A stretch of DNA of 64,000 bases from contig JAFXTC010000038.1 in assembly GCA_017525235.1 (NCBI GenBank), forward strand, positions 26,214-90,213, read 5' to 3'. Made by a program: the position numbers and the translations under genes. This document shows, piece by piece, positions 1 through 64,000 of the stretch (position 1 is its first letter; each line of letters opens with the position of its first letter). Origin of the DNA: Bacteroidaceae bacterium. GTDB taxonomy: Bacteria > Bacteroidota > Bacteroidia > Bacteroidales > Bacteroidaceae. The notes under the pieces were generated by a model. The model had not been told where the DNA came from and did no database searches. It saw only the letters and a list, made by a program, of their open reading frames with translations.

Positions 1-733
1 AGGCACCCTGCTGTGCACGTTCTGTGGGGTTGCCCCATGTGGCAATATTAAATGAATGCTTGTCGTTAATAACTTTCTGCAAGCTCAGGAAGTATCCCAG
101 GCTGTTGTAGAAGGTACCCTTAACGGCAGCCGTCTGCATGTTGGCCCAGCGGTAACCGATAGTGCCGAAGAAAGCCCATCCCTTATCCGTAAGTCCTGTT
201 CCGAATGTATACATTGCTCGGATGGTATAGTTACGGTTGGCTCCTGAAAGAGTTACCTTATGCCCGGCAGGCATCATGCTGGCGCGGAAGTTGTAGTTGC
301 CGCTTCCTCCCAGGTTGGGAACGCTGAAGGAATTGTCCTCGAACGGGCTTGAAATATCCTGATTACGTGTGGCGTCGTTCATACCGCCAATGGTGGAGAA
401 ATTAAAACGTCCGTTCTCGATGTTATTAACCATTACACCATTCATGTACATATCATTGTAACGTGAGTCGTACGAACGGAACTTGAAGCGTACCGGACTC
501 CACTGATAACCGATGTTGTTGGTGTAAACATTATTGGCAGAGCCAACCTGAATGATGTTGACTGTCTGGTCATCATCTTCGCCCAACTGCGACTCCGACA
601 AGACAAAGGATGACCCCTCCTCGTGGATTTCATCCTCTAAGTTACTGACAGAAATCGTGTCAGTTTTCGTCTGAGCGAAACAGAATGGTGCGGCAAACAA
701 TGCCAGAACCAAAAGCTGATGCTTCTTTCTCAT
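1..733 (-). CDS. TonB-dependent-receptor-like outer-membrane protein (C-terminus beyond window)
   Basis: The reading frame opens at the ATG complementary to 731-733 and stays open to the window edge, so about 244 N-terminal residues are visible. A signal peptide (MRKKHQLLVLALFAAPFCFA) is followed by an acidic linker and then a plug-like region with the motifs RFKFRSYDSRY, MYMNGVMVN, GGMNDATRN and GTFYNSLGYFLS. From memory these match a Bacteroidetes TonB-dependent receptor class in which a short plug leads into an outer-membrane barrel. It probably imports a nutrient or acts as an envelope protein, but the substrate cannot be read from this part. It diverges from the EEP-family gene at 926. 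A promoter-like TAAGTTTG lies 36 bases upstream of the start, which supports this start. Family call moderately sure; substrate unknown. Confidence 0.75.
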   Translation of the reverse strand, partial: MRKKHQLLVLALFAAPFCFAQTKTDTISVSNLEDEIHEEGSSFVLSESQLGEDDDQTVNIIQVGSANNVYTNNIGYQWSPVRFKFRSYDSRYNDMYMNGVMVNNIENGRFNFSTIGGMNDATRNQDISSPFEDNSFSVPNLGGSGNYNFRASMMPAGHKVTLSGANRNYTIRAMYTFGTGLTDKGWAFFGTIGYRWANMQTAAVKGTFYNSLGYFLSLQKVINDKHSFNIATWGNPTERAQQGA

Positions 734-768
734 GATAATAGTAGTTTGTTTGTTGTTATATATTTCTG

Positions 769-776
769 CAAACTTA
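769..776 (-). promoter_or_regulatory. -7 element for the partial receptor gene
   Basis: On the minus strand this reads TAAGTTTG followed by C, matching the Bacteroidetes -7 consensus TAnnTTTG, and it lies 36 bases upstream of the receptor start. I see no clear -33 TTG at the expected distance. Confidence 0.5.
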
Positions 777-860
777 CAAAAAATATTTCGACTTACCATA
801 CGTTATAATAAAAAAAAGAGAAAAAATCCAAAATGTTATGTATGTTATATAAAAAAGTCT

Positions 861-868
861 TATCTTTG
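861..868 (+). promoter_or_regulatory. -7 element for the EEP-family gene
   Basis: TATCTTTG followed by CA is a good match to the Bacteroidetes -7 consensus. It lies 57 bases upstream of the ATG at 926, implying a leader of roughly 50 bases. No convincing -33 element is visible. Confidence 0.55.
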
Positions 869-925
869 CAAGGATTCAATTAATGTGCATAACTATAAAC
901 AATAAACAAATACCATAGAAAAGGG

Positions 926-1963
926 ATGAAGAAAATAGCATTTACCTTTGTGTGTGTGATGTTGCTTGCTGCATCAGCTTGTGTACGAGCTCAGATTCAG
1001 TGTCATGCAGTGTGTTTCTACAATCTAGAGAACATTTTCGATACGGTTCATGATTATGGCAAGAACGATTTCGACTTCCTGCCAAACGGCTCGTATCATT
1101 GGACCAAAAACAAATATGAGAACAAGCTGAAGAATATGGCTCAGGTGATTTGCGACCTAGGTACTGACAAAGTGCCGTACGGAGCCAGCATTATAGGTGT
1201 TTCCGAGGTGGAGAACGACAAGGTTATGGAGGATCTTTGTTCTCAGCCCAACATGAAGAAGCGCGGCTATAAGTTCATTCATTTCGAAGGTCCGGACAAG
1301 CGAGGTGTTGACTGTGCTCTTATCTATAATCCCAAGGCCTTTCAGGTAACTAAGGCTTTCCATAAACTATATGTCTATGAGGACGGAGACACGACGCATG
1401 CCACTCGCCCCTTCCTGTGTGTTCAGGGCATTTTGGCCGGCGACCCCTTAACTGTTATCGTATGCCACTGGCCCAGTAGAGGTGCTGAAGGTATCTTCCG
1501 TGAATATGGAGGCCGTCAGGTGCGTGCCCTTACAGACAGCATTCGTGCTGCCGACCCCGATATGCGCATCATGGTAATGGGCGATATGAACGACGATCCC
1601 GACAATGCTTCTATGGCTAAGTGTCTGGGCGCCAAGCGTAAAATGAAAGATGTGGGCGAAGGCGATTTCTATAATCCCTGGTGGGATGTATTGCGTAAGG
1701 ACGGTCAGGGAACCCTCTCTTATCAGGGAGCCTGGAACCTGTTCGACCAGATTGTACTCAGCAAGAATCTGCTGGATTTGGACGGCGCAAAGGACTATAG
1801 CCATTTAACCCTTTTCAAGTACCATATCTTTAAGCGCGATTATCTGATACAACAGGAAGGCAAGTACAAGGGAACCCCCAAGCGTACCACATCGGGCGGC
1901 GTATGGCTGAACGGATACAGCGACCACCTGCCCACCGTTACCTATCTTGTAAAGAAATTGTAA
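926..1963 (+). CDS. Secreted endonuclease/exonuclease/phosphatase-family protein
   Basis: This 345-residue protein starts with a signal peptide (residues 1-22, ending CVRA), so it is exported to the periplasm or surface. The rest is one EEP (DNase I-like) fold. Visible signature pieces are NLEN near residues 33-36 and SEVE near 93-96 (metal-binding Glu), HWPSR near 181, GDMNDDPDN near 218-226 and the terminal SDH near 332-334 that supplies the catalytic His. All key residues are present, so it should be an active metal-dependent phosphoesterase. The family includes nucleases and lipid or sugar phosphatases, and sequence alone does not choose between them. Secreted Bacteroidetes members often sit beside a TonB-dependent receptor, as here with the divergent gene ending at 733. 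It is a single gene with its own promoter. Confidence 0.85.
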   Translation: MKKIAFTFVCVMLLAASACVRAQIQCHAVCFYNLENIFDTVHDYGKNDFDFLPNGSYHWTKNKYENKLKNMAQVICDLGTDKVPYGASIIGVSEVENDKVMEDLCSQPNMKKRGYKFIHFEGPDKRGVDCALIYNPKAFQVTKAFHKLYVYEDGDTTHATRPFLCVQGILAGDPLTVIVCHWPSRGAEGIFREYGGRQVRALTDSIRAADPDMRIMVMGDMNDDPDNASMAKCLGAKRKMKDVGEGDFYNPWWDVLRKDGQGTLSYQGAWNLFDQIVLSKNLLDLDGAKDYSHLTLFKYHIFKRDYLIQQEGKYKGTPKRTTSGGVWLNGYSDHLPTVTYLVKKL

Positions 1964-1966
1964 AAT

Positions 1967-2056
1967 AATTATCAATTATCAATTGTCAATTATCAATTTT
2001 TTTTGTACCTTTGCAGCCGCAAATCGGACTTTAGGCTATAGACTATAGACTTTAGT
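1967..2056 (+). repeat. Two degenerate 7-base-period arrays upstream of fba
   Basis: From 1967 to about 2000 the sequence repeats AATTATC with small changes (AATTATC, AATTATC, AATTGTC, AATTATC). From 2029 to 2056 it repeats a different heptamer (CTTTAGG, CTATAGA, CTATAGA, CTTTAGT). The aldolase -7 element lies between the two arrays. Similar period-7 arrays with other unit sequences recur through the window. Confidence 0.8.
2006..2013 (+). promoter_or_regulatory. fba: -7 element for fba
   Basis: TACCTTTG followed by C matches TAnnTTTG. The -33 region falls inside the AATTATC array, so that array may supply or shape the promoter. The implied leader to the ATG at 2112 is about 90 bases and includes the second heptamer array. 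Confidence 0.6.
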
Positions 2057-2111
2057 CTGTTGAAAGAATGAAAATTGATTGAAATTCAAATATAACTAAA
2101 TTAAAAATCCT

Positions 2112-3110
2112 ATGACAAGTTACAAGGAATTGGGTTTGGTAAACACCCGTGAAATGTTTGCCAAGGCAGTAGCAGGTGGCTATGCAATCCCCGCATTCAA
2201 CTTCAATACATTGGAGCAGATGCAGGCTATCGTACAGGCAGCAGTAGAGACCAAGTCTCCCGTTATCATGCAGGTTTCTAAGGGTGCTCGTAACTATGCT
2301 AACGGTACTATCCTCCGTTACATGGCTCAGGGTGCTGTTGAGTATGCTAAGGAGCTGGGTTGCGCTAATCCTCAGATTGTTCTTCACCTGGATCACGGTG
2401 ATAGCTTCGAACTCTGTAAGGATTGTATCGACAATGGTTTCTCAAGCGTAATGATCGACGGTTCAGCTCTTCCTTATGAGGAGAATATCGCTCTTACAAA
2501 GAAGGTTGTTGAGTATGCTCATGCTCACGATGTAACCGTTGAGGCTGAGTTGGGTGTTTTGGCAGGTGTTGAGGATGAGGTTGCCAGCGAGGTATCTCAT
2601 TACACAAAGCCTGAGGAGGTAGAGGACTTCAGCAAGCGTTCTGGTTGCGACTCTCTGGCTATCTCTATCGGTACAAGCCACGGTGCTTACAAGTTCACTC
2701 CTGAGCAGTGCACACGTGACCCCAAGACTGGCAAGTTGGTTCCTCCTCCATTGGCATTCGATATCCTGCACGAGATTGAGAAGCGTCTTCCCGGTTTCCC
2801 CATCGTACTGCACGGTTCTTCATCAGTTCCTCAGGAAGAGGTTGATACCATTAACGCTCACGGCGGTAAGTTGCCCGATGCAGTAGGTATACCCGAGGAG
2901 CAGCTGCGTGAGGCTTCTAAGAGCGCTGTTTGCAAGATTAACATCGACTCTGACTCTCGTCTGGCTATGACTGCTGCTATCCGCAAGCACTTTGATGAAT
3001 ATCCCAGCCACTTCGATCCTCGTCAGTATCTGAAGCCCGCTCGCGAGAACATGAAGAAGATGTACATGCACAAGATTATTGACGTGCTGGGCAGCAACGA
3101 CAAGCTTTAA
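2112..3110 (+). CDS. fba: Class II fructose-1,6-bisphosphate aldolase
   Basis: This 332-residue cytoplasmic enzyme splits fructose-1,6-bisphosphate into glyceraldehyde-3-phosphate and dihydroxyacetone phosphate in glycolysis and runs in reverse in gluconeogenesis. The Class II metal-site motifs are visible: HLDHGDS near residues 91-97, AELGVLAG near 144-151 and VLHGSSS near 232-238. Length and motifs match the zinc-dependent FbaA/FbaB-type proteins of Bacteroidales. The ATG at 2112 is preceded by an A-rich ribosome-binding region typical of the phylum. It appears monocistronic: its own promoter lies upstream and a strong hairpin terminator sits 20 bases after the stop. Its frame is free of rare features and codon use looks like that of a highly expressed gene. 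Confidence 0.95.
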   Translation: MTSYKELGLVNTREMFAKAVAGGYAIPAFNFNTLEQMQAIVQAAVETKSPVIMQVSKGARNYANGTILRYMAQGAVEYAKELGCANPQIVLHLDHGDSFELCKDCIDNGFSSVMIDGSALPYEENIALTKKVVEYAHAHDVTVEAELGVLAGVEDEVASEVSHYTKPEEVEDFSKRSGCDSLAISIGTSHGAYKFTPEQCTRDPKTGKLVPPPLAFDILHEIEKRLPGFPIVLHGSSSVPQEEVDTINAHGGKLPDAVGIPEEQLREASKSAVCKINIDSDSRLAMTAAIRKHFDEYPSHFDPRQYLKPARENMKKMYMHKIIDVLGSNDKL

Positions 3111-3130
3111 TAGACTTTAGTCTTTAGCAT

Positions 3131-3165
3131 AAATAAAGGAGGCAGACAATATGCCTCCTTTATTT
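3131..3165 (+). terminator. Intrinsic terminator after fba
   Basis: A perfect 14-base stem (arms 3131-3144 and 3152-3165, core GGAGGCA/TGCCTCC) with a 7-base loop is followed by a T-rich stretch. It sits just past the aldolase stop codon. Confidence 0.85.
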
Positions 3166-3192
3166 GTTTGTTATAATGTGTTGTTTTTTGCA

Positions 3193-3290
3193 TGAAGTAC
3201 TCAAGTTGGATTACTCAAGTACTTACACTGGAGTACTGGAGTACTTACGTGAGAGTACTGGAGTACTTCCCAATAGGTACTGATTCAGTC
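3193..3290. repeat. Octamer-period AGTACT-rich array
   Basis: About 95 bases repeat GGAGTACT, CTCAAGTA and similar words with an approximate 8-base period. The array lies between the aldolase terminator and the 3' end of the minus-strand gene ending at 3285, and slightly overlaps that end. No promoter or gene is visible in it. Confidence 0.7.
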
Positions 3291-3719
3291 GTACCAGTTT
3301 ATAATCTCTTCGTACTTATCGAACGGCATCTTTTCTGTAACGCCGGCCTTGCCAAGGGCTTCGAGTATGATCTCCTGTTCCTTAGGTGATAGAGGAGATT
3401 CGCCTCGACGACGCTCGAAATAGGCATTGCGTCCAAACTTTCCGATTAGTGTGTACATGAAAGTTTCGTATTGCGCAGGGAACATCTTCTTTTGGAAATT
3501 AGTGAATCCAAAAGCATATGTCACAGGCTTAGAATCACGATAGAATGTACATTCTTTATCCTTAGAACACATCTCAGGATTGATGAGACGCAGAATAGTC
3601 TCTTTCTTCAGCAATTGAGAATAAGCTATCTGATGAAGGCATGTTGCCGCCATCGGACAATTTGTGTGCAAACAAACCCTATAGTCTGTGGGCAGTTCTC
3701 TGTATGTCTTTTTGGGCAT
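3285..3719 (-). CDS. Cysteine-containing Bacteroidales protein of unknown function (DUF6078-like)
   Basis: This 144-residue protein has no signal peptide. It carries a Cys/His cluster near the N-terminus (CLHTNCPMAATCLHQ, residues about 17-31) and further Cys residues near CSKDKECTF (about 51-59), which could bind a metal. The middle contains FGRNAYFERRRGESPLSPKEQ, which looks like a DNA- or partner-binding helix region. From memory it resembles the DUF6078 family seen in Prevotella and Bacteroides; no function is known to me. It follows the DUF4831 gene on the same strand with a 37-base gap that is filled almost entirely by CTAAAGT repeats, so the two may be co-transcribed. Family call moderate, function unknown. 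Confidence 0.7.
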   Translation of the reverse strand: MPKKTYRELPTDYRVCLHTNCPMAATCLHQIAYSQLLKKETILRLINPEMCSKDKECTFYRDSKPVTYAFGFTNFQKKMFPAQYETFMYTLIGKFGRNAYFERRRGESPLSPKEQEIILEALGKAGVTEKMPFDKYEEIINWYD

Positions 3720-3721
3720 CG

Positions 3722-3756
3722 CTAAAGTCTAAAGTCTAGAGCCTAAAGTCTAAAGC
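3722..3756. repeat. CTAAAGT heptamer array
   Basis: Five consecutive 7-base units (CTAAAGT, CTAAAGT, CTAGAGC, CTAAAGT, CTAAAGC) fill the gap between the two minus-strand genes almost exactly. The same word recurs, less regularly, at 2050-2056, 3113-3127 and near 54990. Confidence 0.85.
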
Positions 3757-4824
3757 TTACTTCATAATATCCTTGGTGCCACCTGTGCTTTGGAAGAAGG
3801 TGACCTTGGTGTTGGCTTGTTTGTCGAAGAGAATATTGGAGAGTATTTCTACAACGCCAAACTGGGCCATGGGAGTCTCTATGGCGTAGAACTCCTGCTG
3901 GTTGTTGAAGACGCTAACCTTTGTGCGCACAGGAACATTATAATATACTCCCTTGTCCATCTTGGCTTTCTTCTTGGCTATGTCCTCGTCGGCAACTGTC
4001 TGGGGAAGCGACTCAGTACATTTTACGCTAATATAAACGGGAGCGCCAGCCAAATCGTCAGCCTCTAAAACACCCAGTTTTTGGGAGAAGCGGAAAAGAA
4101 CCTCCTTGTCGGTTTCCTGATTTGTGAGAAAGTTGAACGAGGTAACTTCTGTGCTGGTCAGTTGACTGCCCTTGAACATAGATTCCAAAGCGGAAATCTG
4201 CTTGTCGAGTTGGTTCAGCATAAGCTGCAGTTGTGCCCCGTCTTTGGGCATATTGTCGGCTTCGCCTTTGATGAGGGCATTTCTGCTGTCGCGAAGGTCG
4301 TAAATTTCTTCGGCGCAGAGTTCAGCCATTTTGGCGGTACTGCCGGCAGTCAGCATCTCTTGAGTCATGTAAGAGCGAGGGTCTTCGGGCTTTGCAGCAG
4401 GGATGGCTTCGGGCAGTTCCGGCAAAGTCTCTTCCTCGGCTTCTGTGTTGATGCTCAGCAATATGCCGTCAGAGCTCAAGCCTACCAAAGGTGCCACAGT
4501 CTTGCTTTTAATCTTGATGCTGTAGGCCTTGTTCTTGTCGGGCACGCCAAAAGGTTCCAGCTTAATGCTTTTGATGCTCCAAACTTGGCTTTCTTCTGTA
4601 GGTACGTTAGGAAGCCGCATGTAGCGGTTTGCATACTTGTAGAAATCTCCTGGCTTTATTACCGTCTTTTCAGTTACGATTGTAATGCGGAAAGCTGTCT
4701 TGGGCAGGAAGTAGGAAACGCCCTCCAAGGTACTGCCAGGTACAAATGTTGTTACTTCGGTCTGAGCTTGCATCCATAAGGAGGAAACGCAAAGCGCAAG
4801 TCCTAAAATGTGTCTTAGCTTCAT
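3757..4824 (-). CDS. DUF4831-family exported protein
   Basis: This 355-residue protein begins with a cleavable signal peptide (ending LWMQAQ, about residue 21). The opening TFVPGSTLEGVSYFLPKTA and the two-part architecture agree, from memory, with the DUF4831 family of Bacteroidales. The middle has a low-complexity acidic stretch (TEAEEETLPELPEA), and the C-terminal half is probably beta-rich. It should be periplasmic or attached to the outer membrane. No catalytic motif is visible and no function is known to me. It has its own promoter with both elements, diverges from hpt and is followed on the same strand by the DUF6078-like gene. The start at 4824 is supported by the promoter 20 bases upstream. 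Confidence 0.8.
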   Translation of the reverse strand: MKLRHILGLALCVSSLWMQAQTEVTTFVPGSTLEGVSYFLPKTAFRITIVTEKTVIKPGDFYKYANRYMRLPNVPTEESQVWSIKSIKLEPFGVPDKNKAYSIKIKSKTVAPLVGLSSDGILLSINTEAEEETLPELPEAIPAAKPEDPRSYMTQEMLTAGSTAKMAELCAEEIYDLRDSRNALIKGEADNMPKDGAQLQLMLNQLDKQISALESMFKGSQLTSTEVTSFNFLTNQETDKEVLFRFSQKLGVLEADDLAGAPVYISVKCTESLPQTVADEDIAKKKAKMDKGVYYNVPVRTKVSVFNNQQEFYAIETPMAQFGVVEILSNILFDKQANTKVTFFQSTGGTKDIMK

Positions 4825-4844
4825 AAATCTTTGTATTTACAATG

Positions 4845-4874
4845 CAAAGATACAATAAATTTGCGGTTTTGCAA
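4845..4874 (-). promoter_or_regulatory. -33/-7 promoter of the DUF4831 gene
   Basis: Read on the minus strand, TTG (4872-4874) is followed after 19 bases by TATCTTTG (4845-4852), the full Bacteroidetes spacing. The -7 element ends 21 bases before the start codon. Confidence 0.7.
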
Positions 4875-4924
4875 TCTACCATTTATAATTTATTTCTCAT
4901 TTTTCACTTCTCGTATGTAATTTG

Positions 4925-4952
4925 TGAATTATGAATTATGAATTGTGAATTT
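4925..4952. repeat. GAATTAT heptamer array in the hpt promoter region
   Basis: Four 7-base units (GAATTAT, GAATTAT, GAATTGT, GAATTTT) lie directly upstream of the hpt -7 element, in the position where a -33 element is expected. The arrangement copies that seen upstream of fba. Confidence 0.8.
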
Positions 4953-4959
4953 TTTTTCG

Positions 4960-4967
4960 TAACTTTG
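4960..4967 (+). promoter_or_regulatory. hpt: -7 element for hpt
   Basis: TAACTTTG followed by C is a strong match to the consensus. It lies downstream of the earlier in-frame ATG at 4938 and upstream of the ATG at 4995, so it decides in favour of the later start for hpt. Confidence 0.7.
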
Positions 4968-4994
4968 CCCGAAATTAACGTAATATTGGATAAC

Positions 4995-5534
4995 ATGCAG
5001 ACAATAAAGGTTAAGGACAAGTCTTTTTCCCTCTTCATTCCTGAAGAGAAGATTCTGGCAGCAGTAAAGCGCATAGCGGAGCAGATAAACAAGGACTATG
5101 AAGGGAAAGAGCCTGTTTTTCTGGCTGTTCTGAACGGCTCGTTTATCTTTGCATCTGATTTGATGAAGGAGGTGAACATACCGTGCGAGATATCATTTGT
5201 GAAACTTGCATCGTATCAGGGAGTCAGCACAACAGGGCAGATACGCGAGGTAATAGGGCTGAACGTGGACCTTACAGGCCGACCCGTTATCATTGTAGAG
5301 GATATTGTCGATACGGGCTTGACTATGGCTCACATGCTTGAGGTGATGGAGAAGCAGAATCCTGCCAGCATAGACATCTGTACCCTGTTGTTGAAGCCTG
5401 GAAAGTTGCAGGTGAATCTGGATATTAAATACTGCTGTATGGAGATTCCCAACGACTTTATTGTGGGATATGGTCTGGACTATGACGGGTACGGACGCAA
5501 TACGAGGGACATTTATACTTTGGTGAAGAGTTGA
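4995..5534 (+). CDS. hpt: Hypoxanthine phosphoribosyltransferase
   Basis: This cytoplasmic purine-salvage enzyme joins hypoxanthine (and usually guanine) to PRPP to give IMP or GMP. The PRPP-binding signature VEDIVDTGLT lies near residues 101-110, and the flexible-loop region SYQGVSTTGQ and the C-terminal FIVGYGLDYDG are also present. The frame is open back to 4938, but I chose 4995 because a strong -7 element sits at 4960-4967 and the resulting 179 residues fit the family. It diverges from the DUF4831 gene and precedes adk by 95 bases that consist largely of repeats. It may begin the unit hpt-adk-obgE-pgeF, since I see no separate promoter in front of adk. Confidence 0.93.
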   Translation: MQTIKVKDKSFSLFIPEEKILAAVKRIAEQINKDYEGKEPVFLAVLNGSFIFASDLMKEVNIPCEISFVKLASYQGVSTTGQIREVIGLNVDLTGRPVIIVEDIVDTGLTMAHMLEVMEKQNPASIDICTLLLKPGKLQVNLDIKYCCMEIPNDFIVGYGLDYDGYGRNTRDIYTLVKS

Positions 5535-5593
5535 CAGTTGACAGTTGACAGTTGAGAATCTGATTACTCTGAGTACTCGGATTATTCCGATAA
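5531..5593. repeat. Heptamer then octamer array between hpt and adk
   Basis: TTGACAG occurs three times, then TTGAGAA (5531-5558). Directly after come four 8-base units (GATTACTC, TGAGTACT, CGGATTAT, TCCGATAA; 5562-5593). The first unit overlaps the hpt stop codon. Two different periods are stacked side by side. Confidence 0.75.
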
Positions 5594-5629
5594 AAAAAAA
5601 CAAGAACAAAATATAGTTAAAGTAAAAGG

Positions 5630-6202
5630 ATGAAGAATATTATTATCTTTGGCGCACCAGGTTCTGGTAAGGGAACCTACAGTGATGAAATTGTAGCAAA
5701 GTACGGAATGGGTCACATCAGTACAGGTGATGTGCTGCGTGCAGAAATCAAGAACGGTACGGAACTTGGTAAGACCGCTAAGGGCTATATCGACAACGGA
5801 CAGCTGATTCCCGACGAGCTGATGATAGACATTCTAGCTAAGACATACGACAGCTTGCCTGCCGGTAAGGGTGTTATCTTCGATGGTTTCCCCCGCACCA
5901 TTGCTCAGGCTGAGGCTTTGAAGCAGATGTTGGCCGAGCGCAAGCACGATATGGGTGTAATGATAGAGTTGATTGTTGACGAGGATACGCTGATGAAGCG
6001 CTTGCTGAACCGTGCTATCGAGCAGGGACGTGCCGATGATAACGAGGAAACTATCAAGAAGCGTTTTGCCGTTTATCATAGTCAGACGGAGCCTCTGGCA
6101 GCATGGTTCCAGAAGGAAGGCATACGCCACACTTTCACATGGGAAGGCAGCAAGGAGCTGATGCTGGCCAATATCTTTGCCTTCCTTGACACATTGAAAT
6201 AA
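5630..6202 (+). CDS. adk: Adenylate kinase
   Basis: This 190-residue enzyme catalyses the ATP + AMP to 2 ADP exchange that balances adenine nucleotides in the cytoplasm. The P-loop GAPGSGKGT lies at residues 8-16, followed by the AMP-binding STGDVLR and the GFPRT motif near 84-88. The lid is the short form: there is no four-Cys zinc finger, and RAIEQGRADDNEETIKKR occupies that position. The length agrees with short-lid adenylate kinases. The start ATG follows AAAGG. It lies five bases before obgE, an arrangement expected for one transcript. Confidence 0.95.
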   Translation: MKNIIIFGAPGSGKGTYSDEIVAKYGMGHISTGDVLRAEIKNGTELGKTAKGYIDNGQLIPDELMIDILAKTYDSLPAGKGVIFDGFPRTIAQAEALKQMLAERKHDMGVMIELIVDEDTLMKRLLNRAIEQGRADDNEETIKKRFAVYHSQTEPLAAWFQKEGIRHTFTWEGSKELMLANIFAFLDTLK

Positions 6203-6207
6203 AATAA

Positions 6208-7371
6208 ATGGCTGAAAGCAATTTTGTAGACTATGTGAAGATTTGCTGCCGCTCTGGTAAAGGCGGTCGCGGATCTATGCACATGCATCGAGCCAAATAT
6301 GTTCCTAACGGAGGACCTGATGGCGGTGATGGCGGTCGTGGTGGTCATGTATTCCTGCGTGGCAACCATAACTACTGGACGCTTTTGCACCTCCGTTATG
6401 AGCGGCATGTCTTTGCCACACATGGTGGTAACGGCGGCAAGAGCGGCAGCACAGGAGCTGATGGTGAGGATCGTTATATAGACGTACCATGTGGCACCGT
6501 AGTCTATAATGCTGAAACAGGCGAATACATCTGCGATGTAACAGAAGACGGACAGATTGTCATGCTTCTCAAAGGCGGTCGTGGCGGTTTGGGCAACAAG
6601 CATTTTGCCACCAGCACCAATCAGGCTCCGCGTTTTGCCCAGCCGGGTGAACCCATGCGTGAGCTCACCATTATTCTGGAGCTGAAACTCTTGGCCGATG
6701 TGGGTCTTGTGGGATTCCCCAATGCAGGAAAGAGCACTTTGTTAAGTGCCTTGAGTAGTGCCCGCCCCAAGATTGCCGGCTATCCGTTTACTACACTTGA
6801 GCCTTCGTTGGGTATTGTTTCATACAGAGACGGACAATCGTTTGTGATGGCTGACATACCTGGCATCATAGAAGGAGCGGCTGAAGGGCGTGGCTTGGGT
6901 TTGCGCTTTTTGCGTCATATAGAACGTAACTCGCTCTTGCTCTTTATGGTTCCTGGTGATACGGATGATATCCGCAAGGAGTACGAGATTCTGCTGAACG
7001 AGGTGAAGACCTTCAATCCAGAACTGCTCGACAAACAGCGCGTCTTGGCAATCACCAAGACCGATTTGCTGGACGAAGAGTTGCAACAGATGCTGGCAGA
7101 GGATTTTCCAGAGGATTTGCCGCACGTTTTCATCAGCGCCGTTGCCAATAAGGGGCTCACAGAACTGAAGGATGTCCTGTGGCTGGCCTTGAACAGCGAG
7201 AGTAATAAACTGCAGGCTATCACGCAGCAGGAAACAATTGTACACAGGAACAAGGACCTTGCCTGGCTACGCTCCGAAATGGAGGATGAAGGCGAGGATG
7301 AGGAGATTGAATTCATCGATGAGGACGAGATAGAAGACCTTGAGGATTTTGAATACGAGGAAGACGAATGA
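6208..7371 (+). CDS. obgE: Ribosome-assembly GTPase Obg/CgtA
   Basis: This 387-residue protein has the glycine-rich Obg fold over about residues 1-165 ([14 protein letters not shown] and related turns) followed by a GTPase domain. The G1 motif GFPNAGKST is near 169-177, G3 is DIPGI near 216, G4 is TKTD near 288 and G5 is the SAV motif near 311. Obg proteins bind the large ribosomal subunit and link GTP level to growth. The C-terminus lacks the OCT domain and instead is a strongly acidic tail (about 25 residues ending EYEEDE), as in other Bacteroidetes. It is tightly packed, with five bases after adk and a four-base ATGA overlap with pgeF. Confidence 0.95.
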
Positions 7372-8048
7372 TATATGAAACACCTTCGTGGCTATTGGCC
7401 TTCTCGGTGGGGAGGGGCGTTCATGGGACTGAACCTGGAACAGATGCCCGTGAAACAGGCTTGCAAGGTGATAATTTACTGATTAGTCCCGAGCACATTA
7501 TGATTCCCCGTCAGACGCACAGTACAAACGTCAGATGGGTGAACACTTTTGGAGAGGTGCCCGATACGGATGCTGTTATAACATCAGAGAAGGACTTGTG
7601 CATAGCCGTTAAGACGGCAGACTGCATACCTATTTTAATATATGATGTACGCAAGCAACTCATTGCAGCCGTCCATGCAGGCTGGAGAGGAACGGTGGGG
7701 CGCATCATAGAGAAAACGCTTCGGCAGATGAACAGCAAGGCAGAGGACCTGTATGCTATTATCGGGCCTGGCATTTCAGAAGAAAGCTTCGAGGTGGGCG
7801 ACGAGGTGTATGAGCAGTTCCTTCAGGCAGGCTTTCCTATGCCGCTTCTGGCAAAAAAATATCCCGGTCGGGATGGGGAACGGTGGCATATCAATCTAAA
7901 GGATGCCAACCGTTGGCTGTTGGAACAAAACGGGGTGGGGGATATTCGGGTTTCTGACATAGATACCATGCAAAGCCCGCTCTATTACTCTGCCCGTCGT
8001 GAAACAATTAATACAGGAAGAAATATTAATGGAATAATGATAATATAG
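7368..8048 (+). CDS. pgeF: PgeF/YfiH-family multicopper-oxidase-like protein (peptidoglycan editing factor)
   Basis: This 226-residue protein carries the three metal-ligand motifs of the laccase-domain family: QTHS near residues 47-50, TADC near 82-85 and HAGWRG near 103-108. The E. coli member prevents misincorporation of L-Ser into peptidoglycan; other members act as purine-nucleoside phosphorylase/deaminases or phenol oxidases. All ligands are kept, so it should be active. The start overlaps the obgE stop (ATGA), indicating coupled translation. After its stop an 8-base-period array runs to the next gene. Confidence 0.9.
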
Positions 8049-8049
8049 C

Positions 8050-8097
8050 CTAGCTAAACTACTCAGACTAGTTAAACTAGAAAACCTGAAAACTAGT
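8050..8097. repeat. Octamer-period array before the GH128-like gene
   Basis: Six 8-base units (CTAGCTAA, ACTACTCA, GACTAGTT, AAACTAGA, AAACCTGA, AAACTAGT) fill the whole gap between pgeF and the next start. No separate promoter element is recognisable there. Confidence 0.65.
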
Positions 8098-8102
8098 AAT
8101 AC

Positions 8103-11100
8103 ATGAAAAAAATATTCTTACTTCTTATGCTTTGCCTCCCGTTGGGCATGATAGCAGCCAACAAGAAAACGACTGTCTCTAGAGTTGCTACGCTTGTTAC
8201 GCTGACAGATAATGTTGATTATCAGATAACAGGTGCAACACCATTTACGGATGAAGGCATGGTGAATATCGAGAACACAGACCATGCTGTTCTTATCCTT
8301 GCCCAGATAAAACCTTCTGTTGCCATCAGCAACTGGCTCAGCAAGGTTCAGATTAACGGAGAAAAGGCTGTCAATAACGGCAATTGTCAGGTGAAACTAT
8401 ACAACCGGGGATGTATTATTATGCCTTATGGCAGGAACTATAAGCCTTTGACTGTTTATGACGGGCAGAATTTTGAAGGTGAGAGTTGTAGCGACTTCGG
8501 CACAGAAAATTCTGGTGGCTATATGAACACGCTGTCTGCCAAAAAGCTGAACAACCGCATCCGTTCCTTCAAACTGAAGAGAGGTTATATGGTAACGTTT
8601 TCAACGCGTGCTCAGGGACGAGGCTATAGCCGTTGTTTCATTGCGGCAAGCAAAGACCTTGAGATGGCAACCCTTCCAGCTGTACTGGACAAGAAGATTT
8701 CCTCTTACCGTATCTTCAAATGGTACGATACAGGTAAGCCTCAGTTGGCGGCAAGGGGAGGCGACAATGCCATCTGTTCAGCCTTGAATGTTACCAGCAC
8801 TTATACGTGGGGTACCACCAGCGATATGTCACCCGATGTTGAGAACGTTCCCCATCATATCTACGAGAACTATCCGGCACCAGCGACAGTAGGAGCTTGT
8901 ACTACTTCGCCTCACATGAAGACCAATAACGAGCCCATGAACAAGGATGATGATCCTAAAGGCAAAACAGAGGACGTGGATGCCGTGTTGGCAAATTGGG
9001 AGGATTTGATGGCAACAGGTATGCGACTCTGCTCACCCTCTTCATGGGATGGGAGCGATTATACAAACGGCACAGGCTTCATCAAGCAATTCATCGACAG
9101 CATAGATGCACGTGGATGGCGTTGTGATATCATAGACCTCCACTGCTACTGGCCAGAGAGCAACTTTGGCACCATTAGGAACTGGACCAATTCAACGGGG
9201 CGGCCAGTGTGGATATCCGAATGGGTGTGGGGTGCTTCTTGGAATAACAACGGCGCTTTTGCCAGCGGAGTAACCGAATCGCAAAATGCTGAGACCCTAA
9301 AACGAATCTGTCCTGTGCTAAACAACAATGACTGCATAGAACGTTATTACTATTGGCACGAAGAGCGTGACCCCTCCAAACTCTACAAAAACGGTAGTCT
9401 TACAGAAGCTGGCACATACTATGCTAGCATCAACTCTGGGGTGGGTTATAACGGCAAGTATGACTTTATTCCCACTACGCCTCCGCAATACGGCCCGTCG
9501 AATTTTACTCGGAAAGTACTTTCTACAGGCAAGACTCGTCTTTCGTGGAGAGACTCCAACGGAGAATTTAACCAGTTGATGGAAATTCAGATGAAGGATG
9601 AACAAGGTCAGTGGGTGGTTCTTGATACCATTGCACAGAAAGAAGCGGCCTCAAACTACACATATGATATTGACAATGATGACGAGGATGTTATCTACCG
9701 TCTTCATCTCATAGACCTCAATGGTAAGGAATACTATACGTACGACGAATTAGAATTGGGAGATGCCTTTGAGATAGACGGACAAGTTCTATATGCTGGT
9801 GGAAACCTGTTCCCCAACGGAGACTTTGACCTAGGTTTTACGGGCTGGATCAATGGAGCAGGAAAACCTCTTTCCGAACCTCAGTTCCAGGCAGTGGGTG
9901 ATGGCGGCTATCAGGGAGGTGCTTATTTGCAATCCCATCTCAATGGAACAGCCAGTAGTGTGGCTTCCATTAAGACGGTTGTCAATCTTGTTGCTGGAGA
10001 GAATTATGTGTTCCGCATAGTGGCTCGCAACGGAAGCAATTATCTTAAATTCAGTCTTTCTGACAATGGTTCTACGCTTTCAAAGGAGGTTGCCAAAGCC
10101 GCAAATACAACAGAATGGGGTGTTAATACTTTCCAGTTTAATGCCGAAACCTATACCTATGGTATACTTTCCTGTTATGCGTTGGCTGCTAAGGCTCAGA
10201 TTGATGATGTGCAGTTACGGCAACTCTTCCCCACACGTGAAGCTGCTATTGCCGATGGAGTAGAGAAGGCTCGCCTTAGAGCCGAAGCGCAGAAAGCCTA
10301 TAATACGGAATATTCCTTCCTCAATGATGATTTGACTGCCCGGATGTCTGCTATTACGGAATCTGATGAGGCGGCATTGGAACAGGCTAAGACCGTGTTG
10401 GCAGAGCATCTGACAGCGATAGGGAAAAAGGCGGAGACAAAAGTCTTGGCTACCACGCTGAAAGCTGTGAAGCAGAAACCGTGTCCGGCCTATGATGATA
10501 TGCTGTCCCTCATGAACAGTGCCGATGAGGCTCAGACTGCCGAGGAGGTGATTGTATCGGTTAATCAGTTGCTGGCATTGATGGATAAATACCTCGCCTT
10601 CACCCGCTCTAGCAAACAGCCGAAGACTCCTTCCTTTGCAAACGAGAAGTCTGATGGTTGGCAGGTTAAAGCAGGAACCTATAAAGATGGTGACCAACGG
10701 ACAGCTACCAAATTTGGAAAGACTTGTTGGAATGCATGGTGGAGTACAACCCGCCAAGATGCTACTATGGAGATTAATCAAACCCTTACCAACTTGCCTG
10801 AGGGTTATTACCAATTGGAGTGCAAGGCTATGACGGAGCATTTCTGCATATCAGACCAGCATGGTTTCCTCAGAAGTGGTGGGGTGGAGGCTGTAACGCC
10901 AACAATCCGCAAAGGCTATTTTGACATGCCTGTCCCCAATCCTTGGGACACCCTGACCACAACACCTTTATATGTTGAGGCTGGCGGTTCGCTCACTATT
11001 GGCTTTGTCGGTTCAAAGGAGGGAGCAGAAACCGGAAAGTGGCATTCTTTCGGCAATGCCTCAGGTACCAGTGACAATCGTGAAGGCTGGTGGATTGCCA

Positions 11101-11312
11101 CAGATTTTGTGCTCAAGTACCATGCCATCGATTCTGAGGACGGCTTGATAAATGAAGAATTAAGAGTGAAGAATGAAGAATTGCCTGACGCTGTGTATGA
11201 CCTTAGCGGCCGCAGAATCAATTCTCAATTCTCAACTCTCAATTCTCAATTACCCAAGGGAATATATATAAAGGTAGAGAACGGACGAGCGAAACGGGTT
11301 GCCGTCAGGTGA
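8103..11312 (+). CDS. Large secreted glycoside hydrolase, GH128-like, with carbohydrate-binding and type IX sorting regions
   Basis: This 1069-residue protein has a signal peptide (about 1-19, ending GMIAAN). Residues about 190-460 resemble the glycosyl hydrolase catalytic core of GH128 (Asl1-type beta-1,3-glucanases): an NNEP motif puts a candidate acid/base Glu at 277 and WISEWVWG a candidate nucleophile Glu at 373. A fibronectin-like stretch follows (about 465-560), then a galactose-binding-like module (NLFPNGDFDLGFTGW, about 570-710), a helical linker and a second beta-sandwich module (about 840-1010). The C-terminus (YDLSGRRI...PKGIYIKV) looks like a type IX secretion sorting tail. Two heptamer DNA repeats are translated on either side of that motif. 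It is convergent with a GH30-like gene. The family assignment is by remote resemblance; substrate unproven. Confidence 0.7.
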   Translation: MKKIFLLLMLCLPLGMIAANKKTTVSRVATLVTLTDNVDYQITGATPFTDEGMVNIENTDHAVLILAQIKPSVAISNWLSKVQINGEKAVNNGNCQVKLYNRGCIIMPYGRNYKPLTVYDGQNFEGESCSDFGTENSGGYMNTLSAKKLNNRIRSFKLKRGYMVTFSTRAQGRGYSRCFIAASKDLEMATLPAVLDKKISSYRIFKWYDTGKPQLAARGGDNAICSALNVTSTYTWGTTSDMSPDVENVPHHIYENYPAPATVGACTTSPHMKTNNEPMNKDDDPKGKTEDVDAVLANWEDLMATGMRLCSPSSWDGSDYTNGTGFIKQFIDSIDARGWRCDIIDLHCYWPESNFGTIRNWTNSTGRPVWISEWVWGASWNNNGAFASGVTESQNAETLKRICPVLNNNDCIERYYYWHEERDPSKLYKNGSLTEAGTYYASINSGVGYNGKYDFIPTTPPQYGPSNFTRKVLSTGKTRLSWRDSNGEFNQLMEIQMKDEQGQWVVLDTIAQKEAASNYTYDIDNDDEDVIYRLHLIDLNGKEYYTYDELELGDAFEIDGQVLYAGGNLFPNGDFDLGFTGWINGAGKPLSEPQFQAVGDGGYQGGAYLQSHLNGTASSVASIKTVVNLVAGENYVFRIVARNGSNYLKFSLSDNGSTLSKEVAKAANTTEWGVNTFQFNAETYTYGILSCYALAAKAQIDDVQLRQLFPTREAAIADGVEKARLRAEAQKAYNTEYSFLNDDLTARMSAITESDEAALEQAKTVLAEHLTAIGKKAETKVLATTLKAVKQKPCPAYDDMLSLMNSADEAQTAEEVIVSVNQLLALMDKYLAFTRSSKQPKTPSFANEKSDGWQVKAGTYKDGDQRTATKFGKTCWNAWWSTTRQDATMEINQTLTNLPEGYYQLECKAMTEHFCISDQHGFLRSGGVEAVTPTIRKGYFDMPVPNPWDTLTTTPLYVEAGGSLTIGFVGSKEGAETGKWHSFGNASGTSDNREGWWIATDFVLKYHAIDSEDGLINEELRVKNEELPDAVYDLSGRRINSQFSTLNSQLPKGIYIKVENGRAKRVAVR
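11151..11251. repeat. Two heptamer arrays translated inside the sorting tail
   Basis: AATGAAG, AATTAAG, AGTGAAG, AATGAAG (11151-11178) and AATTCTC, AATTCTC, AACTCTC, AATTCTC (11220-11247) are period-7 arrays like those between genes. Here they are in frame and encode NEELRVKNEEL and NSQFSTLNSQL, flanking the conserved YDLSGRR core. Confidence 0.85.
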
Positions 11313-11355
11313 GACAAGTCCTTCTGTGAGTTAGAAGCAGCAGTAGGGTATACTT

Positions 11356-12900
11356 TTATCTGTTTTTGTATATCTTTCTGGTGGTTCCGTCCCTCCTTTG
11401 CTCTATGCATAAACCAAACGGCTTATCCAGACGTCGCCCTTGCAAGTCGTAATAGATGCTATTGGAGGGTTTGCTGTCTGCTATTAGCGGACTGATAGCG
11501 TCTTCTTCCTCATGGTCTATTATAAAGATGAACGTGTTCAGACTCCGTTCGGGCATACTGAATGTTAGTTCCTGTACAGGCTCATCTATTTCAATGGGTG
11601 TTGCCTGGCAGAGTTTCGCTGTTTCGTTTCCAGTAGACAGCAGGTGTGTACCGCTTTTCACCTTAACAGGCAGTCTAAGCTTCAGCTCGTTGACCGTATT
11701 GGCTGTGTCGATAGCCATGACAATGAGAGAGTCCCCCTTGATATAGGCAGATGTTTCGAATTCGGACTCTGTACCTGTGGAAACATTGGTTTTGGTGCCT
11801 AAACGTGTGGAGCCTGTTACATGTTTTGAGAAGTGCGACATGACATAGGCACGGGGCAACATTTTGTTCTTTGTGTTACCGGAGATGGTGATTTTCCTCC
11901 CGTCAATCTCAACCTGTTCACCTGTACCGATAAAGGCCCAGTGGGCACGCATGTACCAGTAAATATAGCCGGTACAACCTGCCAACATACATTCATTAAG
12001 TTCCTCGGCAAAGATTAACTGTTCGTGCCAAGTGGGAAGATGGTCGATATGATCGGTTACGGAGTGTTCTGTCATCCATACCTCTTTGTTATATTTGGAG
12101 GCTAATGTGGAAGCACTCTTCATGTTTCCCAAAGGTGGATGTCCGTAAAGGTGACCCGCAATGATGTCAATCTGCTTGCGTGCTGTTGCATCTTTCATTA
12201 GCATGTCGGAATACTTGGGGTCGAATCCCAAAGGCTCGGCACTTATGAGGCGGACGCCAGGATATTTCTCCCTGTCAAGCATGTGGGCATAGTTTTTCAC
12301 CAGATTCAACTGTTGCTCGGGCGTGTAGAGACAGCCAGAGTAATTGACCCACCAGTCGGGCTCATTCTGAATGGAAACAGCATCCACGTTGACACCCTTC
12401 GATTTCATATACTCCAGAAACATGTTCAGCCAAGGGAAGAATTTCTCATAGCAGTCTTGACGCAATTCTCCACGTTGCTCGTTCTCATCTCCTGTTTTGC
12501 CTCCAGAGGCAGAACCGTTAGTCTTGTACTCTCCTGGTGGGGACCAAGGCGTACCGAAGACAATGCCTCCGCGCTGTTTCACAATCTTGGCAGATGGTAC
12601 AGAGCCTTGCCAGTCGTAGGGGGAGTCATAGTTGCCCCACTCAGGAATAATGATATCACCTTCGAAGTTGGGCGATATCTCCATGCGCATAATATTCAGA
12701 CCGATCTTTGAAGATGGTCCGTAGAGCATTTTTACGGGTTGGGTGTCTGTTCCATAGGGACACATAGCACCCTCACTGCACGCTGCTCCGAAGCCTGTAA
12801 TCGTCTGATAGTGTGTATTGTTTACCATCACTATTATTGTCTTTGCTTGAACGGTTGCAATAACAGCCAGTACAGAAATTGCTATAAATAATCGTTTCAT
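11356..12900 (-). CDS. Secreted GH30-family glycoside hydrolase
   Basis: This 514-residue protein has a signal peptide (about 1-19, ending VQA). The GH30 pattern is clear: TITGFGAACSE near residues 34-44, VSIQNEPDWW with candidate acid/base Glu180, and VWMTEHSVTDH with candidate nucleophile Glu278, then the C-terminal beta side domain. The motif HLYGHPPLG and the segment YIYWYMRAHW are closer to the xylanase-like GH30 branch than to glucosylceramidases, but the Arg-rich glucuronic-acid pocket is not obvious, so beta-1,6-glucanase or another activity remains possible. The tail (YYDLQGRRLDKPFG...) resembles a type IX sorting sequence. It converges on the GH128-like gene with 43 bases between the stops. 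The start fits the signal peptide; a small uncertain frame ends 14 bases upstream. Confidence 0.85.
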   Translation of the reverse strand: MKRLFIAISVLAVIATVQAKTIIVMVNNTHYQTITGFGAACSEGAMCPYGTDTQPVKMLYGPSSKIGLNIMRMEISPNFEGDIIIPEWGNYDSPYDWQGSVPSAKIVKQRGGIVFGTPWSPPGEYKTNGSASGGKTGDENEQRGELRQDCYEKFFPWLNMFLEYMKSKGVNVDAVSIQNEPDWWVNYSGCLYTPEQQLNLVKNYAHMLDREKYPGVRLISAEPLGFDPKYSDMLMKDATARKQIDIIAGHLYGHPPLGNMKSASTLASKYNKEVWMTEHSVTDHIDHLPTWHEQLIFAEELNECMLAGCTGYIYWYMRAHWAFIGTGEQVEIDGRKITISGNTKNKMLPRAYVMSHFSKHVTGSTRLGTKTNVSTGTESEFETSAYIKGDSLIVMAIDTANTVNELKLRLPVKVKSGTHLLSTGNETAKLCQATPIEIDEPVQELTFSMPERSLNTFIFIIDHEEEDAISPLIADSKPSNSIYYDLQGRRLDKPFGLCIEQRRDGTTRKIYKNR

Positions 12901-12914
12901 GATATAATTAGGTG

Positions 12915-13166
12915 TTACTTATGTCTGTTAGCACGCTTTTTGCGGATATCGGCTTTCATCTTGGCCGACCCGCTACCATGTGCTCCTGTGATGTATTGTT
13001 TCTTCTTAGCCTTGGTCTTTATTTTGCCCTGCTCTTCATGCTTGGCTCCTTTGTTGCCGCCTTTGAAGGTGATGCCGTTAAGAATAACGGAAGCGATGTC
13101 GTCAGACCCACCCCCGCCCCCTCCCATAAGGGAGGGGTGCGCTTGATTGTTATTTTTTTCTCTCAT
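12915..13166 (-). CDS. Doubtful small basic protein, its 5' end built from repeat DNA
   Basis: This 83-residue frame encodes a strongly basic C-terminal half (KTKAKKKQYITGAHGSG...KKRANRHK) and ends 14 bases before the GH30 start. Residues about 10-19 (HPSLMGGGGGG) are simply the translation of the GC-rich inverted repeat at 13105-13140, and the first residues lie over the end of the DUF559 remnant. No in-frame ATG follows the repeat until close to the end. It is therefore either a spurious frame or a small gene whose original start was replaced by the inserted element. I recognise no family. Confidence 0.3.
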   Translation of the reverse strand: MREKNNNQAHPSLMGGGGGGSDDIASVILNGITFKGGNKGAKHEEQGKIKTKAKKKQYITGAHGSGSAKMKADIRKKRANRHK

Positions 13167-13413
13167 GTATTATCTTTATTATAGTTTCAATAACATGCTC
13201 TGTATCAAATATTATTTCTTCATTCGAAAAACGAATCAGTTTGCTCCCATAGAACGGTTTCTGCGTTTGTGGGGTGCTTCCTATTTTGACGAGCTAGGTC
13301 CTTTAACAAAGAATATCTGTCACTCGCTGCCCATTTCAACTCATCATTCATCAATATTTTCTTTGTATTCCCCTTTTATGTCCCCTCCCTCACGGGAGGG
13401 GGCGGGGAGGGTC
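13105..13413. mobile_element. Degenerate element: DUF559 remnant between inverted GC-rich repeats
   Basis: Two GC-rich stem-loop repeats of 34-36 bases, 13105-13140 and 13380-13413, face each other as inverted copies. Both begin at the outer edge with GACCC and run inward through CCCTCCC-loop-GGGAGGGG. Between them lie 239 bases holding the remains of a DUF559 endonuclease-like gene, and little else. The unit sits precisely between the stop codon of the AICAR transformylase and the region upstream of GH30. Solo or paired copies of the same repeat occur at 16676, 52635, 54109 and 61657. The composition suggests a decayed mobile unit; that it ever moved is inference. Confidence 0.55.
13150..13351 (-). 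pseudogene. DUF559-family endonuclease remnant with internal deletion and frameshift
   Basis: On the minus strand an ATG complementary to 13349-13351 starts MNDELKWAASDRY, continuing LKDLARQNRKHPTNAETVLW; this matches the usual N-terminus of DUF559 (Vsr-like PD-(D/E)XK) proteins. That frame soon stops. From 13239 a second frame reads LIRFSNEEIIFDTEHVIETI and ends at the TAA at 13150-13152, which matches the usual C-terminus (RFSNEEV...). The central 50-60 residues with the catalytic core are missing and the two parts are out of frame, so the gene is dead. Intact relatives are about 120 residues. It is tightly flanked by inverted GC-rich repeats. Confidence 0.75.
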
Positions 13414-13418
13414 TCTTT

Positions 13419-14600
13419 TTAATGGTGGAATAGTCTGACACCCGTGAAGGTCATGGCGATACCGTACTTGTCGCAGGTGTCGATAACATGGTCGTCACGA
13501 ACACTGCCACCTGCTTGTGCAATATACTGTACACCACTCTTGTGGGCACGCTCTACGTTATCGCCGAAGGGGAAGAAGGCATCGCTACCCAAACATACGT
13601 TCGTGTTCTGGGCAATCCACTCTTTCTTCTCCTCGCGAGTGAGAGGTTCGGGTTTCTCGGTGAAGAACTTCTGCCATTCGCCATCGGCCAGCACATCCAT
13701 ATAGTCGTCGCTGATGTAGATGTCGATGGTGTTGTCGCGGTCGGCACGACGGATATTAGGCAGGAAGGGTAAAGCCATAACCTTAGGATTCTGACGTAGC
13801 CACCAAATGTCGGCCTTGTTACCTGCCAGACGGGTACAGTGGATGCGACTTTGCTGACCGGCACCTATACCAATGGCTTGACCGTCTTTGACGTAGCACA
13901 CACTGTTGCTCTGGGTGTACTTGAGAGTGATGAGAGCAATGATGAGGTCGCGCTTGGCATCGGCAGGGAAGTCTTTGTTCTGGGTGGGGATGTTTTCGAA
14001 GAGAGCGGGATCATCCAACTTAACCTCATTACGACCTTGCTCGAAGGTGATGCCAAAGACCTGCTTACGTTCTATGGGCTCAGGCTTGTAGGCGGGATCT
14101 ATCTTGATAACGTTGTAAGTACCCTTACGCTTTTCGCGTAGAATCTGCAGTGCTTCTTCGGTAAATTCAGGAGCAATCACACCATCGCTAACTTCTGGCT
14201 TGATGAGTAGGGCCGTTGCCTTGTCGCAGCAGTCGGAAAGAGCAATGAAATCGCCATAGCTACTCATACGGTCAGCACCACGAGCTCTGGCGTATGCACA
14301 AGCCTGAGCACTCAGTTCGCCAATGCTTTCTGGAACGAAATAAATGTGGCGTAGCGTGTCAGAGAGGGGAAGACCAACAGCAGCACCCGCAGGACTAACG
14401 TGCTTGAAGCTTGCAGCAGCAGGCAGACCTGTAGCAGCCTTGAGCTCCTTTACTAACTGCCATGCGTTCAGAGCATCAAGAAAGTTGATGTAGCCAGGAC
14501 GACCGTTTAATACTTCGATGGGAAGTTCGCCTCCCTCCATGTAAATGCGAGAGGGTTTCTGGTTGGGATTGCATCCGTACTTAAGTTGTAAATCCTTCAT
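13419..14600 (-). CDS. Stand-alone AICAR formyltransferase (PurH C-terminal-type)
   Basis: This 393-residue cytoplasmic protein contains only the AICAR transformylase domain, which adds a formyl group to AICAR in the next-to-last step of IMP synthesis. The catalytic Lys-His pair sits in FKHVSPAGAAVG (about residues 63-74). Other family motifs are QSNSVCYVKDGQAIGIGAGQQSR, GSDAFFPFGDN and YIAQAGGSVRDD. The IMP-cyclohydrolase (MGS-like) domain that precedes it in bifunctional PurH is absent, and the first residues (LKYGCNPNQKP) start directly at the transformylase fold, so this is not a truncation at the DNA level. Bacteroidetes often carry such a stand-alone copy in addition to full PurH. It is the last gene of the minus-strand series and ends against the degenerate repeat element. 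Confidence 0.88.
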   Translation of the reverse strand: MKDLQLKYGCNPNQKPSRIYMEGGELPIEVLNGRPGYINFLDALNAWQLVKELKAATGLPAAASFKHVSPAGAAVGLPLSDTLRHIYFVPESIGELSAQACAYARARGADRMSSYGDFIALSDCCDKATALLIKPEVSDGVIAPEFTEEALQILREKRKGTYNVIKIDPAYKPEPIERKQVFGITFEQGRNEVKLDDPALFENIPTQNKDFPADAKRDLIIALITLKYTQSNSVCYVKDGQAIGIGAGQQSRIHCTRLAGNKADIWWLRQNPKVMALPFLPNIRRADRDNTIDIYISDDYMDVLADGEWQKFFTEKPEPLTREEKKEWIAQNTNVCLGSDAFFPFGDNVERAHKSGVQYIAQAGGSVRDDHVIDTCDKYGIAMTFTGVRLFHH

Positions 14601-14629
14601 TGTTTTATTTGTATTTTAATTATTGAACA

Positions 14630-14657
14630 TTTACTGTTTACTGTTTACCGTTTGGTA
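14630..14657. repeat. TTTACTG heptamer array
   Basis: Units TTTACTG, TTTACTG, TTTACCG, TTTGGTA occupy part of the 71-base gap between the acyltransferase and the AICAR transformylase. I see no hairpin terminator in the rest of the gap. Confidence 0.7.
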
Positions 14658-14671
14658 ACTTTCATTCTTCA

Positions 14672-16081
14672 TTAAAACTGATAGTACAAGAATGGTGTGA
14701 TGTTACTGTCGTGAAACTCTATGACCAATTGGACGGCGCAGGCGAATGCTAGCAGTTTCATGAGCCAAGGAGAATAGATGAAATTTATCATCATCCTGTT
14801 ATAATACCTTTCTTTTATACAGAGCAGCAAACCACAGCCAACCATCATCATCAACCAGGTTGGGCGCATTGCGATGAAAGCGGGAATGCTCTCGGTGCGG
14901 AAATTGGTAAATATCTGTTTGAAGAGTGTATAGACCGTGTCAATATCTGGTGAACGGAAGACCGTCCAACTACACACAATAAAGATACCTGTGAAGATAA
15001 TACAGAAAGGTTTTACAAACCATGTATCAGGAATCCTATGGAGTAAATGTTGCAAGCTTTTGTGAATGACCAATGCCAAACCGTGCAGCAATCCCCACAG
15101 GGTAAACATGAAGGTGCTTCCGTGCCAGAGACCAACCAACAGAAAGGTTATAAGACAATTTAGACCTGTCGCTATCCTTCCTTGTTTATTACCTCCCAGT
15201 GGGATATACACATAGTCTCTGAACCATGTAGAAAGCGAAATGTGCCACCTGCGCCAGAATTCGGTAACATTCAGACTCTGATAAGGGAAACGGAAGTTTT
15301 CGCGCAGGCGAATGCCCATAAGGGCTGCCAGTCCGATGCTTATATCGCTATATCCCGAGAAGTCGAGATATATTTGCAAAGAGAATCCCAGCATGCCCAT
15401 GAGGTTCTCGAAACCGGAATATGTGAGTGGGGAGTCGAATATCCAGTTGTTGTATTGTGCAATGTAATCAGCAACAACGGCCTTCTTGAGGATTCCTAGA
15501 ATAATAAGCCAGAGTCCTGAGTACATAAGTCGTTCACTCACTGTTTGCTTTCTCTGTATCTGTGGAAAGAAGGTCTCTGCCCTTGTGATAGGTCCTGCAA
15601 AGAGGAGAGGAAAGAAGGAAAGGTAGAAGATGTATTCCAGAAAACTGACATCAAGGATAAATTTCTTTCTATATACATCCATAGAATAGCTGATAGCTTG
15701 GAAGGTATAGAAAGAAATTCCAACGGGCAGTGCGATGTCAGGCAGCGAGAGGTTTCCTTCTATAAGGCGGTTTAGGTGGAAGAGTGTTGCACCTGCATAT
15801 TTGAAGTAAACCAAAGGTGCCAAGTCCAGTAAGATTATGCTCAGCAGGAAGGTCTTTCGCTTGAAACCCGTGTATTGTTTCATGATTCTTGTCAGTGACC
15901 ATGAAACAAGAGCCGTTAGGGGCAGCAACTGCATCAGCCACCCGTTGACAGAATAGAAGAATCCCAGACTAACGATGGTTACATAAAGCATCATTCCTGT
16001 CCGTGTGGAACGGCGCAGGAGAGCAAATATCATCAGAAAGATGATAAATATGGCCCAAAACTGAATGCTTGTAAATATCAT
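14672..16081 (-). CDS. MBOAT-family membrane O-acyltransferase (AlgI/PatA-like)
   Basis: This 469-residue protein has about 11-12 hydrophobic segments. The MBOAT signature is visible in NVTEFWRRWHISLSTWFRDY and in LVGLWHGSTF, the latter carrying the His thought to be catalytic. The protein should pass acyl groups, normally acetyl, across the inner membrane for transfer to a polysaccharide or peptidoglycan. Its upstream neighbour on the same strand, 32 bases away, is an SGNH-type protein. The pair matches the AlgI-AlgX/J and PatA-PatB arrangement in which MBOAT delivers the acyl group and the SGNH protein attaches it. The nearby exopolysaccharide locus is one plausible acceptor, but that link is inference. 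Confidence 0.88.
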   Translation of the reverse strand: MIFTSIQFWAIFIIFLMIFALLRRSTRTGMMLYVTIVSLGFFYSVNGWLMQLLPLTALVSWSLTRIMKQYTGFKRKTFLLSIILLDLAPLVYFKYAGATLFHLNRLIEGNLSLPDIALPVGISFYTFQAISYSMDVYRKKFILDVSFLEYIFYLSFFPLLFAGPITRAETFFPQIQRKQTVSERLMYSGLWLIILGILKKAVVADYIAQYNNWIFDSPLTYSGFENLMGMLGFSLQIYLDFSGYSDISIGLAALMGIRLRENFRFPYQSLNVTEFWRRWHISLSTWFRDYVYIPLGGNKQGRIATGLNCLITFLLVGLWHGSTFMFTLWGLLHGLALVIHKSLQHLLHRIPDTWFVKPFCIIFTGIFIVCSWTVFRSPDIDTVYTLFKQIFTNFRTESIPAFIAMRPTWLMMMVGCGLLLCIKERYYNRMMINFIYSPWLMKLLAFACAVQLVIEFHDSNITPFLYYQF

Positions 16082-16091
16082 AACCCTAATC

Positions 16092-16119
16092 TCTCAACTT
16101 TCAATTTTCAACTTTATTT
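16092..16119. repeat. TTTCAAC/TCTCAAC heptamer array
   Basis: Units TCTCAAC, TTTCAAT, TTTCAAC, TTTATTT fill most of the gap between the SGNH and MBOAT genes and slightly overlap the SGNH 3' end. Confidence 0.75.
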
Positions 16120-16887
16120 AACAGGTTGCAGCAGGTGTAAGGGGTACTTCCGTGTTGCCTTATGGGTTGGTTTTTGCATCTGAATGGGATATCGGTCTTG
16201 CATCCATACAGCAATGCTGTCCATCCACAGGCTGGCAGCACCGAATGTAGGGTGAACTTGGTCGGAACAGCGCTTGAGCGTAAGTTTGCTGCTATCGAAA
16301 TACCTCTTTTCTCCCACATATTTTTGTAACATACTGTTAAAGCCTGTATCTTTTTTCCAAGCAGGGACACCTATCCAGACGAAAGGCGTATTTCCAAAAG
16401 TACCAATAATCTTGTGTATGTACTTTTCTTTTTCGGAAGGATTCTTTAAAAACTGCTCATTTCCTCCGATACAGACCATAATGAATGTGGGTTGGTATCT
16501 GTTGATGAAATATTGCAGAGTATCGGATGTGGCCCATGATTGTGTGGTGGAATTGTACCATACCACACGTGATAGCTCATATCCGTTTTCCTGGGCATAG
16601 TCTGCCATGCGACGCACCAATCCCTCAGCCATAGAATCGCCCAAGAAAAGGATGCGCTGGGGGACACTGTCAGAGAATGCCTCCTCCGTCACCTCCAAAG
16701 GAGGGGTAATTGAACAAGGTGCGACAGAGTCTTTCACCTCTCCTTTGGAGGGGATAGGGGAGGCATTTAAATCTATTTTACTGAGTTTCCAGTTTGGAGG
16801 AGGAAGTTGGATAGGGCATAATGCATAGGCAACCACAAATAAAAGTGGCAACGCTAAAATGGCAATTACCTTAGCATACAACTTCAT
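16114..16887 (-). CDS. SGNH/GDSL-type hydrolase, membrane-anchored, partner of the MBOAT protein
   Basis: With the start at 16887 the protein has 257 residues. An N-terminal hydrophobic segment (about 5-25) anchors or exports it. The catalytic SGNH pattern is visible: GDSM with Ser85, GGNE near 147-150, and DQVH with Asp209 and His212. The frame runs back to 16956, but that part lies in the 3' end of tmRNA, so the ATG at 16887 is the natural start. It precedes the MBOAT gene by 32 bases and probably transfers or removes acyl groups on an extracytoplasmic glycan. Residues about 41-71 (PIPSKGEVKDS...PPLEVTEE) are encoded by an inverted pair of GC-rich repeats inserted in frame between the anchor and the catalytic domain. 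Confidence 0.85.
   Translation of the reverse strand: MKLYAKVIAILALPLLFVVAYALCPIQLPPPNWKLSKIDLNASPIPSKGEVKDSVAPCSITPPLEVTEEAFSDSVPQRILFLGDSMAEGLVRRMADYAQENGYELSRVVWYNSTTQSWATSDTLQYFINRYQPTFIMVCIGGNEQFLKNPSEKEKYIHKIIGTFGNTPFVWIGVPAWKKDTGFNSMLQKYVGEKRYFDSSKLTLKRCSDQVHPTFGAASLWMDSIAVWMQDRYPIQMQKPTHKATRKYPLHLLQPVK
16676..16767. repeat. Inverted pair of GC-rich repeats inside the SGNH gene
   Basis: Arms 16676-16706 and 16737-16767, 31 bases each, are near-perfect inverted copies that begin AATGCCTCC at the outer edge and contain CCTCCAAAGGAGGGG-like stem-loops. They are separated by 30 bases. The total of 92 bases lies in a linker of the SGNH protein and keeps the reading frame. Confidence 0.8.
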
Positions 16888-16925
16888 ACGAATCCTAGTT
16901 GCTTTCCCTATCCTCTCATAATGAG

Positions 16926-17324
16926 TGGAGCTGGAGGGGATTGAACCCTCGTCCAAACAGGGACGTCCTATGCTTTCTACACGCTTATCCCAGCCTTCGG
17001 TTTTCGAGTGCAGACAAGACCTGGGCCACCAATCTGCACCTTATCCTCTAAATTTCACCCATAACGCGAGGCCATTATGAACTATCCCCGATTTAGCTGT
17101 GCCACTTTGCCTGGACGCTTCGGAGCAACAGCTCCAGAGTGACATCTCGTCTCAGCACCTGGTGCCGGGATAAAGCCAGAAATCTACTGTACTTCGATTA
17201 GGCAGCGAGAGCGTAGTTGTTTTCGCCAGATAAATTCTTGACAATCATTGATTATAGAGAGCGGTTGCCAACTCTCTGCGTGCTTACACAACACCTCATC
17301 CTGCTGTCAAATCCAGTCAGCCCC
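16926..17324 (-). ncRNA. ssrA: tmRNA
   Basis: The 3' end on the minus strand contains the T-arm GGTTCAATCCC followed by CCAGCTCCA, and the 5' end reads GGGGCTG, which pairs with CAGCTCC to form the acceptor stem. The 399-base length fits a one-piece tmRNA. The RNA rescues stalled ribosomes together with SmpB and tags the unfinished peptide. CCA is not fully encoded (CCACTC follows), so it would be added or completed afterwards. A TACTTTTG promoter element lies upstream. The SGNH gene follows 38 bases downstream on the same strand. Confidence 0.95.
17198..17227 (-). other. ssrA: tmRNA tag-peptide reading frame
   Basis: Within tmRNA the frame GGC to TAA encodes GENNYALAA, the proteolysis tag typical of Bacteroidales. 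The ALAA end is the protease recognition signal. Confidence 0.93.
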
Positions 17325-17348
17325 GGCGTGCTTATGCTTAATAGACTG

Positions 17349-17356
17349 CAAAAGTA
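17349..17356 (-). promoter_or_regulatory. ssrA: -7 element for tmRNA
   Basis: On the minus strand this reads TACTTTTG followed by C, the same word used ahead of rnpB and proS. It lies 24 bases before the mature 5' end, which leaves a short leader for processing. Confidence 0.65.
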
Positions 17357-17377
17357 GACAAAAATATCCGCTTTTTG

Positions 17378-17408
17378 TTGGGATAGAGAAAAAAAGTGTG
17401 TTAATTTG
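17378..17408 (+). promoter_or_regulatory. Candidate promoter of the exopolysaccharide plus-strand operon
   Basis: TTG at 17378-17380 is followed after 20 bases by TTAATTTG (17401-17408), close to the TAnnTTTG consensus. The site lies 58 bases before the start of the SLBB export gene and is back-to-back with the tmRNA promoter. Confidence 0.5.
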
Positions 17409-17466
17409 CAATAATTTAACGTGACTTGCAGTTTTTACATTAAATATAAATAAATAATATAAGGTT

Positions 17467-20034
17467 ATGACATCAAAATACGGAGTGTTCTCCAAGGCCC
17501 TTTTGGTTGTTTTGTTAATGGCGGTTTCTGTGGGTGCTTATGCTCAGTCGATGACAGACAGTCAGGTTATTCAGTTTGTGCAGCAAGAGCAGCAAAAGGG
17601 TTCTGACCAACAAACGATTGTTACAAAGCTTTTCCAAAAAGGTGTTACGACAGAACAGTTAAGAAGAATCCGTAAGAAGTATGAAGCCCAGAAGAATATG
17701 TTAGGTGCAGTAGATTTGCAGGAGTCAAACGGCAATGCTAACAATACAGCTGGCAGGATGCGGACTAACAAGGAGAAGGCTTTGGAAAAGTTGAACCAGC
17801 AGAATGGCTATATGATTCGTTCCCAGCGTGAAGAGTTGGAAGCAAAAAAAATGTCAAGAGCCGATAGGCAAAGTGAACTGAACGACGAGATAGCCTTTAT
17901 GGACATTGACTCGTTGATTTATTATCAGAATTATTTCCGTAATGAGAACCAGGTGTTCGGTAGGAATATATTCAACAATAAGCTTCTTACCTTTGAGCCT
18001 AACCAGAACATGGCAACGCCTGCCAACTATTGTTTGGGTGCCGGTGACAAAGTGGTTATAGATGTTTGGGGCGTCAGCCAACAGACTTTCGAAGGAACCA
18101 TCTCGCCCGATGGGGTGATAGTGATAGATGGCGTAGGGCCCATAAAACTGGCTGGGTTAACGGTAAAACAGGCTACTCAGACCATTAAAAGCAAGTTAGG
18201 CAAATACTATTCCGATTGCAATTTCAGTCTTTCTGTTGGTGACACCCGTAGTATTCAGGTACAGGTGGTAGGTGATGTGGTGATGCCAGGAACTTATACA
18301 CTTAGCAGTTTAAGCAGCGCTTTCAACGCCCTGTATGCCGCAGGTGGTATCAACGAGATAGGTACTTTGCGTGACATTAAGGTTTATAGAGGAGGCCGCC
18401 AGATTGCAACCATTGATGTCTATGACTATCTCTTAAATGGTAACCAAAAGGGTGATGTCCGCTTGCAGGACAACGATATCATACAGGTTGGTCCTTATGA
18501 ATGTCTGGTGAATGTGAGAGGTAAGATAAAGCGCCCGATGTTTTATGAGATGAAACGCTCCGAGACAGTAAAGCAGTTGCTCAGTTATGCAGGAGGCTTC
18601 TCTGGCGATGCTTATACCAAGAATGTTAGGTTAAGCCGTAAGTCGGGACAGGAATACAGTATGCACACCATTGATGAGTTCCAGATGGGCAATTTCAATG
18701 TGATGGATGGCGACTCTTTGTTTGTGGACAGCGTGATAGCCCGTTACAGCAATATGGTGGAGGTCCGTGGTGCTGTTAAACATGCAGGTCAGTATCAGTT
18801 GGGAGGCGAAATTCAGACGGTTCGCGGTTTGCTGGAGGTTGCAGAAGGTTTACGCGAGGATGCTTTCCGAAATCGTGCTGTCATGCATAGGGAGAAGGAT
18901 GACCTTACATTGGAGATGGTGACAGTGGATGTTGATGGAATTCTGAATGGTACGGTAGCTGATATCCCATTGAAGAAGGGTGATGTGCTTTTTATCCCTA
19001 GCAAAGTGGATATGAAGGGCGAACAAGTATTGAAGATTAGCGGAGAAGTTATATATCCTGGTACTTACCAGTATGCTGAAAATACCACCATCGAAGATCT
19101 TATTCTGCAGGCAGGAGGCTTGACAGAAGCTGCTTCGATGGCAAAGGTAGATGTGTTCCGTAGAATTAATGACATCAACTCAACGGAGAATACCGGCAAG
19201 ATGGCAGAGTCGTTTAGCTTTGCCATAGAAGACGGTTTCCGTGTAAGCGAAGGTGGATTCAAACTGCTTCCCTATGATGAGGTGGTCGTACGCCGTAGTC
19301 CTTCGTATAGCGAGCAGAAGAACGTATCCATTACGGGCTGTGTGAACTTTGAGGGGCAATACTCCATGACCAGCAAAAGTTTCCGGTTAAGCGACTTGGT
19401 TAAAGCCGCCGGAGGTGTAACATCATTGGCCTATACAAAGGGTGCCCGTCTGACTCGTGTAATGACACCTGATGAGCGTTTGCAGCGGGAAAGTTCTTTG
19501 CGTGCTGCCCAGATTCAGTTGTACGAAGAGGCGCTTTCAAGCGAAAAGAGTTTCGACAAGGCGCAGGCAGACTCGCTTCTGCAAATGAAGATGGACTTAG
19601 GTTACACTTATCCCGTTGCTGTGAACTTAGAGAAGGCTATGGCTAACCCGGGATGTTCAGAGGACATTGTACTACGTGAAGGTGACCAAGTAGAGATTCC
19701 CCAGTTTAGTAATACTGTTAAGGTTAGTGGTGAGGTAAGCTATCCCATCAGTATGAATTATAAGAAGGGAGAGGCGTTGGGATATTATATCAAGCGTGCC
19801 GGTGGTTATGGCAATCGCGCCAAGAAGAAAGGCGTTTATGCTATTTATATGAATGGTGCAGTAGAGAAGATCAACAAACATAGCGGTAAAGCCATCGAGC
19901 CTGGTTGTGAGATTGTAGTTCCAACCAAGAAGCAGGGCAAAAAGATGAGTACTAGTGAGATTGTGGCCCTAACTTCTGGCGCTGCATCCATATCCAGTGT
20001 GGTTGTAGCACTTGTCAGCTTGCTCAGGAAATAG
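17467..20034 (+). CDS. Multi-SLBB polysaccharide export protein
   Basis: This 855-residue protein has a signal peptide (ending GAYAQ, about 27), a coiled, Gln/Lys-rich N-terminal part, a Poly_export (Wza-type) domain near residues 180-255 (YCLGAGDKVVIDVWG), and then six SLBB-like repeats. These start near VQVVGDVVMPG, VNVRGKIKRP, VEVRGAVKHAG, LKISGEVIYPG, VSITGCVNFEG and VKVSGEVSYP. The C-terminus is hydrophobic (SISSVVVALVSLL). The design is that of the long export proteins of Bacteroidetes capsule loci, which carry polysaccharide across the periplasm and outer membrane. It is the first gene of the plus-strand operon and is followed after 43 bases by a Wzz-like gene. Confidence 0.9.
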   Translation: MTSKYGVFSKALLVVLLMAVSVGAYAQSMTDSQVIQFVQQEQQKGSDQQTIVTKLFQKGVTTEQLRRIRKKYEAQKNMLGAVDLQESNGNANNTAGRMRTNKEKALEKLNQQNGYMIRSQREELEAKKMSRADRQSELNDEIAFMDIDSLIYYQNYFRNENQVFGRNIFNNKLLTFEPNQNMATPANYCLGAGDKVVIDVWGVSQQTFEGTISPDGVIVIDGVGPIKLAGLTVKQATQTIKSKLGKYYSDCNFSLSVGDTRSIQVQVVGDVVMPGTYTLSSLSSAFNALYAAGGINEIGTLRDIKVYRGGRQIATIDVYDYLLNGNQKGDVRLQDNDIIQVGPYECLVNVRGKIKRPMFYEMKRSETVKQLLSYAGGFSGDAYTKNVRLSRKSGQEYSMHTIDEFQMGNFNVMDGDSLFVDSVIARYSNMVEVRGAVKHAGQYQLGGEIQTVRGLLEVAEGLREDAFRNRAVMHREKDDLTLEMVTVDVDGILNGTVADIPLKKGDVLFIPSKVDMKGEQVLKISGEVIYPGTYQYAENTTIEDLILQAGGLTEAASMAKVDVFRRINDINSTENTGKMAESFSFAIEDGFRVSEGGFKLLPYDEVVVRRSPSYSEQKNVSITGCVNFEGQYSMTSKSFRLSDLVKAAGGVTSLAYTKGARLTRVMTPDERLQRESSLRAAQIQLYEEALSSEKSFDKAQADSLLQMKMDLGYTYPVAVNLEKAMANPGCSEDIVLREGDQVEIPQFSNTVKVSGEVSYPISMNYKKGEALGYYIKRAGGYGNRAKKKGVYAIYMNGAVEKINKHSGKAIEPGCEIVVPTKKQGKKMSTSEIVALTSGAASISSVVVALVSLLRK

Positions 20035-20077
20035 CATAAGTAAAAATACCTTATTATATTTGTAATTCGAGACTTGC

Positions 20078-21151
20078 ATGGGGGAAATTAATAATCAACA
20101 ACAGCAGACTATTGACCTAAGGAAGGTCGTTAGTCTTCTTTGGTCAAAGAAAAAGACTTTTCTTAAGGTGTGGGTGGTGACATTTATCCTTTCCTGTATT
20201 TGGATTTTACCACAACCGAGATATTATGTTTGTGAGGTGAAATTGGCGCCAGAAATAAATGGAACAGACATGTCGGGAGGCCTTTCTTCTATAGCATCTT
20301 CTTTTGGTTTTAATTTGGGAAAATTAGGTGGAGAAGATGCTATTTACCCAGTTTTATATCCAGACCTTTTTGAGTCTCCAGAATTTACCACGGCATTATT
20401 TGACATACAGGTAGAAACAATAGATGGTGATATCTCTACTGATTATTACACCTATTTGTTAAAACATCAGAAGAAGAATCCGCTTACGCAACCATTTGTC
20501 CGAGGCTATAATTGGTTGAAGGACTTGTTTGAGGAACCATCTAAAGATGGAGGGAATGGCATTCATGATCCGTTCCGTCTGAGCAAGAAGGAGCAGACAA
20601 TAATGCTCAAGGTCCAGAAGAAGATACTTTGCAATGTTGATAAGAGGACTGATGTTATCAGCATATCTGTCAAAGACCAGGATGCACTTGTTTGTGCGAC
20701 TATGGCAGATAGTGTAATGTCGCATCTTCAGGAATTTATTACAAACTATAGGACCAAAAAGGCAAGACTGGATTTGGAGTACTATCAGCATCTTTCTGAT
20801 AGTGCGCGAATAGAATATGTTTTGGCACAGAAGGAATATAGTGACTATTGCGATGCTCACAATAACGTGTTGCTTCAAGCTTCTATCTCGCAACGTGACA
20901 GATTGGAAAATGAGTTGTCAATGAAGCTTAACACATATCAGGCAATGATGACGCAACTGCAGGCCATGAAGGCAAAGGTTCAGGAAAAAACTCCCGCCTT
21001 TACCACTCTGAAAAGTGCTATTGTTCCCATAAAACCTGCTGGTCCAAAACGTATGATATTCGTTGTGTCTGTACTCTTCTTCTCAACAATCGGCACTTCT
21101 TTATATATCTTTAAGAGAGGAATTACAAATCTAATCTTAGGAAACGACTAA
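20078..21151 (+). CDS. Wzz-like polysaccharide chain-length protein
   Basis: This 357-residue inner-membrane protein has two membrane spans, one at about 30-48 and one near the C-terminus (about 325-345, after the Pro-rich PIKPAGPKRM typical of Wzz). The large periplasmic part between them is helical and ends in a long coiled segment (LEYYQHLSDSARIEYVLAQK). There is no kinase domain, so it is a Wzz-only protein, unlike the tyrosine autokinase encoded at 35416-37896. Wzz proteins set the modal length of the polymer made by Wzy. It lies between the SLBB exporter and a polymerase-like gene. Confidence 0.88.
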   Translation: MGEINNQQQQTIDLRKVVSLLWSKKKTFLKVWVVTFILSCIWILPQPRYYVCEVKLAPEINGTDMSGGLSSIASSFGFNLGKLGGEDAIYPVLYPDLFESPEFTTALFDIQVETIDGDISTDYYTYLLKHQKKNPLTQPFVRGYNWLKDLFEEPSKDGGNGIHDPFRLSKKEQTIMLKVQKKILCNVDKRTDVISISVKDQDALVCATMADSVMSHLQEFITNYRTKKARLDLEYYQHLSDSARIEYVLAQKEYSDYCDAHNNVLLQASISQRDRLENELSMKLNTYQAMMTQLQAMKAKVQEKTPAFTTLKSAIVPIKPAGPKRMIFVVSVLFFSTIGTSLYIFKRGITNLILGND

Positions 21152-21169
21152 ACAGTAATATTTTACGAA

Positions 21170-22465
21170 TTGGGTAATATTTTTATAATACATACCAATA
21201 AAATCAAGGGCCTTTTCCTTGTTTCAAAACCAGATATCTCAAAATGGATGATATTATCTGTTAGGGATATTGCTCTTTGGCTATTCTTCGCAGCTTTTTT
21301 ATTAATCTATTATACATCTTTGACCCCCTGGTTTTTGTGGAACATATATTCCTATGCCTCATTTCTTGCTTTTTTCCCAATAGTTCTTTCCTATCTTATA
21401 TCAAGACATTTACAAGAGCCGATATTTACAAGAACAAATTATGTCTTCCCATTATTATGTTATTTTTTATATATCATTATTTCGGGAATCTTAAGTGGGA
21501 AAAACATTAATGGTTTTATCGGTGATTTCTTTAATTTCGTTGCTGTATTATTTCTGTTTAGGATTAACACGGAGGACTTAGTTAAATTTGGGAATGTGTT
21601 ATCTATTTCCATGGGTGCATTATTATTGCCATCCTTGTTTTTTTACGCATTGTATCTTCTTGGATTCTCTTTGCCCAATTACTATATTGATAATCCATTG
21701 GCAGAATACTCTTATGAGAACTATTATTTCTTTCTTGTTAACTTAAATGAGGCCTGGACCATTATTCCACGTTTCCAGTCTGTTTTTGTCGAACCTAGTC
21801 ATTTGGCAATGGCTTGTATTGTCTTACTTTTAACACAAGTTGGCAATTGGAAAAAATGGTACAATGTCACTATGTTTGTCGCTATTTTTATATCTTTCTC
21901 ATTAGCAGGATATTTATTTCTTATCATTGTACTTTTTGCTTCAGCTTGGATGAAAGGAAGAAATATTTGGAACAAGCTATTAGCTCTTGTGGGTTTCTCA
22001 TTTCTCATAGGCATATCCGCAATTTTTTACAACGATGGCGACAATCTTGTCAATCAACTTATTGTCCAAAGATTAGTCGTTAATGATGATGGAAAATTAG
22101 AAGGTGATAACCGTGTCACAACGGAATTTGAAACTGCTTACAACGATTTTGTCAAGTCAGACAAACTACTTTTTGGCGAGGGGACTGAGAAGTTGGAGCA
22201 GTTCGGTTGGGGAAATGCAGGGTATAGGGTTTATATTTATGTTTATGGCTTAATCTCTCTCGTGTTTCTTCTCTTCTTCCTTCTTGCAATTTCTATAACA
22301 GGAACCAGCAAACGTGGTATATTTGTAATGTTATTAATTCATGCCATTTCTTTTATTCCTCATGCGATAACTCTGAAATTCTATTTTTTCACCCCTTTAT
22401 ATATTATTGCATTTAGGAGAGTATTTAAAAAAAACGAGGAGGAAGAGACTCCCATGCTGGACTAA
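21170..22465 (+). CDS. O-antigen/exopolysaccharide polymerase-like membrane protein (Wzy or ligase)
   Basis: The product is about 431 residues if started at the TTG at 21170, or 405 residues from the ATG at 21248; I cannot decide between them. It has around 10-11 hydrophobic segments with a periplasmic loop in the second half (NVNRV-like GDNRVTTEFETAYNDFVKSD), and the motif FVEPSHLAMA near residue 205 recalls Wzy/WaaL-type proteins. These join polysaccharide repeat units in the periplasm. The base composition drops to a much more AT-rich level here than in the genes before it and stays low through the next genes, which is typical of imported capsule DNA. It is followed six bases later by the flippase gene. 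Confidence 0.75.
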   Translation: MGNIFIIHTNKIKGLFLVSKPDISKWMILSVRDIALWLFFAAFLLIYYTSLTPWFLWNIYSYASFLAFFPIVLSYLISRHLQEPIFTRTNYVFPLLCYFLYIIISGILSGKNINGFIGDFFNFVAVLFLFRINTEDLVKFGNVLSISMGALLLPSLFFYALYLLGFSLPNYYIDNPLAEYSYENYYFFLVNLNEAWTIIPRFQSVFVEPSHLAMACIVLLLTQVGNWKKWYNVTMFVAIFISFSLAGYLFLIIVLFASAWMKGRNIWNKLLALVGFSFLIGISAIFYNDGDNLVNQLIVQRLVVNDDGKLEGDNRVTTEFETAYNDFVKSDKLLFGEGTEKLEQFGWGNAGYRVYIYVYGLISLVFLLFFLLAISITGTSKRGIFVMLLIHAISFIPHAITLKFYFFTPLYIIAFRRVFKKNEEEETPMLD

Positions 22466-22471
22466 GGATTT

Positions 22472-23989
22472 ATGGAACGTACAAAACTCATATTTGTCAA
22501 TACCATTTCCCAGTATCTTCGGACGGGATTATGTATGGTCCTCTCCCTGTATTCTACTCGACTGATACTTGCTGTATTAGGTCAATCAGATTTTGGCATA
22601 TACGCATTGATTGGTAGTTTAGTTACGATGCTGAGTTTCATTACTTCTTCACTTGCTACTAGTACACAAAGATTTTTTTCTTATTCATGGGGAAAGAATG
22701 ATATAAACGAGATAAAGGTCATTTTCAGTAACGCTCTGGGACTTCATTTCATTATTAGTCTATTGTTAACGCTTGTTTTACTTTTGACAGAACAAGCCAT
22801 TGTGCACGACTATATGAAAATTCCACCTGAAAGAATAGAGGCTGCAGATTTTGTTTATTACACCATTGTGCTGATGCTTGCCCTTACATTTATGACAGCT
22901 CCTATTAGAGCGCTTTTTATTGCTAGGGAAAACATCGTATATACTTCAATAGTTGATGTCGCTGATAGTATTCTTAAACTTATCGGAGCGATATCATTGA
23001 CATACATCACGTATGACTCTCTGAAAGTGTACTCGTTACTCATGGCAGGCATTTCTGCTTTTACATTTTTAGCCTATAGCATATATGCATTTATTAAATA
23101 CGAGGAGTGTCACATTCCACTCATTTCTGAATTTTCATCAAATCACATTCGACAATTGTTTTCATTTACAGTGTGGAATGTCTATGCCGTAGGAAGTACT
23201 ATTATTAGGACACAAGGACTTGCTGTCATCCTCAATAAATTCCTTGGCACCATTGTTAATGCAGCTTATGGTATTGCGCTTCAAATATCAAATGCCGTCA
23301 GTTCTGTTGCAGCCAGCATACTAAATGCCATGAATCCACAACTAATGAAGGCAGAAGGCGGAGGAGATAGAACTAAAATGTTGCAATATGCCACTAAGGA
23401 AAGCAAATACTCCTACCTGATGTTGTCTTGCATTTTGATTCCCATAGTAATTGAGATGCCTGCAATTCTTACAGCATGGCTCAAGGAATATCCACCATAT
23501 ACAATAGAATTCTGCAGAATGGTTGTCATTGCAACCATTTTTGACCAAGCAACAATTGGACTAACATCTGCCAATCAGGCGGAAGGGAACATCCGTAATT
23601 ACTCTCTAATTACAAGTACAATTCGTCTTATAATCATACCCTCCACATGGATGTGTCTTTACTACGGGTTTCACATCCCAAGTGTAATCTGTTGCTACTT
23701 GTTTTTTGAGTTGACCTGCGGACTATCACGTATACCACTTATTCATCATACGTCAGGACTTAACGTAGGAGATTATTGCACGGAGGTATTTATCAAATCC
23801 TTAATCCCTATTATCGGAAATATAGCTGCATGCGTCCTGCTAATCCATTTGATGGATGGAGCATTACGTTTCTTCGTTACGGAATCTGTCGGGATACTTA
23901 TTACCGGAATACTCACATACTGTTTTTCTTTGGATCGGGCAGAAAAGGCTTGGATCTTCCATCACATAACACATTGGAGACATGATTAA
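22472..23989 (+). CDS. Lipopolysaccharide/polysaccharide flippase (Wzx, MOP superfamily)
   Basis: This 505-residue protein has about 12-14 hydrophobic spans and begins with ISQYLRTGLCMVLSLYSTRLIL, a typical polysaccharide-transporter N-terminus. It should flip the undecaprenyl-linked repeat unit to the periplasmic face for polymerisation. The gene lies directly between the polymerase-like gene (six bases) and the Fe-S protein, with which it overlaps by eight bases. Codon use is AT-rich like its neighbours. Confidence 0.87.
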   Translation: MERTKLIFVNTISQYLRTGLCMVLSLYSTRLILAVLGQSDFGIYALIGSLVTMLSFITSSLATSTQRFFSYSWGKNDINEIKVIFSNALGLHFIISLLLTLVLLLTEQAIVHDYMKIPPERIEAADFVYYTIVLMLALTFMTAPIRALFIARENIVYTSIVDVADSILKLIGAISLTYITYDSLKVYSLLMAGISAFTFLAYSIYAFIKYEECHIPLISEFSSNHIRQLFSFTVWNVYAVGSTIIRTQGLAVILNKFLGTIVNAAYGIALQISNAVSSVAASILNAMNPQLMKAEGGGDRTKMLQYATKESKYSYLMLSCILIPIVIEMPAILTAWLKEYPPYTIEFCRMVVIATIFDQATIGLTSANQAEGNIRNYSLITSTIRLIIIPSTWMCLYYGFHIPSVICCYLFFELTCGLSRIPLIHHTSGLNVGDYCTEVFIKSLIPIIGNIAACVLLIHLMDGALRFFVTESVGILITGILTYCFSLDRAEKAWIFHHITHWRHD

Positions 23990-25172
23990 GATTCAAGATA
24001 AAAAAGAATGCTGTGGATGTACTGCTTGTGAGCAGATATGCCCTAGACGTTGTATCTCCATGAAAGAAGATGGCGAAGGATTCTTATATCCTGTCGTAGA
24101 CGTTGAATCATGCGTTGATTGTAATCTATGCGAGAAAGTATGTCCTGCGATATATCCCTTTACGCCAGCACAACAACTTCCACAAAGCTACGCCTGTAAG
24201 GCTCACAGTGAAGACACCAGACTCAACAGTTCTTCTGGAGGCATGTTTACCATCTTGGCTTGCAAGGTTATCAATATGGGAGGAGTTGTTTTTGGGGCAT
24301 GTTTCCAAGAGGACTGGACCATTGCCCACGACTTCACAGAAACACTGCAAGGACTTGACAAGTTCAGAGGTTCCAAATACGTTCAAAGTTTCATTGGTGA
24401 TACTTATCAGAAAGTAAGAGATTTCCTAAAAGAAGGCAGAAAAGTTTTGTTTTCTGGCACGCCATGCCAAGTTGCAGGTTTAAATCATTTCCTTGGGAAA
24501 AAATATGAGAATCTATACACTATAGATGTCGTATGCCACAGCATTCCAAGCCCTCTTGTTTGGAAAATGTACTTAGAAAATAAACAAAAGAACAATAGCA
24601 TCAAACATGTCACTTTTCGAGACAAGTCTGCAGGATGGCGGAATTATGGCCTAACAATCAGCAATGAATCTCAAATTATTGAACAAGGTACGAAAGAAGA
24701 AAATCTGTATATGCGCGGGTTTTTAGAGAACCTTACGGTAAGGCCTTCCTGTTTTGCATGTCCAGCCAGGAATTATACTTCCGGCAGTGATATCATGTTG
24801 GCAGATTGTTGGGGATTGGAGAAGTATCATCCGGAGATTGATGATAACCGGGGGATGTCACAAGCATTAATATTGACAGAGAAAGGTCAAAAATTGTTTG
24901 ATGATTGTCAAAACGATATTTTCACGCTTTGCATTCCTTATGAAGAGGTGGAAGACAAAAGCCTTCACTTGCCCATTACTGCATCAACGCGTCCACATCC
25001 TTATCGGGATTACTTCTTCGCTAACATTAGGAAACAACCTATTGAAGACCTCATAATCTTTTGCCTTAAGAAGGGAGACTTGCGTTCAAAGAGAATTGCG
25101 AATATCAAAAAAATCGGTAAAGTATTCGGACTTGACAAAATATATAGGATATGGAAGGACAAGGGAAAATAG
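23982..25172 (+). CDS. Fe-S protein of the coenzyme F420 hydrogenase beta-subunit type
   Basis: This 396-residue cytoplasmic protein opens with two 4Fe-4S motifs, CCGCTACEQICP (Cys10-Cys20) and CVDCNLCEKVCP (about 43-54). The F420 hydrogenase/dehydrogenase beta-subunit N- and C-terminal domains follow (GGMFTILA, SGTPCQVAGL, and a later Cys cluster FACPARNYTSGSD). In polysaccharide loci such proteins regularly precede a polysaccharide pyruvyl transferase, as here, and may deliver electrons for a sugar modification. The actual reaction is not established. It overlaps the flippase gene by 8 bases and the pyruvyl transferase gene by 22 bases, suggesting coupled translation. Confidence 0.85.
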   Translation: MIKIQDKKECCGCTACEQICPRRCISMKEDGEGFLYPVVDVESCVDCNLCEKVCPAIYPFTPAQQLPQSYACKAHSEDTRLNSSSGGMFTILACKVINMGGVVFGACFQEDWTIAHDFTETLQGLDKFRGSKYVQSFIGDTYQKVRDFLKEGRKVLFSGTPCQVAGLNHFLGKKYENLYTIDVVCHSIPSPLVWKMYLENKQKNNSIKHVTFRDKSAGWRNYGLTISNESQIIEQGTKEENLYMRGFLENLTVRPSCFACPARNYTSGSDIMLADCWGLEKYHPEIDDNRGMSQALILTEKGQKLFDDCQNDIFTLCIPYEEVEDKSLHLPITASTRPHPYRDYFFANIRKQPIEDLIIFCLKKGDLRSKRIANIKKIGKVFGLDKIYRIWKDKGK

Positions 25173-26269
25173 CATTATTCACATGTCATGAAGACCCTAA
25201 TTATGGTAGCATGCTACAAGCCTATGCGCTTGTGGCAGCCATTAAATCATTTGGTTACGAAGCCGAGTATATTTCTTATAGGAACTATCCCTATCAGTCT
25301 TGGTTGATAAGGGTAATTAAGACGATTGTAAGACATTTGGGATTAAAGAAAAGTGTACATGAGTTCAGCTTCTTTGATACGCCTGAATTTGCCGACACGC
25401 TGAATGCCTTTAAGAGGTTTCATCGTCGATATATCCCATCCTCAAAAAAAATCTACTACAGCAATACTATCAGAACAATTACAGAGCACAACGAATACAC
25501 CAACTATATTATCGGAAGCGATCAGTCTTGGAGTCCATATCTATATGATAGCCGAAAACCATATTTCCTTGACTTTGCAGAGCTCCCCAAACGGAATGCC
25601 TATGCTCCTAGTTTAGGAACCACCAACATATCCGTTGAATATAAGCAACTGCTCCAACAGAAATTATCATTGTTTAATCATCTGTCTTGTAGAGAAAACT
25701 CTAATAGCGAAATGCTCTCTTCTCTTATCGGAAGGGAAGTGAAGAATGTTCTTGACCCGACATTGTTACTTTCCTTTAAAGAATGGGATAAGATTGCAAC
25801 AACTCCAAAGATTAACGGAGATTATATCCTAGCATATATTCTGGGCGAAAAAGACACAATTATAAAATTTGCCGATAACCTTGGTAACAAAACCGGTCTA
25901 CTCGTATATTATATTGTTACCCGCCCAAAACACAAGAATCACAAAAATACGTTGACAGGCATTGGGCCTGATGACTTTGTGGGACTGGTCAAGCATGCAA
26001 AATATGTTGTAACAGACTCTTTCCACGGCACCCTGTTCTGTATTATCTACAAGGTTCAATTCTATGCCTTCAGTAAGCAGAAGGGCGATATGAATAACAA
26101 GGATAACATTCGAATATTAGAATTCCTAAAGACATTGCGCCTAGAAGAGAGGTTTCAAGATGATAATCACGCGTTTCTATTGGAAAACGTGAATTATGAA
26201 GAATCCCACCATATACTTCTTTCAATGCAAAAAGAATCTGTTGCGTTCTTAAAATTATGTGTTGAATAA
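25151..26269 (+). CDS. Polysaccharide pyruvyl transferase family protein
   Basis: This 372-residue protein has the family pattern: an N-terminal NYGSMLQAYAL, GSDQSW near residues 119-124, and a C-terminal VTDSFHGTLFCII. Members add pyruvate ketals to sugars of surface polymers, giving negative charge. The start lies 22 bases inside the preceding Fe-S gene. Pairing with that gene is common in Bacteroidetes loci. The acceptor sugar is unknown. Confidence 0.88.
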   Translation: MEGQGKIALFTCHEDPNYGSMLQAYALVAAIKSFGYEAEYISYRNYPYQSWLIRVIKTIVRHLGLKKSVHEFSFFDTPEFADTLNAFKRFHRRYIPSSKKIYYSNTIRTITEHNEYTNYIIGSDQSWSPYLYDSRKPYFLDFAELPKRNAYAPSLGTTNISVEYKQLLQQKLSLFNHLSCRENSNSEMLSSLIGREVKNVLDPTLLLSFKEWDKIATTPKINGDYILAYILGEKDTIIKFADNLGNKTGLLVYYIVTRPKHKNHKNTLTGIGPDDFVGLVKHAKYVVTDSFHGTLFCIIYKVQFYAFSKQKGDMNNKDNIRILEFLKTLRLEERFQDDNHAFLLENVNYEESHHILLSMQKESVAFLKLCVE

Positions 26270-26287
26270 TTATCGGAGTCTTGTAAA

Positions 26288-27457
26288 ATGAAAATTGCAT
26301 ATATATTAAATACCACGACGTCTTATAGCGGTGATTCCAAGGCATTTCTGTCTTTGTTGAAAGGTTTGGTCTTAAAGGACATACAACCTGTTATCATCGT
26401 TCCTAATAGCGATGATATATACCAGACATTCAGGTCTCAGGGGGATAAAGTTTATGCTCTTAAATATAAACATTCTACCTATCCTAATATAAATGACATA
26501 AAAGATGTATTTTTATTTGTACCAAGAATCTTGGGGCGTCTTTTGCTAAACTACATTGCAACGAGAAAGCTCATTAGCATCTTAAAAAAAGAGAATGTAC
26601 AATTGGTTCACACCAACGTGAGTGTAATCAATATTGGTCAACGAGCAGCAAAAGAACTTAGTTTGCCACATATATATCATTTCCGCGAATATGCTGATCT
26701 TGTTGGATTCAGACATTTTCCAAGCAAGGCTTCTTTCCTCAGTTCTATTTGCGAAAAAAACAACTATGCCATTTGCATCACTAGAGGTGTTCAGCAATAC
26801 TATCACCTAAACAATTCACATTCTATGGTGATATATGATGGCGTTAGAAGGAAGTCCGAGAATATGCCTATAAGTACTAAAGAGAATTATTTCCTTTATG
26901 TAGGTAGAATAGAACCGAACAAAGGGTTGCTTGATTTGTTAAAAGCTTACAACAACGCTCAAACACCCAATTATCCATCTTTTCCCAAGATGAAGGTCGC
27001 AGGTGCTTTTTCAGATGTCTCTTATTCGCAAATTATAAATCGTTATATTGAAGAGAATCATCTTGAGAATAATGTTGATTTACTTGGCGAGCGTAAAGAC
27101 ATAGACCAGCTTATGCAGCATGCACTGGCTTTAATTGTTCCTTCCAAGTTCGAAGGATTTGGCTTCTGCATGGCTGAAGCTATGTTCAATGGATGTATTG
27201 TAGTTGGATATAATGATACTGGAACAAAAGAACAATTCGAAAACGGATTACAACAGACAGGAGAATCCATAGGATTCCCATATAATAATAACGAAGAGCT
27301 TATCGATTTACTTACGCGGCTTTCTTCCACTCCAGACATTGAGTTAGCTCCTATTCGAGAACGGGCTTTCCATACAGTAAATGAATTGTATTCTATTGAA
27401 AACAATGTCCAGAAAATACATAATTTTTATAAACAACTCAACTTGTTGGCATCATGA
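26288..27457 (+). CDS. Glycosyltransferase family 4-type protein
   Basis: This 389-residue protein has a GT-B pattern: the first Rossmann half (KIAYILNTTTSYSGDSKAF), then the donor-binding half with YVGRIEPNKGLLDLLKAY (about 203-220) and the EX7E-type FEGFGFCMAEAMFNG (about 288-302). It should transfer a nucleotide-activated sugar to the growing lipid-linked unit on the cytoplasmic face. It ends with a four-base overlap with the next gene. Confidence 0.87.
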   Translation: MKIAYILNTTTSYSGDSKAFLSLLKGLVLKDIQPVIIVPNSDDIYQTFRSQGDKVYALKYKHSTYPNINDIKDVFLFVPRILGRLLLNYIATRKLISILKKENVQLVHTNVSVINIGQRAAKELSLPHIYHFREYADLVGFRHFPSKASFLSSICEKNNYAICITRGVQQYYHLNNSHSMVIYDGVRRKSENMPISTKENYFLYVGRIEPNKGLLDLLKAYNNAQTPNYPSFPKMKVAGAFSDVSYSQIINRYIEENHLENNVDLLGERKDIDQLMQHALALIVPSKFEGFGFCMAEAMFNGCIVVGYNDTGTKEQFENGLQQTGESIGFPYNNNEELIDLLTRLSSTPDIELAPIRERAFHTVNELYSIENNVQKIHNFYKQLNLLAS

Positions 27458-28542
27458 AACCAAGAATATTTGCATATTATCTGCCCCAATATCATCCTTT
27501 CCCCGAAAACGATGAATGGTGGGGAAAGGGATTTACGGAATGGACCAATGTGGCCCGAGCACGTAAACTGTTCCCAGGACACAACCAACCACATATTCCT
27601 GCCGACCTTGGTTTCTATGACCTCCGTCTTCCCGAAGTGCGCGAACAGCAGGCAGATTTGGCCCGTAAGGCCGGAATCGAAGCATTTTGTTACTACGAAT
27701 ACTGGTTCGGAAATGGCAAACAACTGATGCAACGTCCTTTCGAGGAAGTTGTTGCATCCGGCAACCCCGATTTCCCATTCTGCCTCTGTTGGGCAAATCA
27801 CTCTTGGTACAAGAAATTGTGGGACCCGAATAAACCGGGAAAAGACATTCTTCTTGCAGAGCAAACCTATCCCGGAGAGAAAGACTACACCGAGCATTTC
27901 CATCACCTCCTGTCCGCATTCAAGGACAAACGCTACGTGAGGGTCAATGGAAAGTTATTCTATGTCATTTATGATGCCATCGGTTTTAAGGATATTGAAA
28001 CATTCATTAGCATATGGCGTCGGCTTGCAAAAGAAAATGGCTTGAATGATTTCTTTTTTGTGGCTACCGATTATAATTCTGAGCACAAAGAGAGCCTACT
28101 TGCAAAGGGATTCGACGCCATCAACAACGTGGACTACATCAATATATATCACGTTGCTCCGACGTGGAAGAAAGCTCTTCAGACTATAGGAAGAAAGTAT
28201 CTGGGCATTCCCATGATATATAAATACAAGGATGCAATCCGATATATGCTTCACCCTTCTTGCGTGGAGCGCGAAGTGATTCCCGTTATTGCTCCGAACT
28301 GGGATCATACGCCTCGTTCGGGTAGAAAGGGTCTTGTTTTTACCCATTGTGCACCGAAGTATTTCAAAGAACTCGCATTCAAAGCCTTTTCCATGTTGAA
28401 GAACAAACCAGCAGAAGAACAGATAGTGATGGTGAAATCATGGAACGAATGGGGTGAGGGCAATTACATGGAACCGGATCTTGAATACGGACACGGATAT
28501 ATTGACGCACTTCACGAAGCAGTCATTGAGTCTGACAAATAA
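27454..28542 (+). CDS. GH99-like/WbsX-type polysaccharide biosynthesis protein
   Basis: This 362-residue protein lacks a signal peptide. Its beginning (FAYYLPQYHPFPENDEWWGKG, then FTEWTNV) and the blocks GIEAFCYYEYWF, CLCWANHSW and VKSWNEWGEGNYMEPD match the WbsX family, which is related to GH99 by fold and is found in O-antigen and capsule loci. Whether these proteins make or cut glycosidic bonds is unclear. GC content returns to a higher level than in the preceding genes, which suggests a different origin for this segment. It overlaps the previous gene by ATGA and precedes the DUF4838 gene by 17 bases. Confidence 0.87.
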   Translation: MKPRIFAYYLPQYHPFPENDEWWGKGFTEWTNVARARKLFPGHNQPHIPADLGFYDLRLPEVREQQADLARKAGIEAFCYYEYWFGNGKQLMQRPFEEVVASGNPDFPFCLCWANHSWYKKLWDPNKPGKDILLAEQTYPGEKDYTEHFHHLLSAFKDKRYVRVNGKLFYVIYDAIGFKDIETFISIWRRLAKENGLNDFFFVATDYNSEHKESLLAKGFDAINNVDYINIYHVAPTWKKALQTIGRKYLGIPMIYKYKDAIRYMLHPSCVEREVIPVIAPNWDHTPRSGRKGLVFTHCAPKYFKELAFKAFSMLKNKPAEEQIVMVKSWNEWGEGNYMEPDLEYGHGYIDALHEAVIESDK

Positions 28543-28559
28543 ACTGTCAGTTTAATCTC

Positions 28560-30281
28560 ATGAAAACGAGGATTGCAATTATAATAACTACCATTCTGTT
28601 GATGTTGGTAATATGCCAGTCAACATCTGCAACGGATTATCTGTTTCTTAACGGGAAATCCGACTATTCCATAGTTATTCAAGACGACGCATCCGTTTCC
28701 GAACACACTGCAGCAAAGGATTTTCAGTCTGTCATAAGGCAAATCAGCGGAGTCACTTTGCCAATTGTCACACGTTCTGCCAGAAAAGGTATCTATATCG
28801 GATGGACGCCGCAAACAGGTGTGCCACAACCCAAAAACACCGACGAGTCCTTCACACACAAAACAATTGGCAACAGTCTTTATATCTTCGGAGGTTGTGA
28901 GCGTGGAACCATGTATGGTGTATTTCGCTTTCTTGAACGGGAACTGGGTGTGCATTGGTACACCAGTTCGTTCACCAAGATTACAAAAAGGAAAAATTAC
29001 GCGCTACCCTCTCTTTCACATAGCGAAAAACCCGTCATCCGCCAACGGTTGGATTTCTATTATGATGCTTTACGACATCATGATTGGGTTGCACACAATC
29101 TGCTGAACACACAATACCTGCTCGCAAACACCCCGTATGGAAATATGTCATCCTACTGGGGCATACATACATTAGAGAAACTAATACCACCGAGCAAATA
29201 TTTCCGCACACATCCGGAATATTTTAGTGTATATAAAGGACGGCGTTCAGACAAAGCTCAGCTCTGCTTGAGCAATGCATCAATGCTTCGCGAGCTGACG
29301 AAGAACTTGTTGGAAGCCATTGCGAAGAATCCCGGTTACTGGTGCTATGACGTGTCACAAAACGACAATCCATGGCCATGTGAATGTCCTGCATGTCAGC
29401 GACTGACAAAAAAGTACGGTGGGCATTCTGGAGCCATGATTTGGTTTGTCAATCAAGTTGCTAACCAGGTGAAACAAATCTATCCCGATATATACATCGG
29501 CACGTTTGCATATAAATACACCCGGCAAGCACCGAAAAGCGACATTAAGCCTGCCGGCAATGTCGTAGTTCGTCTCTGCGATATTGAGTGCTGCATGGCA
29601 CATCCATTGGAAACATGCGAGAAAAACCGCGATTTCCTGTCAGATATGAATGACTGGCGTAAAATAACCAAGAACATATATATCTGGGACTACACGACAG
29701 GTTTCCGTCATTATCTCCTCCCTTTCCCCAATTTCACTGTGCTTGCGGCCAATTTCAGGTATTTCAGCAAATCAAGCGTTATCGGCATACTTGAAGAAGG
29801 GGTTCACAATGTGCCTTGGGGGGAGTTCTCCGAGTTAAAACAATGGCTTATCGCCAAACTGATGTGGAATCCCTATCAGAACACAGATTCACTCGCCACG
29901 CAGTTTATCAATGACTACTATGGCAAAGCTGCACCATATATAAAAAGGTATTATGATTTATGCCAGCGACAAGTTTCTGACAGCAATCATTTTTCTGTTA
30001 AATTAGATTATAATGCAGACATTTTCAGTAAAAGATTCATTGATGAAGGAATGGTGTTGATACAGCGAGCTTTAACTGCGGTAGCCAACAATTCCACTGA
30101 ACTGAAACGCACTCAACGCATCGCTGCTCAACTATATTACCTGAAGTTGCGTAGAAATACCACGACATCCACTATTGATGGAACAATTAAACAATTGCAA
30201 AACATTATTAAGGATGACCATACGACCATTGACGAACAGGGCACGACCATTGACGAATTTCTGAAAATACACAAACTATGA
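28560..30281 (+). CDS. Secreted DUF4838-family protein in the polysaccharide operon
   Basis: This 573-residue protein has a signal peptide (ending QSTSA, about 24). Residues about 30-135 resemble the beta-hexosaminidase-like N-terminal domain (HTAAKDFQSVIRQISG, GGCERGTMYGVFRFLE), and the following part with VSQNDNPWPCECPACQRL and YIGTFAYKYTR is typical of DUF4838. The family is thought to be linked to glycan hydrolysis, with GH20/GH84-like topology. A possible zinc or structural Cys cluster is CECPAC. It lies between biosynthetic genes, with a four-base overlap into the next glycosyltransferase, so its presence in the same transcript points to trimming or editing of the polymer. That role is inference. 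Confidence 0.8.
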   Translation: MKTRIAIIITTILLMLVICQSTSATDYLFLNGKSDYSIVIQDDASVSEHTAAKDFQSVIRQISGVTLPIVTRSARKGIYIGWTPQTGVPQPKNTDESFTHKTIGNSLYIFGGCERGTMYGVFRFLERELGVHWYTSSFTKITKRKNYALPSLSHSEKPVIRQRLDFYYDALRHHDWVAHNLLNTQYLLANTPYGNMSSYWGIHTLEKLIPPSKYFRTHPEYFSVYKGRRSDKAQLCLSNASMLRELTKNLLEAIAKNPGYWCYDVSQNDNPWPCECPACQRLTKKYGGHSGAMIWFVNQVANQVKQIYPDIYIGTFAYKYTRQAPKSDIKPAGNVVVRLCDIECCMAHPLETCEKNRDFLSDMNDWRKITKNIYIWDYTTGFRHYLLPFPNFTVLAANFRYFSKSSVIGILEEGVHNVPWGEFSELKQWLIAKLMWNPYQNTDSLATQFINDYYGKAAPYIKRYYDLCQRQVSDSNHFSVKLDYNADIFSKRFIDEGMVLIQRALTAVANNSTELKRTQRIAAQLYYLKLRRNTTTSTIDGTIKQLQNIIKDDHTTIDEQGTTIDEFLKIHKL

Positions 30282-31432
30282 ATATAGCCTATTTAGGAAA
30301 AATACAGTTATCAGATGTAGACCTGTCTTATCTGCACGAAGCACAGAAATTGGCAGATATTACCTACATCATGGAAATATGCCCGCGCTTCCTTAAAGGA
30401 CCCGCCTTCAATATAGAGCGTGTCTACAACAAATCAGGCATCTTCAAAGCTGTTGACATCTATCCAGATTTCCGAAGATATGCAGAGTTTATTGACATCA
30501 ACAAATTCTACGTAGTCAACACTTGCGGCAGACTATGGCAACTGAAGTCGTTCTGGACACATTTCCTGCTACTTTTATTTCTGATACGTCATCGTTTCAA
30601 TATTATTCATTTAGTATGGCCTCCCAATATCTATGAGTTTACCATTTATGTTTTACGACATAAAATGATACTCACTGTGCACGATCCATTCCCACATTCT
30701 GGTCTGGATACTTTCATTGTGCGACTGAGAAGAAGATTTGCCTTCTGGTTTATACCACGTTTTATCATACTAAACAAGACTCAGCGAAAAGATTTTTTGG
30801 ATTTCTACCATCTGCCTGAACAACGTGTTATCAACAGCCAACTGAGTTGTTATACATACTTACGCACCATTGATACATCACACTGCGACAGGCTTTTTGG
30901 GCGATACATCCTTTTTGCGGGAAAGATTTCTCCGTATAAAGGTCTTGATTATCTGTTACCTGCCATGAAGAAAGTTCATCATGTCTGCCCTGACTGTCGG
31001 CTCGTTGTTGCTGGCGGGGGAAAATATCACTTCGATATCAGTCAGTATCAGGCTCTCGATTATATCGATATTCGTAACCGCTTTATACCCGATGAGGAAT
31101 TAGTGACGCTCATCAAGCATTGTGCTTTTATGGTATGTCCTTATACCGATGCTACCCAGAGCGGTGTCATTATGTCTGCATTTGCTTTTAACAAGCCTGT
31201 TATTGCCACAAATGTTGGTGGCTTACCCGAAATGGTTCTACATGAGCGTTATGGATTAATCATCAAAGAGAAGGATATCGATGCACAAGCAGAGAGTATT
31301 ATAAAGCTTTGGCAAAATCCAGATAAGGTGAACCAATATTCTGAGGAGATAAAACATAGCTATAACAATGGTGAATTGTCATGGGGAAAGATTACTGCAA
31401 ATATGATTAAAATTTATAAAAGTTCTATTTAG
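30278..31432 (+). CDS. Glycosyltransferase family 4-type protein
   Basis: This 384-residue GT-B protein has the donor-binding half signalled by FAGKISPYKGLDYLLPAMKK (about 210-229) and VCPYTDATQSGVIMSAFAFNKPVIATNVGGLPE (split here only for description: VCPYTDATQS then VIATNVGGLPE). The first half contains a hydrophobic patch (FLLLLFLIRHRF) suited to membrane association. It should act on the cytoplasmic side of the repeat unit. Start and preceding stop overlap as ATGA. Confidence 0.87.
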   Translation: MNIAYLGKIQLSDVDLSYLHEAQKLADITYIMEICPRFLKGPAFNIERVYNKSGIFKAVDIYPDFRRYAEFIDINKFYVVNTCGRLWQLKSFWTHFLLLLFLIRHRFNIIHLVWPPNIYEFTIYVLRHKMILTVHDPFPHSGLDTFIVRLRRRFAFWFIPRFIILNKTQRKDFLDFYHLPEQRVINSQLSCYTYLRTIDTSHCDRLFGRYILFAGKISPYKGLDYLLPAMKKVHHVCPDCRLVVAGGGKYHFDISQYQALDYIDIRNRFIPDEELVTLIKHCAFMVCPYTDATQSGVIMSAFAFNKPVIATNVGGLPEMVLHERYGLIIKEKDIDAQAESIIKLWQNPDKVNQYSEEIKHSYNNGELSWGKITANMIKIYKSSI

Positions 31433-31468
31433 ACCAATAAACTTTGTTGCGAATAAAAAGTAAAACGT

Positions 31469-32260
31469 ATGAAAAATATTTTGTCCGTTGTCATTGTTGA
31501 ATATCATAGTATAAAAGAGATCATGCAGTGCGTGACATCTTTTAAAACATATATCAATATACCATATGAAATAATAGTATCTTCCAACTCCTGTTATACT
31601 GAGCAGCAACAAGAGAATATCGACCAGTCAGATGCCAATGTGCGCTGGCTATTTAATGAGCGCAATGGTGGTTTTGCCTACGCTATGAATGAAGGACTAC
31701 GTCAGGCAAAAGGCGACTATCTGGTTATTATGAACTCAGACTGCACCTTGGAATCTGACCTTGGCAAAATGATGGATTTTATGGCTAAGCATCCTAAAGT
31801 GGGTGCAATTGCTCCGCAGATGAAAGACTCCGATGGAAACATTCAAGACACGGCTCGCCCGTATGTTAATGTGTCAAGATATGTTGTGCGACAGTTGAAA
31901 CGTATAATCGGGAAACGTGAGAGTGTGCTGGATCACATGGATTACAATCGCGTGCAGACGGTGGATTGGCTCATAGGGGCTTTCATCATGGTATCCCGTG
32001 AAGCGTATGAACGTACAGGAGGATTAGACGACAGTTTTTTTATGTATGCAGAGGATCTGGACTGGTGTACTCGCATTCGTCAAAAAGGATTGGAGATTGT
32101 GTATTATCCACATTGTGTCATCACCTATAAGGGTACACGCCGGGCCAGAAATAATTGGAGATATGCCCGGATTTTCATTCGAAGTCATTTCATCTATTGG
32201 CGTAAGTTCGGCTTTTTCTCGGGTTATCCGCGTAGAAGGAAGCTTTTCTTTGATGATTGA
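31469..32260 (+). CDS. Glycosyltransferase family 2 protein (rhamnosyltransferase-like)
   Basis: This 263-residue GT-A protein has the nucleotide-sugar motif NSDCTLESD (about 90-98) in place of DxD, the acceptor-side WLIGAFIMVSREAYE (about 167-181) and the catalytic EDLDWC (about 195-200). The pattern is that of cytoplasmic rhamnosyl- or galactosyltransferases. It is the last gene of the plus arm of the polysaccharide locus, and its final 37 bases overlap the end of the WecA-like gene on the other strand. Confidence 0.88.
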   Translation: MKNILSVVIVEYHSIKEIMQCVTSFKTYINIPYEIIVSSNSCYTEQQQENIDQSDANVRWLFNERNGGFAYAMNEGLRQAKGDYLVIMNSDCTLESDLGKMMDFMAKHPKVGAIAPQMKDSDGNIQDTARPYVNVSRYVVRQLKRIIGKRESVLDHMDYNRVQTVDWLIGAFIMVSREAYERTGGLDDSFFMYAEDLDWCTRIRQKGLEIVYYPHCVITYKGTRRARNNWRYARIFIRSHFIYWRKFGFFSGYPRRRKLFFDD

Positions 32261-33336
32261 GCTGCTGTCTGCCCTACATGCAAAAGTGCTGTAATCACAG
32301 AAGCATAGATGAGCACGTCTACCAAAAGAATAATGGGCAAGATAAAATGGGATTGCCATAGGGCATAATTAATGCCACATATTAAACCGAAAAGCACTAA
32401 AATACAGGTCAGGGTGCTATGCATTGACAAACCTGCCGCCATGAAGAGATGATGGATATGCGTCTTGTCAGGTTGGAAAATGGCACGCCCTGAAAGAAAT
32501 CGCTGAAACGTTACCCGTATAACATCCAGGACAGGAATAAGAAGGAGGGTAACGGATATAAGCATCTGCTCTTCACCGCAATCTACAGGAGCAATGGGGT
32601 GCATAAGACTTTTGATACTCATATAAGCACATATATAGCCTAAAAAAAGGCTTCCAGCATCGCCCATGAAGATTTTATTGTGCCCGATTTTTCCAAACAC
32701 ATTAAAGCACCAGAACACTACCAAAGAGCCTACAATAGCGGCATCTAATGATGCGATTAAGGGAAAATCACTCTTTGCGAAGACGTAGGAATACGCGGAT
32801 AGAATAAAGATACACAACCCCGATGCAAGGCCATCGATACCATCAATGAGATTTATGGCATTGACAATGGTCATTATGAGAAGCACCGTGAGCGGATATC
32901 CTACCCATATAGAAATCTCATGCATACCAAGGATTCCGTTTAGGTCTGTGATAAGAAGACCGCATAAGGGAAGAAATAATGCTGAGATACCTTGTATGAC
33001 AAATTTATGACTGGCTTTCATTCCAAAGCGGTCATCGAAGATGCCAATGAAATAGACAAGAAATGCTCCTGCCGCCATAACGAGAGTGGAAATACTAACT
33101 ATGACCCCAGTTTCTGCCATATCTTCAATGGCATAAAGCGATGCGCTTAAACCTATAATTGCCGCAGGCATAAATACAACGCCACCTAAACGGGGCACAG
33201 GATTCTTATGTACTTTGCGAATGTTGGGACGGTCGAAATAACCGTTTCGTTTACACAAGCATAGAATCCATGGCATTAGCAGCATGGATATTAACGCAGA
33301 TGTAATGAAAGATATGATAATGTAGAATGCAGTCAT
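32224..33336 (-). CDS. WecA/MraY-family phosphoglycosyl transferase
   Basis: This 370-residue polytopic protein has about 10-11 membrane spans. The family motifs are visible: DRPNIRKVHKNPVPRLGG near residues 36-53, NAINLIDGIDGLASG near 160-174 and FMGDAGSLFLG near 223-233. It puts the first sugar phosphate (probably GlcNAc-1-P or a related amino sugar) onto undecaprenyl phosphate, starting repeat-unit assembly. Since the other initiator candidate at 38076 lacks its catalytic pair, this gene is the best candidate for the actual initiator of the locus. It follows the lipocalin-like gene by 96 bases. Confidence 0.9.
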   Translation of the reverse strand: MTAFYIIISFITSALISMLLMPWILCLCKRNGYFDRPNIRKVHKNPVPRLGGVVFMPAAIIGLSASLYAIEDMAETGVIVSISTLVMAAGAFLVYFIGIFDDRFGMKASHKFVIQGISALFLPLCGLLITDLNGILGMHEISIWVGYPLTVLLIMTIVNAINLIDGIDGLASGLCIFILSAYSYVFAKSDFPLIASLDAAIVGSLVVFWCFNVFGKIGHNKIFMGDAGSLFLGYICAYMSIKSLMHPIAPVDCGEEQMLISVTLLLIPVLDVIRVTFQRFLSGRAIFQPDKTHIHHLFMAAGLSMHSTLTCILVLFGLICGINYALWQSHFILPIILLVDVLIYASVITALLHVGQTAAQSSKKSFLLRG

Positions 33337-33341
33337 ATATC

Positions 33342-33360
33342 CGTTTATATAATATAAACG
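33342..33360. repeat. 19-base palindrome upstream of the WecA-like gene
   Basis: CGTTTATAT, one central A, then ATATAAACG form a perfect inverted repeat starting six bases upstream of the WecA-like start codon. It could be an operator or a structure in the leader; it is too A/T-rich and the loop too short for an ordinary terminator. Confidence 0.5.
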
Positions 33361-33432
33361 TTCTTTAGACTTTTTTTATTGTTCTAAACACTGGTTTTTT
33401 GTGGGAACAAGCAGACTTTTTGTAAAGTTCCC

Positions 33433-33882
33433 TTAATACTTGCGGAAACGTAGCGTGCCTTCCTCGCCAGAAAGCACCATTGCGTCAGAGTTCAGTACGT
33501 CAATGTGGAGACGGCCGTTATTAGGAATGCCATATCTTCGTAAAGAGTCAATGTGATAGCAGGTTTTATCTAATTCTGCATCAATGACAATTTTGTCTGG
33601 GTTGATAATAAGGCTGTCTGAAGTTTGGCGATAGTATGTAAGATAATAACGGCCTTCTTCGCCTGGTAGTTCTTGCAGAACAAGTAAATTGTTACGTACC
33701 TTATAATATATGGTTGTATCTGGTTTGTTGTAGGCAATGGAGCCGTCTGTCGCTCTCCATTCCACAAGTTGCCACATGCCGCCCAATGTACTGTTATCTC
33801 GTTTGTTCTCACAACTGGTGTATATGACCAGGGATATAAGTGAGATAATACAATATAGGAAAAAATGCTTTTGATTTTTCAT
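33433..33882 (-). CDS. Lipocalin-like lipoprotein
   Basis: This 149-residue protein has a lipoprotein signal ending IYTSC (Cys about 24). The body begins GGMWQLVEWRATDG and ends MVLSGEEGTLRFRKY, a pattern typical of the small lipocalin-like beta-barrels of Bacteroidales. It probably sits on the periplasmic face of the outer membrane. It starts three bases after the wzi-like stop, so it is transcribed with the capsule machinery. Its ligand or partner is unknown; a role in capsule assembly is possible by context. Confidence 0.75.
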   Translation of the reverse strand: MKNQKHFFLYCIISLISLVIYTSCENKRDNSTLGGMWQLVEWRATDGSIAYNKPDTTIYYKVRNNLLVLQELPGEEGRYYLTYYRQTSDSLIINPDKIVIDAELDKTCYHIDSLRRYGIPNNGRLHIDVLNSDAMVLSGEEGTLRFRKY

Positions 33883-33885
33883 TTA

Positions 33886-35415
33886 TTATTTTGTTTTGTT
33901 AATCCATCCGCTATAAGATACGGATAGCATGCCGCCGTTGCTTTTGCCAAGGATTTCTCCGTCGTTATGACCATAGCTTGCTGTGATGCCTAACCCTTTC
34001 ACTTGGCGGGGCTTATAGATAACTTCTGCCATAAGATAGTTGGCTTTCTGTGGATCTGGTGTGGGGGTATAGTAGGAACCTAAACTTTTTTCGTGAGTGT
34101 AAAGGAATCGCCATCCCCATTCCTCTGTGGGTTGTCCACATAGGCCTATATGATGAGCATTGATTCGGTTGTGGTAAACCATCAGGTTATGATTGAACTT
34201 GCCGTTTGCAAGTTTGTCGTTATACATGGGGGAGGAGAGTAGTGGATTTCCCATTACGTAGCCCGAATGTTGCCAGGCACCATAGATGTGATGGTTGTAG
34301 TATTGGTCACATCCGCTAATCTGTTCTGGTATGACAGCCGTCTTGTCATGATAGATGGCACCACTTTGGTCCATGGTGCCAATGTGTTCATAAACAAGAC
34401 TACTTAGGAACGGATTCTTGGGTAAGTTTATTTCTACGCCCCAGAGCATATCTTTCCAACCATACTGCCAGAACATTTGGCTTTCGTCTTCGAAGAAGTG
34501 CTCCATATAGGCGGCTACGCTCCAGCCTTTGCCGTGATAGTCGGCGCGTAGATGCCAACTTCCTAGCTGGTTTCCTTCCCGGTTAGCATAAATGTTACCA
34601 TCATTAACGTCGCTTCCTCCAGGAATGAATGCATTCCAGAAACTCTTGAAGCCGTTAAGCAGATTTACGTTTTCTTCTATCGTAGCATCAAAACCAGACC
34701 TTTGCCAAATGTTATGTCCTGTGCCACCAAATTGGCAGCTCATCTCCAGCCCGCCAGTAACGGTAAGGGGGAACTTCTCTTTATTGCCTATGCGCAGAAA
34801 TGCAGCCTTTGAGTGATAAAGAGAGCCTGTGGTATAATAGAAAGCTTTGTTATTACCGTTATACTCGCGTTGCCAGGCATTGTCTGTGTACCATCCATAC
34901 GCAATATGTGCCTTGAGGGCCAGCCAATTCTTCGTGCCAGGAATTATCCAAAAATCAGGTAACTCCAATCGAATTTGAGGGAGCGGACGTGCGTTGATAC
35001 CTGTGGTCATGGCACCACTACTGAGGGCTTGATTCTTTAATTCAAGAGGTCGTTCCTTCTGACCTAAACTTAGTCGAAGGACCTTCCACTGAATATCGGC
35101 GTAAAGCTGTTGTATTATAAAGTGTTTACTTCCCATTCCAACAGCCACAGCTATGTCTGCCCCATATCCTATGCGCCATTTTCGCAGACTGTCGGCCATA
35201 ACATCCCTTCCGATTGCACCACGCAGATAACCATAGTTGTTATGGTGGGAGCTAAGACCGTATCTGTTGCTGGTAAACCAGAACGGAGCAAAATCTCCGC
35301 CACTAAATGCGCTGGTAACGGTCCCCTCGTAGCGTATGTCTTTCCCTAAGCGACTAATTTGTGCTTCAGAGACTATGGGAAGGATGATGAAAACAGTTAT
35401 TAGAAGTCGCTTCAT
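33886..35415 (-). CDS. Wzi-family capsule assembly outer-membrane protein
   Basis: This 509-residue protein has a signal peptide (ending SEA, about 18) and many amphipathic beta strands of an outer-membrane barrel. The opening DIRYEGTVTSAFSGGDFAPFW and the later LSLGQKERPLE match the Wzi family, which attaches or organises capsule at the surface. The start codon directly abuts the stop of the tyrosine kinase gene with no spacer. Confidence 0.88.
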   Translation of the reverse strand: MKRLLITVFIILPIVSEAQISRLGKDIRYEGTVTSAFSGGDFAPFWFTSNRYGLSSHHNNYGYLRGAIGRDVMADSLRKWRIGYGADIAVAVGMGSKHFIIQQLYADIQWKVLRLSLGQKERPLELKNQALSSGAMTTGINARPLPQIRLELPDFWIIPGTKNWLALKAHIAYGWYTDNAWQREYNGNNKAFYYTTGSLYHSKAAFLRIGNKEKFPLTVTGGLEMSCQFGGTGHNIWQRSGFDATIEENVNLLNGFKSFWNAFIPGGSDVNDGNIYANREGNQLGSWHLRADYHGKGWSVAAYMEHFFEDESQMFWQYGWKDMLWGVEINLPKNPFLSSLVYEHIGTMDQSGAIYHDKTAVIPEQISGCDQYYNHHIYGAWQHSGYVMGNPLLSSPMYNDKLANGKFNHNLMVYHNRINAHHIGLCGQPTEEWGWRFLYTHEKSLGSYYTPTPDPQKANYLMAEVIYKPRQVKGLGITASYGHNDGEILGKSNGGMLSVSYSGWINKTK

Positions 35416-37896
35416 TTATTTCTCTGTATGTTCACGACTTCCTTGGTTTCCGTAATGGCCGTAGATACCATAGTGGCCATATTTGCCATAACCATAGCCA
35501 TATTTTCCGTACTTGCCATATTTTCCGTACTTGCCATACTTTCCGTATCCATAATAATAGCCGTATTTCTTCTTCTTAAGGTCTACACCATTAAGAACTA
35601 AGTTCACCTTTGGCAACTTATTGTTCTCACACAGACTGTTGATAAGAGCGAAGTTTGAACGTGGTGAATAGTCTGCACGACAAACGACTAACGTAACTTC
35701 TGCTACACGTGAAATAGACAATGTGTCGCTTACGAGTCCGATAGGAGGCGTGTCGAGTACTATGTAGTCATAGTGTTCCTTAAGCATTGATATGGCCAAA
35801 TCAAGTTGCTCGCGCGTAATCAATTCACCTGGATTGGGAGGAATCACACCTGCCGGGAGTACGTCAAGGTTGGGATTGCCAATACCGTGGGCAATCTGGG
35901 CCTCCAACAGGTCATATTTCGTTTCGTTGCTGGAAAGGAAGGTCGTAATACCGTTTTTGCTCACAGGTATTCCGAACAACTTCACCAAACGAGGCTTGCG
36001 GATATCCAGACCAACAATAATAACTTTCTTACCCATCAGGGCCAAAGACATTGCCAAGTTTGTTGAAACAAATGTCTTTCCTTCTCCTGGAATACAACTT
36101 GTACAGCAAATGACTTTCTCATCGTTATTCTGTACAAAGCGTAGATTGGTACGTAATCCACGGAATGCCTCTTCCATGGTGTTATTGGAGTTTTCGTGTA
36201 CAACCAAAGCCCGTTCGCCATCCACAACTTTATCTCCCAATGGGATATCTGCCAAGATGGGAATCTTTGTTAGTTTCTCCATGTCGTCTCGGCCTTCAAT
36301 ATGATAGCGTAAAAGATTACGCAGGAAAACAATTCCGATGGGGAATCCGAAACCAAGTATCAGAGCCATCAAGAATATAATCATTCTTTTGGGAGCAACC
36401 TGTCCTCCATATTGAGGTGAGTCAATGATTCTTGCTTTTGCTGCAGTACTGGCTAAGGAGATGGCATTCTCCTCTCTTTTCTGCAAAAGCATCAAATACA
36501 GGTTGGCCTGAATTTCTTGCTGACGCATAATGTTAGTCAGAGCACGCTCTTGAGTTGGAGTACTCTGAATACGGCTGTTAAACATGTGGAACTGACTGTC
36601 GGCACTCTTCTTTCGGGTCATCAGGTCGTTCTTTATGGCTTCCAGACTGATTCTAATGGAAGGCCACATTTCTTCCAATTCTGATGTGATGCGCTGTACG
36701 TAGGGGTTGTCTTCGCTTGAGGACTTTATAAGTCGGTTGCGCTGCAGAACGCCTTCATTGTATTTGCTGATTGATTGGTTCAGATTTGCATCCTGAAGTC
36801 CTAGGTTAGCTGGGATGACTTGCATGGCATTGGCTGGGTTGTTGGTGTAGTTTACCAATGCTGTAATAAGATTCAACTGAGTCTCCAGCTCCACTTGCTG
36901 TGATTGGTATTCGGTTGTCTTTGCCAAGGAGTTTGTAGCATCGTTGGTCAGGTTAATCAAGTCGTTGTTTTTCTTGTATTGCTCCAGGTTACTTTCTGTG
37001 ATATCCAAGTCTCCACGAATGTTTAGCAGACGTTCTCTGATGAACTCGTCGGTCTTGGTTGCTACCTCGTTCTTGTCCTCATTGGCGTCATCATTATAAC
37101 TCTTCAAAAGTTCGTTAAGATAATCCAAGGAACGTTGAACCTGTGTGTCTGTAAACGTGATGGCTGCAACCGTTGTAGTCTTACTGGTTGCTGCAGCATT
37201 AAGCTTGGCGGTATAAATTCTTCCTGCTGCGTCAAGAGGCATGATAACTGCATACAATGTGCGGTCCTCTGACATTTTGCTGGCAGGGTTCTTTTGGAAA
37301 ATCACCGTGCCAACAGGAGTGGTGATGTTACCTGGCAGTTTTTTTATCTCACGATCAAACTCGATTTTTTCTTTGCTGCCTTTAATGGGTACTTCTCCCT
37401 TGATTATATATCCACCTTTCTCGTTTTTCTTGATTTCCAAACTGACAGGTGTCTGTAATACCGCTAATTGGCTTTCAGGCATGTCGATAATTAACGGATT
37501 GTTGTTGTAGAGCTCTCTTTTACGCACACTTCCGTCAATAGCGTACGAAACATACAACTTTAATGCTTTGACAACTCGGGTATTGATGTTGGTGCTCCGC
37601 AGTATTTCCAACTCGTTGTCAAAACCGTTACTGTTGGAAAACAAACCAACGTTTTCCAAATTCATCTGACCTGCCGACATTTTTCCTTTCTTATCATCAT
37701 CCTTGATAAGAATCTTCATTGATGAAGTGAAAACGGGATTTGTGTATCGGAGATAGCAAAATGCCAAGCCTAAAGCAATAACGACGGATACAACAATCCA
37801 TTGCCAGTTAAGGACGATAATTTCCCATATCGTAGATAAATTAAACGCACTGGATTCTTCCTCATTTACATTTTCGTTTGCAACGTAATCTGCCAT
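35416..37896 (-). CDS. Polysaccharide tyrosine autokinase (Wzc-like)
   Basis: This 826-residue inner-membrane protein has a Wzz domain with two spans (about 30-50 and 510-530), a long periplasmic coiled region, and a cytoplasmic BY-kinase domain. Walker A (CIPGEGKT) lies near residues 600-608, Walker A' (VGLDIRKP) near 627-634 and Walker B (IVLDTPP) near 710-717. The C-terminal tail is a run of KYG/YG repeats with 16 Tyr in about 45 residues, the autophosphorylation cluster. Cycling of this tail controls polymer length and export. It is the first gene of the minus arm, with its own promoter. Confidence 0.93.
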   Translation of the reverse strand: MADYVANENVNEEESSAFNLSTIWEIIVLNWQWIVVSVVIALGLAFCYLRYTNPVFTSSMKILIKDDDKKGKMSAGQMNLENVGLFSNSNGFDNELEILRSTNINTRVVKALKLYVSYAIDGSVRKRELYNNNPLIIDMPESQLAVLQTPVSLEIKKNEKGGYIIKGEVPIKGSKEKIEFDREIKKLPGNITTPVGTVIFQKNPASKMSEDRTLYAVIMPLDAAGRIYTAKLNAAATSKTTTVAAITFTDTQVQRSLDYLNELLKSYNDDANEDKNEVATKTDEFIRERLLNIRGDLDITESNLEQYKKNNDLINLTNDATNSLAKTTEYQSQQVELETQLNLITALVNYTNNPANAMQVIPANLGLQDANLNQSISKYNEGVLQRNRLIKSSSEDNPYVQRITSELEEMWPSIRISLEAIKNDLMTRKKSADSQFHMFNSRIQSTPTQERALTNIMRQQEIQANLYLMLLQKREENAISLASTAAKARIIDSPQYGGQVAPKRMIIFLMALILGFGFPIGIVFLRNLLRYHIEGRDDMEKLTKIPILADIPLGDKVVDGERALVVHENSNNTMEEAFRGLRTNLRFVQNNDEKVICCTSCIPGEGKTFVSTNLAMSLALMGKKVIIVGLDIRKPRLVKLFGIPVSKNGITTFLSSNETKYDLLEAQIAHGIGNPNLDVLPAGVIPPNPGELITREQLDLAISMLKEHYDYIVLDTPPIGLVSDTLSISRVAEVTLVVCRADYSPRSNFALINSLCENNKLPKVNLVLNGVDLKKKKYGYYYGYGKYGKYGKYGKYGKYGYGYGKYGHYGIYGHYGNQGSREHTEK
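35455..35565 (-). repeat. Tandem repeat encoding the Tyr-rich kinase tail
   Basis: A 9/18-base coding repeat (minus strand, roughly AAGTACGGCAAGTATGG-like words) gives KYG units repeated with small variants. The near-identity of adjacent copies makes copy-number change by slippage likely. Confidence 0.8.
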
Positions 37897-37940
37897 GATT
37901 CAAGTTTTTTTTTGGTTATTCGCAATACAAAATTTTCTTG

Positions 37941-37948
37941 CAAAGTTA
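37941..37948 (-). promoter_or_regulatory. -7 element for the minus arm of the polysaccharide locus
   Basis: On the minus strand this reads TAACTTTG followed by C, 44 bases before the kinase start. It is arranged back-to-back with the plus-strand TAATTTTG at 38043. Confidence 0.6.
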
Positions 37949-38042
37949 CAATTTTTATCTGTACGCGCGAAGTGTTTTGCGACATTTTTTGAAAATTATG
38001 ATAATTTCTGTGCAGACTTTAGTCTAATTGCCCAAATTGTTG

Positions 38043-38050
38043 TAATTTTG
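38043..38050 (+). promoter_or_regulatory. -7 element for the sugar-transferase-like gene
   Basis: TAATTTTG followed by C matches TAnnTTTG and lies 25 bases before the ATG at 38076. GACTTTAGTCT lies about 22 bases upstream, around the -33 region, and is itself a short palindrome. Confidence 0.6.
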
Positions 38051-38075
38051 CAAAAATACGAGTGATAATTCAAGC

Positions 38076-38900
38076 ATGAATATATTATATAAGGGAATGC
38101 AGGACCCTACCAAGAGATTTCTGCTAATTGGTACCGATGAAGAGGTGGCAGTAATCCAAGCAGAGTTGTTGGGGCAGGGGCTAGCTCCCCGGATGCAGAG
38201 CATTTTGCCTGATGCTGTATCAGAGTCTTTACCGAATATGGATGATGTTGCAGCTGTCTGTTGTGTTCCAAATGCCATGAAGATGGCAGATTTGTCGGCT
38301 CTTTACTGTTTTTGTCAAGAACGGGGAATTGTTTTGTTCTTCTGTTCCCCAGGTCTTGCTGTTCTTCAAAAGAACATGGGCTTGAAAAATGTGGGTTTCC
38401 TATCTCTTTTTTCTCCTCTTGAAGAGCCACTTAGTTGTTGGTGGAACAGATTGATGAAGCGGCTTTTTGACTTATTGGTCAGTGGAGTATTTTTGTTCTT
38501 CATTTTCCCGTTTATTTACATTGTGGTAGCATTGCTTATTAAGCGTAAAAGTGCAGGGCCCGTTTTCCTTTTTACAAAAAAAACAGGCAGGAAGGGGAAA
38601 TGTTTTGAGCAAATCACTTTTAGAACAGAAGATTTTCCTGCGGATTCCCTCCTGCAAAAATCAGCTATAAAATCATTGCCCCAGTTTATGAACGTGTTCG
38701 GAGGCAGTATGTCCGTTGTTGGTGTACGTGATTTGGATACTTCTGAAGAGGCTTCTTTCTCGGTCAATTATGTTAAGCCGGGTATGGTGAAATGCCATCT
38801 GTGTAAGAATGCGGATATCTGGTACATTCAGAATTGGTCAATGTGGTTAGACTTCAGTATTTTGCTGAAAACGTTATTTAATAAAAACAAAATAGAATAA
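38076..38900 (+). CDS. Degenerate sugar transferase (WcaJ/PglC-type fold without catalytic pair)
   Basis: This 274-residue protein has a Rossmann-like N-terminal part (FLLIGTDEEVAV), then at about 127-185 the hallmark of the polyprenyl-phosphate sugar transferase fold: MKRLFDLLVSG, a membrane span and SAGPVFLFTKKTGRKG...FRTED. The rest is shortened. Where active enzymes have Leu-Asp-Glu-Leu-Pro-Gln, this one has IKSLPQ, so the catalytic Asp-Glu is Lys199-Ser200, and the usual GPRP becomes GVRD. It is therefore unlikely to transfer a sugar phosphate and may be a scaffold or regulator. The frame is intact and has a promoter, so it is not an ordinary pseudogene. It diverges from the kinase and is followed by an unknown gene. 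Confidence 0.75.
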   Translation: MNILYKGMQDPTKRFLLIGTDEEVAVIQAELLGQGLAPRMQSILPDAVSESLPNMDDVAAVCCVPNAMKMADLSALYCFCQERGIVLFFCSPGLAVLQKNMGLKNVGFLSLFSPLEEPLSCWWNRLMKRLFDLLVSGVFLFFIFPFIYIVVALLIKRKSAGPVFLFTKKTGRKGKCFEQITFRTEDFPADSLLQKSAIKSLPQFMNVFGGSMSVVGVRDLDTSEEASFSVNYVKPGMVKCHLCKNADIWYIQNWSMWLDFSILLKTLFNKNKIE

Positions 38901-38921
38901 TATCAAATAAAGAGAACAAAT

Positions 38922-39548
38922 ATGATGTCGATATTCTCAAAATTATTTACTCGAAAATCCGATACAGATACACGTATTGGCGGCATGGAGGATTTTATGT
39001 TGCTTATCAGAGTTTATTATCAGTCGGTCATTGCTTCTCATTTGGGGATTAATAATTTGGCGTCGTTGCCCGACCTGAGGGTTTTCAAGCAAACGTATCA
39101 TGTTCAAACGATTAACAACAAGTTGGGCGTTGGTGAAAAGAAACAATGCAGAAAGTTGATGCAGGATATTTATCATATCAGCGACGGTTTCTTTGCGGAA
39201 GTGGATGCTAGTGTGAAGAAACGTTGCAAGAAAATACAGGACGTTCAGGGCTATCTTGTTACTTTCCAGGGCTTTAGTCAGGATCTTATGATGCTAATGG
39301 GAAATCTAATGCAATGGAAATTCCGTCTGCCGGGATTCTTTAAAAGCGCCTTGAGACAGATGGTGGAAAAGCAGATTCACGAGATAATGACAAAACTGGA
39401 TTGGAAGGATGAAGGTGTACGTCGTACTTGTGTGTCCATCAGAAAGTACCAATCTGCTCTTGGATACACAGAATCGTGGATGTCTGAGTATGTTTATACC
39501 CTTGTTATGCTCGCAAAAAAGGAGCCAAAGAAAAATAGTGAGGAATAA
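38922..39548 (+). CDS. Unknown helical cytoplasmic protein
   Basis: I do not recognise this 208-residue protein. It has no signal peptide or clear membrane span and is predicted mostly alpha-helical and basic. Visible blocks are IGGMEDFMLLIRVYYQS (about 19-35), LGVGEKKQCRKLMQDIYHISDGF (read as LGVGEKKQCRKL then MQDIYHISDGF), and GVRRTCVSIRKYQSALGY. It begins 22 bases after the degenerate sugar transferase and probably shares its transcript. It ends just before the promoter of the coiled-coil/zapA/rny unit. A structural role in polysaccharide assembly is possible by context only. Confidence 0.7.
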   Translation: MMSIFSKLFTRKSDTDTRIGGMEDFMLLIRVYYQSVIASHLGINNLASLPDLRVFKQTYHVQTINNKLGVGEKKQCRKLMQDIYHISDGFFAEVDASVKKRCKKIQDVQGYLVTFQGFSQDLMMLMGNLMQWKFRLPGFFKSALRQMVEKQIHEIMTKLDWKDEGVRRTCVSIRKYQSALGYTESWMSEYVYTLVMLAKKEPKKNSEE

Positions 39549-39549
39549 T

Positions 39550-39581
39550 TTTGCATAACGTTAGAAAAAAAGTTATCTTTG
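39550..39581 (+). promoter_or_regulatory. Promoter of the coiled-coil/zapA/rny operon
   Basis: TTTG at 39550-39553 is followed after 20 bases by TATCTTTG at 39574-39581, a full Bacteroidetes promoter. It starts right after the previous stop codon and lies 28 bases before the ATG at 39610. Confidence 0.75.
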
Positions 39582-39609
39582 TCCTCGAAAAATTGGAGTT
39601 CAAAAGAAA

Positions 39610-39906
39610 ATGGATGCAAAACTGACAGAACTTATCATTCGCCTAGAGACTCGTACTCGTCAACTTTTAATGCAGTACAGCAAGTCTCAGGAAGAGAAAA
39701 GAGAGCTCTTGTCGCGTTTGAAGGAACGTGATGCAGAGATTCTGTCTTTGAAGCAGAAGAACGAAGAGCTCCAGCAACAATATACCCATCTGAAGATGGC
39801 GAAGTACATTGATATGGCAGATGATGACGTAAAGGACCTCAGGGGCCGTATCAGAAAGATGGTGCGTGATGTTGACCGGTGTATCTCGATGCTAAAAGTA
39901 GAATAA
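39610..39906 (+). CDS. Small coiled-coil protein upstream of zapA
   Basis: This 98-residue protein is almost entirely coiled coil (residues about 3-65, with LSRLKERDAEILSLKQKNEEL heptads, here written as LSRLKERDAEIL then SLKQKNEEL), followed by a short conserved-looking tail KYIDMADDDVKDLRGRIRKMVRDVDRC. By size and position it recalls ZapB-like division proteins that pair with ZapA, but I see no sequence proof. It lies four bases before zapA in the same operon, and a shared role at the division ring is a reasonable inference. Confidence 0.75.
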   Translation: MDAKLTELIIRLETRTRQLLMQYSKSQEEKRELLSRLKERDAEILSLKQKNEELQQQYTHLKMAKYIDMADDDVKDLRGRIRKMVRDVDRCISMLKVE

Positions 39907-39910
39907 TATT

Positions 39911-40219
39911 ATGGCTGAGCAAAGTAACACCTTATCAATAACTCTCCGTTTTGGCAGTTGGACATTGCCTATGACTGTTCGTCGGGAAGAGGAATATGTC
40001 TATCGGCAGGCAGAAAAACTTATAAAGGAGAGATTCAACTTTTATACAAACAGTTATCCAGGACAGAGTACAGAAATGTATCTTGTAATGACTATTCTGG
40101 ACATAGCTGTTAAAGTCAAGCAGCAGGAAACGTCTATGGATATGGAGCCTATAACCAACAGGTTAGAACCGTTGCTTGCAGAGTTGGAGTCCGCACTCGA
40201 GAAAAAACAAGAGAGTTAA
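39911..40219 (+). CDS. zapA: Cell-division protein ZapA
   Basis: This 102-residue protein has the ZapA pattern: a beta-hairpin head (LRFGSWTLPMTVRREEE), then YRQAEKLIKERFNFYT, MYLVMTILDIAVKV and a C-terminal coiled coil. ZapA binds and bundles FtsZ filaments at midcell. It lies between the coiled-coil gene and rny, separated by 34 bases from rny. Confidence 0.85.
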   Translation: MAEQSNTLSITLRFGSWTLPMTVRREEEYVYRQAEKLIKERFNFYTNSYPGQSTEMYLVMTILDIAVKVKQQETSMDMEPITNRLEPLLAELESALEKKQES

Positions 40220-40253
40220 TGACCCCAATTAATAAATCAAATTTTAAATATTC

Positions 40254-41804
40254 ATGTTACCTTATATTATTTATGGCCTGATTATAGGAATTGTGTCCTT
40301 TGCGGTCTTCTTTTGCGTATGGTATTTCGTGGTATTGCCCGGAAAGCGTAAAAGAATGACAGAAGAGGCCGAACAGGAAGCAGAGATTATTAAGCAAAAA
40401 AAATTACTGGAGGTTAAGGAGAAGTTCATTAGTAAAAAGGCTGAACTGGAGAAAGAGGTTCGTGTGCGCAACCAGCAAATCCAACAGGCGGAGAACAGAG
40501 CAAAGCAGAGAGAACTTAGCCTTAATCAGAGACAAGATGAACTGACTCGTCGCAAGCAGGAGTCTGATACTTTGCGCCTACGCCTTGAAACCCAGCAGGC
40601 TGTCCTTCAGAAGAAAGAAGAGGAGGTGGAGCAACGTATGGGGCGTCTGATAGAGCAGGAGCGGACCAAATTGGAGGAGATTTCTGGTCTCAGCATCGAC
40701 GAAGCCCGTGAGCGTTTGATAGAATCCCTTAAGGATGAGGCTAAAACAAGCGCTGCCGCTTATATCAATGAAATTATGGACGATGCTAAGATGACGGCCA
40801 ACAAGGAAGCTAAGCGCATCATTATCCAAACCATTCAGCGAGTGGCAACAGAAACAGCTGTTGAGAACAGTGTTACTGTATTTCATATAGAAAACGATGA
40901 GGTTAAGGGACGTATCATCGGACGTGAAGGACGTAATATTCGCGCCTTAGAGGCTGCTACAGGTGTAGAGATTGTGGTAGATGATACACCCGAGGCTATT
41001 GTTATCAGTGCTTTCGATCCTGTAAGACGTGAAATTTGTCGCTTGGCTCTACACCAGTTGGTGGCTGATGGACGCATACACCCTGCTCGCATAGAGGAGG
41101 TTGTGGCAAAGGTGAAGAAGCAGATTGATGAAGAAATCATAGAAACCGGTAAGCGCACGACCATTGACCTTGGTGTACACGGTTTGCATCCGGAATTGAT
41201 TCGTATCATCGGTAAGATGAAGTATCGTAGCAGTTATGGGCAGAATTTGTTACAACATGCTCGTGAAACTGCCAATCTTTGTGCTGTTATGGCAAGCGAG
41301 TTGGGACTGAACCCAAAGAAGGCAAAGCGTGCGGGTCTGTTGCATGACATTGGCAAGGTGCCCGACGAGGAACCCGAAATGCCCCATGCATTATATGGTG
41401 CCAAGTTGGCGGAAAAGTATAAAGAAAAACCTGATATTTGCAATGCCATTGGTGCGCATCATGATGAGATGGAGATGACAACTCTTTTGGCTCCCATTGT
41501 TCAGGTGTGTGATGCCATTAGTGGCGCACGTCCTGGCGCACGTCGTGAGATTGTCGAAGCTTACATTAAACGACTGAAAGATTTGGAGGATATTGCGATG
41601 AGCTATCCTGGCGTTGTTAAGACGTATGCTATCCAGGCGGGTCGCGAACTTAGAGTGATTGTAGGTGCAGACAAGATAGACGATAAGCAGACGGAGTTGT
41701 TGAGCACTGATATTGCAACAAAGATTCAGAATGAGATGACATATCCTGGTCAGGTTAAGATTACCGTTATTAGGGAAACCAGATCAGTTTCTTACGCGAA
41801 GTAG
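40254..41804 (+). CDS. rny: Ribonuclease Y
   Basis: This 516-residue membrane-anchored endoribonuclease starts mRNA decay. An N-terminal span (about 3-25) is followed by a long coiled coil (about 35-150), a KH RNA-binding domain ([15 protein letters not shown] near 221-235) and an HD hydrolase domain (LLHDIGK near 362-368, preceded by HARETANL). All HD residues are present. The length fits the family. The gene ends with a strong terminator. Confidence 0.95.
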
Positions 41805-41823
41805 CATATTATATATAAGGTAT

Positions 41824-41856
41824 AGGAAAAGCCCAGGAACATCCTGGGCTTTTCCT
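41824..41856 (+). terminator. Intrinsic terminator after rny
   Basis: A perfect 15-base stem (arms 41824-41838 and 41842-41856, core AAGCCCAGGA) with a three-base loop. It faces the convergent HAD-like gene that ends at 41867, and the T-run on both sides would let it serve both strands. Confidence 0.88.
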
Positions 41857-41866
41857 GTATTTTAAT

Positions 41867-42292
41867 TTATCCAAGTTGCCACCATTTCTTTTTCGGCTTT
41901 TCCGGTTCTGCGGCACCAAGTTGTTCTGTTAGGACTTGTTCGTATGTCTTGTGCTTGGAAATCATTTCGTAGATGGTTCCCCAGTCGGGTAGACCGCCGA
42001 CATTCCTGTCGTCAATCCAAACATCTGCCTTCAGTTTTCTGCTAAAGTGCATGTTCTTTTCTACATCCTCCTCGGGGAAGTCCTTGTTTATGGCATAAAA
42101 CTCAACGCCTCTGGCTCTGCACCATTCAACAGCATCTTCCAAAAGTTTACCTTCTCTGACACTCCACAAAATAAGTTTGTGGCGCTCCTGGATAAGCATC
42201 TTCAGTGTGTCGGTCGCAAAGGGAATTTCTCTGCCAATCTCTGGGTATCTGTGTTCAACAATTGTTCCGTCAAAATCTACAGCTATTGTCAT
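41867..42292 (-). CDS. HAD-like hydrolase (small, BT0820-type)
   Basis: With the start at 42292 the protein has 141 residues and begins MTIAVDFDGTIVEH, where the DxD-type nucleophile motif must be N-terminal. The frame is open further upstream to 42481, but a minus-strand -7 element lies at 42314-42321, which rules out the longer form. Other motifs are LKLIL-WSVREG (motif 2 region), KADVWIDDRN (motif 4). The family removes phosphate from small molecules; the substrate is unknown. The C-terminus is basic (PEKPKKKWWQLG). Confidence 0.85.
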   Translation of the reverse strand: MTIAVDFDGTIVEHRYPEIGREIPFATDTLKMLIQERHKLILWSVREGKLLEDAVEWCRARGVEFYAINKDFPEEDVEKNMHFSRKLKADVWIDDRNVGGLPDWGTIYEMISKHKTYEQVLTEQLGAAEPEKPKKKWWQLG

Positions 42293-42313
42293 ATTATTAT
42301 AAATGTTTTGCTG

Positions 42314-42321
42314 CAAAGATA
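42314..42321 (-). promoter_or_regulatory. -7 element for the HAD-like gene
   Basis: On the minus strand this reads TATCTTTG followed by C. It lies 21 bases upstream of the ATG at 42292 and settles the start of that gene. Confidence 0.7.
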
Positions 42322-42405
42322 CATCTTTTTTGTCATTATTCAGCAAATGTTTCCCTATTTTACTAAAAAAGAATGGAATATAGCCAATATATGGAATAAA
42401 AATAC

Positions 42406-42413
42406 TAACTTTG
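42406..42413 (+). promoter_or_regulatory. -7 element for the Wza-type lipoprotein gene
   Basis: TAACTTTG followed by CCC lies 22 bases upstream of the ATG at 42436. Confidence 0.65.
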
Positions 42414-42435
42414 CCCTGAAAATAATATAAATAAG

Positions 42436-43272
42436 ATGAAAAAGTATTTTTCTTTCCTTCCTGTTTTGGCACTTGCTGCAATGATGTGCAGTTGTGTTTC
42501 TACAAAGAAGATCGTTTATTTCCAGGGTTCGGATTCTCTGTTTATGCAGGCTCAGGAGGTTCTGCAGCAGTATGAGATGAAGTTAAAGCCGGCTGACCAG
42601 ATTCTTGTTAAAGTAACTTGTAGTGAACCAGACTTGCTTTCTGTTTTTGCGCAAGACGTTGTTATGGGTACTTCTGGCGGTGGTCGTGGTAATAGTTCTT
42701 CATATCTTTCTTCAGGTGCCTCTGGCGGTATGTCTAATGCATACGGATATACCATTACCAACGATGGCTACGTGGTTCTTCCCTCTATAGGTAAGGTTCA
42801 TGTGGCTGGCCTTACAACACTTGATGCCGCCACGGTGATAGAAGAGAAAATAAAAGAAGTCAGTAAAATCAAGGATCCTGGCGTTACTGTTAATCTGCTG
42901 AATGCCCGTGTGGCTGTCTTAGGTGCAGTCAAAACCCCAAAAGTGGTAAGTCTGACCAGTGAACGTAATACTGTTCTTGATGTCCTGTCACAGTGTGGTG
43001 ATATTGCAGATACTGGTTTGAGGCAGAAAATTAAGCTTTACCGTGAGGTAGACGGCAAGCGAATGATGTACAAGATGGATCTAACAAAGTCAGACGTCTT
43101 TGATAGTCCGGCATATTATGTCCAGCAGAACGACTTGATTTACGTAGAGCCTAATAAGAGTCAGAGCATTAAGAGTAGTGCATTCTATACGTTCTGGACG
43201 GCAGGTGCTACTATCTTAGGTACTTTGGCAACTATAACTTCAATGATTATCCTTATAAAGAATAATAAGTAA
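42436..43272 (+). CDS. Wza-type polysaccharide export lipoprotein
   Basis: This 278-residue protein has a lipoprotein signal ending MMCSC (Cys about 20). Next come a Poly_export domain (LKPADQILVKVTCSEP, near 50-65, and NDGYVVLPSIGKVHVAGLT near 108-126) and an SLBB region (VAVLGAVKTPKVVSL). A C-terminal hydrophobic helix (TILGTLATITSMIILI) fits the membrane-spanning end of Wza. It forms the outer-membrane channel of a Wzc-dependent exporter. It is a single gene with its own promoter, 4.5 kb from the kinase gene, and its end overlaps a minus-strand gene by 20 bases. It probably pairs with that Wzc. Confidence 0.9.
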   Translation: MKKYFSFLPVLALAAMMCSCVSTKKIVYFQGSDSLFMQAQEVLQQYEMKLKPADQILVKVTCSEPDLLSVFAQDVVMGTSGGGRGNSSSYLSSGASGGMSNAYGYTITNDGYVVLPSIGKVHVAGLTTLDAATVIEEKIKEVSKIKDPGVTVNLLNARVAVLGAVKTPKVVSLTSERNTVLDVLSQCGDIADTGLRQKIKLYREVDGKRMMYKMDLTKSDVFDSPAYYVQQNDLIYVEPNKSQSIKSSAFYTFWTAGATILGTLATITSMIILIKNNK

Positions 43273-43801
43273 TAGTATCCCATTTTTGAATATCAGGTTT
43301 GATTGTTGAAATATCAAAACCATACATCCAATGGCCTTCGTCAATGTTGCGAAGGCCATTTCTGTTGAAATAAACCTTAGGCGTGCCATGCAACAGAATA
43401 CATTTTCTGAAACCTGACGGATTATATGGGAGTGAGTAAGATTTTTGTAGTTTCTGGCTGGAGAGTTCTACGGGTATACACTTCTCGATGTTTGTGCATG
43501 TGGAATCTGCTGAGATAAGGATATTACTGCAGTATTGGGTTGTGTCCGAGAAGATGGAGTTATTCATAGTTCTGTAAGTCGCTCCGATTACATAACCTAA
43601 TACCCATACAGGTGTTCCTGAGTTGATGAATTTGTTTTCAATAATATCATTTGCGGTAAATGGCCGCAGAATAGTCCCTTCCCCTGTTCCGAACAAGAAT
43701 GTTGGCGAGACGGCTTGGGAAGCTTCTGCTTGTTCTGTTTCAACTTGCTGGCAACTGCAGACAATGATGAAACTCAATAGGAAGAAAAAAAACCTTGTCA
43801 A
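43253..43801 (-). CDS. DUF6359-like lipoprotein
   Basis: This 182-residue protein has a lipoprotein signal ending IVCSC (Cys about 17). The body (GTILRPFTANDII, VWVLGYVIGAT, CIPVELSS) resembles the DUF6359 OB-like domain of Bacteroidales surface proteins. The initiation codon is TTG at 43799-43801, overlapping the stop codon of a 46-residue frame as TTGA, so translation is probably coupled. Its last 20 coding bases overlap the end of the Wza-type gene on the other strand. Function unknown. Confidence 0.75.
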   Translation of the reverse strand: MTRFFFFLLSFIIVCSCQQVETEQAEASQAVSPTFLFGTGEGTILRPFTANDIIENKFINSGTPVWVLGYVIGATYRTMNNSIFSDTTQYCSNILISADSTCTNIEKCIPVELSSQKLQKSYSLPYNPSGFRKCILLHGTPKVYFNRNGLRNIDEGHWMYGFDISTIKPDIQKWDTITYYSL

Positions 43802-43938
43802 TCTTCTTCTGTGAAAGCTATGAGAATCTTTTTAAAATGAACAGGCAAATTCTTCTTGTAATATATGGTCTCTAACCACATCGCTCCATAAATGATAACA
43901 TCAAAAATAATCCAGCAGATAAGCAGTTTTGCAATCAT
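43798..43938 (-). CDS. Small membrane protein (46 residues) leading the DUF6359-like gene
   Basis: The frame from ATG at 43936-43938 to TGA at 43798-43800 encodes MIAKLLICWIIFDVIIYGAM then WLETIYYKKNLPVHF, ending TEED. The first 20 residues are one hydrophobic span, followed by a short charged tail. A strong minus-strand -7 element (TAACTTTG) lies 27 bases upstream, so this is the first frame of the transcript, and its stop overlaps the TTG start of the lipoprotein gene. I recognise no family. Confidence 0.6.
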   Translation of the reverse strand: MIAKLLICWIIFDVIIYGAMWLETIYYKKNLPVHFKKILIAFTEED

Positions 43939-43965
43939 AACAAAATTTTCTTTAATATTTTGGTA

Positions 43966-43973
43966 CAAAGTTA
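43966..43973 (-). promoter_or_regulatory. -7 element for the small membrane protein/DUF6359 pair
   Basis: On the minus strand this reads TAACTTTG followed by T. It lies 27 bases upstream of the ATG at 43938 and is back-to-back with TACTTTTG at 44006 on the plus strand. Confidence 0.6.
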
Positions 43974-44005
43974 CTAAGTTTCTTTTTAATTTGGAAAAAA
44001 TTTGT

Positions 44006-44013
44006 TACTTTTG
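44006..44013 (+). promoter_or_regulatory. -7 element for the FimB-like lipoprotein gene
   Basis: TACTTTTG followed by TGC matches the consensus and lies 29 bases before the ATG at 44043. Confidence 0.6.
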
Positions 44014-44042
44014 TGCTCGAAATTCAAAAATAACCGAAGAAA

Positions 44043-44921
44043 ATGAAGAAAAAAACTGTTTTATTGATGCAAGCTTGTGTGCTTTCAGTGTTACTTTTAT
44101 CATGTAATAAGTCGGAACTTAATACGGAAAATAATGTGAAGACAATAAGTTTCGGTATTCAAAACTATAAACAATATGGTTTTGAGGCGTCTCGTGCGGC
44201 GGTACCTGTTGACCTTCCGCATTTGTCATTTGCTGCTTTTGATGCAGCAACTGGTACGGCAGTTGTCCCAACGATTACTTCTAATACGGGCGACAAGGAA
44301 TACGGAATCTTTACTGCTACTTTTCCGTATGGTTCATATCAGTTAGTATTTGTCGGATATGAGAAAGATTATGATTGTATTATTGATTCTCCATCTTCTG
44401 TCTCTTTTGCCAATTCATTTGTTCCAAATACCTTTTTATATTATACAACCATTGATATTAACGAAGAGACGGAGTCTCAGCAAAGTATAACATTAAAACG
44501 TGCGGTAGCAGCCTTCCGCCTTGTGATAAACGATGAGATACCAGCAGAATTCAGGAGCGTCCGGTTTGTTTGTGACGGGGGAGGAACGGCACTAAATGCA
44601 ACAACGGGATTCGCAAAGGAAGTTGTTGGAAGGACATCTACTGTAAATATTCCTGCAACATTCAAAGGGGGCGAAAATGCAGGTATACTGACATATCTTT
44701 TCTTGCCATCTTCAGAAACTGTGGTTAATTATCATGTAGAGGCATTGGATGATGCAAATAATGTGATATGCAGCAGGGATTTTTGTGATGTGCCTATGAA
44801 GATAAACACCATAACCTGTTACTCGGGCAGTTTCTTTACAGAACCGATAAAGTCAAAAACTTCCGACTATACTATTTTGTATGAAAAGGAGTGGGCGGAT
44901 ACCTTACATTTCTCGTACTAG
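44043..44921 (+). CDS. Fimbrillin-like lipoprotein (FimB/Mfa2 type)
   Basis: This 292-residue protein has a lipoprotein signal ending LLLSC (Cys about 21). The remainder has the two beta-sandwich pattern of Bacteroidales fimbrillin and anchor proteins: an Arg processing-like site in FEASRAAVPVD (about 49), TLKRAVAAFRLVIND (about 150-164) and a C-terminal YSGSFFTEP. Such proteins form or anchor surface pili. There is no second fimbrial gene next to it, so it may be an isolated anchor or a diverged lipoprotein. Its stop overlaps the stop region of the YihY-like gene by four bases. Confidence 0.65.
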   Translation: MKKKTVLLMQACVLSVLLLSCNKSELNTENNVKTISFGIQNYKQYGFEASRAAVPVDLPHLSFAAFDAATGTAVVPTITSNTGDKEYGIFTATFPYGSYQLVFVGYEKDYDCIIDSPSSVSFANSFVPNTFLYYTTIDINEETESQQSITLKRAVAAFRLVINDEIPAEFRSVRFVCDGGGTALNATTGFAKEVVGRTSTVNIPATFKGGENAGILTYLFLPSSETVVNYHVEALDDANNVICSRDFCDVPMKINTITCYSGSFFTEPIKSKTSDYTILYEKEWADTLHFSY

Positions 44922-46198
44922 ACGTCAATTAGTAAAGTGTCTTTGTCATGATATCTGAGGGCCCTGAGTCTTTCCCACTCAGGTGCATTCATCTTCCATG
45001 TGTGTGATGTGGCTTCAGAGCCATAACTGTCTATTTTTTTTACTACCATCTTCAGCGTCATGCGGTGTATGTCGATGGCTGGGAGGTACTGCGAATTTGA
45101 GTCTGCCTCGTTGTGTGTCTCAACAAGGAGTTGCATGCTTGTCAGTTCGTCCAAAAGAATCCTGACCACAGTTTCAGGTAACTGGATGTCCCTTGCCAAA
45201 GTGCGGGCAGAATAGGCTGTGTCTCCATTGGCAAATCTTTTACAAATCTTACTCATGAGAAGCAGACAAATGGTATCGCGGTAGCGTCGGCTCAGGTCGT
45301 AACTCTGTCGCTCAAAAGCATAGTTCTCCATACATTGGTTAGCGTAGCACAATTGTCCGCCTATCAAACAGATGCTCCAGGAAATCTGCAGCAGCAACAT
45401 AAAAAGTGGTAATGCTGCAAACGAACCATATATGGCGTTATAGCTGCTCAGTTTAATCTGGTAATGGACATATAGGTATTGGGTGGCGGCAAATGCTATT
45501 CCTGCAATGATACCAGGCACTATCACATTCTTGAACTTGACATGTGTGTTGGGCATCATCTTGTACAGCAGTATGAAGGCCATACTGATGAGTACAACGG
45601 GCGACAGGCGAAGGATGGTTCCCAAGGTGTTGCTCAGGTACAAATAGTCGGGAAGCAAGCTTCTGAACGTCATCACTGCCATATTCAAACCGCTTATGAT
45701 GATGATAATAAAGGGAAGCAGAATGAATACGCTGATGTAGTCGGTAATTTTTTTGTATATATTACGTGATGATTTGACAAACCAAATGGTGTTGAATGCT
45801 GTTTCTATGTTGGTGGTAAGGGAGAGCAGCGAATACAACAGGAATACTAAACCAACGCCCAAAAAGACGCCGCCCTTGGTGTGTTGAAGATAGGAATCTA
45901 CAAAGCCCAGAATGGTGTCGAGAATCTCGGGATTTATCTCCAGCGAATTGCGAATACGCTCCTCTAGAAAGAGGTCAAACCCAAAGCCTTTGGCAATCGC
46001 AAAGATGATGGCCAGCACAGGAACAGCCGCTAACATGCAGTTGTATGTCAGGGCAGAGGCATAGCTCATGAGATTGTTCTTCATGATACATTCTGTTACG
46101 ATAATGCCTCGTTTCACCATTCTTATCTTCCATCTTTTGAATGGCGAGAGCTTCTGCTCGTTGATGTTCCAGATATATTCCAGGTTCCTCATCTTCAA
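44918..46198 (-). CDS. YihY/BrkB-family inner-membrane protein
   Basis: This 426-residue protein has six membrane spans between about residues 40 and 290 with the family landmarks MSYASALTYNCMLAAVPVL, LSLTTNIETAFNTIW and YASLPLF-like FAALPLFMLLLQISW. A C-terminal cytoplasmic extension of about 130 residues with a winged-helix-like segment (YSARTLARDIQLPETVVRILLDEL, described here as YSARTLARDI then LPETVVRILLDEL) follows, as in other Bacteroidetes members. The function of the family is unsettled; older annotation as ribonuclease BN is wrong. rnpB lies just upstream on the same strand. Confidence 0.87.
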   Translation of the reverse strand: MKMRNLEYIWNINEQKLSPFKRWKIRMVKRGIIVTECIMKNNLMSYASALTYNCMLAAVPVLAIIFAIAKGFGFDLFLEERIRNSLEINPEILDTILGFVDSYLQHTKGGVFLGVGLVFLLYSLLSLTTNIETAFNTIWFVKSSRNIYKKITDYISVFILLPFIIIIISGLNMAVMTFRSLLPDYLYLSNTLGTILRLSPVVLISMAFILLYKMMPNTHVKFKNVIVPGIIAGIAFAATQYLYVHYQIKLSSYNAIYGSFAALPLFMLLLQISWSICLIGGQLCYANQCMENYAFERQSYDLSRRYRDTICLLLMSKICKRFANGDTAYSARTLARDIQLPETVVRILLDELTSMQLLVETHNEADSNSQYLPAIDIHRMTLKMVVKKIDSYGSEATSHTWKMNAPEWERLRALRYHDKDTLLIDV

Positions 46199-46211
46199 CG
46201 CTTAAAAACAG

Positions 46212-46597
46212 AAAAGGCAGTAAACTTGTAAGCCGGGTTCTGTAATCTTTTCCTTTTGGGGGAGAAAGACGCTTGTCATTTATCTGCAGCCTGTGTTGCC
46301 ACAGGTCTCTATCGTTCTACCCTCCAGCTCAGACGGGCCGCCTTCTCTTTTATTCGCTGGTATACATGAACTTTCAACTCCCGGAATGCACAGCATTGAT
46401 GTCACCACCAACCTGGTAGGCTCTTACCCTGCCTTCTCACCCTTACTCCCATAATGGGGGCGGTTGTTTTCTTCTGCATTTACAGACTCTCGCGAATCTC
46501 TTTCCGTTAGGAAGCGGGATGCCCTGTGTTGCCCGGACTTTCCTCTCGCTTACTTGTTGCCAAGAAAGCTAGCGACAAGCCGGTCTACTGTCTTATT
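46212..46597 (-). ncRNA. rnpB: RNase P RNA
   Basis: On the minus strand the RNA starts near GAATAAGACAGTAG, contains the conserved GAGGAAAGTCCGGGC (P3/P4 side) and ends with ACAGAACCCGGCTTA, the universally conserved 3' element. The length of about 386 bases fits class A RNA. The 5' end follows a TACTTTTG promoter element. It cleaves 5' leaders from tRNA precursors together with RnpA. End coordinates are good to a few bases. Confidence 0.95.
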
Positions 46598-46603
46598 CTG
46601 GTG

Positions 46604-46611
46604 CAAAAGTA
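46604..46611 (-). promoter_or_regulatory. rnpB: -7 element for rnpB
   Basis: On the minus strand this reads TACTTTTG followed by CACC, about seven bases before the inferred RNA 5' end. Confidence 0.7.
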
Positions 46612-46846
46612 CAAAGAAAACTTTTATGTACCCTTATTTTTTGAAAAAATATCTCGTGTAATGTTGGTAAACGAATGTAAATAAGCGCCTCTGTAGCGTT
46701 TAACAACCGTTAATGAAGAGCACACCTCTGTTAAATATTGGCAAAAATGCTACCTTGACGTTACCATGTTCAATAAAATAGATATATCTTTGTGACGTTT
46801 TAGAGATAAAAAACAAGAAAATTAACAAATAAAGTATGATATAGTT
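46612..46846. other. Intergenic region between rnpB and the HtrA gene
   Basis: Apart from the divergent promoters, this 235-base stretch holds an interrupted inverted motif (AACAACCGTTAATG, AACGGTTGTT-like) near 46700-46715. I see no small gene or second RNA in it. Confidence 0.4.
46785..46792 (+). promoter_or_regulatory. -7 element for the HtrA protease gene
   Basis: TATCTTTG followed by TGACG lies 54 bases before the ATG at 46847. No -33 element at standard spacing is obvious, which would suit a promoter that depends on an extra factor or alternative sigma. Confidence 0.55.
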
Positions 46847-48328
46847 ATGAAACAGACAACTAAAATGTGGATTGGAATGACTATTCTTGCGTTTGCAAGT
46901 AGTGCTGTAACTGGTGCGGTGATTAAAAATACATCTACCAAAGAAACACCTGCACCTATTTTTGCTCCTTCACCTGTAGCTGCTGCTGCGCCAAGTGGTC
47001 TGGTGGACTTAACAACTGCTGCAGAATCTTCTGTAAATGCAGTAGTATATATTAAGGTTACACAGACAGGCAAGACACAGCGTGTGACGGTTCAGGACCC
47101 GTTCAGTGATTTCTTTGGCGACTTCTTTGGCTTTGGTGGCCGGCAGCCGCAGCAGCGTGAATACAAGGCTCCTGACAGACATGGTGCCGGGAGTGGTGTT
47201 ATTATTAGCAGCGACGGCTACATTGTAACCAATAACCATGTGGTGGGCGATGCCGACCAGATAGAGGTGAAACTAAATGACAATCGCGAATTTAAGGGTC
47301 GTATTATTGGTTGTGATGCTACTACCGACTTGGCTTTGATAAAGATTGACGGCAAAGACCTACCTACCATACCCATCGGAAATAGCGATGAGTTGAAGTT
47401 AGGGCAATGGGTGCTGGCTGTTGGTAACCCCTTTAACCTGACCAGTACCGTAACGGCTGGTATTGTCAGTGCAAAGGCTCGTACCCTTGGTGCCAACGGT
47501 ATAGAGAGTTTCATCCAGACGGATGCAGCCATCAATGCCGGTAATAGTGGTGGCGCCTTGGTGAATGAGAAGGGTGAATTGGTTGGTATCAATGCCATGC
47601 TGTACAGTCAGACAGGAAGCTATAGTGGCTACGGATTTGCTATTCCAACTTCTATAATGAATAAGGTTGTGGCCGACCTGAAGGTTTTTGGTACTGTTCA
47701 GCGTGCAGTTCTCGGTGTACAGGGGACGGATGTGTCTAACTATATTGACGCGGAAAAGGCAAAAGGTAATGAAGTGGAGCTGGGAACCGTTACTGGTGTT
47801 TACATTGACAAAGTTACAGATGCAAGTGCTGCAGAGGATGCCGGTTTGGAAAAAGGCGATGTGATAACTGAATTCGATGGCAAACAGGTTAAGAAGATGT
47901 CAGAACTGCAAGAGGCTATTGCACAGCATCGTCCTGGTGACAAAGTTACCATCAAATATCTCAGGAACAAGAAATCTCATACAGAGACTGTAACATTGCG
48001 CAACACCCAAGGGACGACCAAGGTTATGGAGGAAGTTGATCTTGACCAATTGGGCGTACAGATGAAACCTGTTACCGACGAGGAAAAGAAGACCATGAAC
48101 ATTTCTTACGGATTGACAGTTAATGCCATTCGCAATGGTAAGATGAAGGCGGCAGGTGCTACCAAGGGCACTATCGTTCTTCAGGTTAACGACCAGAAGA
48201 TGAACACTGTGGAAGACTGGGAAGAGGCTGTTAAGAGCGCCAACCAGAGCACAGACCGCACTTTGTGGATTAAGGCTCTGACGCCAAGCGGTAGAAAGGT
48301 TAGTTATGTTATTGAGTTGAATGAATGA
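46847..48328 (+). CDS. Periplasmic serine protease of the Do/HtrA family
   Basis: This 493-residue protein has an N-terminal signal or anchor segment (about 8-27). The trypsin-like domain has its triad visible: His131 in NNHVVGD, Asp161 in TDLALIK and Ser234 in GNSGGAL. Two PDZ domains follow (about 275-385, with GLEKGDVITEFDGKQV, and 400-490). The Gly- and Gln-rich LA loop (FGFGGRQPQQREY) is short. HtrA proteins degrade or refold damaged envelope proteins under stress. It is a single gene, followed by an octamer array and a 16-base-stem inverted repeat. Confidence 0.93.
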   Translation: MKQTTKMWIGMTILAFASSAVTGAVIKNTSTKETPAPIFAPSPVAAAAPSGLVDLTTAAESSVNAVVYIKVTQTGKTQRVTVQDPFSDFFGDFFGFGGRQPQQREYKAPDRHGAGSGVIISSDGYIVTNNHVVGDADQIEVKLNDNREFKGRIIGCDATTDLALIKIDGKDLPTIPIGNSDELKLGQWVLAVGNPFNLTSTVTAGIVSAKARTLGANGIESFIQTDAAINAGNSGGALVNEKGELVGINAMLYSQTGSYSGYGFAIPTSIMNKVVADLKVFGTVQRAVLGVQGTDVSNYIDAEKAKGNEVELGTVTGVYIDKVTDASAAEDAGLEKGDVITEFDGKQVKKMSELQEAIAQHRPGDKVTIKYLRNKKSHTETVTLRNTQGTTKVMEEVDLDQLGVQMKPVTDEEKKTMNISYGLTVNAIRNGKMKAAGATKGTIVLQVNDQKMNTVEDWEEAVKSANQSTDRTLWIKALTPSGRKVSYVIELNE

Positions 48329-48337
48329 TTGGATCGC

Positions 48338-48385
48338 TAAATAACGTCGTGATAACGATATAACGTAATAAGGTAATAACGAAGG
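48338..48385. repeat. Octamer-period array after the HtrA gene
   Basis: Six 8-base units (TAAATAAC, GTCGTGAT, AACGATAT, AACGTAAT, AAGGTAAT, AACGAAGG) follow the protease stop codon after nine bases. Confidence 0.65.
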
Positions 48386-48402
48386 CGACCAAAGAAAGTT
48401 GA

Positions 48403-48441
48403 AAAGTTTCCCCGAAATCTTGTCCATTTCGGGGAAACTTT
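48403..48441 (+). terminator. Perfect 16-base inverted repeat: HtrA terminator and possible operator
   Basis: Arms 48403-48418 and 48426-48441 (core GTTTCCCCGAAAT) are perfect inverted copies with a seven-base loop. It lies 74 bases after the protease stop and would end its transcript. Its right arm ends one base before the -7 element of the next operon, so as DNA it covers the whole -10 to -35 region and could also be a protein-binding site. Confidence 0.7.
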
Positions 48442-48442
48442 G

Positions 48443-48450
48443 TACATTTG
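48443..48450 (+). promoter_or_regulatory. -7 element for the kinase/peptidase/PqqD operon
   Basis: TACATTTG followed by CGC matches the consensus and lies 30 bases before the ATG at 48481. Confidence 0.6.
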
Positions 48451-48480
48451 CGCGTTAATATTCAGGAATAATCTATCAGA

Positions 48481-48945
48481 ATGAAGAAAAGTGTTTTTTA
48501 TGTCTTGTTTTTCTTAGCTTTTCTGTCGTGTCAAAATACAGTGGCAAAGGTAAGAGAGAAGCCGATATACATGTTTGGTTTTGCCATATCATTTGTAGAT
48601 TCTTTAGCATACATAACTGATGTCCAGTATATAGAATCAGCCTATATTGATTCAAAGAGCAAGTTCTTAGTGGGCAGAAATATGTATTCTGTCCAGTTGC
48701 AGCACTTTCTCGAGAAAAACGAAGGTTGTCAGCACCCTGTAACATCTATTTTCTTTGGGAAAAAGAAGAAAATGGAGAAAAAGATGCTTTCGATACGTCA
48801 AAAGTACGAGAGAGGCAACGTGTATGTCCTAAAAAACATAGCCTGCAATTTCCGGCCGGAGAACTATGAGGAACAGGAAATAATAGAGAGCTCTGAATCT
48901 GACGAGGCAGATGATAAGGCAAGTAAGAAGAGCCGGAAAATGTAA
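48481..48945 (+). CDS. Unknown lipoprotein, first gene of an eight-gene unit
   Basis: This 154-residue protein has a lipoprotein signal ending LAFLSC (Cys about 17). I recognise no family. The middle contains VDSLAYITDVQYIESAYIDS and a basic patch (FFGKKKKMEKKML); the C-terminus is acidic then basic (SSESDEADDKASKKSRKM). It should sit in the periplasm or outer membrane. It starts the unit that includes the HPr-kinase-like, S26-type and PqqD-like genes, and only six bases separate it from the kinase-like gene. Its tail composition could suit a processed substrate, but nothing shows this. Confidence 0.75.
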   Translation: MKKSVFYVLFFLAFLSCQNTVAKVREKPIYMFGFAISFVDSLAYITDVQYIESAYIDSKSKFLVGRNMYSVQLQHFLEKNEGCQHPVTSIFFGKKKKMEKKMLSIRQKYERGNVYVLKNIACNFRPENYEEQEIIESSESDEADDKASKKSRKM

Positions 48946-48951
48946 TGTTTG

Positions 48952-49836
48952 ATGAAGGAACGTAAACTGTTTTATCGTGTTGGCGGACATGCTTTTTGTG
49001 TGGTCTTCAAGGATGAGTATAATGATGAATCCTTGATACCGTCGTTTGTGCGATTCAAAATAGAGGAACCCACCGAACCGTTGCTTTTTACGCTGACGGT
49101 GGATGATTCCTTTCGCTTTGGTACAAGAGGAGACGAGATAGGGCAGTTCGACTGTGGAGGCTGCAATCATGGTGTGTATTGTACGGATTCTGCTGAATAT
49201 CAGTATGAAATATCTGATGTTCAGGGCGATTTGTGCAGCTATATGCAGGCCTCTCCTGATTTCAAGGTATGCATTGTTGCCGTAATGGGTAAAACATGGA
49301 GCCAGCGTAATTATGGACTCAATAATGCCATAATGATGTCTTATGCTTTTGCTTCTGCCGACCAATACACAATGTTAATGCACGCATCTGTTATCCGCCA
49401 TCAGGGAAAGGGTTATCTGATGACGGCTCCCAGTGGAACCGGCAAGAGTACGCACACCAGACTTTGGTACGATAATATTCCCGGGTGCGACTTGATGAAC
49501 GATGATAATCCAGTTGTCAGAATTGTAAATGGTGAGCCAATTGTTTATGGTAGTCCTTGGAGCGGGAAGACACCTTGCTACAGGAACATTCAGGCGCCAA
49601 TTGGTGGTATAGTTCGTATTCAGCAACGTCCAGAGAATACCATCCGCAAGTTTTCCGCTCTTGAGGCTTTCAGCAATCTACTTCCTGCCATCAGTAACAT
49701 GAAGTGGGACAAGCGCGTATATAGTGGGGTTTGTGACGGAATTTCGGAATTGATTCGCCTGTGTGGAATGTATGAACTGGGCTGTCTTCCAGATGCCGCT
49801 GCTGCCCATCTTTGTCATGATACAATCGTGAAATGA
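48952..49836 (+). CDS. HPr-kinase-like P-loop protein
   Basis: This protein of about 294 residues has a P-loop TAPSGTGKSTHT near residues 158-169 and a following acidic NDDNPVVR that matches the kinase/phosphatase core of HPr kinase and PEP carboxykinase-like folds; a second glycine loop is GSPWSGKT. The N-terminal 120 residues are a separate beta-rich part. Real HprK partners (HPr-like PTS proteins) are not in the window. Such kinases are found beside PqqD-like proteins in lasso-peptide and other peptide-modification clusters, as here. I prefer the ATG at 48952 over the adjacent TTG. Its stop overlaps the next start (ATGA). Confidence 0.75.
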   Translation: MKERKLFYRVGGHAFCVVFKDEYNDESLIPSFVRFKIEEPTEPLLFTLTVDDSFRFGTRGDEIGQFDCGGCNHGVYCTDSAEYQYEISDVQGDLCSYMQASPDFKVCIVAVMGKTWSQRNYGLNNAIMMSYAFASADQYTMLMHASVIRHQGKGYLMTAPSGTGKSTHTRLWYDNIPGCDLMNDDNPVVRIVNGEPIVYGSPWSGKTPCYRNIQAPIGGIVRIQQRPENTIRKFSALEAFSNLLPAISNMKWDKRVYSGVCDGISELIRLCGMYELGCLPDAAAAHLCHDTIVK

Positions 49837-50369
49837 ATGCAATAAAGTCCATTGTACGTTTTCTCCTTAGAGTGCTGTTGACGCCTTTCCGGAATTTCAA
49901 TAAGCATAAAAACGGTGTAGCACCGTCAGAGGTTAGGCACGAGTTGCCCAACGACGCCTTCTTGGGACTTGTCAGCGAAACGCTGGCCAAGGGACACACG
50001 GCTGTGATATGGGTCAAGGGCTACAGTATGCGCCCATTTATCGAATACGGTAGGGATAAGGTAAAACTTGCTTCGGCAGAGACCTATACGATGGGAGAGG
50101 CCGTATTGGCAGAGATTTCCAAGGGACATTATGTGCTGCATCGTATTATAAAGGTGGAAGGAAACAAGTTGACCTTACAGGGCGACGGAAATGTCAGGGG
50201 CGTTGAATATTGTACAAAGGCTGATGTAAGAGGCGTGGTTACTGAATACATCCGACCCAACAGGACTCTCTCGGCCGATGATCCCAGCTTAAAAAGGAAA
50301 ATCCGTCTCTGGCGCACCATGCGTCCCATCAGGCGCTATCTGCTTTTCCTCTATAAAGCCGTTGTTTAA
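49833..50369 (+). CDS. S24/S26-type serine peptidase (Ser-His-Asp signal-peptidase-like)
   Basis: This 178-residue protein has the S26 pattern GYSMRPF with Ser65, then HRII with His103 and QGDGN with Asp118. The Ser-His-Asp set is that of archaeal/ER-type signal peptidases rather than the Ser-Lys LepB type. There is an N-terminal hydrophobic/basic segment (IVRFLLRVLLTPF) but no strong membrane span. It lies between the HPr-kinase-like and PqqD-like genes, overlapping the former by ATGA. A role in maturing a peptide is likely but unproven. Confidence 0.75.
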   Translation: MNAIKSIVRFLLRVLLTPFRNFNKHKNGVAPSEVRHELPNDAFLGLVSETLAKGHTAVIWVKGYSMRPFIEYGRDKVKLASAETYTMGEAVLAEISKGHYVLHRIIKVEGNKLTLQGDGNVRGVEYCTKADVRGVVTEYIRPNRTLSADDPSLKRKIRLWRTMRPIRRYLLFLYKAVV

Positions 50370-50402
50370 CGAAAACGAAAACAAAAACAAAAACGAAAAT
50401 AA
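50370..50402. repeat. Hexamer-period A-rich array
   Basis: AACGAA, AACGAA, AACAAA, AACAAA, AACGAA, AATAAA fill the gap between the peptidase and PqqD-like genes. The complementary form of the same hexamer repeat is translated in the DUF1460 gene at 52674-52710. Confidence 0.75.
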
Positions 50403-50411
50403 ACTCATAAT

Positions 50412-50681
50412 ATGAAAATTAACGAAGGTTTTGAACTCCGTACCGTATGCGACGAAAACGTTATTGTTGCCTATGGTCGTAAGAATATCGATTTCAGCAA
50501 AGTCATTAGTTTAAATGAATCAGCAGCTTACCTATGGAATGCCGTGGTAGGCAAGGAATTCACATGTCAGGAATTGGCCGATTTGCTCTGCAAGGAGTAT
50601 GAGGTTGATGCACAGACGGCATTGAATGACGTAAACCAGATAGCTGCTGAATGGAAGGAACTAGGGCTTGTTTCTGATTAA
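50412..50681 (+). CDS. PqqD-like peptide-binding protein
   Basis: This 89-residue protein covers the PqqD fold: FELRTVCDENVIVAYG, then LNESAAYLWNAV (about 36-47), the winged-helix part FTCQELADLLCKEYEV and WKELGLV. PqqD-like proteins bind leader peptides of ribosomal peptides and present them to modifying enzymes. No radical-SAM enzyme or recognisable precursor lies nearby. It is the fourth gene of the unit. Confidence 0.85.
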   Translation: MKINEGFELRTVCDENVIVAYGRKNIDFSKVISLNESAAYLWNAVVGKEFTCQELADLLCKEYEVDAQTALNDVNQIAAEWKELGLVSD

Positions 50682-50692
50682 AGATAGATAAG

Positions 50693-51379
50693 GTGGACTG
50701 GATACTTGACATCTTGCAGGAGATGGGAACCACACTTAGGCTTCCCGCATCTTTCGTAGTTATAGAATTCATCGGAACATTTGCCTTTGCAATCTCTGGT
50801 ATTCGTCTGGCCTCAGCGAAGCGTTTCGATGTCTTTGGCGCCTGGATTGTGGGTATGGCTACGGCTATTGGCGGTGGAACTATGCGCGACTTGATGTTGG
50901 GCGTGAACCCATTCTGGATGACTAACAGTATCTATTTCATTTGTTGTGGCATTGCCGTCTTATGGGTGATGGCCTACGGGAAATACCTGATTCGTCAGAA
51001 AAATACTTTGTTCATCTTTGATACCATAGGTTTGGCTTTGTTTAATGTCATTGGCATAGAGAAGACCCTGAACATGGGTTTCCCTTATTGGACGGCTATT
51101 ACTATGGGAACCATAACGGGTGCTGCCGGTGGTGTAATTCGTGATGTGTTTATCAACGAGGTGCCGCTAATTTTCCGCAAGGAGATATATGCTTTGGCAT
51201 GCGTGGCTGGCGGCTTGGTGTATGTGTTGGGTGTCAGGATGGGAATGTCTGTCGAGGTAAATGCCTTGCTGAGCAGTTTCACGGTCATACTCATTAGGGT
51301 GCTTGCAGTTAAATATCATTGGATTCTGCCTCGGTTGAAGGGCGATGAGGATTTGAATAAAAAAATGAACAGGCCATGA
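50693..51379 (+). CDS. TRIC/UPF0126-family membrane protein
   Basis: This 228-residue protein has seven spans and the two internally repeated glycine motifs of the trimeric intracellular cation channel family (FAFAISGIRLASAKRFDVFGA near 30-50, written as FAFAISGIRLA and KRFDVFGAWI; and GTITGAAGGVIRDVF near 138-152). Bacterial members are putative potassium or amino-acid channels. The start is GTG at 50693; a later ATG at 50723 is less well placed. It ends with an ATGA overlap into the secretion gene. Confidence 0.87.
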   Translation: MDWILDILQEMGTTLRLPASFVVIEFIGTFAFAISGIRLASAKRFDVFGAWIVGMATAIGGGTMRDLMLGVNPFWMTNSIYFICCGIAVLWVMAYGKYLIRQKNTLFIFDTIGLALFNVIGIEKTLNMGFPYWTAITMGTITGAAGGVIRDVFINEVPLIFRKEIYALACVAGGLVYVLGVRMGMSVEVNALLSSFTVILIRVLAVKYHWILPRLKGDEDLNKKMNRP

Positions 51380-52608
51380 AACATGTTTTTTTATTTGTTT
51401 TGTTCCTTCCATGCCTGGCAATGGCTCAGGTACAGCGAATTTATGACGAGAACGTCAGAACACTTACTGTCATTGTGGATGATGACCCTTCCTTGCCGCC
51501 AGTCTTGTCGTTAAGAAAAAGACACAAGTTGTCTATTGAGTGGGATGAGATGAGTCATGACTACCAGCGGTATGTCTATCATTTGCAGCACTGCAATGCC
51601 GACTGGGAACCTTCAGGCGAGATTTTTGAAAGCGATTACATGTCGGGACTGAACAATCAACTGGTTGAGGAGTATGAAAAGAGTTTCAATACCACACAGA
51701 TTTATACTCACTACCGTTTGCAATTGCCTTCCCAACAGATACGCCCGTTGTTAAGTGGTAATTACAGTCTGCAGATTTTTCACGAAGATGATGATATGTC
51801 TGAGGACACACCTGTACTGGAAGCTCAGTTCTGCCTGTATGAAAATGTGGCAAGTATCAGAACTCAGGTGAGCAGTAATACCGATGTGGATTTCAACAGA
51901 AATCATCAGCAGGTGACGCTTGCCGTTGGATACGGAACGCTCAACGTAGTGGATCCACAGCGTGAGCTGAAGGTTGTTGTCTTCCAGAACCGGCGTTGGG
52001 ATAACCGTGTGACTGGACTTGTCCCCAATATCCGTAATAATGCCGGTATAGAGTTTACGCACAACAGGAAACTTATTTTCCCTGCTGGAAGTGAGTTCCA
52101 CAGATTCGAGATTCTGGATGTGCAGCGTACCTCAATGGGAGTAGACCGTATGGAATGGTTCAAACCTTATTATCATGCGTCGCTTTATACCGAACAGCCC
52201 CAGCGTAACTACAGTTTTTACGAAGACCAGAATGGAGTGTGTGTGATAAGGAGCTCCGATGATGTGGATGATGCCACCACGGCAGAGTATGTAGTTGTGC
52301 ATTTCTTCCTGCAAACGCCCAGACTTCCGGGTGGTGATGTCTATGTGTGCGGACTTTGGACAGGAGAAGCCTTTAATCCCGACTGCAAGATGGAGTACGA
52401 CGAGGTCAACAAGCAGTACCATGCTGCCGTATTGCTGAAACAGGGATATTACAGCTACCAGTTTAGGCAGGAAGATGGTGCTACGGCACGGACCGAAGGT
52501 GATTTCTACCAGACGGAAAACGAGTATAGCGTGATGGTATATTATCGTGGTCAGGGTGCACGTTACGACCGTCTGGTAGGTTATTCTGCAGTAAATACAG
52601 GAGAGTAA
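51376..52608 (+). CDS. Type IX secretion plug protein (DUF5103)
   Basis: This 410-residue protein has a signal peptide (ending LAMAQ, about 18). The beginning with DENVRTLTVIVDDDPSLPPVLSL (here DENVRTLTVIV then PSLPPVLSL), LQHCNADWEPS, LSGNYSLQIF and VCGLWTGEAF fits the DUF5103 family, renamed as the plug of the SprA/Sov translocon in the type IX system. It should close the exit pore when it is idle. It overlaps the TRIC gene by four bases and precedes the DUF1460 gene by four bases. Two genes in this window encode products with type IX tails. Confidence 0.85.
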   Translation: MKHVFLFVLFLPCLAMAQVQRIYDENVRTLTVIVDDDPSLPPVLSLRKRHKLSIEWDEMSHDYQRYVYHLQHCNADWEPSGEIFESDYMSGLNNQLVEEYEKSFNTTQIYTHYRLQLPSQQIRPLLSGNYSLQIFHEDDDMSEDTPVLEAQFCLYENVASIRTQVSSNTDVDFNRNHQQVTLAVGYGTLNVVDPQRELKVVVFQNRRWDNRVTGLVPNIRNNAGIEFTHNRKLIFPAGSEFHRFEILDVQRTSMGVDRMEWFKPYYHASLYTEQPQRNYSFYEDQNGVCVIRSSDDVDDATTAEYVVVHFFLQTPRLPGGDVYVCGLWTGEAFNPDCKMEYDEVNKQYHAAVLLKQGYYSYQFRQEDGATARTEGDFYQTENEYSVMVYYRGQGARYDRLVGYSAVNTGE

Positions 52609-52612
52609 AGCT

Positions 52613-53524
52613 ATGAAGCATTATCGGTTATCAGCCTCACCCCTAACCCCTCTCCAATGGGCGAGAGGAACTTGGTTTTGGTTTTCGTTATGGTTAGCGT
52701 TTTCGTTACCAATCCAAGCCATTACATACGAGTGGGAAGATAGCACTCGGGTGGCAGATTTACTACAGGAGGCAAGGTTGCATGCCGAAGGTAAGAATAT
52801 CGTGCTATACTTTGCCCATCAATTCAAGGGCATTCCGTATGTGGGACATACTTTGGAGGTGAATAAGGAGGAAGAGTTGGTGGTCAACCTTCGTCAATTG
52901 GATTGTACCACTTTTGTCGAGACTGCTACGGCTCTTGCATTAACTTTTCAGCATGACGGACTGGGGTGGGACGATTATCTGCAATGGCTGCAAACCATCC
53001 GTTATAATAAAGGCAGGCTGGATGGCTATTGTAGTCGAAATCATTATTTCAGTCAGTGGATAGCCAGTAATGTCCAGTTGGGCTTGGTAGAAGAACAGAC
53101 GGGCACAGGTTCCCCTAACCATTATCCGTTTACTGCCACCCAGCGGTTACTGCTTAATTATATGAGTACGCACCCAGAATCCTATGCCATGCTGAAGGAC
53201 TATCCCGAGCGGCTAAAGAAAATAGCACAGTTGGAGAAGGAGATGTCTGGCAAAACAGTCCGTTACATTCCCGCCAGTCTGTTGAACGAATCAGAAAAAA
53301 CACTGAAATACGTCAAAGACGGAGACATTCTGGCACTTGTCACCAATAAGAGTGGACTGGATGTAAGTCACGTAGGTTTTGCCGAGTGGGGGAAAGATGG
53401 GAAACTTCATCTGCTGAATGCCAGCAGCATCCATAAGAAGGTGGTCTTAGAGCCCATGACGCTCTACCAATATATACAGAAACACCCCTCAGTTCTTGGG
53501 GTTAGAGTGATAAGAATGATATGA
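52613..53524 (+). CDS. DUF1460-family peptidoglycan amidase
   Basis: This 303-residue protein belongs to the NlpC/P60-like DUF1460 family (YVGHTLEVNKEEELVVNLRQLDCTTFVETATAL). The catalytic Cys lies in LDCTTFVE, and a His in VSHVGFAEW completes the site. Members hydrolyse the amide bond of N-acetylmuramoyl-L-alanine. The first 35 residues are unusual: SASPLTPLQWARGTW comes from a GC-rich repeat, and WFWFSLWLAFSLP comes from a hexamer array. That second part works as a hydrophobic signal peptide. The gene ends with ATGA overlapping the AmpG-like gene. Confidence 0.83.
   Translation: MKHYRLSASPLTPLQWARGTWFWFSLWLAFSLPIQAITYEWEDSTRVADLLQEARLHAEGKNIVLYFAHQFKGIPYVGHTLEVNKEEELVVNLRQLDCTTFVETATALALTFQHDGLGWDDYLQWLQTIRYNKGRLDGYCSRNHYFSQWIASNVQLGLVEEQTGTGSPNHYPFTATQRLLLNYMSTHPESYAMLKDYPERLKKIAQLEKEMSGKTVRYIPASLLNESEKTLKYVKDGDILALVTNKSGLDVSHVGFAEWGKDGKLHLLNASSIHKKVVLEPMTLYQYIQKHPSVLGVRVIRMI
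52635..52710. repeat. GC-rich repeat and hexamer array stacked in the DUF1460 5' end
   Basis: A GC-rich stem-loop copy (52635-52671, CCTCACCCCTAACCCCTCTCC side) is followed directly by GGTTTT, GGTTTT, CGTTAT, GGTTAG, CGTTTT, CGTTAC (52674-52709). Both are translated in frame. Confidence 0.8.
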
Positions 53525-54768
53525 AAAATAAAGCAGCACTTTGGGTTCCGACCCTTTATTTTGCCGAAGCATTGCCTTATATGGCAGTGATGACCTTGTC
53601 TGTAATCATGTACACCAACATGGGGCTCACCAATGCAGATTTGGCGCTCTATACCTCGTGGCTATATCTTCCTTGGGTAATCAAACCCATCTGGAGTCCC
53701 ATCGTGGATGCCCTCAAAACAAAGCGTTGGTGGATTCTTGCCATGCAGATACTTATTGGCGGCGCGTTGGCTGGAGTGGCCTTAACGCTTGATACCGCAT
53801 GGTGGCTGCGTGGCTCGCTTGCAGCCTTTTGGCTGATGGCTTTCAGTAGTGCTACCCATGATATTGCTGCCGATGGCTTCTATATTTTGGGACTTACGGA
53901 GCGTGAGCAGGCCCTTTATGTAGGAGTACGTAGTACTTTTTATAGGATAGGAAGTATCTTCTGCCAAGGCATAATTGTTATTTTGGCAGGCTGGCTGCAA
54001 AACTCATTCTCCATCCCCATAGCCTGGTGTATCACCCTCCTGCTTATGGCTGCCATCATGATTCTCCTTGCTCTCTGGCATAGTCGCATTCTCCCCAAAG
54101 TAGAAAAAGACTCTCCCTCCCTCAGTGGGGAAGGGGTGGGGTCCTTTTTCTCCTCGTTTTACGATACTCTTCGCGTATTTTTCTCCAAGCCTGGCATCGT
54201 CTTTGCGTTGCTCTTCATGCTTTTCTTCCGCTTTCCCGAAGCACAGTTGGCAAAGATGGCGCAGCCTTTTATGCTCCGGACGGTAGGAGAGGGCGGCTTG
54301 GAACTTAGCACTGCTATTGTTGGCTTTGCTTACGGAACCATAGGTGTCTGCGGCCTTTTGGCAGGTGGCTTGATAGGTGGTTGGCTGGTTAGCAAGCATG
54401 GTTTGCGCCGTTGGTGGTGGCCTATGATTCTGGCAATCTCCCTTCCAGATCTTGTTTATGTCTATTTGGCATATGCACAACCTTCCAATATGCTGATTAT
54501 CAATTCATGCGTTGCTTTGGAACAATTGGGCTATGGCTTTGGCTTTACAGCCTACTCCCTATTCTTGGTTTATTTTGCCAAGGGTGAGAAGAGTACTTCC
54601 GTCTTTAGCATTTGTACTGCTTTTCAGGCATTAGGTATGATGATACCGGGTATGTTTGCAGGTTATCTGGCTGACAATTGGGGCTTCCTTATGTTCTTCT
54701 CCTTTGTCTGCCTCTGCTGCATGGTAACCTTTGTCGTCAGTGCTCTGGTAAAGGTGCCTGAGAACTGA
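53521..54768 (+). CDS. AmpG-like MFS transporter (muropeptide permease)
   Basis: This 415-residue protein has 12 spans and begins LWVPTLYFAEALPYMAVMTLSVIMY (as LWVPTLYFAEALPY then MAVMTLSVIMY), which is typical of AmpG. The family imports cell-wall fragments for recycling. In the central cytoplasmic loop, SPSLSGEGVGSF is encoded by a GC-rich repeat. It overlaps the DUF1460 amidase by four bases, and the pair makes sense as cutting and recycling of peptidoglycan. It ends the unit; a terminator lies about 80 bases downstream. Confidence 0.87.
   Translation: MKNKAALWVPTLYFAEALPYMAVMTLSVIMYTNMGLTNADLALYTSWLYLPWVIKPIWSPIVDALKTKRWWILAMQILIGGALAGVALTLDTAWWLRGSLAAFWLMAFSSATHDIAADGFYILGLTEREQALYVGVRSTFYRIGSIFCQGIIVILAGWLQNSFSIPIAWCITLLLMAAIMILLALWHSRILPKVEKDSPSLSGEGVGSFFSSFYDTLRVFFSKPGIVFALLFMLFFRFPEAQLAKMAQPFMLRTVGEGGLELSTAIVGFAYGTIGVCGLLAGGLIGGWLVSKHGLRRWWWPMILAISLPDLVYVYLAYAQPSNMLIINSCVALEQLGYGFGFTAYSLFLVYFAKGEKSTSVFSICTAFQALGMMIPGMFAGYLADNWGFLMFFSFVCLCCMVTFVVSALVKVPEN
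54109..54143. repeat. GC-rich stem-loop repeat inside the AmpG-like gene
   Basis: The copy starts GACTCTCCCTCCC and ends GGGGTGGGGTC on the plus strand; its reverse has the GACCC start seen in the other copies. It is translated in the loop after span six and keeps the frame. Confidence 0.8.
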
Positions 54769-54849
54769 TCTTTATAGGAATTCGTATAAGGCCATTAGAT
54801 AACTTGTAAAGATTTTTTTTGGACAATTTGCTCGTTCCGATTTTTTTTG

Positions 54850-54888
54850 CCTAGTTAGAGAATGATTATTCCCTAACTAGGAATTTTT
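54850..54888 (+). terminator. Terminator of the eight-gene unit
   Basis: Arms 54850-54863 and 54868-54881 (core CCTAGTTAG/CTAACTAGG) form a 14-base stem with one G-T pair and a four-base loop, followed by AATTTTTG. Confidence 0.75.
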
Positions 54889-55135
54889 GCGCTCTAGTAG
54901 GGTAGCAAAAGTTTTATGCCTAATCGCGCTATGATGATGGTCAGCACGATTCTACAAATGTCAAATTATTTTCAGATTGACAGATAATGCTAAAGTCTAA
55001 GGTCTGGCTATTCAACAACATTTCAACCAGCAAGGTGCGTTGCCACGAGGTAACAGACTACCAGAGCATGTTGGATGAAATCAATAGCCTTAAATATAGA
55101 ATAATCAGGATGGGAACGAACATCCATTGCTTGGC
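54889..55135. other. Intergenic remainder after the AmpG-like gene
   Basis: This 247-base stretch contains one frame of 56 codons (54987-55157) that encodes TSKVRCHEVTDYQSMLDEIN then SLKYRIIRMG, and runs into the end of the aminopeptidase gene on the other strand. Without a ribosome site or promoter I regard it as a likely relic or chance frame. GCTAAAGTCTAAGG near 54988 is a short version of the CTAAAGT heptamer. Confidence 0.35.
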
Positions 55136-56524
55136 CTATTTCTCCTTCGCTTCGTAAACCTCCTCTATCGTCATCGGCTTCTTGATATGGCCCAACAGGC
55201 GGGCACCGGTGGAGGTTATCAAGTAGTTGAGCTCATTTCTGAGCCCGGTGAAGTTGCGCCAGGCATCGAGCCTGTCGTAGCAGATGAAATCCTCGAACAG
55301 ATGTTCTGCACGCCACTTGTCCATCAGTTCTGGGATGAAATAGATGCCTGGCTCCACCGTAAATACGAAACCAGGTTCCAGCGGACGGGCCAACCGCAAT
55401 GACTTAAAGCCAAACTGTTTGCTCTTTTCCATCCCATCGGCATAGCCCACATATTGTTCACCCAGGTTCTCCATGTCGTGAACATCAAGTCCCATCATGT
55501 GCCCTAGTCCGCAGGGGAAGAACATAGCGTATGCACCAATCTCTGCAGCTTCGGCCGGGTCGCCCTTCATAAGGCCGAGCCGTTTCATACCCTCTGCAAT
55601 TTTCGTGGCAGCGGCAATGTGCGCCTCACGGAAGGGAACTCCAGGCTTTAGCTTGTCAACGGCAGCATAGAAACTTTCCAGATGGATATTATAGACCTCA
55701 GCCTGTCTGTCTGTAAAACGTTCGCTGACGGGCATCGACGAAGACAGGTCACCGGCATAATGCTCCTTCGTCTCAGCTCCTGCATCGAGCAGGAAAATGT
55801 CTCCCTCCTTCAGTTGGTGGATAAATCCGTGGTTATGAAGTACTTGTCCCTGTCCCGTAGCGATAGTGGGGAAGGCCAATACATTACCGTTGCGACAGGC
55901 AACCTCCTCAACGGCAGCAGCTACCTGCGACTCATGGACTCCTGGGCGCACCATACGGTAGGCAGCCAAATGCATTTTTGTACTCAAATCAACAGATTCC
56001 TCAATGGCTTGGATTTCTTCCTCGTCCTTATGGTTGCGTTGTGCAACGATGGCTTTAATCAGCGCCACAGAGGCCATTGCCGTCTGTGCTTTCGGCTCTA
56101 TGCCAAGTAATTCCCACAACCACACACTGTGGTCGCCTCTGTAGGGTGGCAGAAAATGAACCGTCTGACCCTTGCTGAGGGATTTGTCTATATAGCCTTT
56201 CAGATTACTCAGAGGCATCGTCTTCGATATGCCAACGGCTGATGCTTTTTCGCTGAGCGTAGGCTGTGTTCCTGTCCAAACAATATCGTCGATGGTCAGT
56301 TCATTGCCAAAAACAATCTCGGCGTCGTTGTCAATGTCGATAACAGCAGCCAGTCCGGCATAGTCGAGCCCGAAAAAATACAGAAAACTGGAATCCTGAC
56401 GGAAACGATAGGTATTATCGGCATAGTTCATGCCTACCTCATTATTACCCAGAAAGAGCAGCAGTCCACTGCCCATTTCCCTCTTCAGTGTCGCCCTGCG
56501 ACGGATGTAAGTGTCTTTTTTCAT
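55136..56524 (-). CDS. pepP: Xaa-Pro aminopeptidase (pita-bread metallopeptidase)
   Basis: This 462-residue enzyme has an N-terminal creatinase-like domain (LLLFLGNNEVGMNY) and the catalytic pita-bread domain. The five metal ligands are visible: two Asp in LLDAGAETKEHYAGD, His in GLGHMMGLDVHD, Glu in VEPGIYF and Glu in RNELNYL. The usual RxED before the last Glu is RNE here. It removes N-terminal residues preceding proline. It stands alone, with repeats upstream. Confidence 0.9.
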   Translation of the reverse strand: MKKDTYIRRRATLKREMGSGLLLFLGNNEVGMNYADNTYRFRQDSSFLYFFGLDYAGLAAVIDIDNDAEIVFGNELTIDDIVWTGTQPTLSEKASAVGISKTMPLSNLKGYIDKSLSKGQTVHFLPPYRGDHSVWLWELLGIEPKAQTAMASVALIKAIVAQRNHKDEEEIQAIEESVDLSTKMHLAAYRMVRPGVHESQVAAAVEEVACRNGNVLAFPTIATGQGQVLHNHGFIHQLKEGDIFLLDAGAETKEHYAGDLSSSMPVSERFTDRQAEVYNIHLESFYAAVDKLKPGVPFREAHIAAATKIAEGMKRLGLMKGDPAEAAEIGAYAMFFPCGLGHMMGLDVHDMENLGEQYVGYADGMEKSKQFGFKSLRLARPLEPGFVFTVEPGIYFIPELMDKWRAEHLFEDFICYDRLDAWRNFTGLRNELNYLITSTGARLLGHIKKPMTIEEVYEAKEK

Positions 56525-56653
56525 GTTAGAATCAATAATTTAAGTTTCTGGAGTTATAAGATGAAGTTAAACAGGGAGTTATGCGCTACGCGCAGGAATT
56601 TAAGCCAGCAAGCTGGCTGGACGTTTGTTCTGCACGTGTATAACTGTCGTCCT

Positions 56654-56724
56654 TTTTAACTCCCTTTTTAACTCCCCTTTTAACTCCCCTTTTAACTCCC
56701 CTTTTAACTCCCATTTAACTTCCG
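56654..56724. repeat. Array with 12-base period (TTTTAACTCCCC)
   Basis: About 5.5 copies of TTTTAACTCCCC with slight variation occupy part of the 237-base gap between the DUF6055 and aminopeptidase genes. The rest of the gap contains two short hairpins (TGCGCTACGCGCA and GCCAGCAAGCTGGC). Confidence 0.85.
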
Positions 56725-56761
56725 AAACTTCAGTCAATAATAATAAATATGTTTTCAGGAA

Positions 56762-58033
56762 CTAGAACCTTATCATGTAGGGATAAAGGACAGATTCTTT
56801 ACTGTTCCCCTCATACGTCTTGGTGGGACAACCTACTACTACAAGAAACAGCTTCTTTATGTTACCTGGATTGGTATAAGATAACGTCTTCTTCAACTCG
56901 GAGTTGGTGCCCAGATAGGTTGGGTTGTTGAAATTGTCTATGGCAACAAGACCGTAGCGATAACCTATATTGTCATCCTTGGAAAGACCCTGGAATTGCA
57001 CTTTTACACGCTTGCCCACTTCTTGTAGTGTAATTTCGACAACGTTAAACCCGTATGTCTCGGGCACTTTCACGGGTTTCTTCCAACCGTCAAGGGTATC
57101 TGTCATCTGGCTTAGCAATTCGCACGAATAGCGTTCACTTTCCTTACGTTTGTCTGGGAAGTCGAATGTAATAAGACGGCTGTAGCAATCCAGCAACTCG
57201 TCGCCCATTTTCTTAAGGTCCACATTGTACATTCGCATATATGCCTGAGGAAAATTCTCTCCTCTCCTAATGCCGCGAAACATATCGGCTATACACGTTA
57301 TGCCGTGCAGGTAACTCCAGTATTCCAGAACATATGGAGCATGATACATGTTCTTATGGTGAAAGAGACTTAGGTGAATATCCTTTTTGTAGGCCTCCCA
57401 ATGGTAGCGCTCGTCTGTTGTCCATTTGGGGTTAACCTGCCAAAGCATCCACTGCGCGCTTGTCTCATAGATACTGCCGCTATATCCGCCTCTGCCGTCG
57501 CAGGATATCTGGTATTGGAAAGAATGACCTAACTCGTGTGCTATGCAGTTAAGCGTTTTGTCCTGAACACGTACAGGAGTAATCCAAAGAGCTCCTATCT
57601 GATTGTCATAGGCTCCGCCGTAAGCAGTGCCTTCCAACGAGTATTTCAGCATTACCATCATCCTGTACTCCTCAGCTTTACTGTCTGGAAGCAGAAAACC
57701 CATCATGTCGCGATAAACGTAATAGAAGTATTCCAATCTGGACAGAAGGTTGTCCAGGTCAACCGTCATGCGGTGTCCTTCCAGGTCGGGAGCTTTACTC
57801 AAGTCATCGCCAAATCCCTTCTCCCAGAAACATACAAGATTGGGCGTGCAGGCCATTCGGTAGTAGCTCCATTGCGATTCTTTATCTGTAAAATCATTGT
57901 TGCGTAACTCTAAGGGGATGTATATCTTCTTTCCTTTCGGGAGTGTGTATCCTGTAGCGGTTTGTGTTTGCTGAGCCTGTGAACACAATATGCTTGCTGC
58001 AAAAATCAGGAAGAATAGGAAGATTTTCTTCAT
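56762..58033 (-). CDS. Secreted DUF6055-type putative metalloprotease
   Basis: This 423-residue protein has a signal peptide (ending SQAQ, about 20). A zinc-binding HELGHSFQYQ lies near residues 165-174 and an acidic ETSAQW at about 190 could give the third ligand. From memory this fits the DUF6055 family of Bacteroidales. The C-terminal part is beta-rich. It is the third gene of a unit with proS and an MFS gene, five bases after the latter. Substrate unknown. Confidence 0.8.
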   Translation of the reverse strand: MKKIFLFFLIFAASILCSQAQQTQTATGYTLPKGKKIYIPLELRNNDFTDKESQWSYYRMACTPNLVCFWEKGFGDDLSKAPDLEGHRMTVDLDNLLSRLEYFYYVYRDMMGFLLPDSKAEEYRMMVMLKYSLEGTAYGGAYDNQIGALWITPVRVQDKTLNCIAHELGHSFQYQISCDGRGGYSGSIYETSAQWMLWQVNPKWTTDERYHWEAYKKDIHLSLFHHKNMYHAPYVLEYWSYLHGITCIADMFRGIRRGENFPQAYMRMYNVDLKKMGDELLDCYSRLITFDFPDKRKESERYSCELLSQMTDTLDGWKKPVKVPETYGFNVVEITLQEVGKRVKVQFQGLSKDDNIGYRYGLVAIDNFNNPTYLGTNSELKKTLSYTNPGNIKKLFLVVVGCPTKTYEGNSKESVLYPYMIRF

Positions 58034-58038
58034 AATAT

Positions 58039-59274
58039 TTAATCAATCATTCTACGCAGCACCCAGATGAGTAACCAGCAGATAGGAGCCGATAGGGTGT
58101 TTATCAGAAAGAACTGGTGATAGCCCAGCCATACGACAAGGAATCCGCTTGCTATCATAGGTAAGAGCATACATGTTGCTACCAGAGGAACACTGAGCAG
58201 GTTGGCACAGTTGCGGTAACGTTCGCCGGAAATCATACTGATGGGAACGCGACAGATGCAGAAGCCCAGTCCAAAGAGAAGTTGCGCGTGGAATGTGGCA
58301 ATGCAGAGCGCCACAAGGTCATTGGGCGTATCTATGGTCATAAACAGATAAACGGCAGGGGAGAGACCTAATATCAGGGTCAGCGGCCAGAAGAGTTTCT
58401 CGGTAGGGATCCAGCGCATAAGGCTCCGCCCGATGGTCAGTCCCAAGGTGAATGCTATCACACCGACCGTTCCCTGTGCAAAGCCTATCTCCTGAAGGGT
58501 ACATCCCAGTCCGTCGTTTGCTACCTTGTCAAATAAGAAATGTACGCGCGTAAAGAACATCAGACTTTGTGGTAGCAGCATAAGGAAAAGACAAAGAACA
58601 TATTTCCACCAGTTAGGCTGTTCCTTTATGCGTTCTATCACATGTACTTCGGCCATTACCGAAGCCCCCATGCTATGCTTTTGTCTTTGATTGCCTATTT
58701 GCGGTGTGCGAAGGATAAGTATGTGCATCACGGTAAAGAACATAAATGCACCTGCTGTCATGTAGCAGCCCATTGCCCATGAATGCCTTATTTGTCGGAA
58801 GAACACCTCCAGGTTTCCAACCAGAATAATCAGCACGCCGTAAGTAAGGATGACAGCCAGTTGGGCTGAGGCAATCTTTATGTTAGTATAGTATTTCTGC
58901 TGATGCGGGTAAAGCATGCGTTCGTAATACATACGAGCAGCCAGTTCGTGCCAGGCCACCAGGAAACTGGTCAGCATAAGCGCTGTGAATACATACCAAA
59001 TTCCTTGTGAGAAAGCAAAGGCCAGAGCAAAAAGGGTGATGCAAAGAAATCCTTCAACAAAAAGCAGCACCTCCTTGAAATGACCAGCCCTGCGTACCCA
59101 TGTCCTCAGGAAGGATTTGAGTATGCAGGGCAGGAACAGCAAGGCGGCTAATGCCGTAGATAGAGTTATGGATGCTCCAATCTGGAGGAACATCAGCAAG
59201 GCCACAAAGGTGACGATTGCAGAGGGAATCTCCTCGGCAGCAAAGAGCGTGCTTATCCAGATTCCCGGCCTCAT
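58039..59274 (-). CDS. MFS transporter, AmpG-like
   Basis: This 411-residue protein has 12 spans and begins PGIWISTLFAAEEIPSAIVTF, the same plan as the AmpG-like protein at 53521 but clearly diverged. It may transport peptidoglycan fragments or another small amphiphile. It starts two bases after the proS stop and lies five bases before the DUF6055 gene. Confidence 0.78.
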   Translation of the reverse strand: MRPGIWISTLFAAEEIPSAIVTFVALLMFLQIGASITLSTALAALLFLPCILKSFLRTWVRRAGHFKEVLLFVEGFLCITLFALAFAFSQGIWYVFTALMLTSFLVAWHELAARMYYERMLYPHQQKYYTNIKIASAQLAVILTYGVLIILVGNLEVFFRQIRHSWAMGCYMTAGAFMFFTVMHILILRTPQIGNQRQKHSMGASVMAEVHVIERIKEQPNWWKYVLCLFLMLLPQSLMFFTRVHFLFDKVANDGLGCTLQEIGFAQGTVGVIAFTLGLTIGRSLMRWIPTEKLFWPLTLILGLSPAVYLFMTIDTPNDLVALCIATFHAQLLFGLGFCICRVPISMISGERYRNCANLLSVPLVATCMLLPMIASGFLVVWLGYHQFFLINTLSAPICWLLIWVLRRMID

Positions 59275-59276
59275 GC

Positions 59277-60755
59277 TTAATAGCTTCTTGCAATCAGAAC
59301 GCGTGCCTTGGCGGGTTTACCGCTTACCATATCTACACCAGGAGTCTGTTCCACACCGAAGGGTACGCAACGTATAGTGGCCTGTGTCTCTTCCTTAATC
59401 TGTGCTTCTGTCTCGGCAGTACCGTCCCAGTGACAGAGGAAGAATCCACCGTCCTTAACGCGCTCCTTAAACTCCTCGTAGTTGTCGCATTCATAGATGT
59501 GGGCATCGCGGTAGGCTTTGGCCTTCTGGAAGATGTTCTGCTGAATGTCGTCGAGCAGGTTCTTGATGTACTGCTCAATGCCTTCGATGCTAACGTTCTC
59601 CTTCTCCAGCGTGTCACGACGCATAATCTCAACAAGCCCCTGTTCCAAATCACGTGCACCCAGAACCAGACGAACGGGCACACCCTTCAGCTCATAGTCG
59701 GCAAACTTGAAGCCAGGACGCTTATTGTCGGCATTGTCATACTTAACGCTGATGCCCAAGGCCTTCAGATTCTTGACAATCTCTTTGGCCTTTGCATCCA
59801 GTTGCTCCATCTGAGCAGGCTTTCCAATAGGAATAATGACAACCTGAGTGGGAGCCAGTGCAGGTGGAAGAACCAATCCGTTGTCATCTGAATGTGTCAT
59901 GATAAGTGCACCCATCAGACGTGTGCTCACGCCCCAACTGGTAGCCCAGGCATATTCGGGCTTGTTGTCCTTGTTCAGGAACTGAACGTCGAATGCCTTG
60001 CCGAAGTTCTGGCCCAAGAAGTGGCTGGTGCCGCTCTGTAGTGCTTTTCCGTCTTGCATCATAGCCTCGATGGTGTAGGTGTCGAGAGCACCGGCAAAAC
60101 GCTCTGTCTCGCTCTTCACACCCTGTACAACAGGAACTGCCATATAGTTCTCGGCAAAGTCGGCATACACCTTCAGCATCTGCTGGGCCCGTGCTTCTGC
60201 CTCCTCGCGGGTTGCATGAGCCGTATGACCTTCCTGCCAGAGGAATTCACTGGTACGAAGGAACAGACGGGTACGCATCTCCCAACGCATCACATTACAC
60301 CACTGGTTTACTAACAGGGGTAGGTCGCGATAACTCTGAATCCAGTTCTTGAAGGTATTCCAGATGATTGTTTCTGAAGTGGGACGTATGATAAGTTCTT
60401 CTTCCAGACGAGCTGCGGGGTCAACCACAACACCGTCGTGTGTCTCGTTTGTTTTCAGACGATAATGTGTTACCACTGCGCACTCCTTGGCAAAACCTTC
60501 TACGTGCTCAGCTTCTTTCGAGAGGAAACTCTTGGGAATAAGCAAGGGGAAGTAGGCATTCTGCACCCCAGTCTCCTTAAACATGTCGTCAAGTACACGT
60601 TGCATCTTTTCCCAGATGGCATAACCGTATGGTTTGATGACCATACAACCACGAACGTCAGACTGTTCTGCCAAGTCGGCTTTTACAACTAATTCGTTAT
60701 ACCATTTGCTATAATCCTCACTGCGTTTTGTGAGGAATTCCAATTCTTTTGCCAT
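59277..60755 (-). CDS. proS: Prolyl-tRNA synthetase (eukaryote/archaea-like form)
   Basis: This 492-residue class II synthetase charges tRNA-Pro. Motif 1 region is [16 protein letters not shown], motif 2 is [15 protein letters not shown] and motif 3 lies near [11 protein letters not shown]. The form lacks the editing insertion of the bacterial type and has the C-terminal Zn-like extension found in the archaeal/eukaryotic group. It starts a unit with the MFS and DUF6055 genes. Promoter at 60822. Confidence 0.95.
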
Positions 60756-60821
60756 TATATTTATCTTTTCTTGTTTGTCTAAAAAATGAAGTTTTGCCCT
60801 TCCTTTATGTTAAAACCGCTG

Positions 60822-60829
60822 CAAAAGTA
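60822..60829 (-). promoter_or_regulatory. proS: -7 element for proS
   Basis: On the minus strand this reads TACTTTTG followed by CAGC, 66 bases upstream of the start. It is divergent from the promoter at 60872. Confidence 0.65.
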
Positions 60830-60845
60830 CTAAAAAAACGTGGAT

Positions 60846-60879
60846 TTTGCATGCTTCTTTTCAAAAATGTGTAACTTTG
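60846..60879 (+). promoter_or_regulatory. Promoter of the OmpA-family lipoprotein gene
   Basis: TTTG at 60846-60849 and TAACTTTG at 60872-60879 are separated by 22 bases, slightly longer than the usual 19-21. It lies 51 bases before the ATG at 60931. Confidence 0.6.
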
Positions 60880-60930
60880 CGGTAATTTTAACAGGATGAA
60901 AAATGTATAACATTTAAAAAGAAAGATAAA

Positions 60931-61656
60931 ATGAAAGGAATGAAAGGTATTCTTGGAGCTCTTTCTGTAGCTCTTTTGGTTTCTGGTTGTAACATGAATA
61001 ATACCACCAAGGGTGGTCTTATAGGTGCCGCTGGTGGTGGTGCCTTAGGTGCTGGTCTGGGTGCTGCCATTGGTGCATTGGCTGGCGGTTCAAGCGGTGC
61101 TAAGTTGGGTGCTGCTATTGGTGCCGGAGTAGGTGTTGCCGGTGGTACAACAGCTGGTGTTTTGATTGGCAAGAAAATGGATAAGGCAAAGGCTGCTGCC
61201 GAGGCAGTAGATAATGCTGAGGTTTCAACAGTTACCGATAAGAATGGTCTGGAGGCCGTTAAGGTAACCTTCGACAATGGCATCCTCTTTAAGGTTGGTA
61301 AGAGCGATTTGCAGGCTAAGGCACAAAACTCTTTGCGTCAGTTTGCCAACAATGTGTTGAATGTCTATACCGACTGTGACGTGGCTATTTATGGTTTTGC
61401 CAGCAGTGACGGTTCTGATGAAACCAACCTCACATTGAGCCAGAGCCGTGCTAACTCGGTTCGCGGTTTCTTGACAAATAGTTGTGGTGTAAGCACTTCT
61501 CAGATTAAGAGCGTTATTGGCTATGGCGAGGATCCCCAGTATCTTGTTTACGATGCCAATGGTAAGGAGGATAGAAATGCCAGCCGCCGTGTGGAGGTTT
61601 ATCTGTATGCCAGCGAGGCAATGATTAATGCTGCCAATGCAGGTACTTTGCAGTAA
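60931..61656 (+). CDS. OmpA-family lipoprotein with glycine-zipper segment
   Basis: This 241-residue protein has a lipoprotein signal ending LLVSGC (Cys about 21). Next is a Gly/Ala-rich zipper (GGLIGAAGGGALGAGLGAAIG, read as GGLIGAAGGGAL then GAGLGAAIG), then an OmpA domain with the peptidoglycan-binding motif GFASSDGSDETNLTLSQSRA (short of NxxLSxxRA) and NASRRVEV. It tethers the outer membrane to peptidoglycan. A GC-rich repeat begins immediately after the stop codon. Confidence 0.9.
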   Translation: MKGMKGILGALSVALLVSGCNMNNTTKGGLIGAAGGGALGAGLGAAIGALAGGSSGAKLGAAIGAGVGVAGGTTAGVLIGKKMDKAKAAAEAVDNAEVSTVTDKNGLEAVKVTFDNGILFKVGKSDLQAKAQNSLRQFANNVLNVYTDCDVAIYGFASSDGSDETNLTLSQSRANSVRGFLTNSCGVSTSQIKSVIGYGEDPQYLVYDANGKEDRNASRRVEVYLYASEAMINAANAGTLQ

Positions 61657-61692
61657 GACCCACCCCCGCCCCCTCCCGTAATGGAGGGGAGA
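61657..61692. repeat. GC-rich stem-loop repeat after the OmpA-family gene
   Basis: Starting at the base after the stop codon, this copy shares its first 21 bases (starting GACCCACCCCCG) with the copy at 13105. The GGAGGGG side can form a hairpin and might weaken transcription into mtgA eight bases further on. Confidence 0.85.
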
Positions 61693-61699
61693 GATTATA

Positions 61700-62383
61700 A
61701 TGCTAAAAAAGATTCAGAAAATAATGCAAGGGATTGTGCTTCTGTTTTTCGGAAGCACAATTCTTGCTGTTATAGCTTACCGTTGGGTACCCGTTTATGT
61801 TACGCCCTTGATGGTAATACGTTGTTGCCAACAAGTGGCGCATGGTGAGAAACTTAGGTTGAAACATCATTGGGTGCCGCTCGATGAAATGTCAATTTAT
61901 ATGCCTGTTGCAGTTATGGCCAGCGAGGACCAGCTGTACCTGAAACACCATGGTTTCGACTTCAAAGCCATCAATGCCGCCATTGAAGAGAGTAGGGCCG
62001 GCAAACGCCACAGGGGCGGAAGCACCATATCACAGCAGACGGCCAAAAACGTTTTTCTCTGGCCTGCTCACAGCTGGGTGCGTAAGGGGTTGGAGGTCTA
62101 TTTTACCGGTCTGATAGAACTTGTCTGGGGTAAGCACAGGATAATGGAAGTTTACCTGAATTCCATAGAGATGGGCGATGGAATTTATGGAGCAGAGGCT
62201 GTGGCGCAGCAACACTTTGGCCGTTCCTCTTCTGAACTGACCCGTGCCAATTGTGCACTTATTGCCGCCACATTACCTAATCCGTTGAGATTCAGTAGCA
62301 AAAATCCTTCACCTTATATGTTAAAACGTCAGACTGCAATCATGAAACAGATGCGTCATATAGGCGTTTTCCCTAAAAAATAA
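61700..62383 (+). CDS. mtgA: Monofunctional peptidoglycan glycosyltransferase
   Basis: This 227-residue protein has an N-terminal membrane anchor (about 10-30) and a GT51 domain: catalytic Glu76 in MASEDQLYLKHHGFD, RGGSTISQQTAKN (about 105-117) and EVYLNSIEMGDGIYG (about 150-164). There is no transpeptidase domain. It lengthens glycan strands from lipid II. Likely co-transcribed with the OmpA-family gene across the GC-rich repeat. Confidence 0.93.
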   Translation: MLKKIQKIMQGIVLLFFGSTILAVIAYRWVPVYVTPLMVIRCCQQVAHGEKLRLKHHWVPLDEMSIYMPVAVMASEDQLYLKHHGFDFKAINAAIEESRAGKRHRGGSTISQQTAKNVFLWPAHSWVRKGLEVYFTGLIELVWGKHRIMEVYLNSIEMGDGIYGAEAVAQQHFGRSSSELTRANCALIAATLPNPLRFSSKNPSPYMLKRQTAIMKQMRHIGVFPKK

Positions 62384-62413
62384 TGGTCAAAATGCACTTT
62401 TTGTTATGTAGAG

Positions 62414-62444
62414 TTTGCAATTTGCCCAAAAAAGAGTATCTTTG
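62414..62444 (+). promoter_or_regulatory. Promoter of the AAA/DUF4143 gene
   Basis: TTTG (62414-62417), 19 bases, TATCTTTG (62437-62444): full consensus. It lies 25 bases before the ATG at 62470. Confidence 0.8.
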
Positions 62445-62469
62445 CACCGAAAAATAATATATTTCGGGT

Positions 62470-63651
62470 ATGTTAGAGACATTCTTTCGAATTCATCAAT
62501 TTCTCGTGGAACATACAGAGGCTCCTGTAAGGAGAGCCTTGATGGATGAAATTGACTGGAAACAGCGTTTGATCGGAATAAAAGGGAGTAGGGGGGTTGG
62601 TAAGACAACGTTCCTGCTTCAGTATGCAAAGGAACATTTTGGCCCTCGGGATAAAAGATGCCTGTACATCAACATGAACAACTTTTATTTTCAGGGCAAG
62701 ACGCTATTCCGGTTTGCGCAAGAATTTCAGCAAGCCGGAGGTCAGGTATTGCTTATCGACCAGGTGTTCAAGCAGACCGACTGGAGCCATGAGTTGCGCA
62801 TGATTTACAATCGTATTCCCCGTTTGCGCGTTGTTTTCACAGGAAGTAGTGTGATGCGTCTTAAAGACGAGAATCCCGAGTTGAATGGTATTGTTGACAG
62901 CTATAACCTGCGTGGCTTCTCTTTCCGTGAGTACCTGAATCTGATGACTGGCGAGAACTTTAAGTCATATAGCATCCGTGAGATTCAGAATCGCCATGAG
63001 CGCATTGCTCAGGAGGTCTTGGCAAAGGTAGACCCCTTGGAACATTTCCGCAATTACCTCCATCACGGGTATTATCCTTTCTTCCTAGAGAAAAGTAACT
63101 TCAGCGAGAATCTGCTTAAGACCATGAACATGATGATTGAGGTTGATATCCTCCTCATCAAACAGATTGATCTGAAATATCTGAGTAAGATAAAGAAACT
63201 CTTGTATCTGCTTGCAACGGGTGGAACCGGTGCGCCCAATGTCAGCCAGTTGGCGAGCGACATGCAGACAAGCCGTGCTACGGTGATGAATTACATCAAG
63301 TATCTGAGTGATGCCCGATTGCTGAATATGATATATCGTCATGGCGAGGAATTCCCCAAGAAACCTTCTGGCCTGTATTTGCATAACACCAATCTGATGT
63401 ATGCAATGACTCCAGGAAAAATGGATGATGAGACACTCATGGAGACTTTCTTCCAGAATGCCTTGTGGGGGCGTCATAAGGTGGAGGCCGGTGACCGCAG
63501 CAGTACGTTTATTGTTGATGGCAAGCAGCGTTTCCGCATTTGTCTGGAGCATCCTAAGCGTAAGAACACAGATGTTTTATATGCACTTTCTGGTATTGCC
63601 GAAGGTGCAGAGCAGGAGATACCTATCTGGGTATATGGATTCCTTTATTAA
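62470..63651 (+). CDS. AAA-type ATPase with DUF4143 domain
   Basis: This 393-residue cytoplasmic protein has a P-loop GSRGVGKTT at residues 39-47, a Walker B-like VLLIDQVFKQ near 95-104 and a sensor-like RVVFTGSSVMRL near 121-132. A C-terminal winged helix (VSQLASDMQTSRATVMNYIKYL, as VSQLASDMQTS then RATVMNYIKYL) and DUF4143 region follow. Such proteins are widespread in Bacteroidetes in many copies; their role is unclear and may concern DNA or partner control. It has its own strong promoter. Confidence 0.85.
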   Translation: MLETFFRIHQFLVEHTEAPVRRALMDEIDWKQRLIGIKGSRGVGKTTFLLQYAKEHFGPRDKRCLYINMNNFYFQGKTLFRFAQEFQQAGGQVLLIDQVFKQTDWSHELRMIYNRIPRLRVVFTGSSVMRLKDENPELNGIVDSYNLRGFSFREYLNLMTGENFKSYSIREIQNRHERIAQEVLAKVDPLEHFRNYLHHGYYPFFLEKSNFSENLLKTMNMMIEVDILLIKQIDLKYLSKIKKLLYLLATGGTGAPNVSQLASDMQTSRATVMNYIKYLSDARLLNMIYRHGEEFPKKPSGLYLHNTNLMYAMTPGKMDDETLMETFFQNALWGRHKVEAGDRSSTFIVDGKQRFRICLEHPKRKNTDVLYALSGIAEGAEQEIPIWVYGFLY

Positions 63652-63678
63652 TTGAAAATTGAAAGTTGAAAATTGAGA
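63651..63678. repeat. ATTGAAA heptamer array
   Basis: ATTGAAA, ATTGAAA, GTTGAAA, ATTGAGA follow the ATPase stop codon immediately. The remaining 52 bases to the next start hold no clear promoter. Confidence 0.8.
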
Positions 63679-63715
63679 TTCAAAACAGAAATATAGGATA
63701 AAGAATTTTATATAA

Positions 63716-64000
<285 letters not shown>

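Follow-up and report, generated by a model that had tools for sequence, protein, structure and literature searches.

The region at 13105-13413 of the window (the whole stretch of 64,000 nucleotides that was analysed) is, with a probability that we put at roughly 0.78, the relic of a mobile element. Judged from sequence comparison, this element would consist of a hairpin terminal inverted repeat (TIR), a single DUF559 gene and an inverted second TIR, would reside in the coding frame of host genes and would be driven by its DUF559 nuclease. Two inverted hairpins flank a decayed DUF559 nuclease gene in this region (Table 1), and the coordinates and content which an earlier note on this DNA had given for the repeats and the broken gene hold. 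The left TIR reads GACCCACCCCCGCCCCCTCCC-ATAA-GGGAGGGG (13105-13137). The arms at 13112-13137 and 13382-13407 lie 244 nt apart and are complementary at 92% of their 26 nt. Exact hairpins of the form CCCTCCC(N2-12)GGGAGGG occur twice in the window, against a mean of 0.00 across 100 dinucleotide shuffles; chance alone would thus not be expected to yield them in a stretch of 64 kb. The assembly from which the window was taken (G000; 2.6 Mb, 72.7% complete) contains 18 of these exact hairpins, and at E 0.01 no DUF559 match was found in it.

Table 1. Features of the relic element, its neighbours and a solo TIR copy in the window.
Feature	Position	Strand	Remark
83-aa downstream ORF	12915..13166	-	ATG inside the relic; frame crosses the TIR
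Left TIR (hairpin)	13105..13137	+	3' end relative to the nuclease gene
DUF559 3' fragment, 30 codons and stop	13150..13242	-	other frame than the 5' fragment
DUF559 5' fragment, 36 codons	13244..13351	-	aligned to intact L176
Right TIR (hairpin), inverted copy of the left	13382..13413	-	5' end relative to the nuclease gene
Phosphoribosylaminoimidazolecarboxamide formyltransferase (purH-type, NF005492), upstream neighbour	13419..14600	-	NCBIfam match
Solo TIR copy	61657..61689	+	first 21 nt identical to 13105-13125

The start and the end of a DUF559 protein had been read from the minus strand, out of frame and without the core, and this is what the alignment gives. The 5' fragment encodes MNDELKWAASDRYSLLKDLARQNRKHPTNAETVLWE (minus strand, 13351-13244) and the 3' fragment KLIRFSNEEIIFDTEHVIETIIKIIHERKK (minus strand, 13242-13153; the stop extends to 13150). 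Compared with the intact neighbour L176, a net of about 182 nt (counted by eye in the alignment), which is no multiple of three, is missing between the fragments, and the missing core is the region that carries the residues D59, E70, D72 and H76, invariant in our alignment A1. The relic is still matched by the DUF559 profile built here, with 23.1 bits. Its right TIR starts 5 nt past the stop codon of the formyltransferase gene, and the solo TIR lies directly past the stop codon of an OmpA-family ORF (60931-61656). The 83-aa ORF, for which no Pfam family was found at E 1e-5, reads MREKNNNQAHPSLMGGGGGGSDDIASVI...; element-free species have e.g. MAKFGGDDIDAVI, and there the ATG stands a few codons ahead of GGDDI.

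The gene between the TIRs belongs to DUF559 (PF04480 in Pfam), which in its Pfam entry is still of unknown function, though it is a common domain. Against PDB, the nuclease profile scores best with 3hrl (Endonuclease-Like Protein, E 2e-26) and then with 3r3p ('Mobile intron protein', E 3e-8), the latter of which we take to be I-Bth0305I. The closest nuclease records found are MAGs assigned to Bacteroidales, Bacteroidaceae and Prevotellaceae. Most elements with a DUF559 gene measure about 450-600 bp.

The TIR pair belongs to the DUF559 gene. DUF559 is present in 50 of 101 relatives, with several copies per genome in many of them. Flanks were taken for part of the hits (30 loci and 60 stretches); our own profile gave 98 matches, 89 of which are near full length. 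When 200 nt upstream were aligned to the reverse complement of 200 nt downstream, with a threshold score of at least 28, matched inverted TIRs were found on both sides of 71 of the 82 domains with enough flank (a count that includes the L024 and L063 domains, which are the same DNA), compared with 6 out of 806 positions displaced within these loci. A second set, taken from genome contigs after removal of 11 duplicate loci, gave a TIR pair for 54 of 66 domains, against 19 of 1949 controls. The expectation in the earlier note that intact DUF559 genes are enriched for matched inverted copies of the repeat is thus borne out by both sets. No pair reached the threshold for 11 of the 82 and 12 of the 66 domains. 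In a phylum-wide sample, where 125 of 296 genomes were DUF559-positive at E 1e-10, a TIR pair was found for no more than 15 of the 29 domains that were new (with seven earlier ones included, 21 of 36), against 0 of 203 controls. Outside the phylum, strong TIR pairs were found at 5 of 12 plasmid loci from Cyanobacteriota, Pseudomonadota and Deinococcota, taken out of 35 matched records, against 5 of 72 in the displaced control, and the pairing of DUF559 with hairpins may reach beyond Bacteroidota.

Within one element, both TIRs match each other, also where the TIRs of different elements diverge. With 400-nt flanks, own pairs have a median score of 49.5, while the upstream flank of one element against the downstream flank of another gives a median of 21 (90th percentile 34, 99th percentile 57). 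TIRs and nucleases covary in similarity (Mantel r 0.44, or 0.36 when only pairs with different target genes are compared); each value was reached in 0 of 1000 permutations, and the test covers 124 of 129 elements (L016, L022, L024, L048 and L089 were left out). Elements or remnants in which the two ends are of different TIR types (L178/L167, L108, L110) suggest independent replacement of single hairpins. Outside Bacteroidota, DUF559 is enclosed by long matched TIRs on a Pseudanabaena plasmid (L346), a Sphingomonas plasmid (L347) and a Deinococcus plasmid (L356); L346 and L347 have two successive hairpins per side.

The unit is found at many loci, with presence and absence between species. At the purH site, 51 loci comprise four with full DUF559, the relic in the window, five with a hairpin only, 40 with neither and one where the site was not found; 'neither' refers to a hairpin threshold of 15 nt, and a 14-nt hairpin is present in two of the 40 (L121, L123). 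Empty spacers go down to 19 nt (L161), and the nucleases at this site are 70-78% identical to that of L176. In one purH locus (L122) the TIRs are perfect over 33 nt, and a locus with nearly the same flanks (L123) has a solo hairpin instead. Since the intergenic DNA of these two loci differs by more than the element, we do not claim an insertion junction from this pair. At the leuC site, nine of 30 loci have a DUF559 element, one a hairpin and 20 neither; in 18 of these 20, the distance from a motif near the end of leuA to the conserved start of leuC does not exceed 52 nt. The empty sites in relatives for which the earlier note had asked are therefore present at orthologous purH and leuC positions.

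The unit behaves as a mobile element that, as far as sequence comparison tells, would move but mostly stay. The leuC carriers are spread over several groups of the nuclease tree (129 rows, 106 columns, quick search). In this tree, L061, L190/L207, L205 and L040 are close nuclease relatives at different genes; L061 (at fmt) and L190/L207 (at argB) share an identical 35-nt TIR at a scaled nuclease similarity of 0.81-0.85. On the other side, target genes are conserved on the tree, with 30 changes against a mean of 52.6 and a minimum of 48 in 200 shuffles (75 rows, 22 targets), so that much of the distribution is inherited or site-specific and not the result of recent free transposition. Inspection by eye of the flanks of 59 elements showed no target duplication.

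The element lives in the translation frame of its host. After removal of identical domains, 127 of 129 distinct TIR-bearing elements had enough downstream flank for a frame test. In 99 of these, an internal ATG opens a frame that crosses the right TIR and continues for at least 60 codons, while a mirror control that crosses the left TIR on the opposite strand gave 11 of 127. For the other 28 elements this test gives no frame fusion. The ATG of the fused frame commonly overlaps the nuclease stop codon and often lies within a few nt of it (offsets e.g. -4, -1, -8, -11). The 99 fusions fall into 46 downstream groups, often housekeeping genes (most names were given by eye), the largest being leuC with 21 cases. 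A Met occurs within the first 8 residues past the TIR in only 7 of the 99, and the downstream gene's own start is usually missing. The right TIR itself codes for a Pro/Gly-rich linker (TPLPREGQGGGS, APSLTGRAGGES and others). In nine fusion examples searched against NCBIfam, the best family match starts at or near the end of the TIR: at residue 20 for leuC (TIR end at 19), 22 for argC (20), 20 for purD (18), 21 for gmk (23), 25 for coaD (23), 27 for argB (22), 23 for fmt (20), 16 for argG (16) and 20 for asnS (22).

There are also cases where the nuclease is found in frame inside a host gene. These are LeuRS (L020 and L318 by Pfam, L044 and L321 by eye), HsdR (L325 and L323 by Pfam, L329 and L338 by eye), HsdM (L337), Type ISP (L316), MetH (L326) and two sugar-nucleotide genes (L024). 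In the four LeuRS insertions, which come from several Bacteroidota, DUF559 is located ahead of the editing domain, a recurrent site. DUF559 lies within long ORFs in L317 and L319, too.

TIRs occur without the nuclease as inverted dimers of about 110-150 bp. The dimer pattern was matched in 83 of 139 genomes of the genus; when reversed, the pattern again describes two hairpin arms, and counts obtained with it are therefore no usable control. Among the 139 genomes listed, G150 has the most matches (64). Thirty dimer loci were taken and 28 had the match at the centre. In 16 of the 28, an open frame, in any one of the six frames, spans the dimer and extends for 50 codons or more to either side. 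When 90 codons or more to either side are required on the best strand, 11 are open and in phase, 8 lie within an ORF but look out of phase and 9 lie outside ORFs. Among the in-phase dimers, a simple hairpin test fails on both sides for L286 and L290 and on one side for L289, L295 and L302; L286 has probably matched the pattern by chance. One dimer locus, L297, is open on both strands.

Nine dimer host ORFs were scanned against Pfam. They include MnmG (L301), an M16 peptidase (L295), OEP (L303), PmbA/TldD (L310) and a UPF0004/radical-SAM protein in L294, with another such protein in L296. In L299, the ORF at 3-2771 on the minus strand has carA and carB domains in one frame, joined by an in-frame dimer that contributes a linker of about 35 residues, and this fusion has apparently been made by the element. 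In the genome of the window, an in-frame dimer is located in an altronate/galactarate dehydratase ORF (G000:C7:38056-38168). From 26 dehydratase loci taken, six gave no alignment row; in the 20 rows obtained, the insert is present in 4, absent in 15 and truncated in 1. The insert peptide of the G000 dehydratase occurs at 47 places in 14 genomes, a count that includes the query locus itself in its opposite-strand reading, and 36 of the 47 places are within open frames of at least 200 aa.

The number of TIR copies is higher in genomes that encode the cognate nuclease. Among 61 genomes (G000-G060), the 20-nt TIR of type A has a mean of 24.4 copies in 5 cognate genomes, after subtraction of the two own copies and with one cognate genome (G010) having none, against 2.05 in the 56 others (one-sided Mann-Whitney p 0.0013). 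For type B, the means are 11.1 in 7 cognate genomes and 2.7 in the 54 others (p 0.0001). TIR types were assigned by eye, and the p values treat related genomes as independent. Abundance of the repeat in genomes that have no DUF559 gene had been named as the observation that would speak against a link. This is the case for G018, where 34 type B copies were counted and DUF559 gave no match; overall, the repeats are commoner where the cognate nuclease is present. G015 and G048 are rich in type A and no type A nuclease was found in them. All three assemblies are incomplete (73-82%).

A Y1 transposase of the RAYT type (PF01797) was considered as a candidate for the general mover of the repeats. Matches occur in 23 of the 61 genomes, covering most of the domain in 8, and the genome of the window has one. 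Four TIR-rich genomes (G040, G015, G019, G018) have no match at E 0.001, and G043 and G048 have only weak partial ones. With four TIR-rich genomes lacking a match among the 61 searched, this candidate was rejected.

The proposal that nuclease and repeat form a mobile pair gains from the TIR association and from the element-free sites, while for the mover itself we go only as far as to infer that DUF559 moves the repeats. In the mechanism that we infer for the cutting, the copying and the dependence of the dimers on the enzyme, the DUF559 protein (PD-(D/E)XK, Vsr-like) would recognise the hairpin and cut DNA. Host break repair would then copy the element in, with some target bases being replaced and not duplicated. 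TIR dimers and solo hairpins would be non-autonomous copies and remnants. Since a start codon or a segment within the host gene comes from the element, imprecise loss would tend to damage the gene, and this reliance would protect the element.

The distribution could also be produced by a strictly site-specific homing endonuclease that occupies one gene start per lineage, with the hairpins merely aiding repair. The match to a mobile intron protein (3r3p) next to 3hrl would fit this, as would the conservation of target genes on the tree, the close relationship of the purH-site nucleases and the lack of visible target duplication. We nevertheless consider it rather unlikely, given that close relatives with the same TIR are found at different genes and that multi-copy TIRs and dimers occur at unrelated genes; nor was an intron or intein recognised in the elements that were read. 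Continued residence at the same gene starts, where housekeeping genes are read from the element's ATG, would likewise be seen if the elements had been domesticated and linker, hairpin or nuclease now served the host gene. The patchy presence at orthologous sites and the states of decay, including the relic in the window, make domestication improbable as an explanation.

It is equally doubtful that the hairpins are REP-like sequences moved by another enzyme (RAYT/Y1 or an IS), with DUF559 as a passenger caught between two of them. TIRs do occur without DUF559, some TIR-rich genomes have no matching nuclease that we could find, and the window's own genome has its one Y1 match. However, matched TIR pairs are specific to nuclease lineages and copy number follows the cognate nuclease, and the search for such a mover, which covered Y1 transposases, gave no match or only weak partial ones in the TIR-rich genomes listed above. 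We regard it as very improbable that DUF559 is here a nuclease of VSP-type mismatch repair, with ordinary terminators or REPs as its neighbours. The model for such a role is VsrA from Caulobacter, which has a DUF559 domain and on which the DNA-damage response in cells without ScmA depends; in the sections of the source consulted it is described as a putative VSP-repair protein (PMC12907096). By analogy, this response would fit a nuclease activity of DUF559 proteins in cells. A repair role leaves unexplained why the TIR pairs are matched, why many relatives have several copies per genome and why the insertions are in frame.

We return to the mobile element driven by DUF559 and compare it with known systems. 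REPINs and their RAYT (TnpA-REP, a Y1/HUH enzyme) consist of inverted pairs of short palindromes, a flanked nuclease gene, and non-autonomous dimers and solos. The DUF559 element resembles them in its inverted pairs of short palindromes and in its solo copies. It differs in the enclosed enzyme, which is of the DUF559 (PD-(D/E)XK/Vsr-like) and not the HUH type, and in not being extragenic, as 99 of 127 elements run into the downstream gene and 16 of 28 dimers are in an open frame. The analogy to REP sequences and RAYTs that the earlier note had drawn thus captures the pairing and leaves out the residence in the coding frame of host genes. Classical IS/DDE transposons share the terminal inverted repeats; here no target-site duplication was seen in 59 elements, and the gene between the TIRs is PF04480 and not a DDE transposase. 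Vsr-like (EDxHD) homing endonucleases such as 3r3p are related by profile and likewise target conserved genes without visible target duplication, but the DUF559 elements have TIR hairpins, no splicing, and several targets among close relatives. In phage Aeh1, the free-standing homing endonuclease mobE splits nrdA. There, too, a nuclease gene is located within a working host gene without splicing; the DUF559 elements have, in addition, TIRs, frame-preserving linkers and non-autonomous dimers. VsrA has the same Pfam domain and is presented, in the consulted part of its source, as a putative VSP-repair protein and not in connection with mobility (PMC12907096).

By description, the TIR dimers resemble the Rickettsia palindromic elements (RPE) and other protein-coding palindromes. 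RPE are palindromic repeats of 105-146 bp that are found in frame in unrelated genes (PMC2229807); they are also given as about 150 bp, with a conserved peptide and with gmk among the targets (PMC10969869, PMC2229807). The dimers are palindromic inserts in frame in unrelated genes as well, with a conserved peptide; unlike RPE, they belong with hairpin TIRs at both ends and a full-length form that carries a nuclease. For small bacterial repeats, movement by a transposase has been hypothesised, experimental support being absent according to the consulted sections of PMC2229807.

We found no known class that combines a Vsr-like nuclease, hairpin TIRs and in-frame residence, and, in the open-access papers searched, no publication on DUF559 with hairpins or in-frame palindromes in Bacteroidota. 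By palindromes and a mobilising nuclease alone, the DUF559 element would be a variant of REPIN/RAYT. Because it lacks the enzyme and the extragenic location of REPIN/RAYT as well as the enzyme and the target duplication of DDE elements, we set it apart, and it is probably a separate class of prokaryotic mobile element, with a Vsr-like PD-(D/E)XK nuclease and frame-open hairpin ends, in autonomous forms of mostly about 500 bp and in dimer forms.

If this is true, copies of the element can insert into essential genes or at their starts, provide the start codon, add linkers and even fuse neighbours, as for carA-carB in L299. DUF559 would gain a testable role and a substrate. How small palindromic repeats move in protein-coding genes is treated as an open question in the consulted sections of PMC2229807. 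For the protein-coding palindromes described here there are full-length relatives that carry a nuclease and matching ends, with copy numbers that go with the cognate nuclease, and the element would supply the kind of mover that RPE-like coding palindromes have lacked. Being translated with the host gene and owning its start codon, it would be hard to lose and would give rise to new linkers, N-terminal extensions and gene fusions. For annotation, N-terminal Pro/Gly-rich strings such as TPLPREGQGGGS and APSLTGRAGGES call for caution, as they can be DNA of the element and not ancestral protein.
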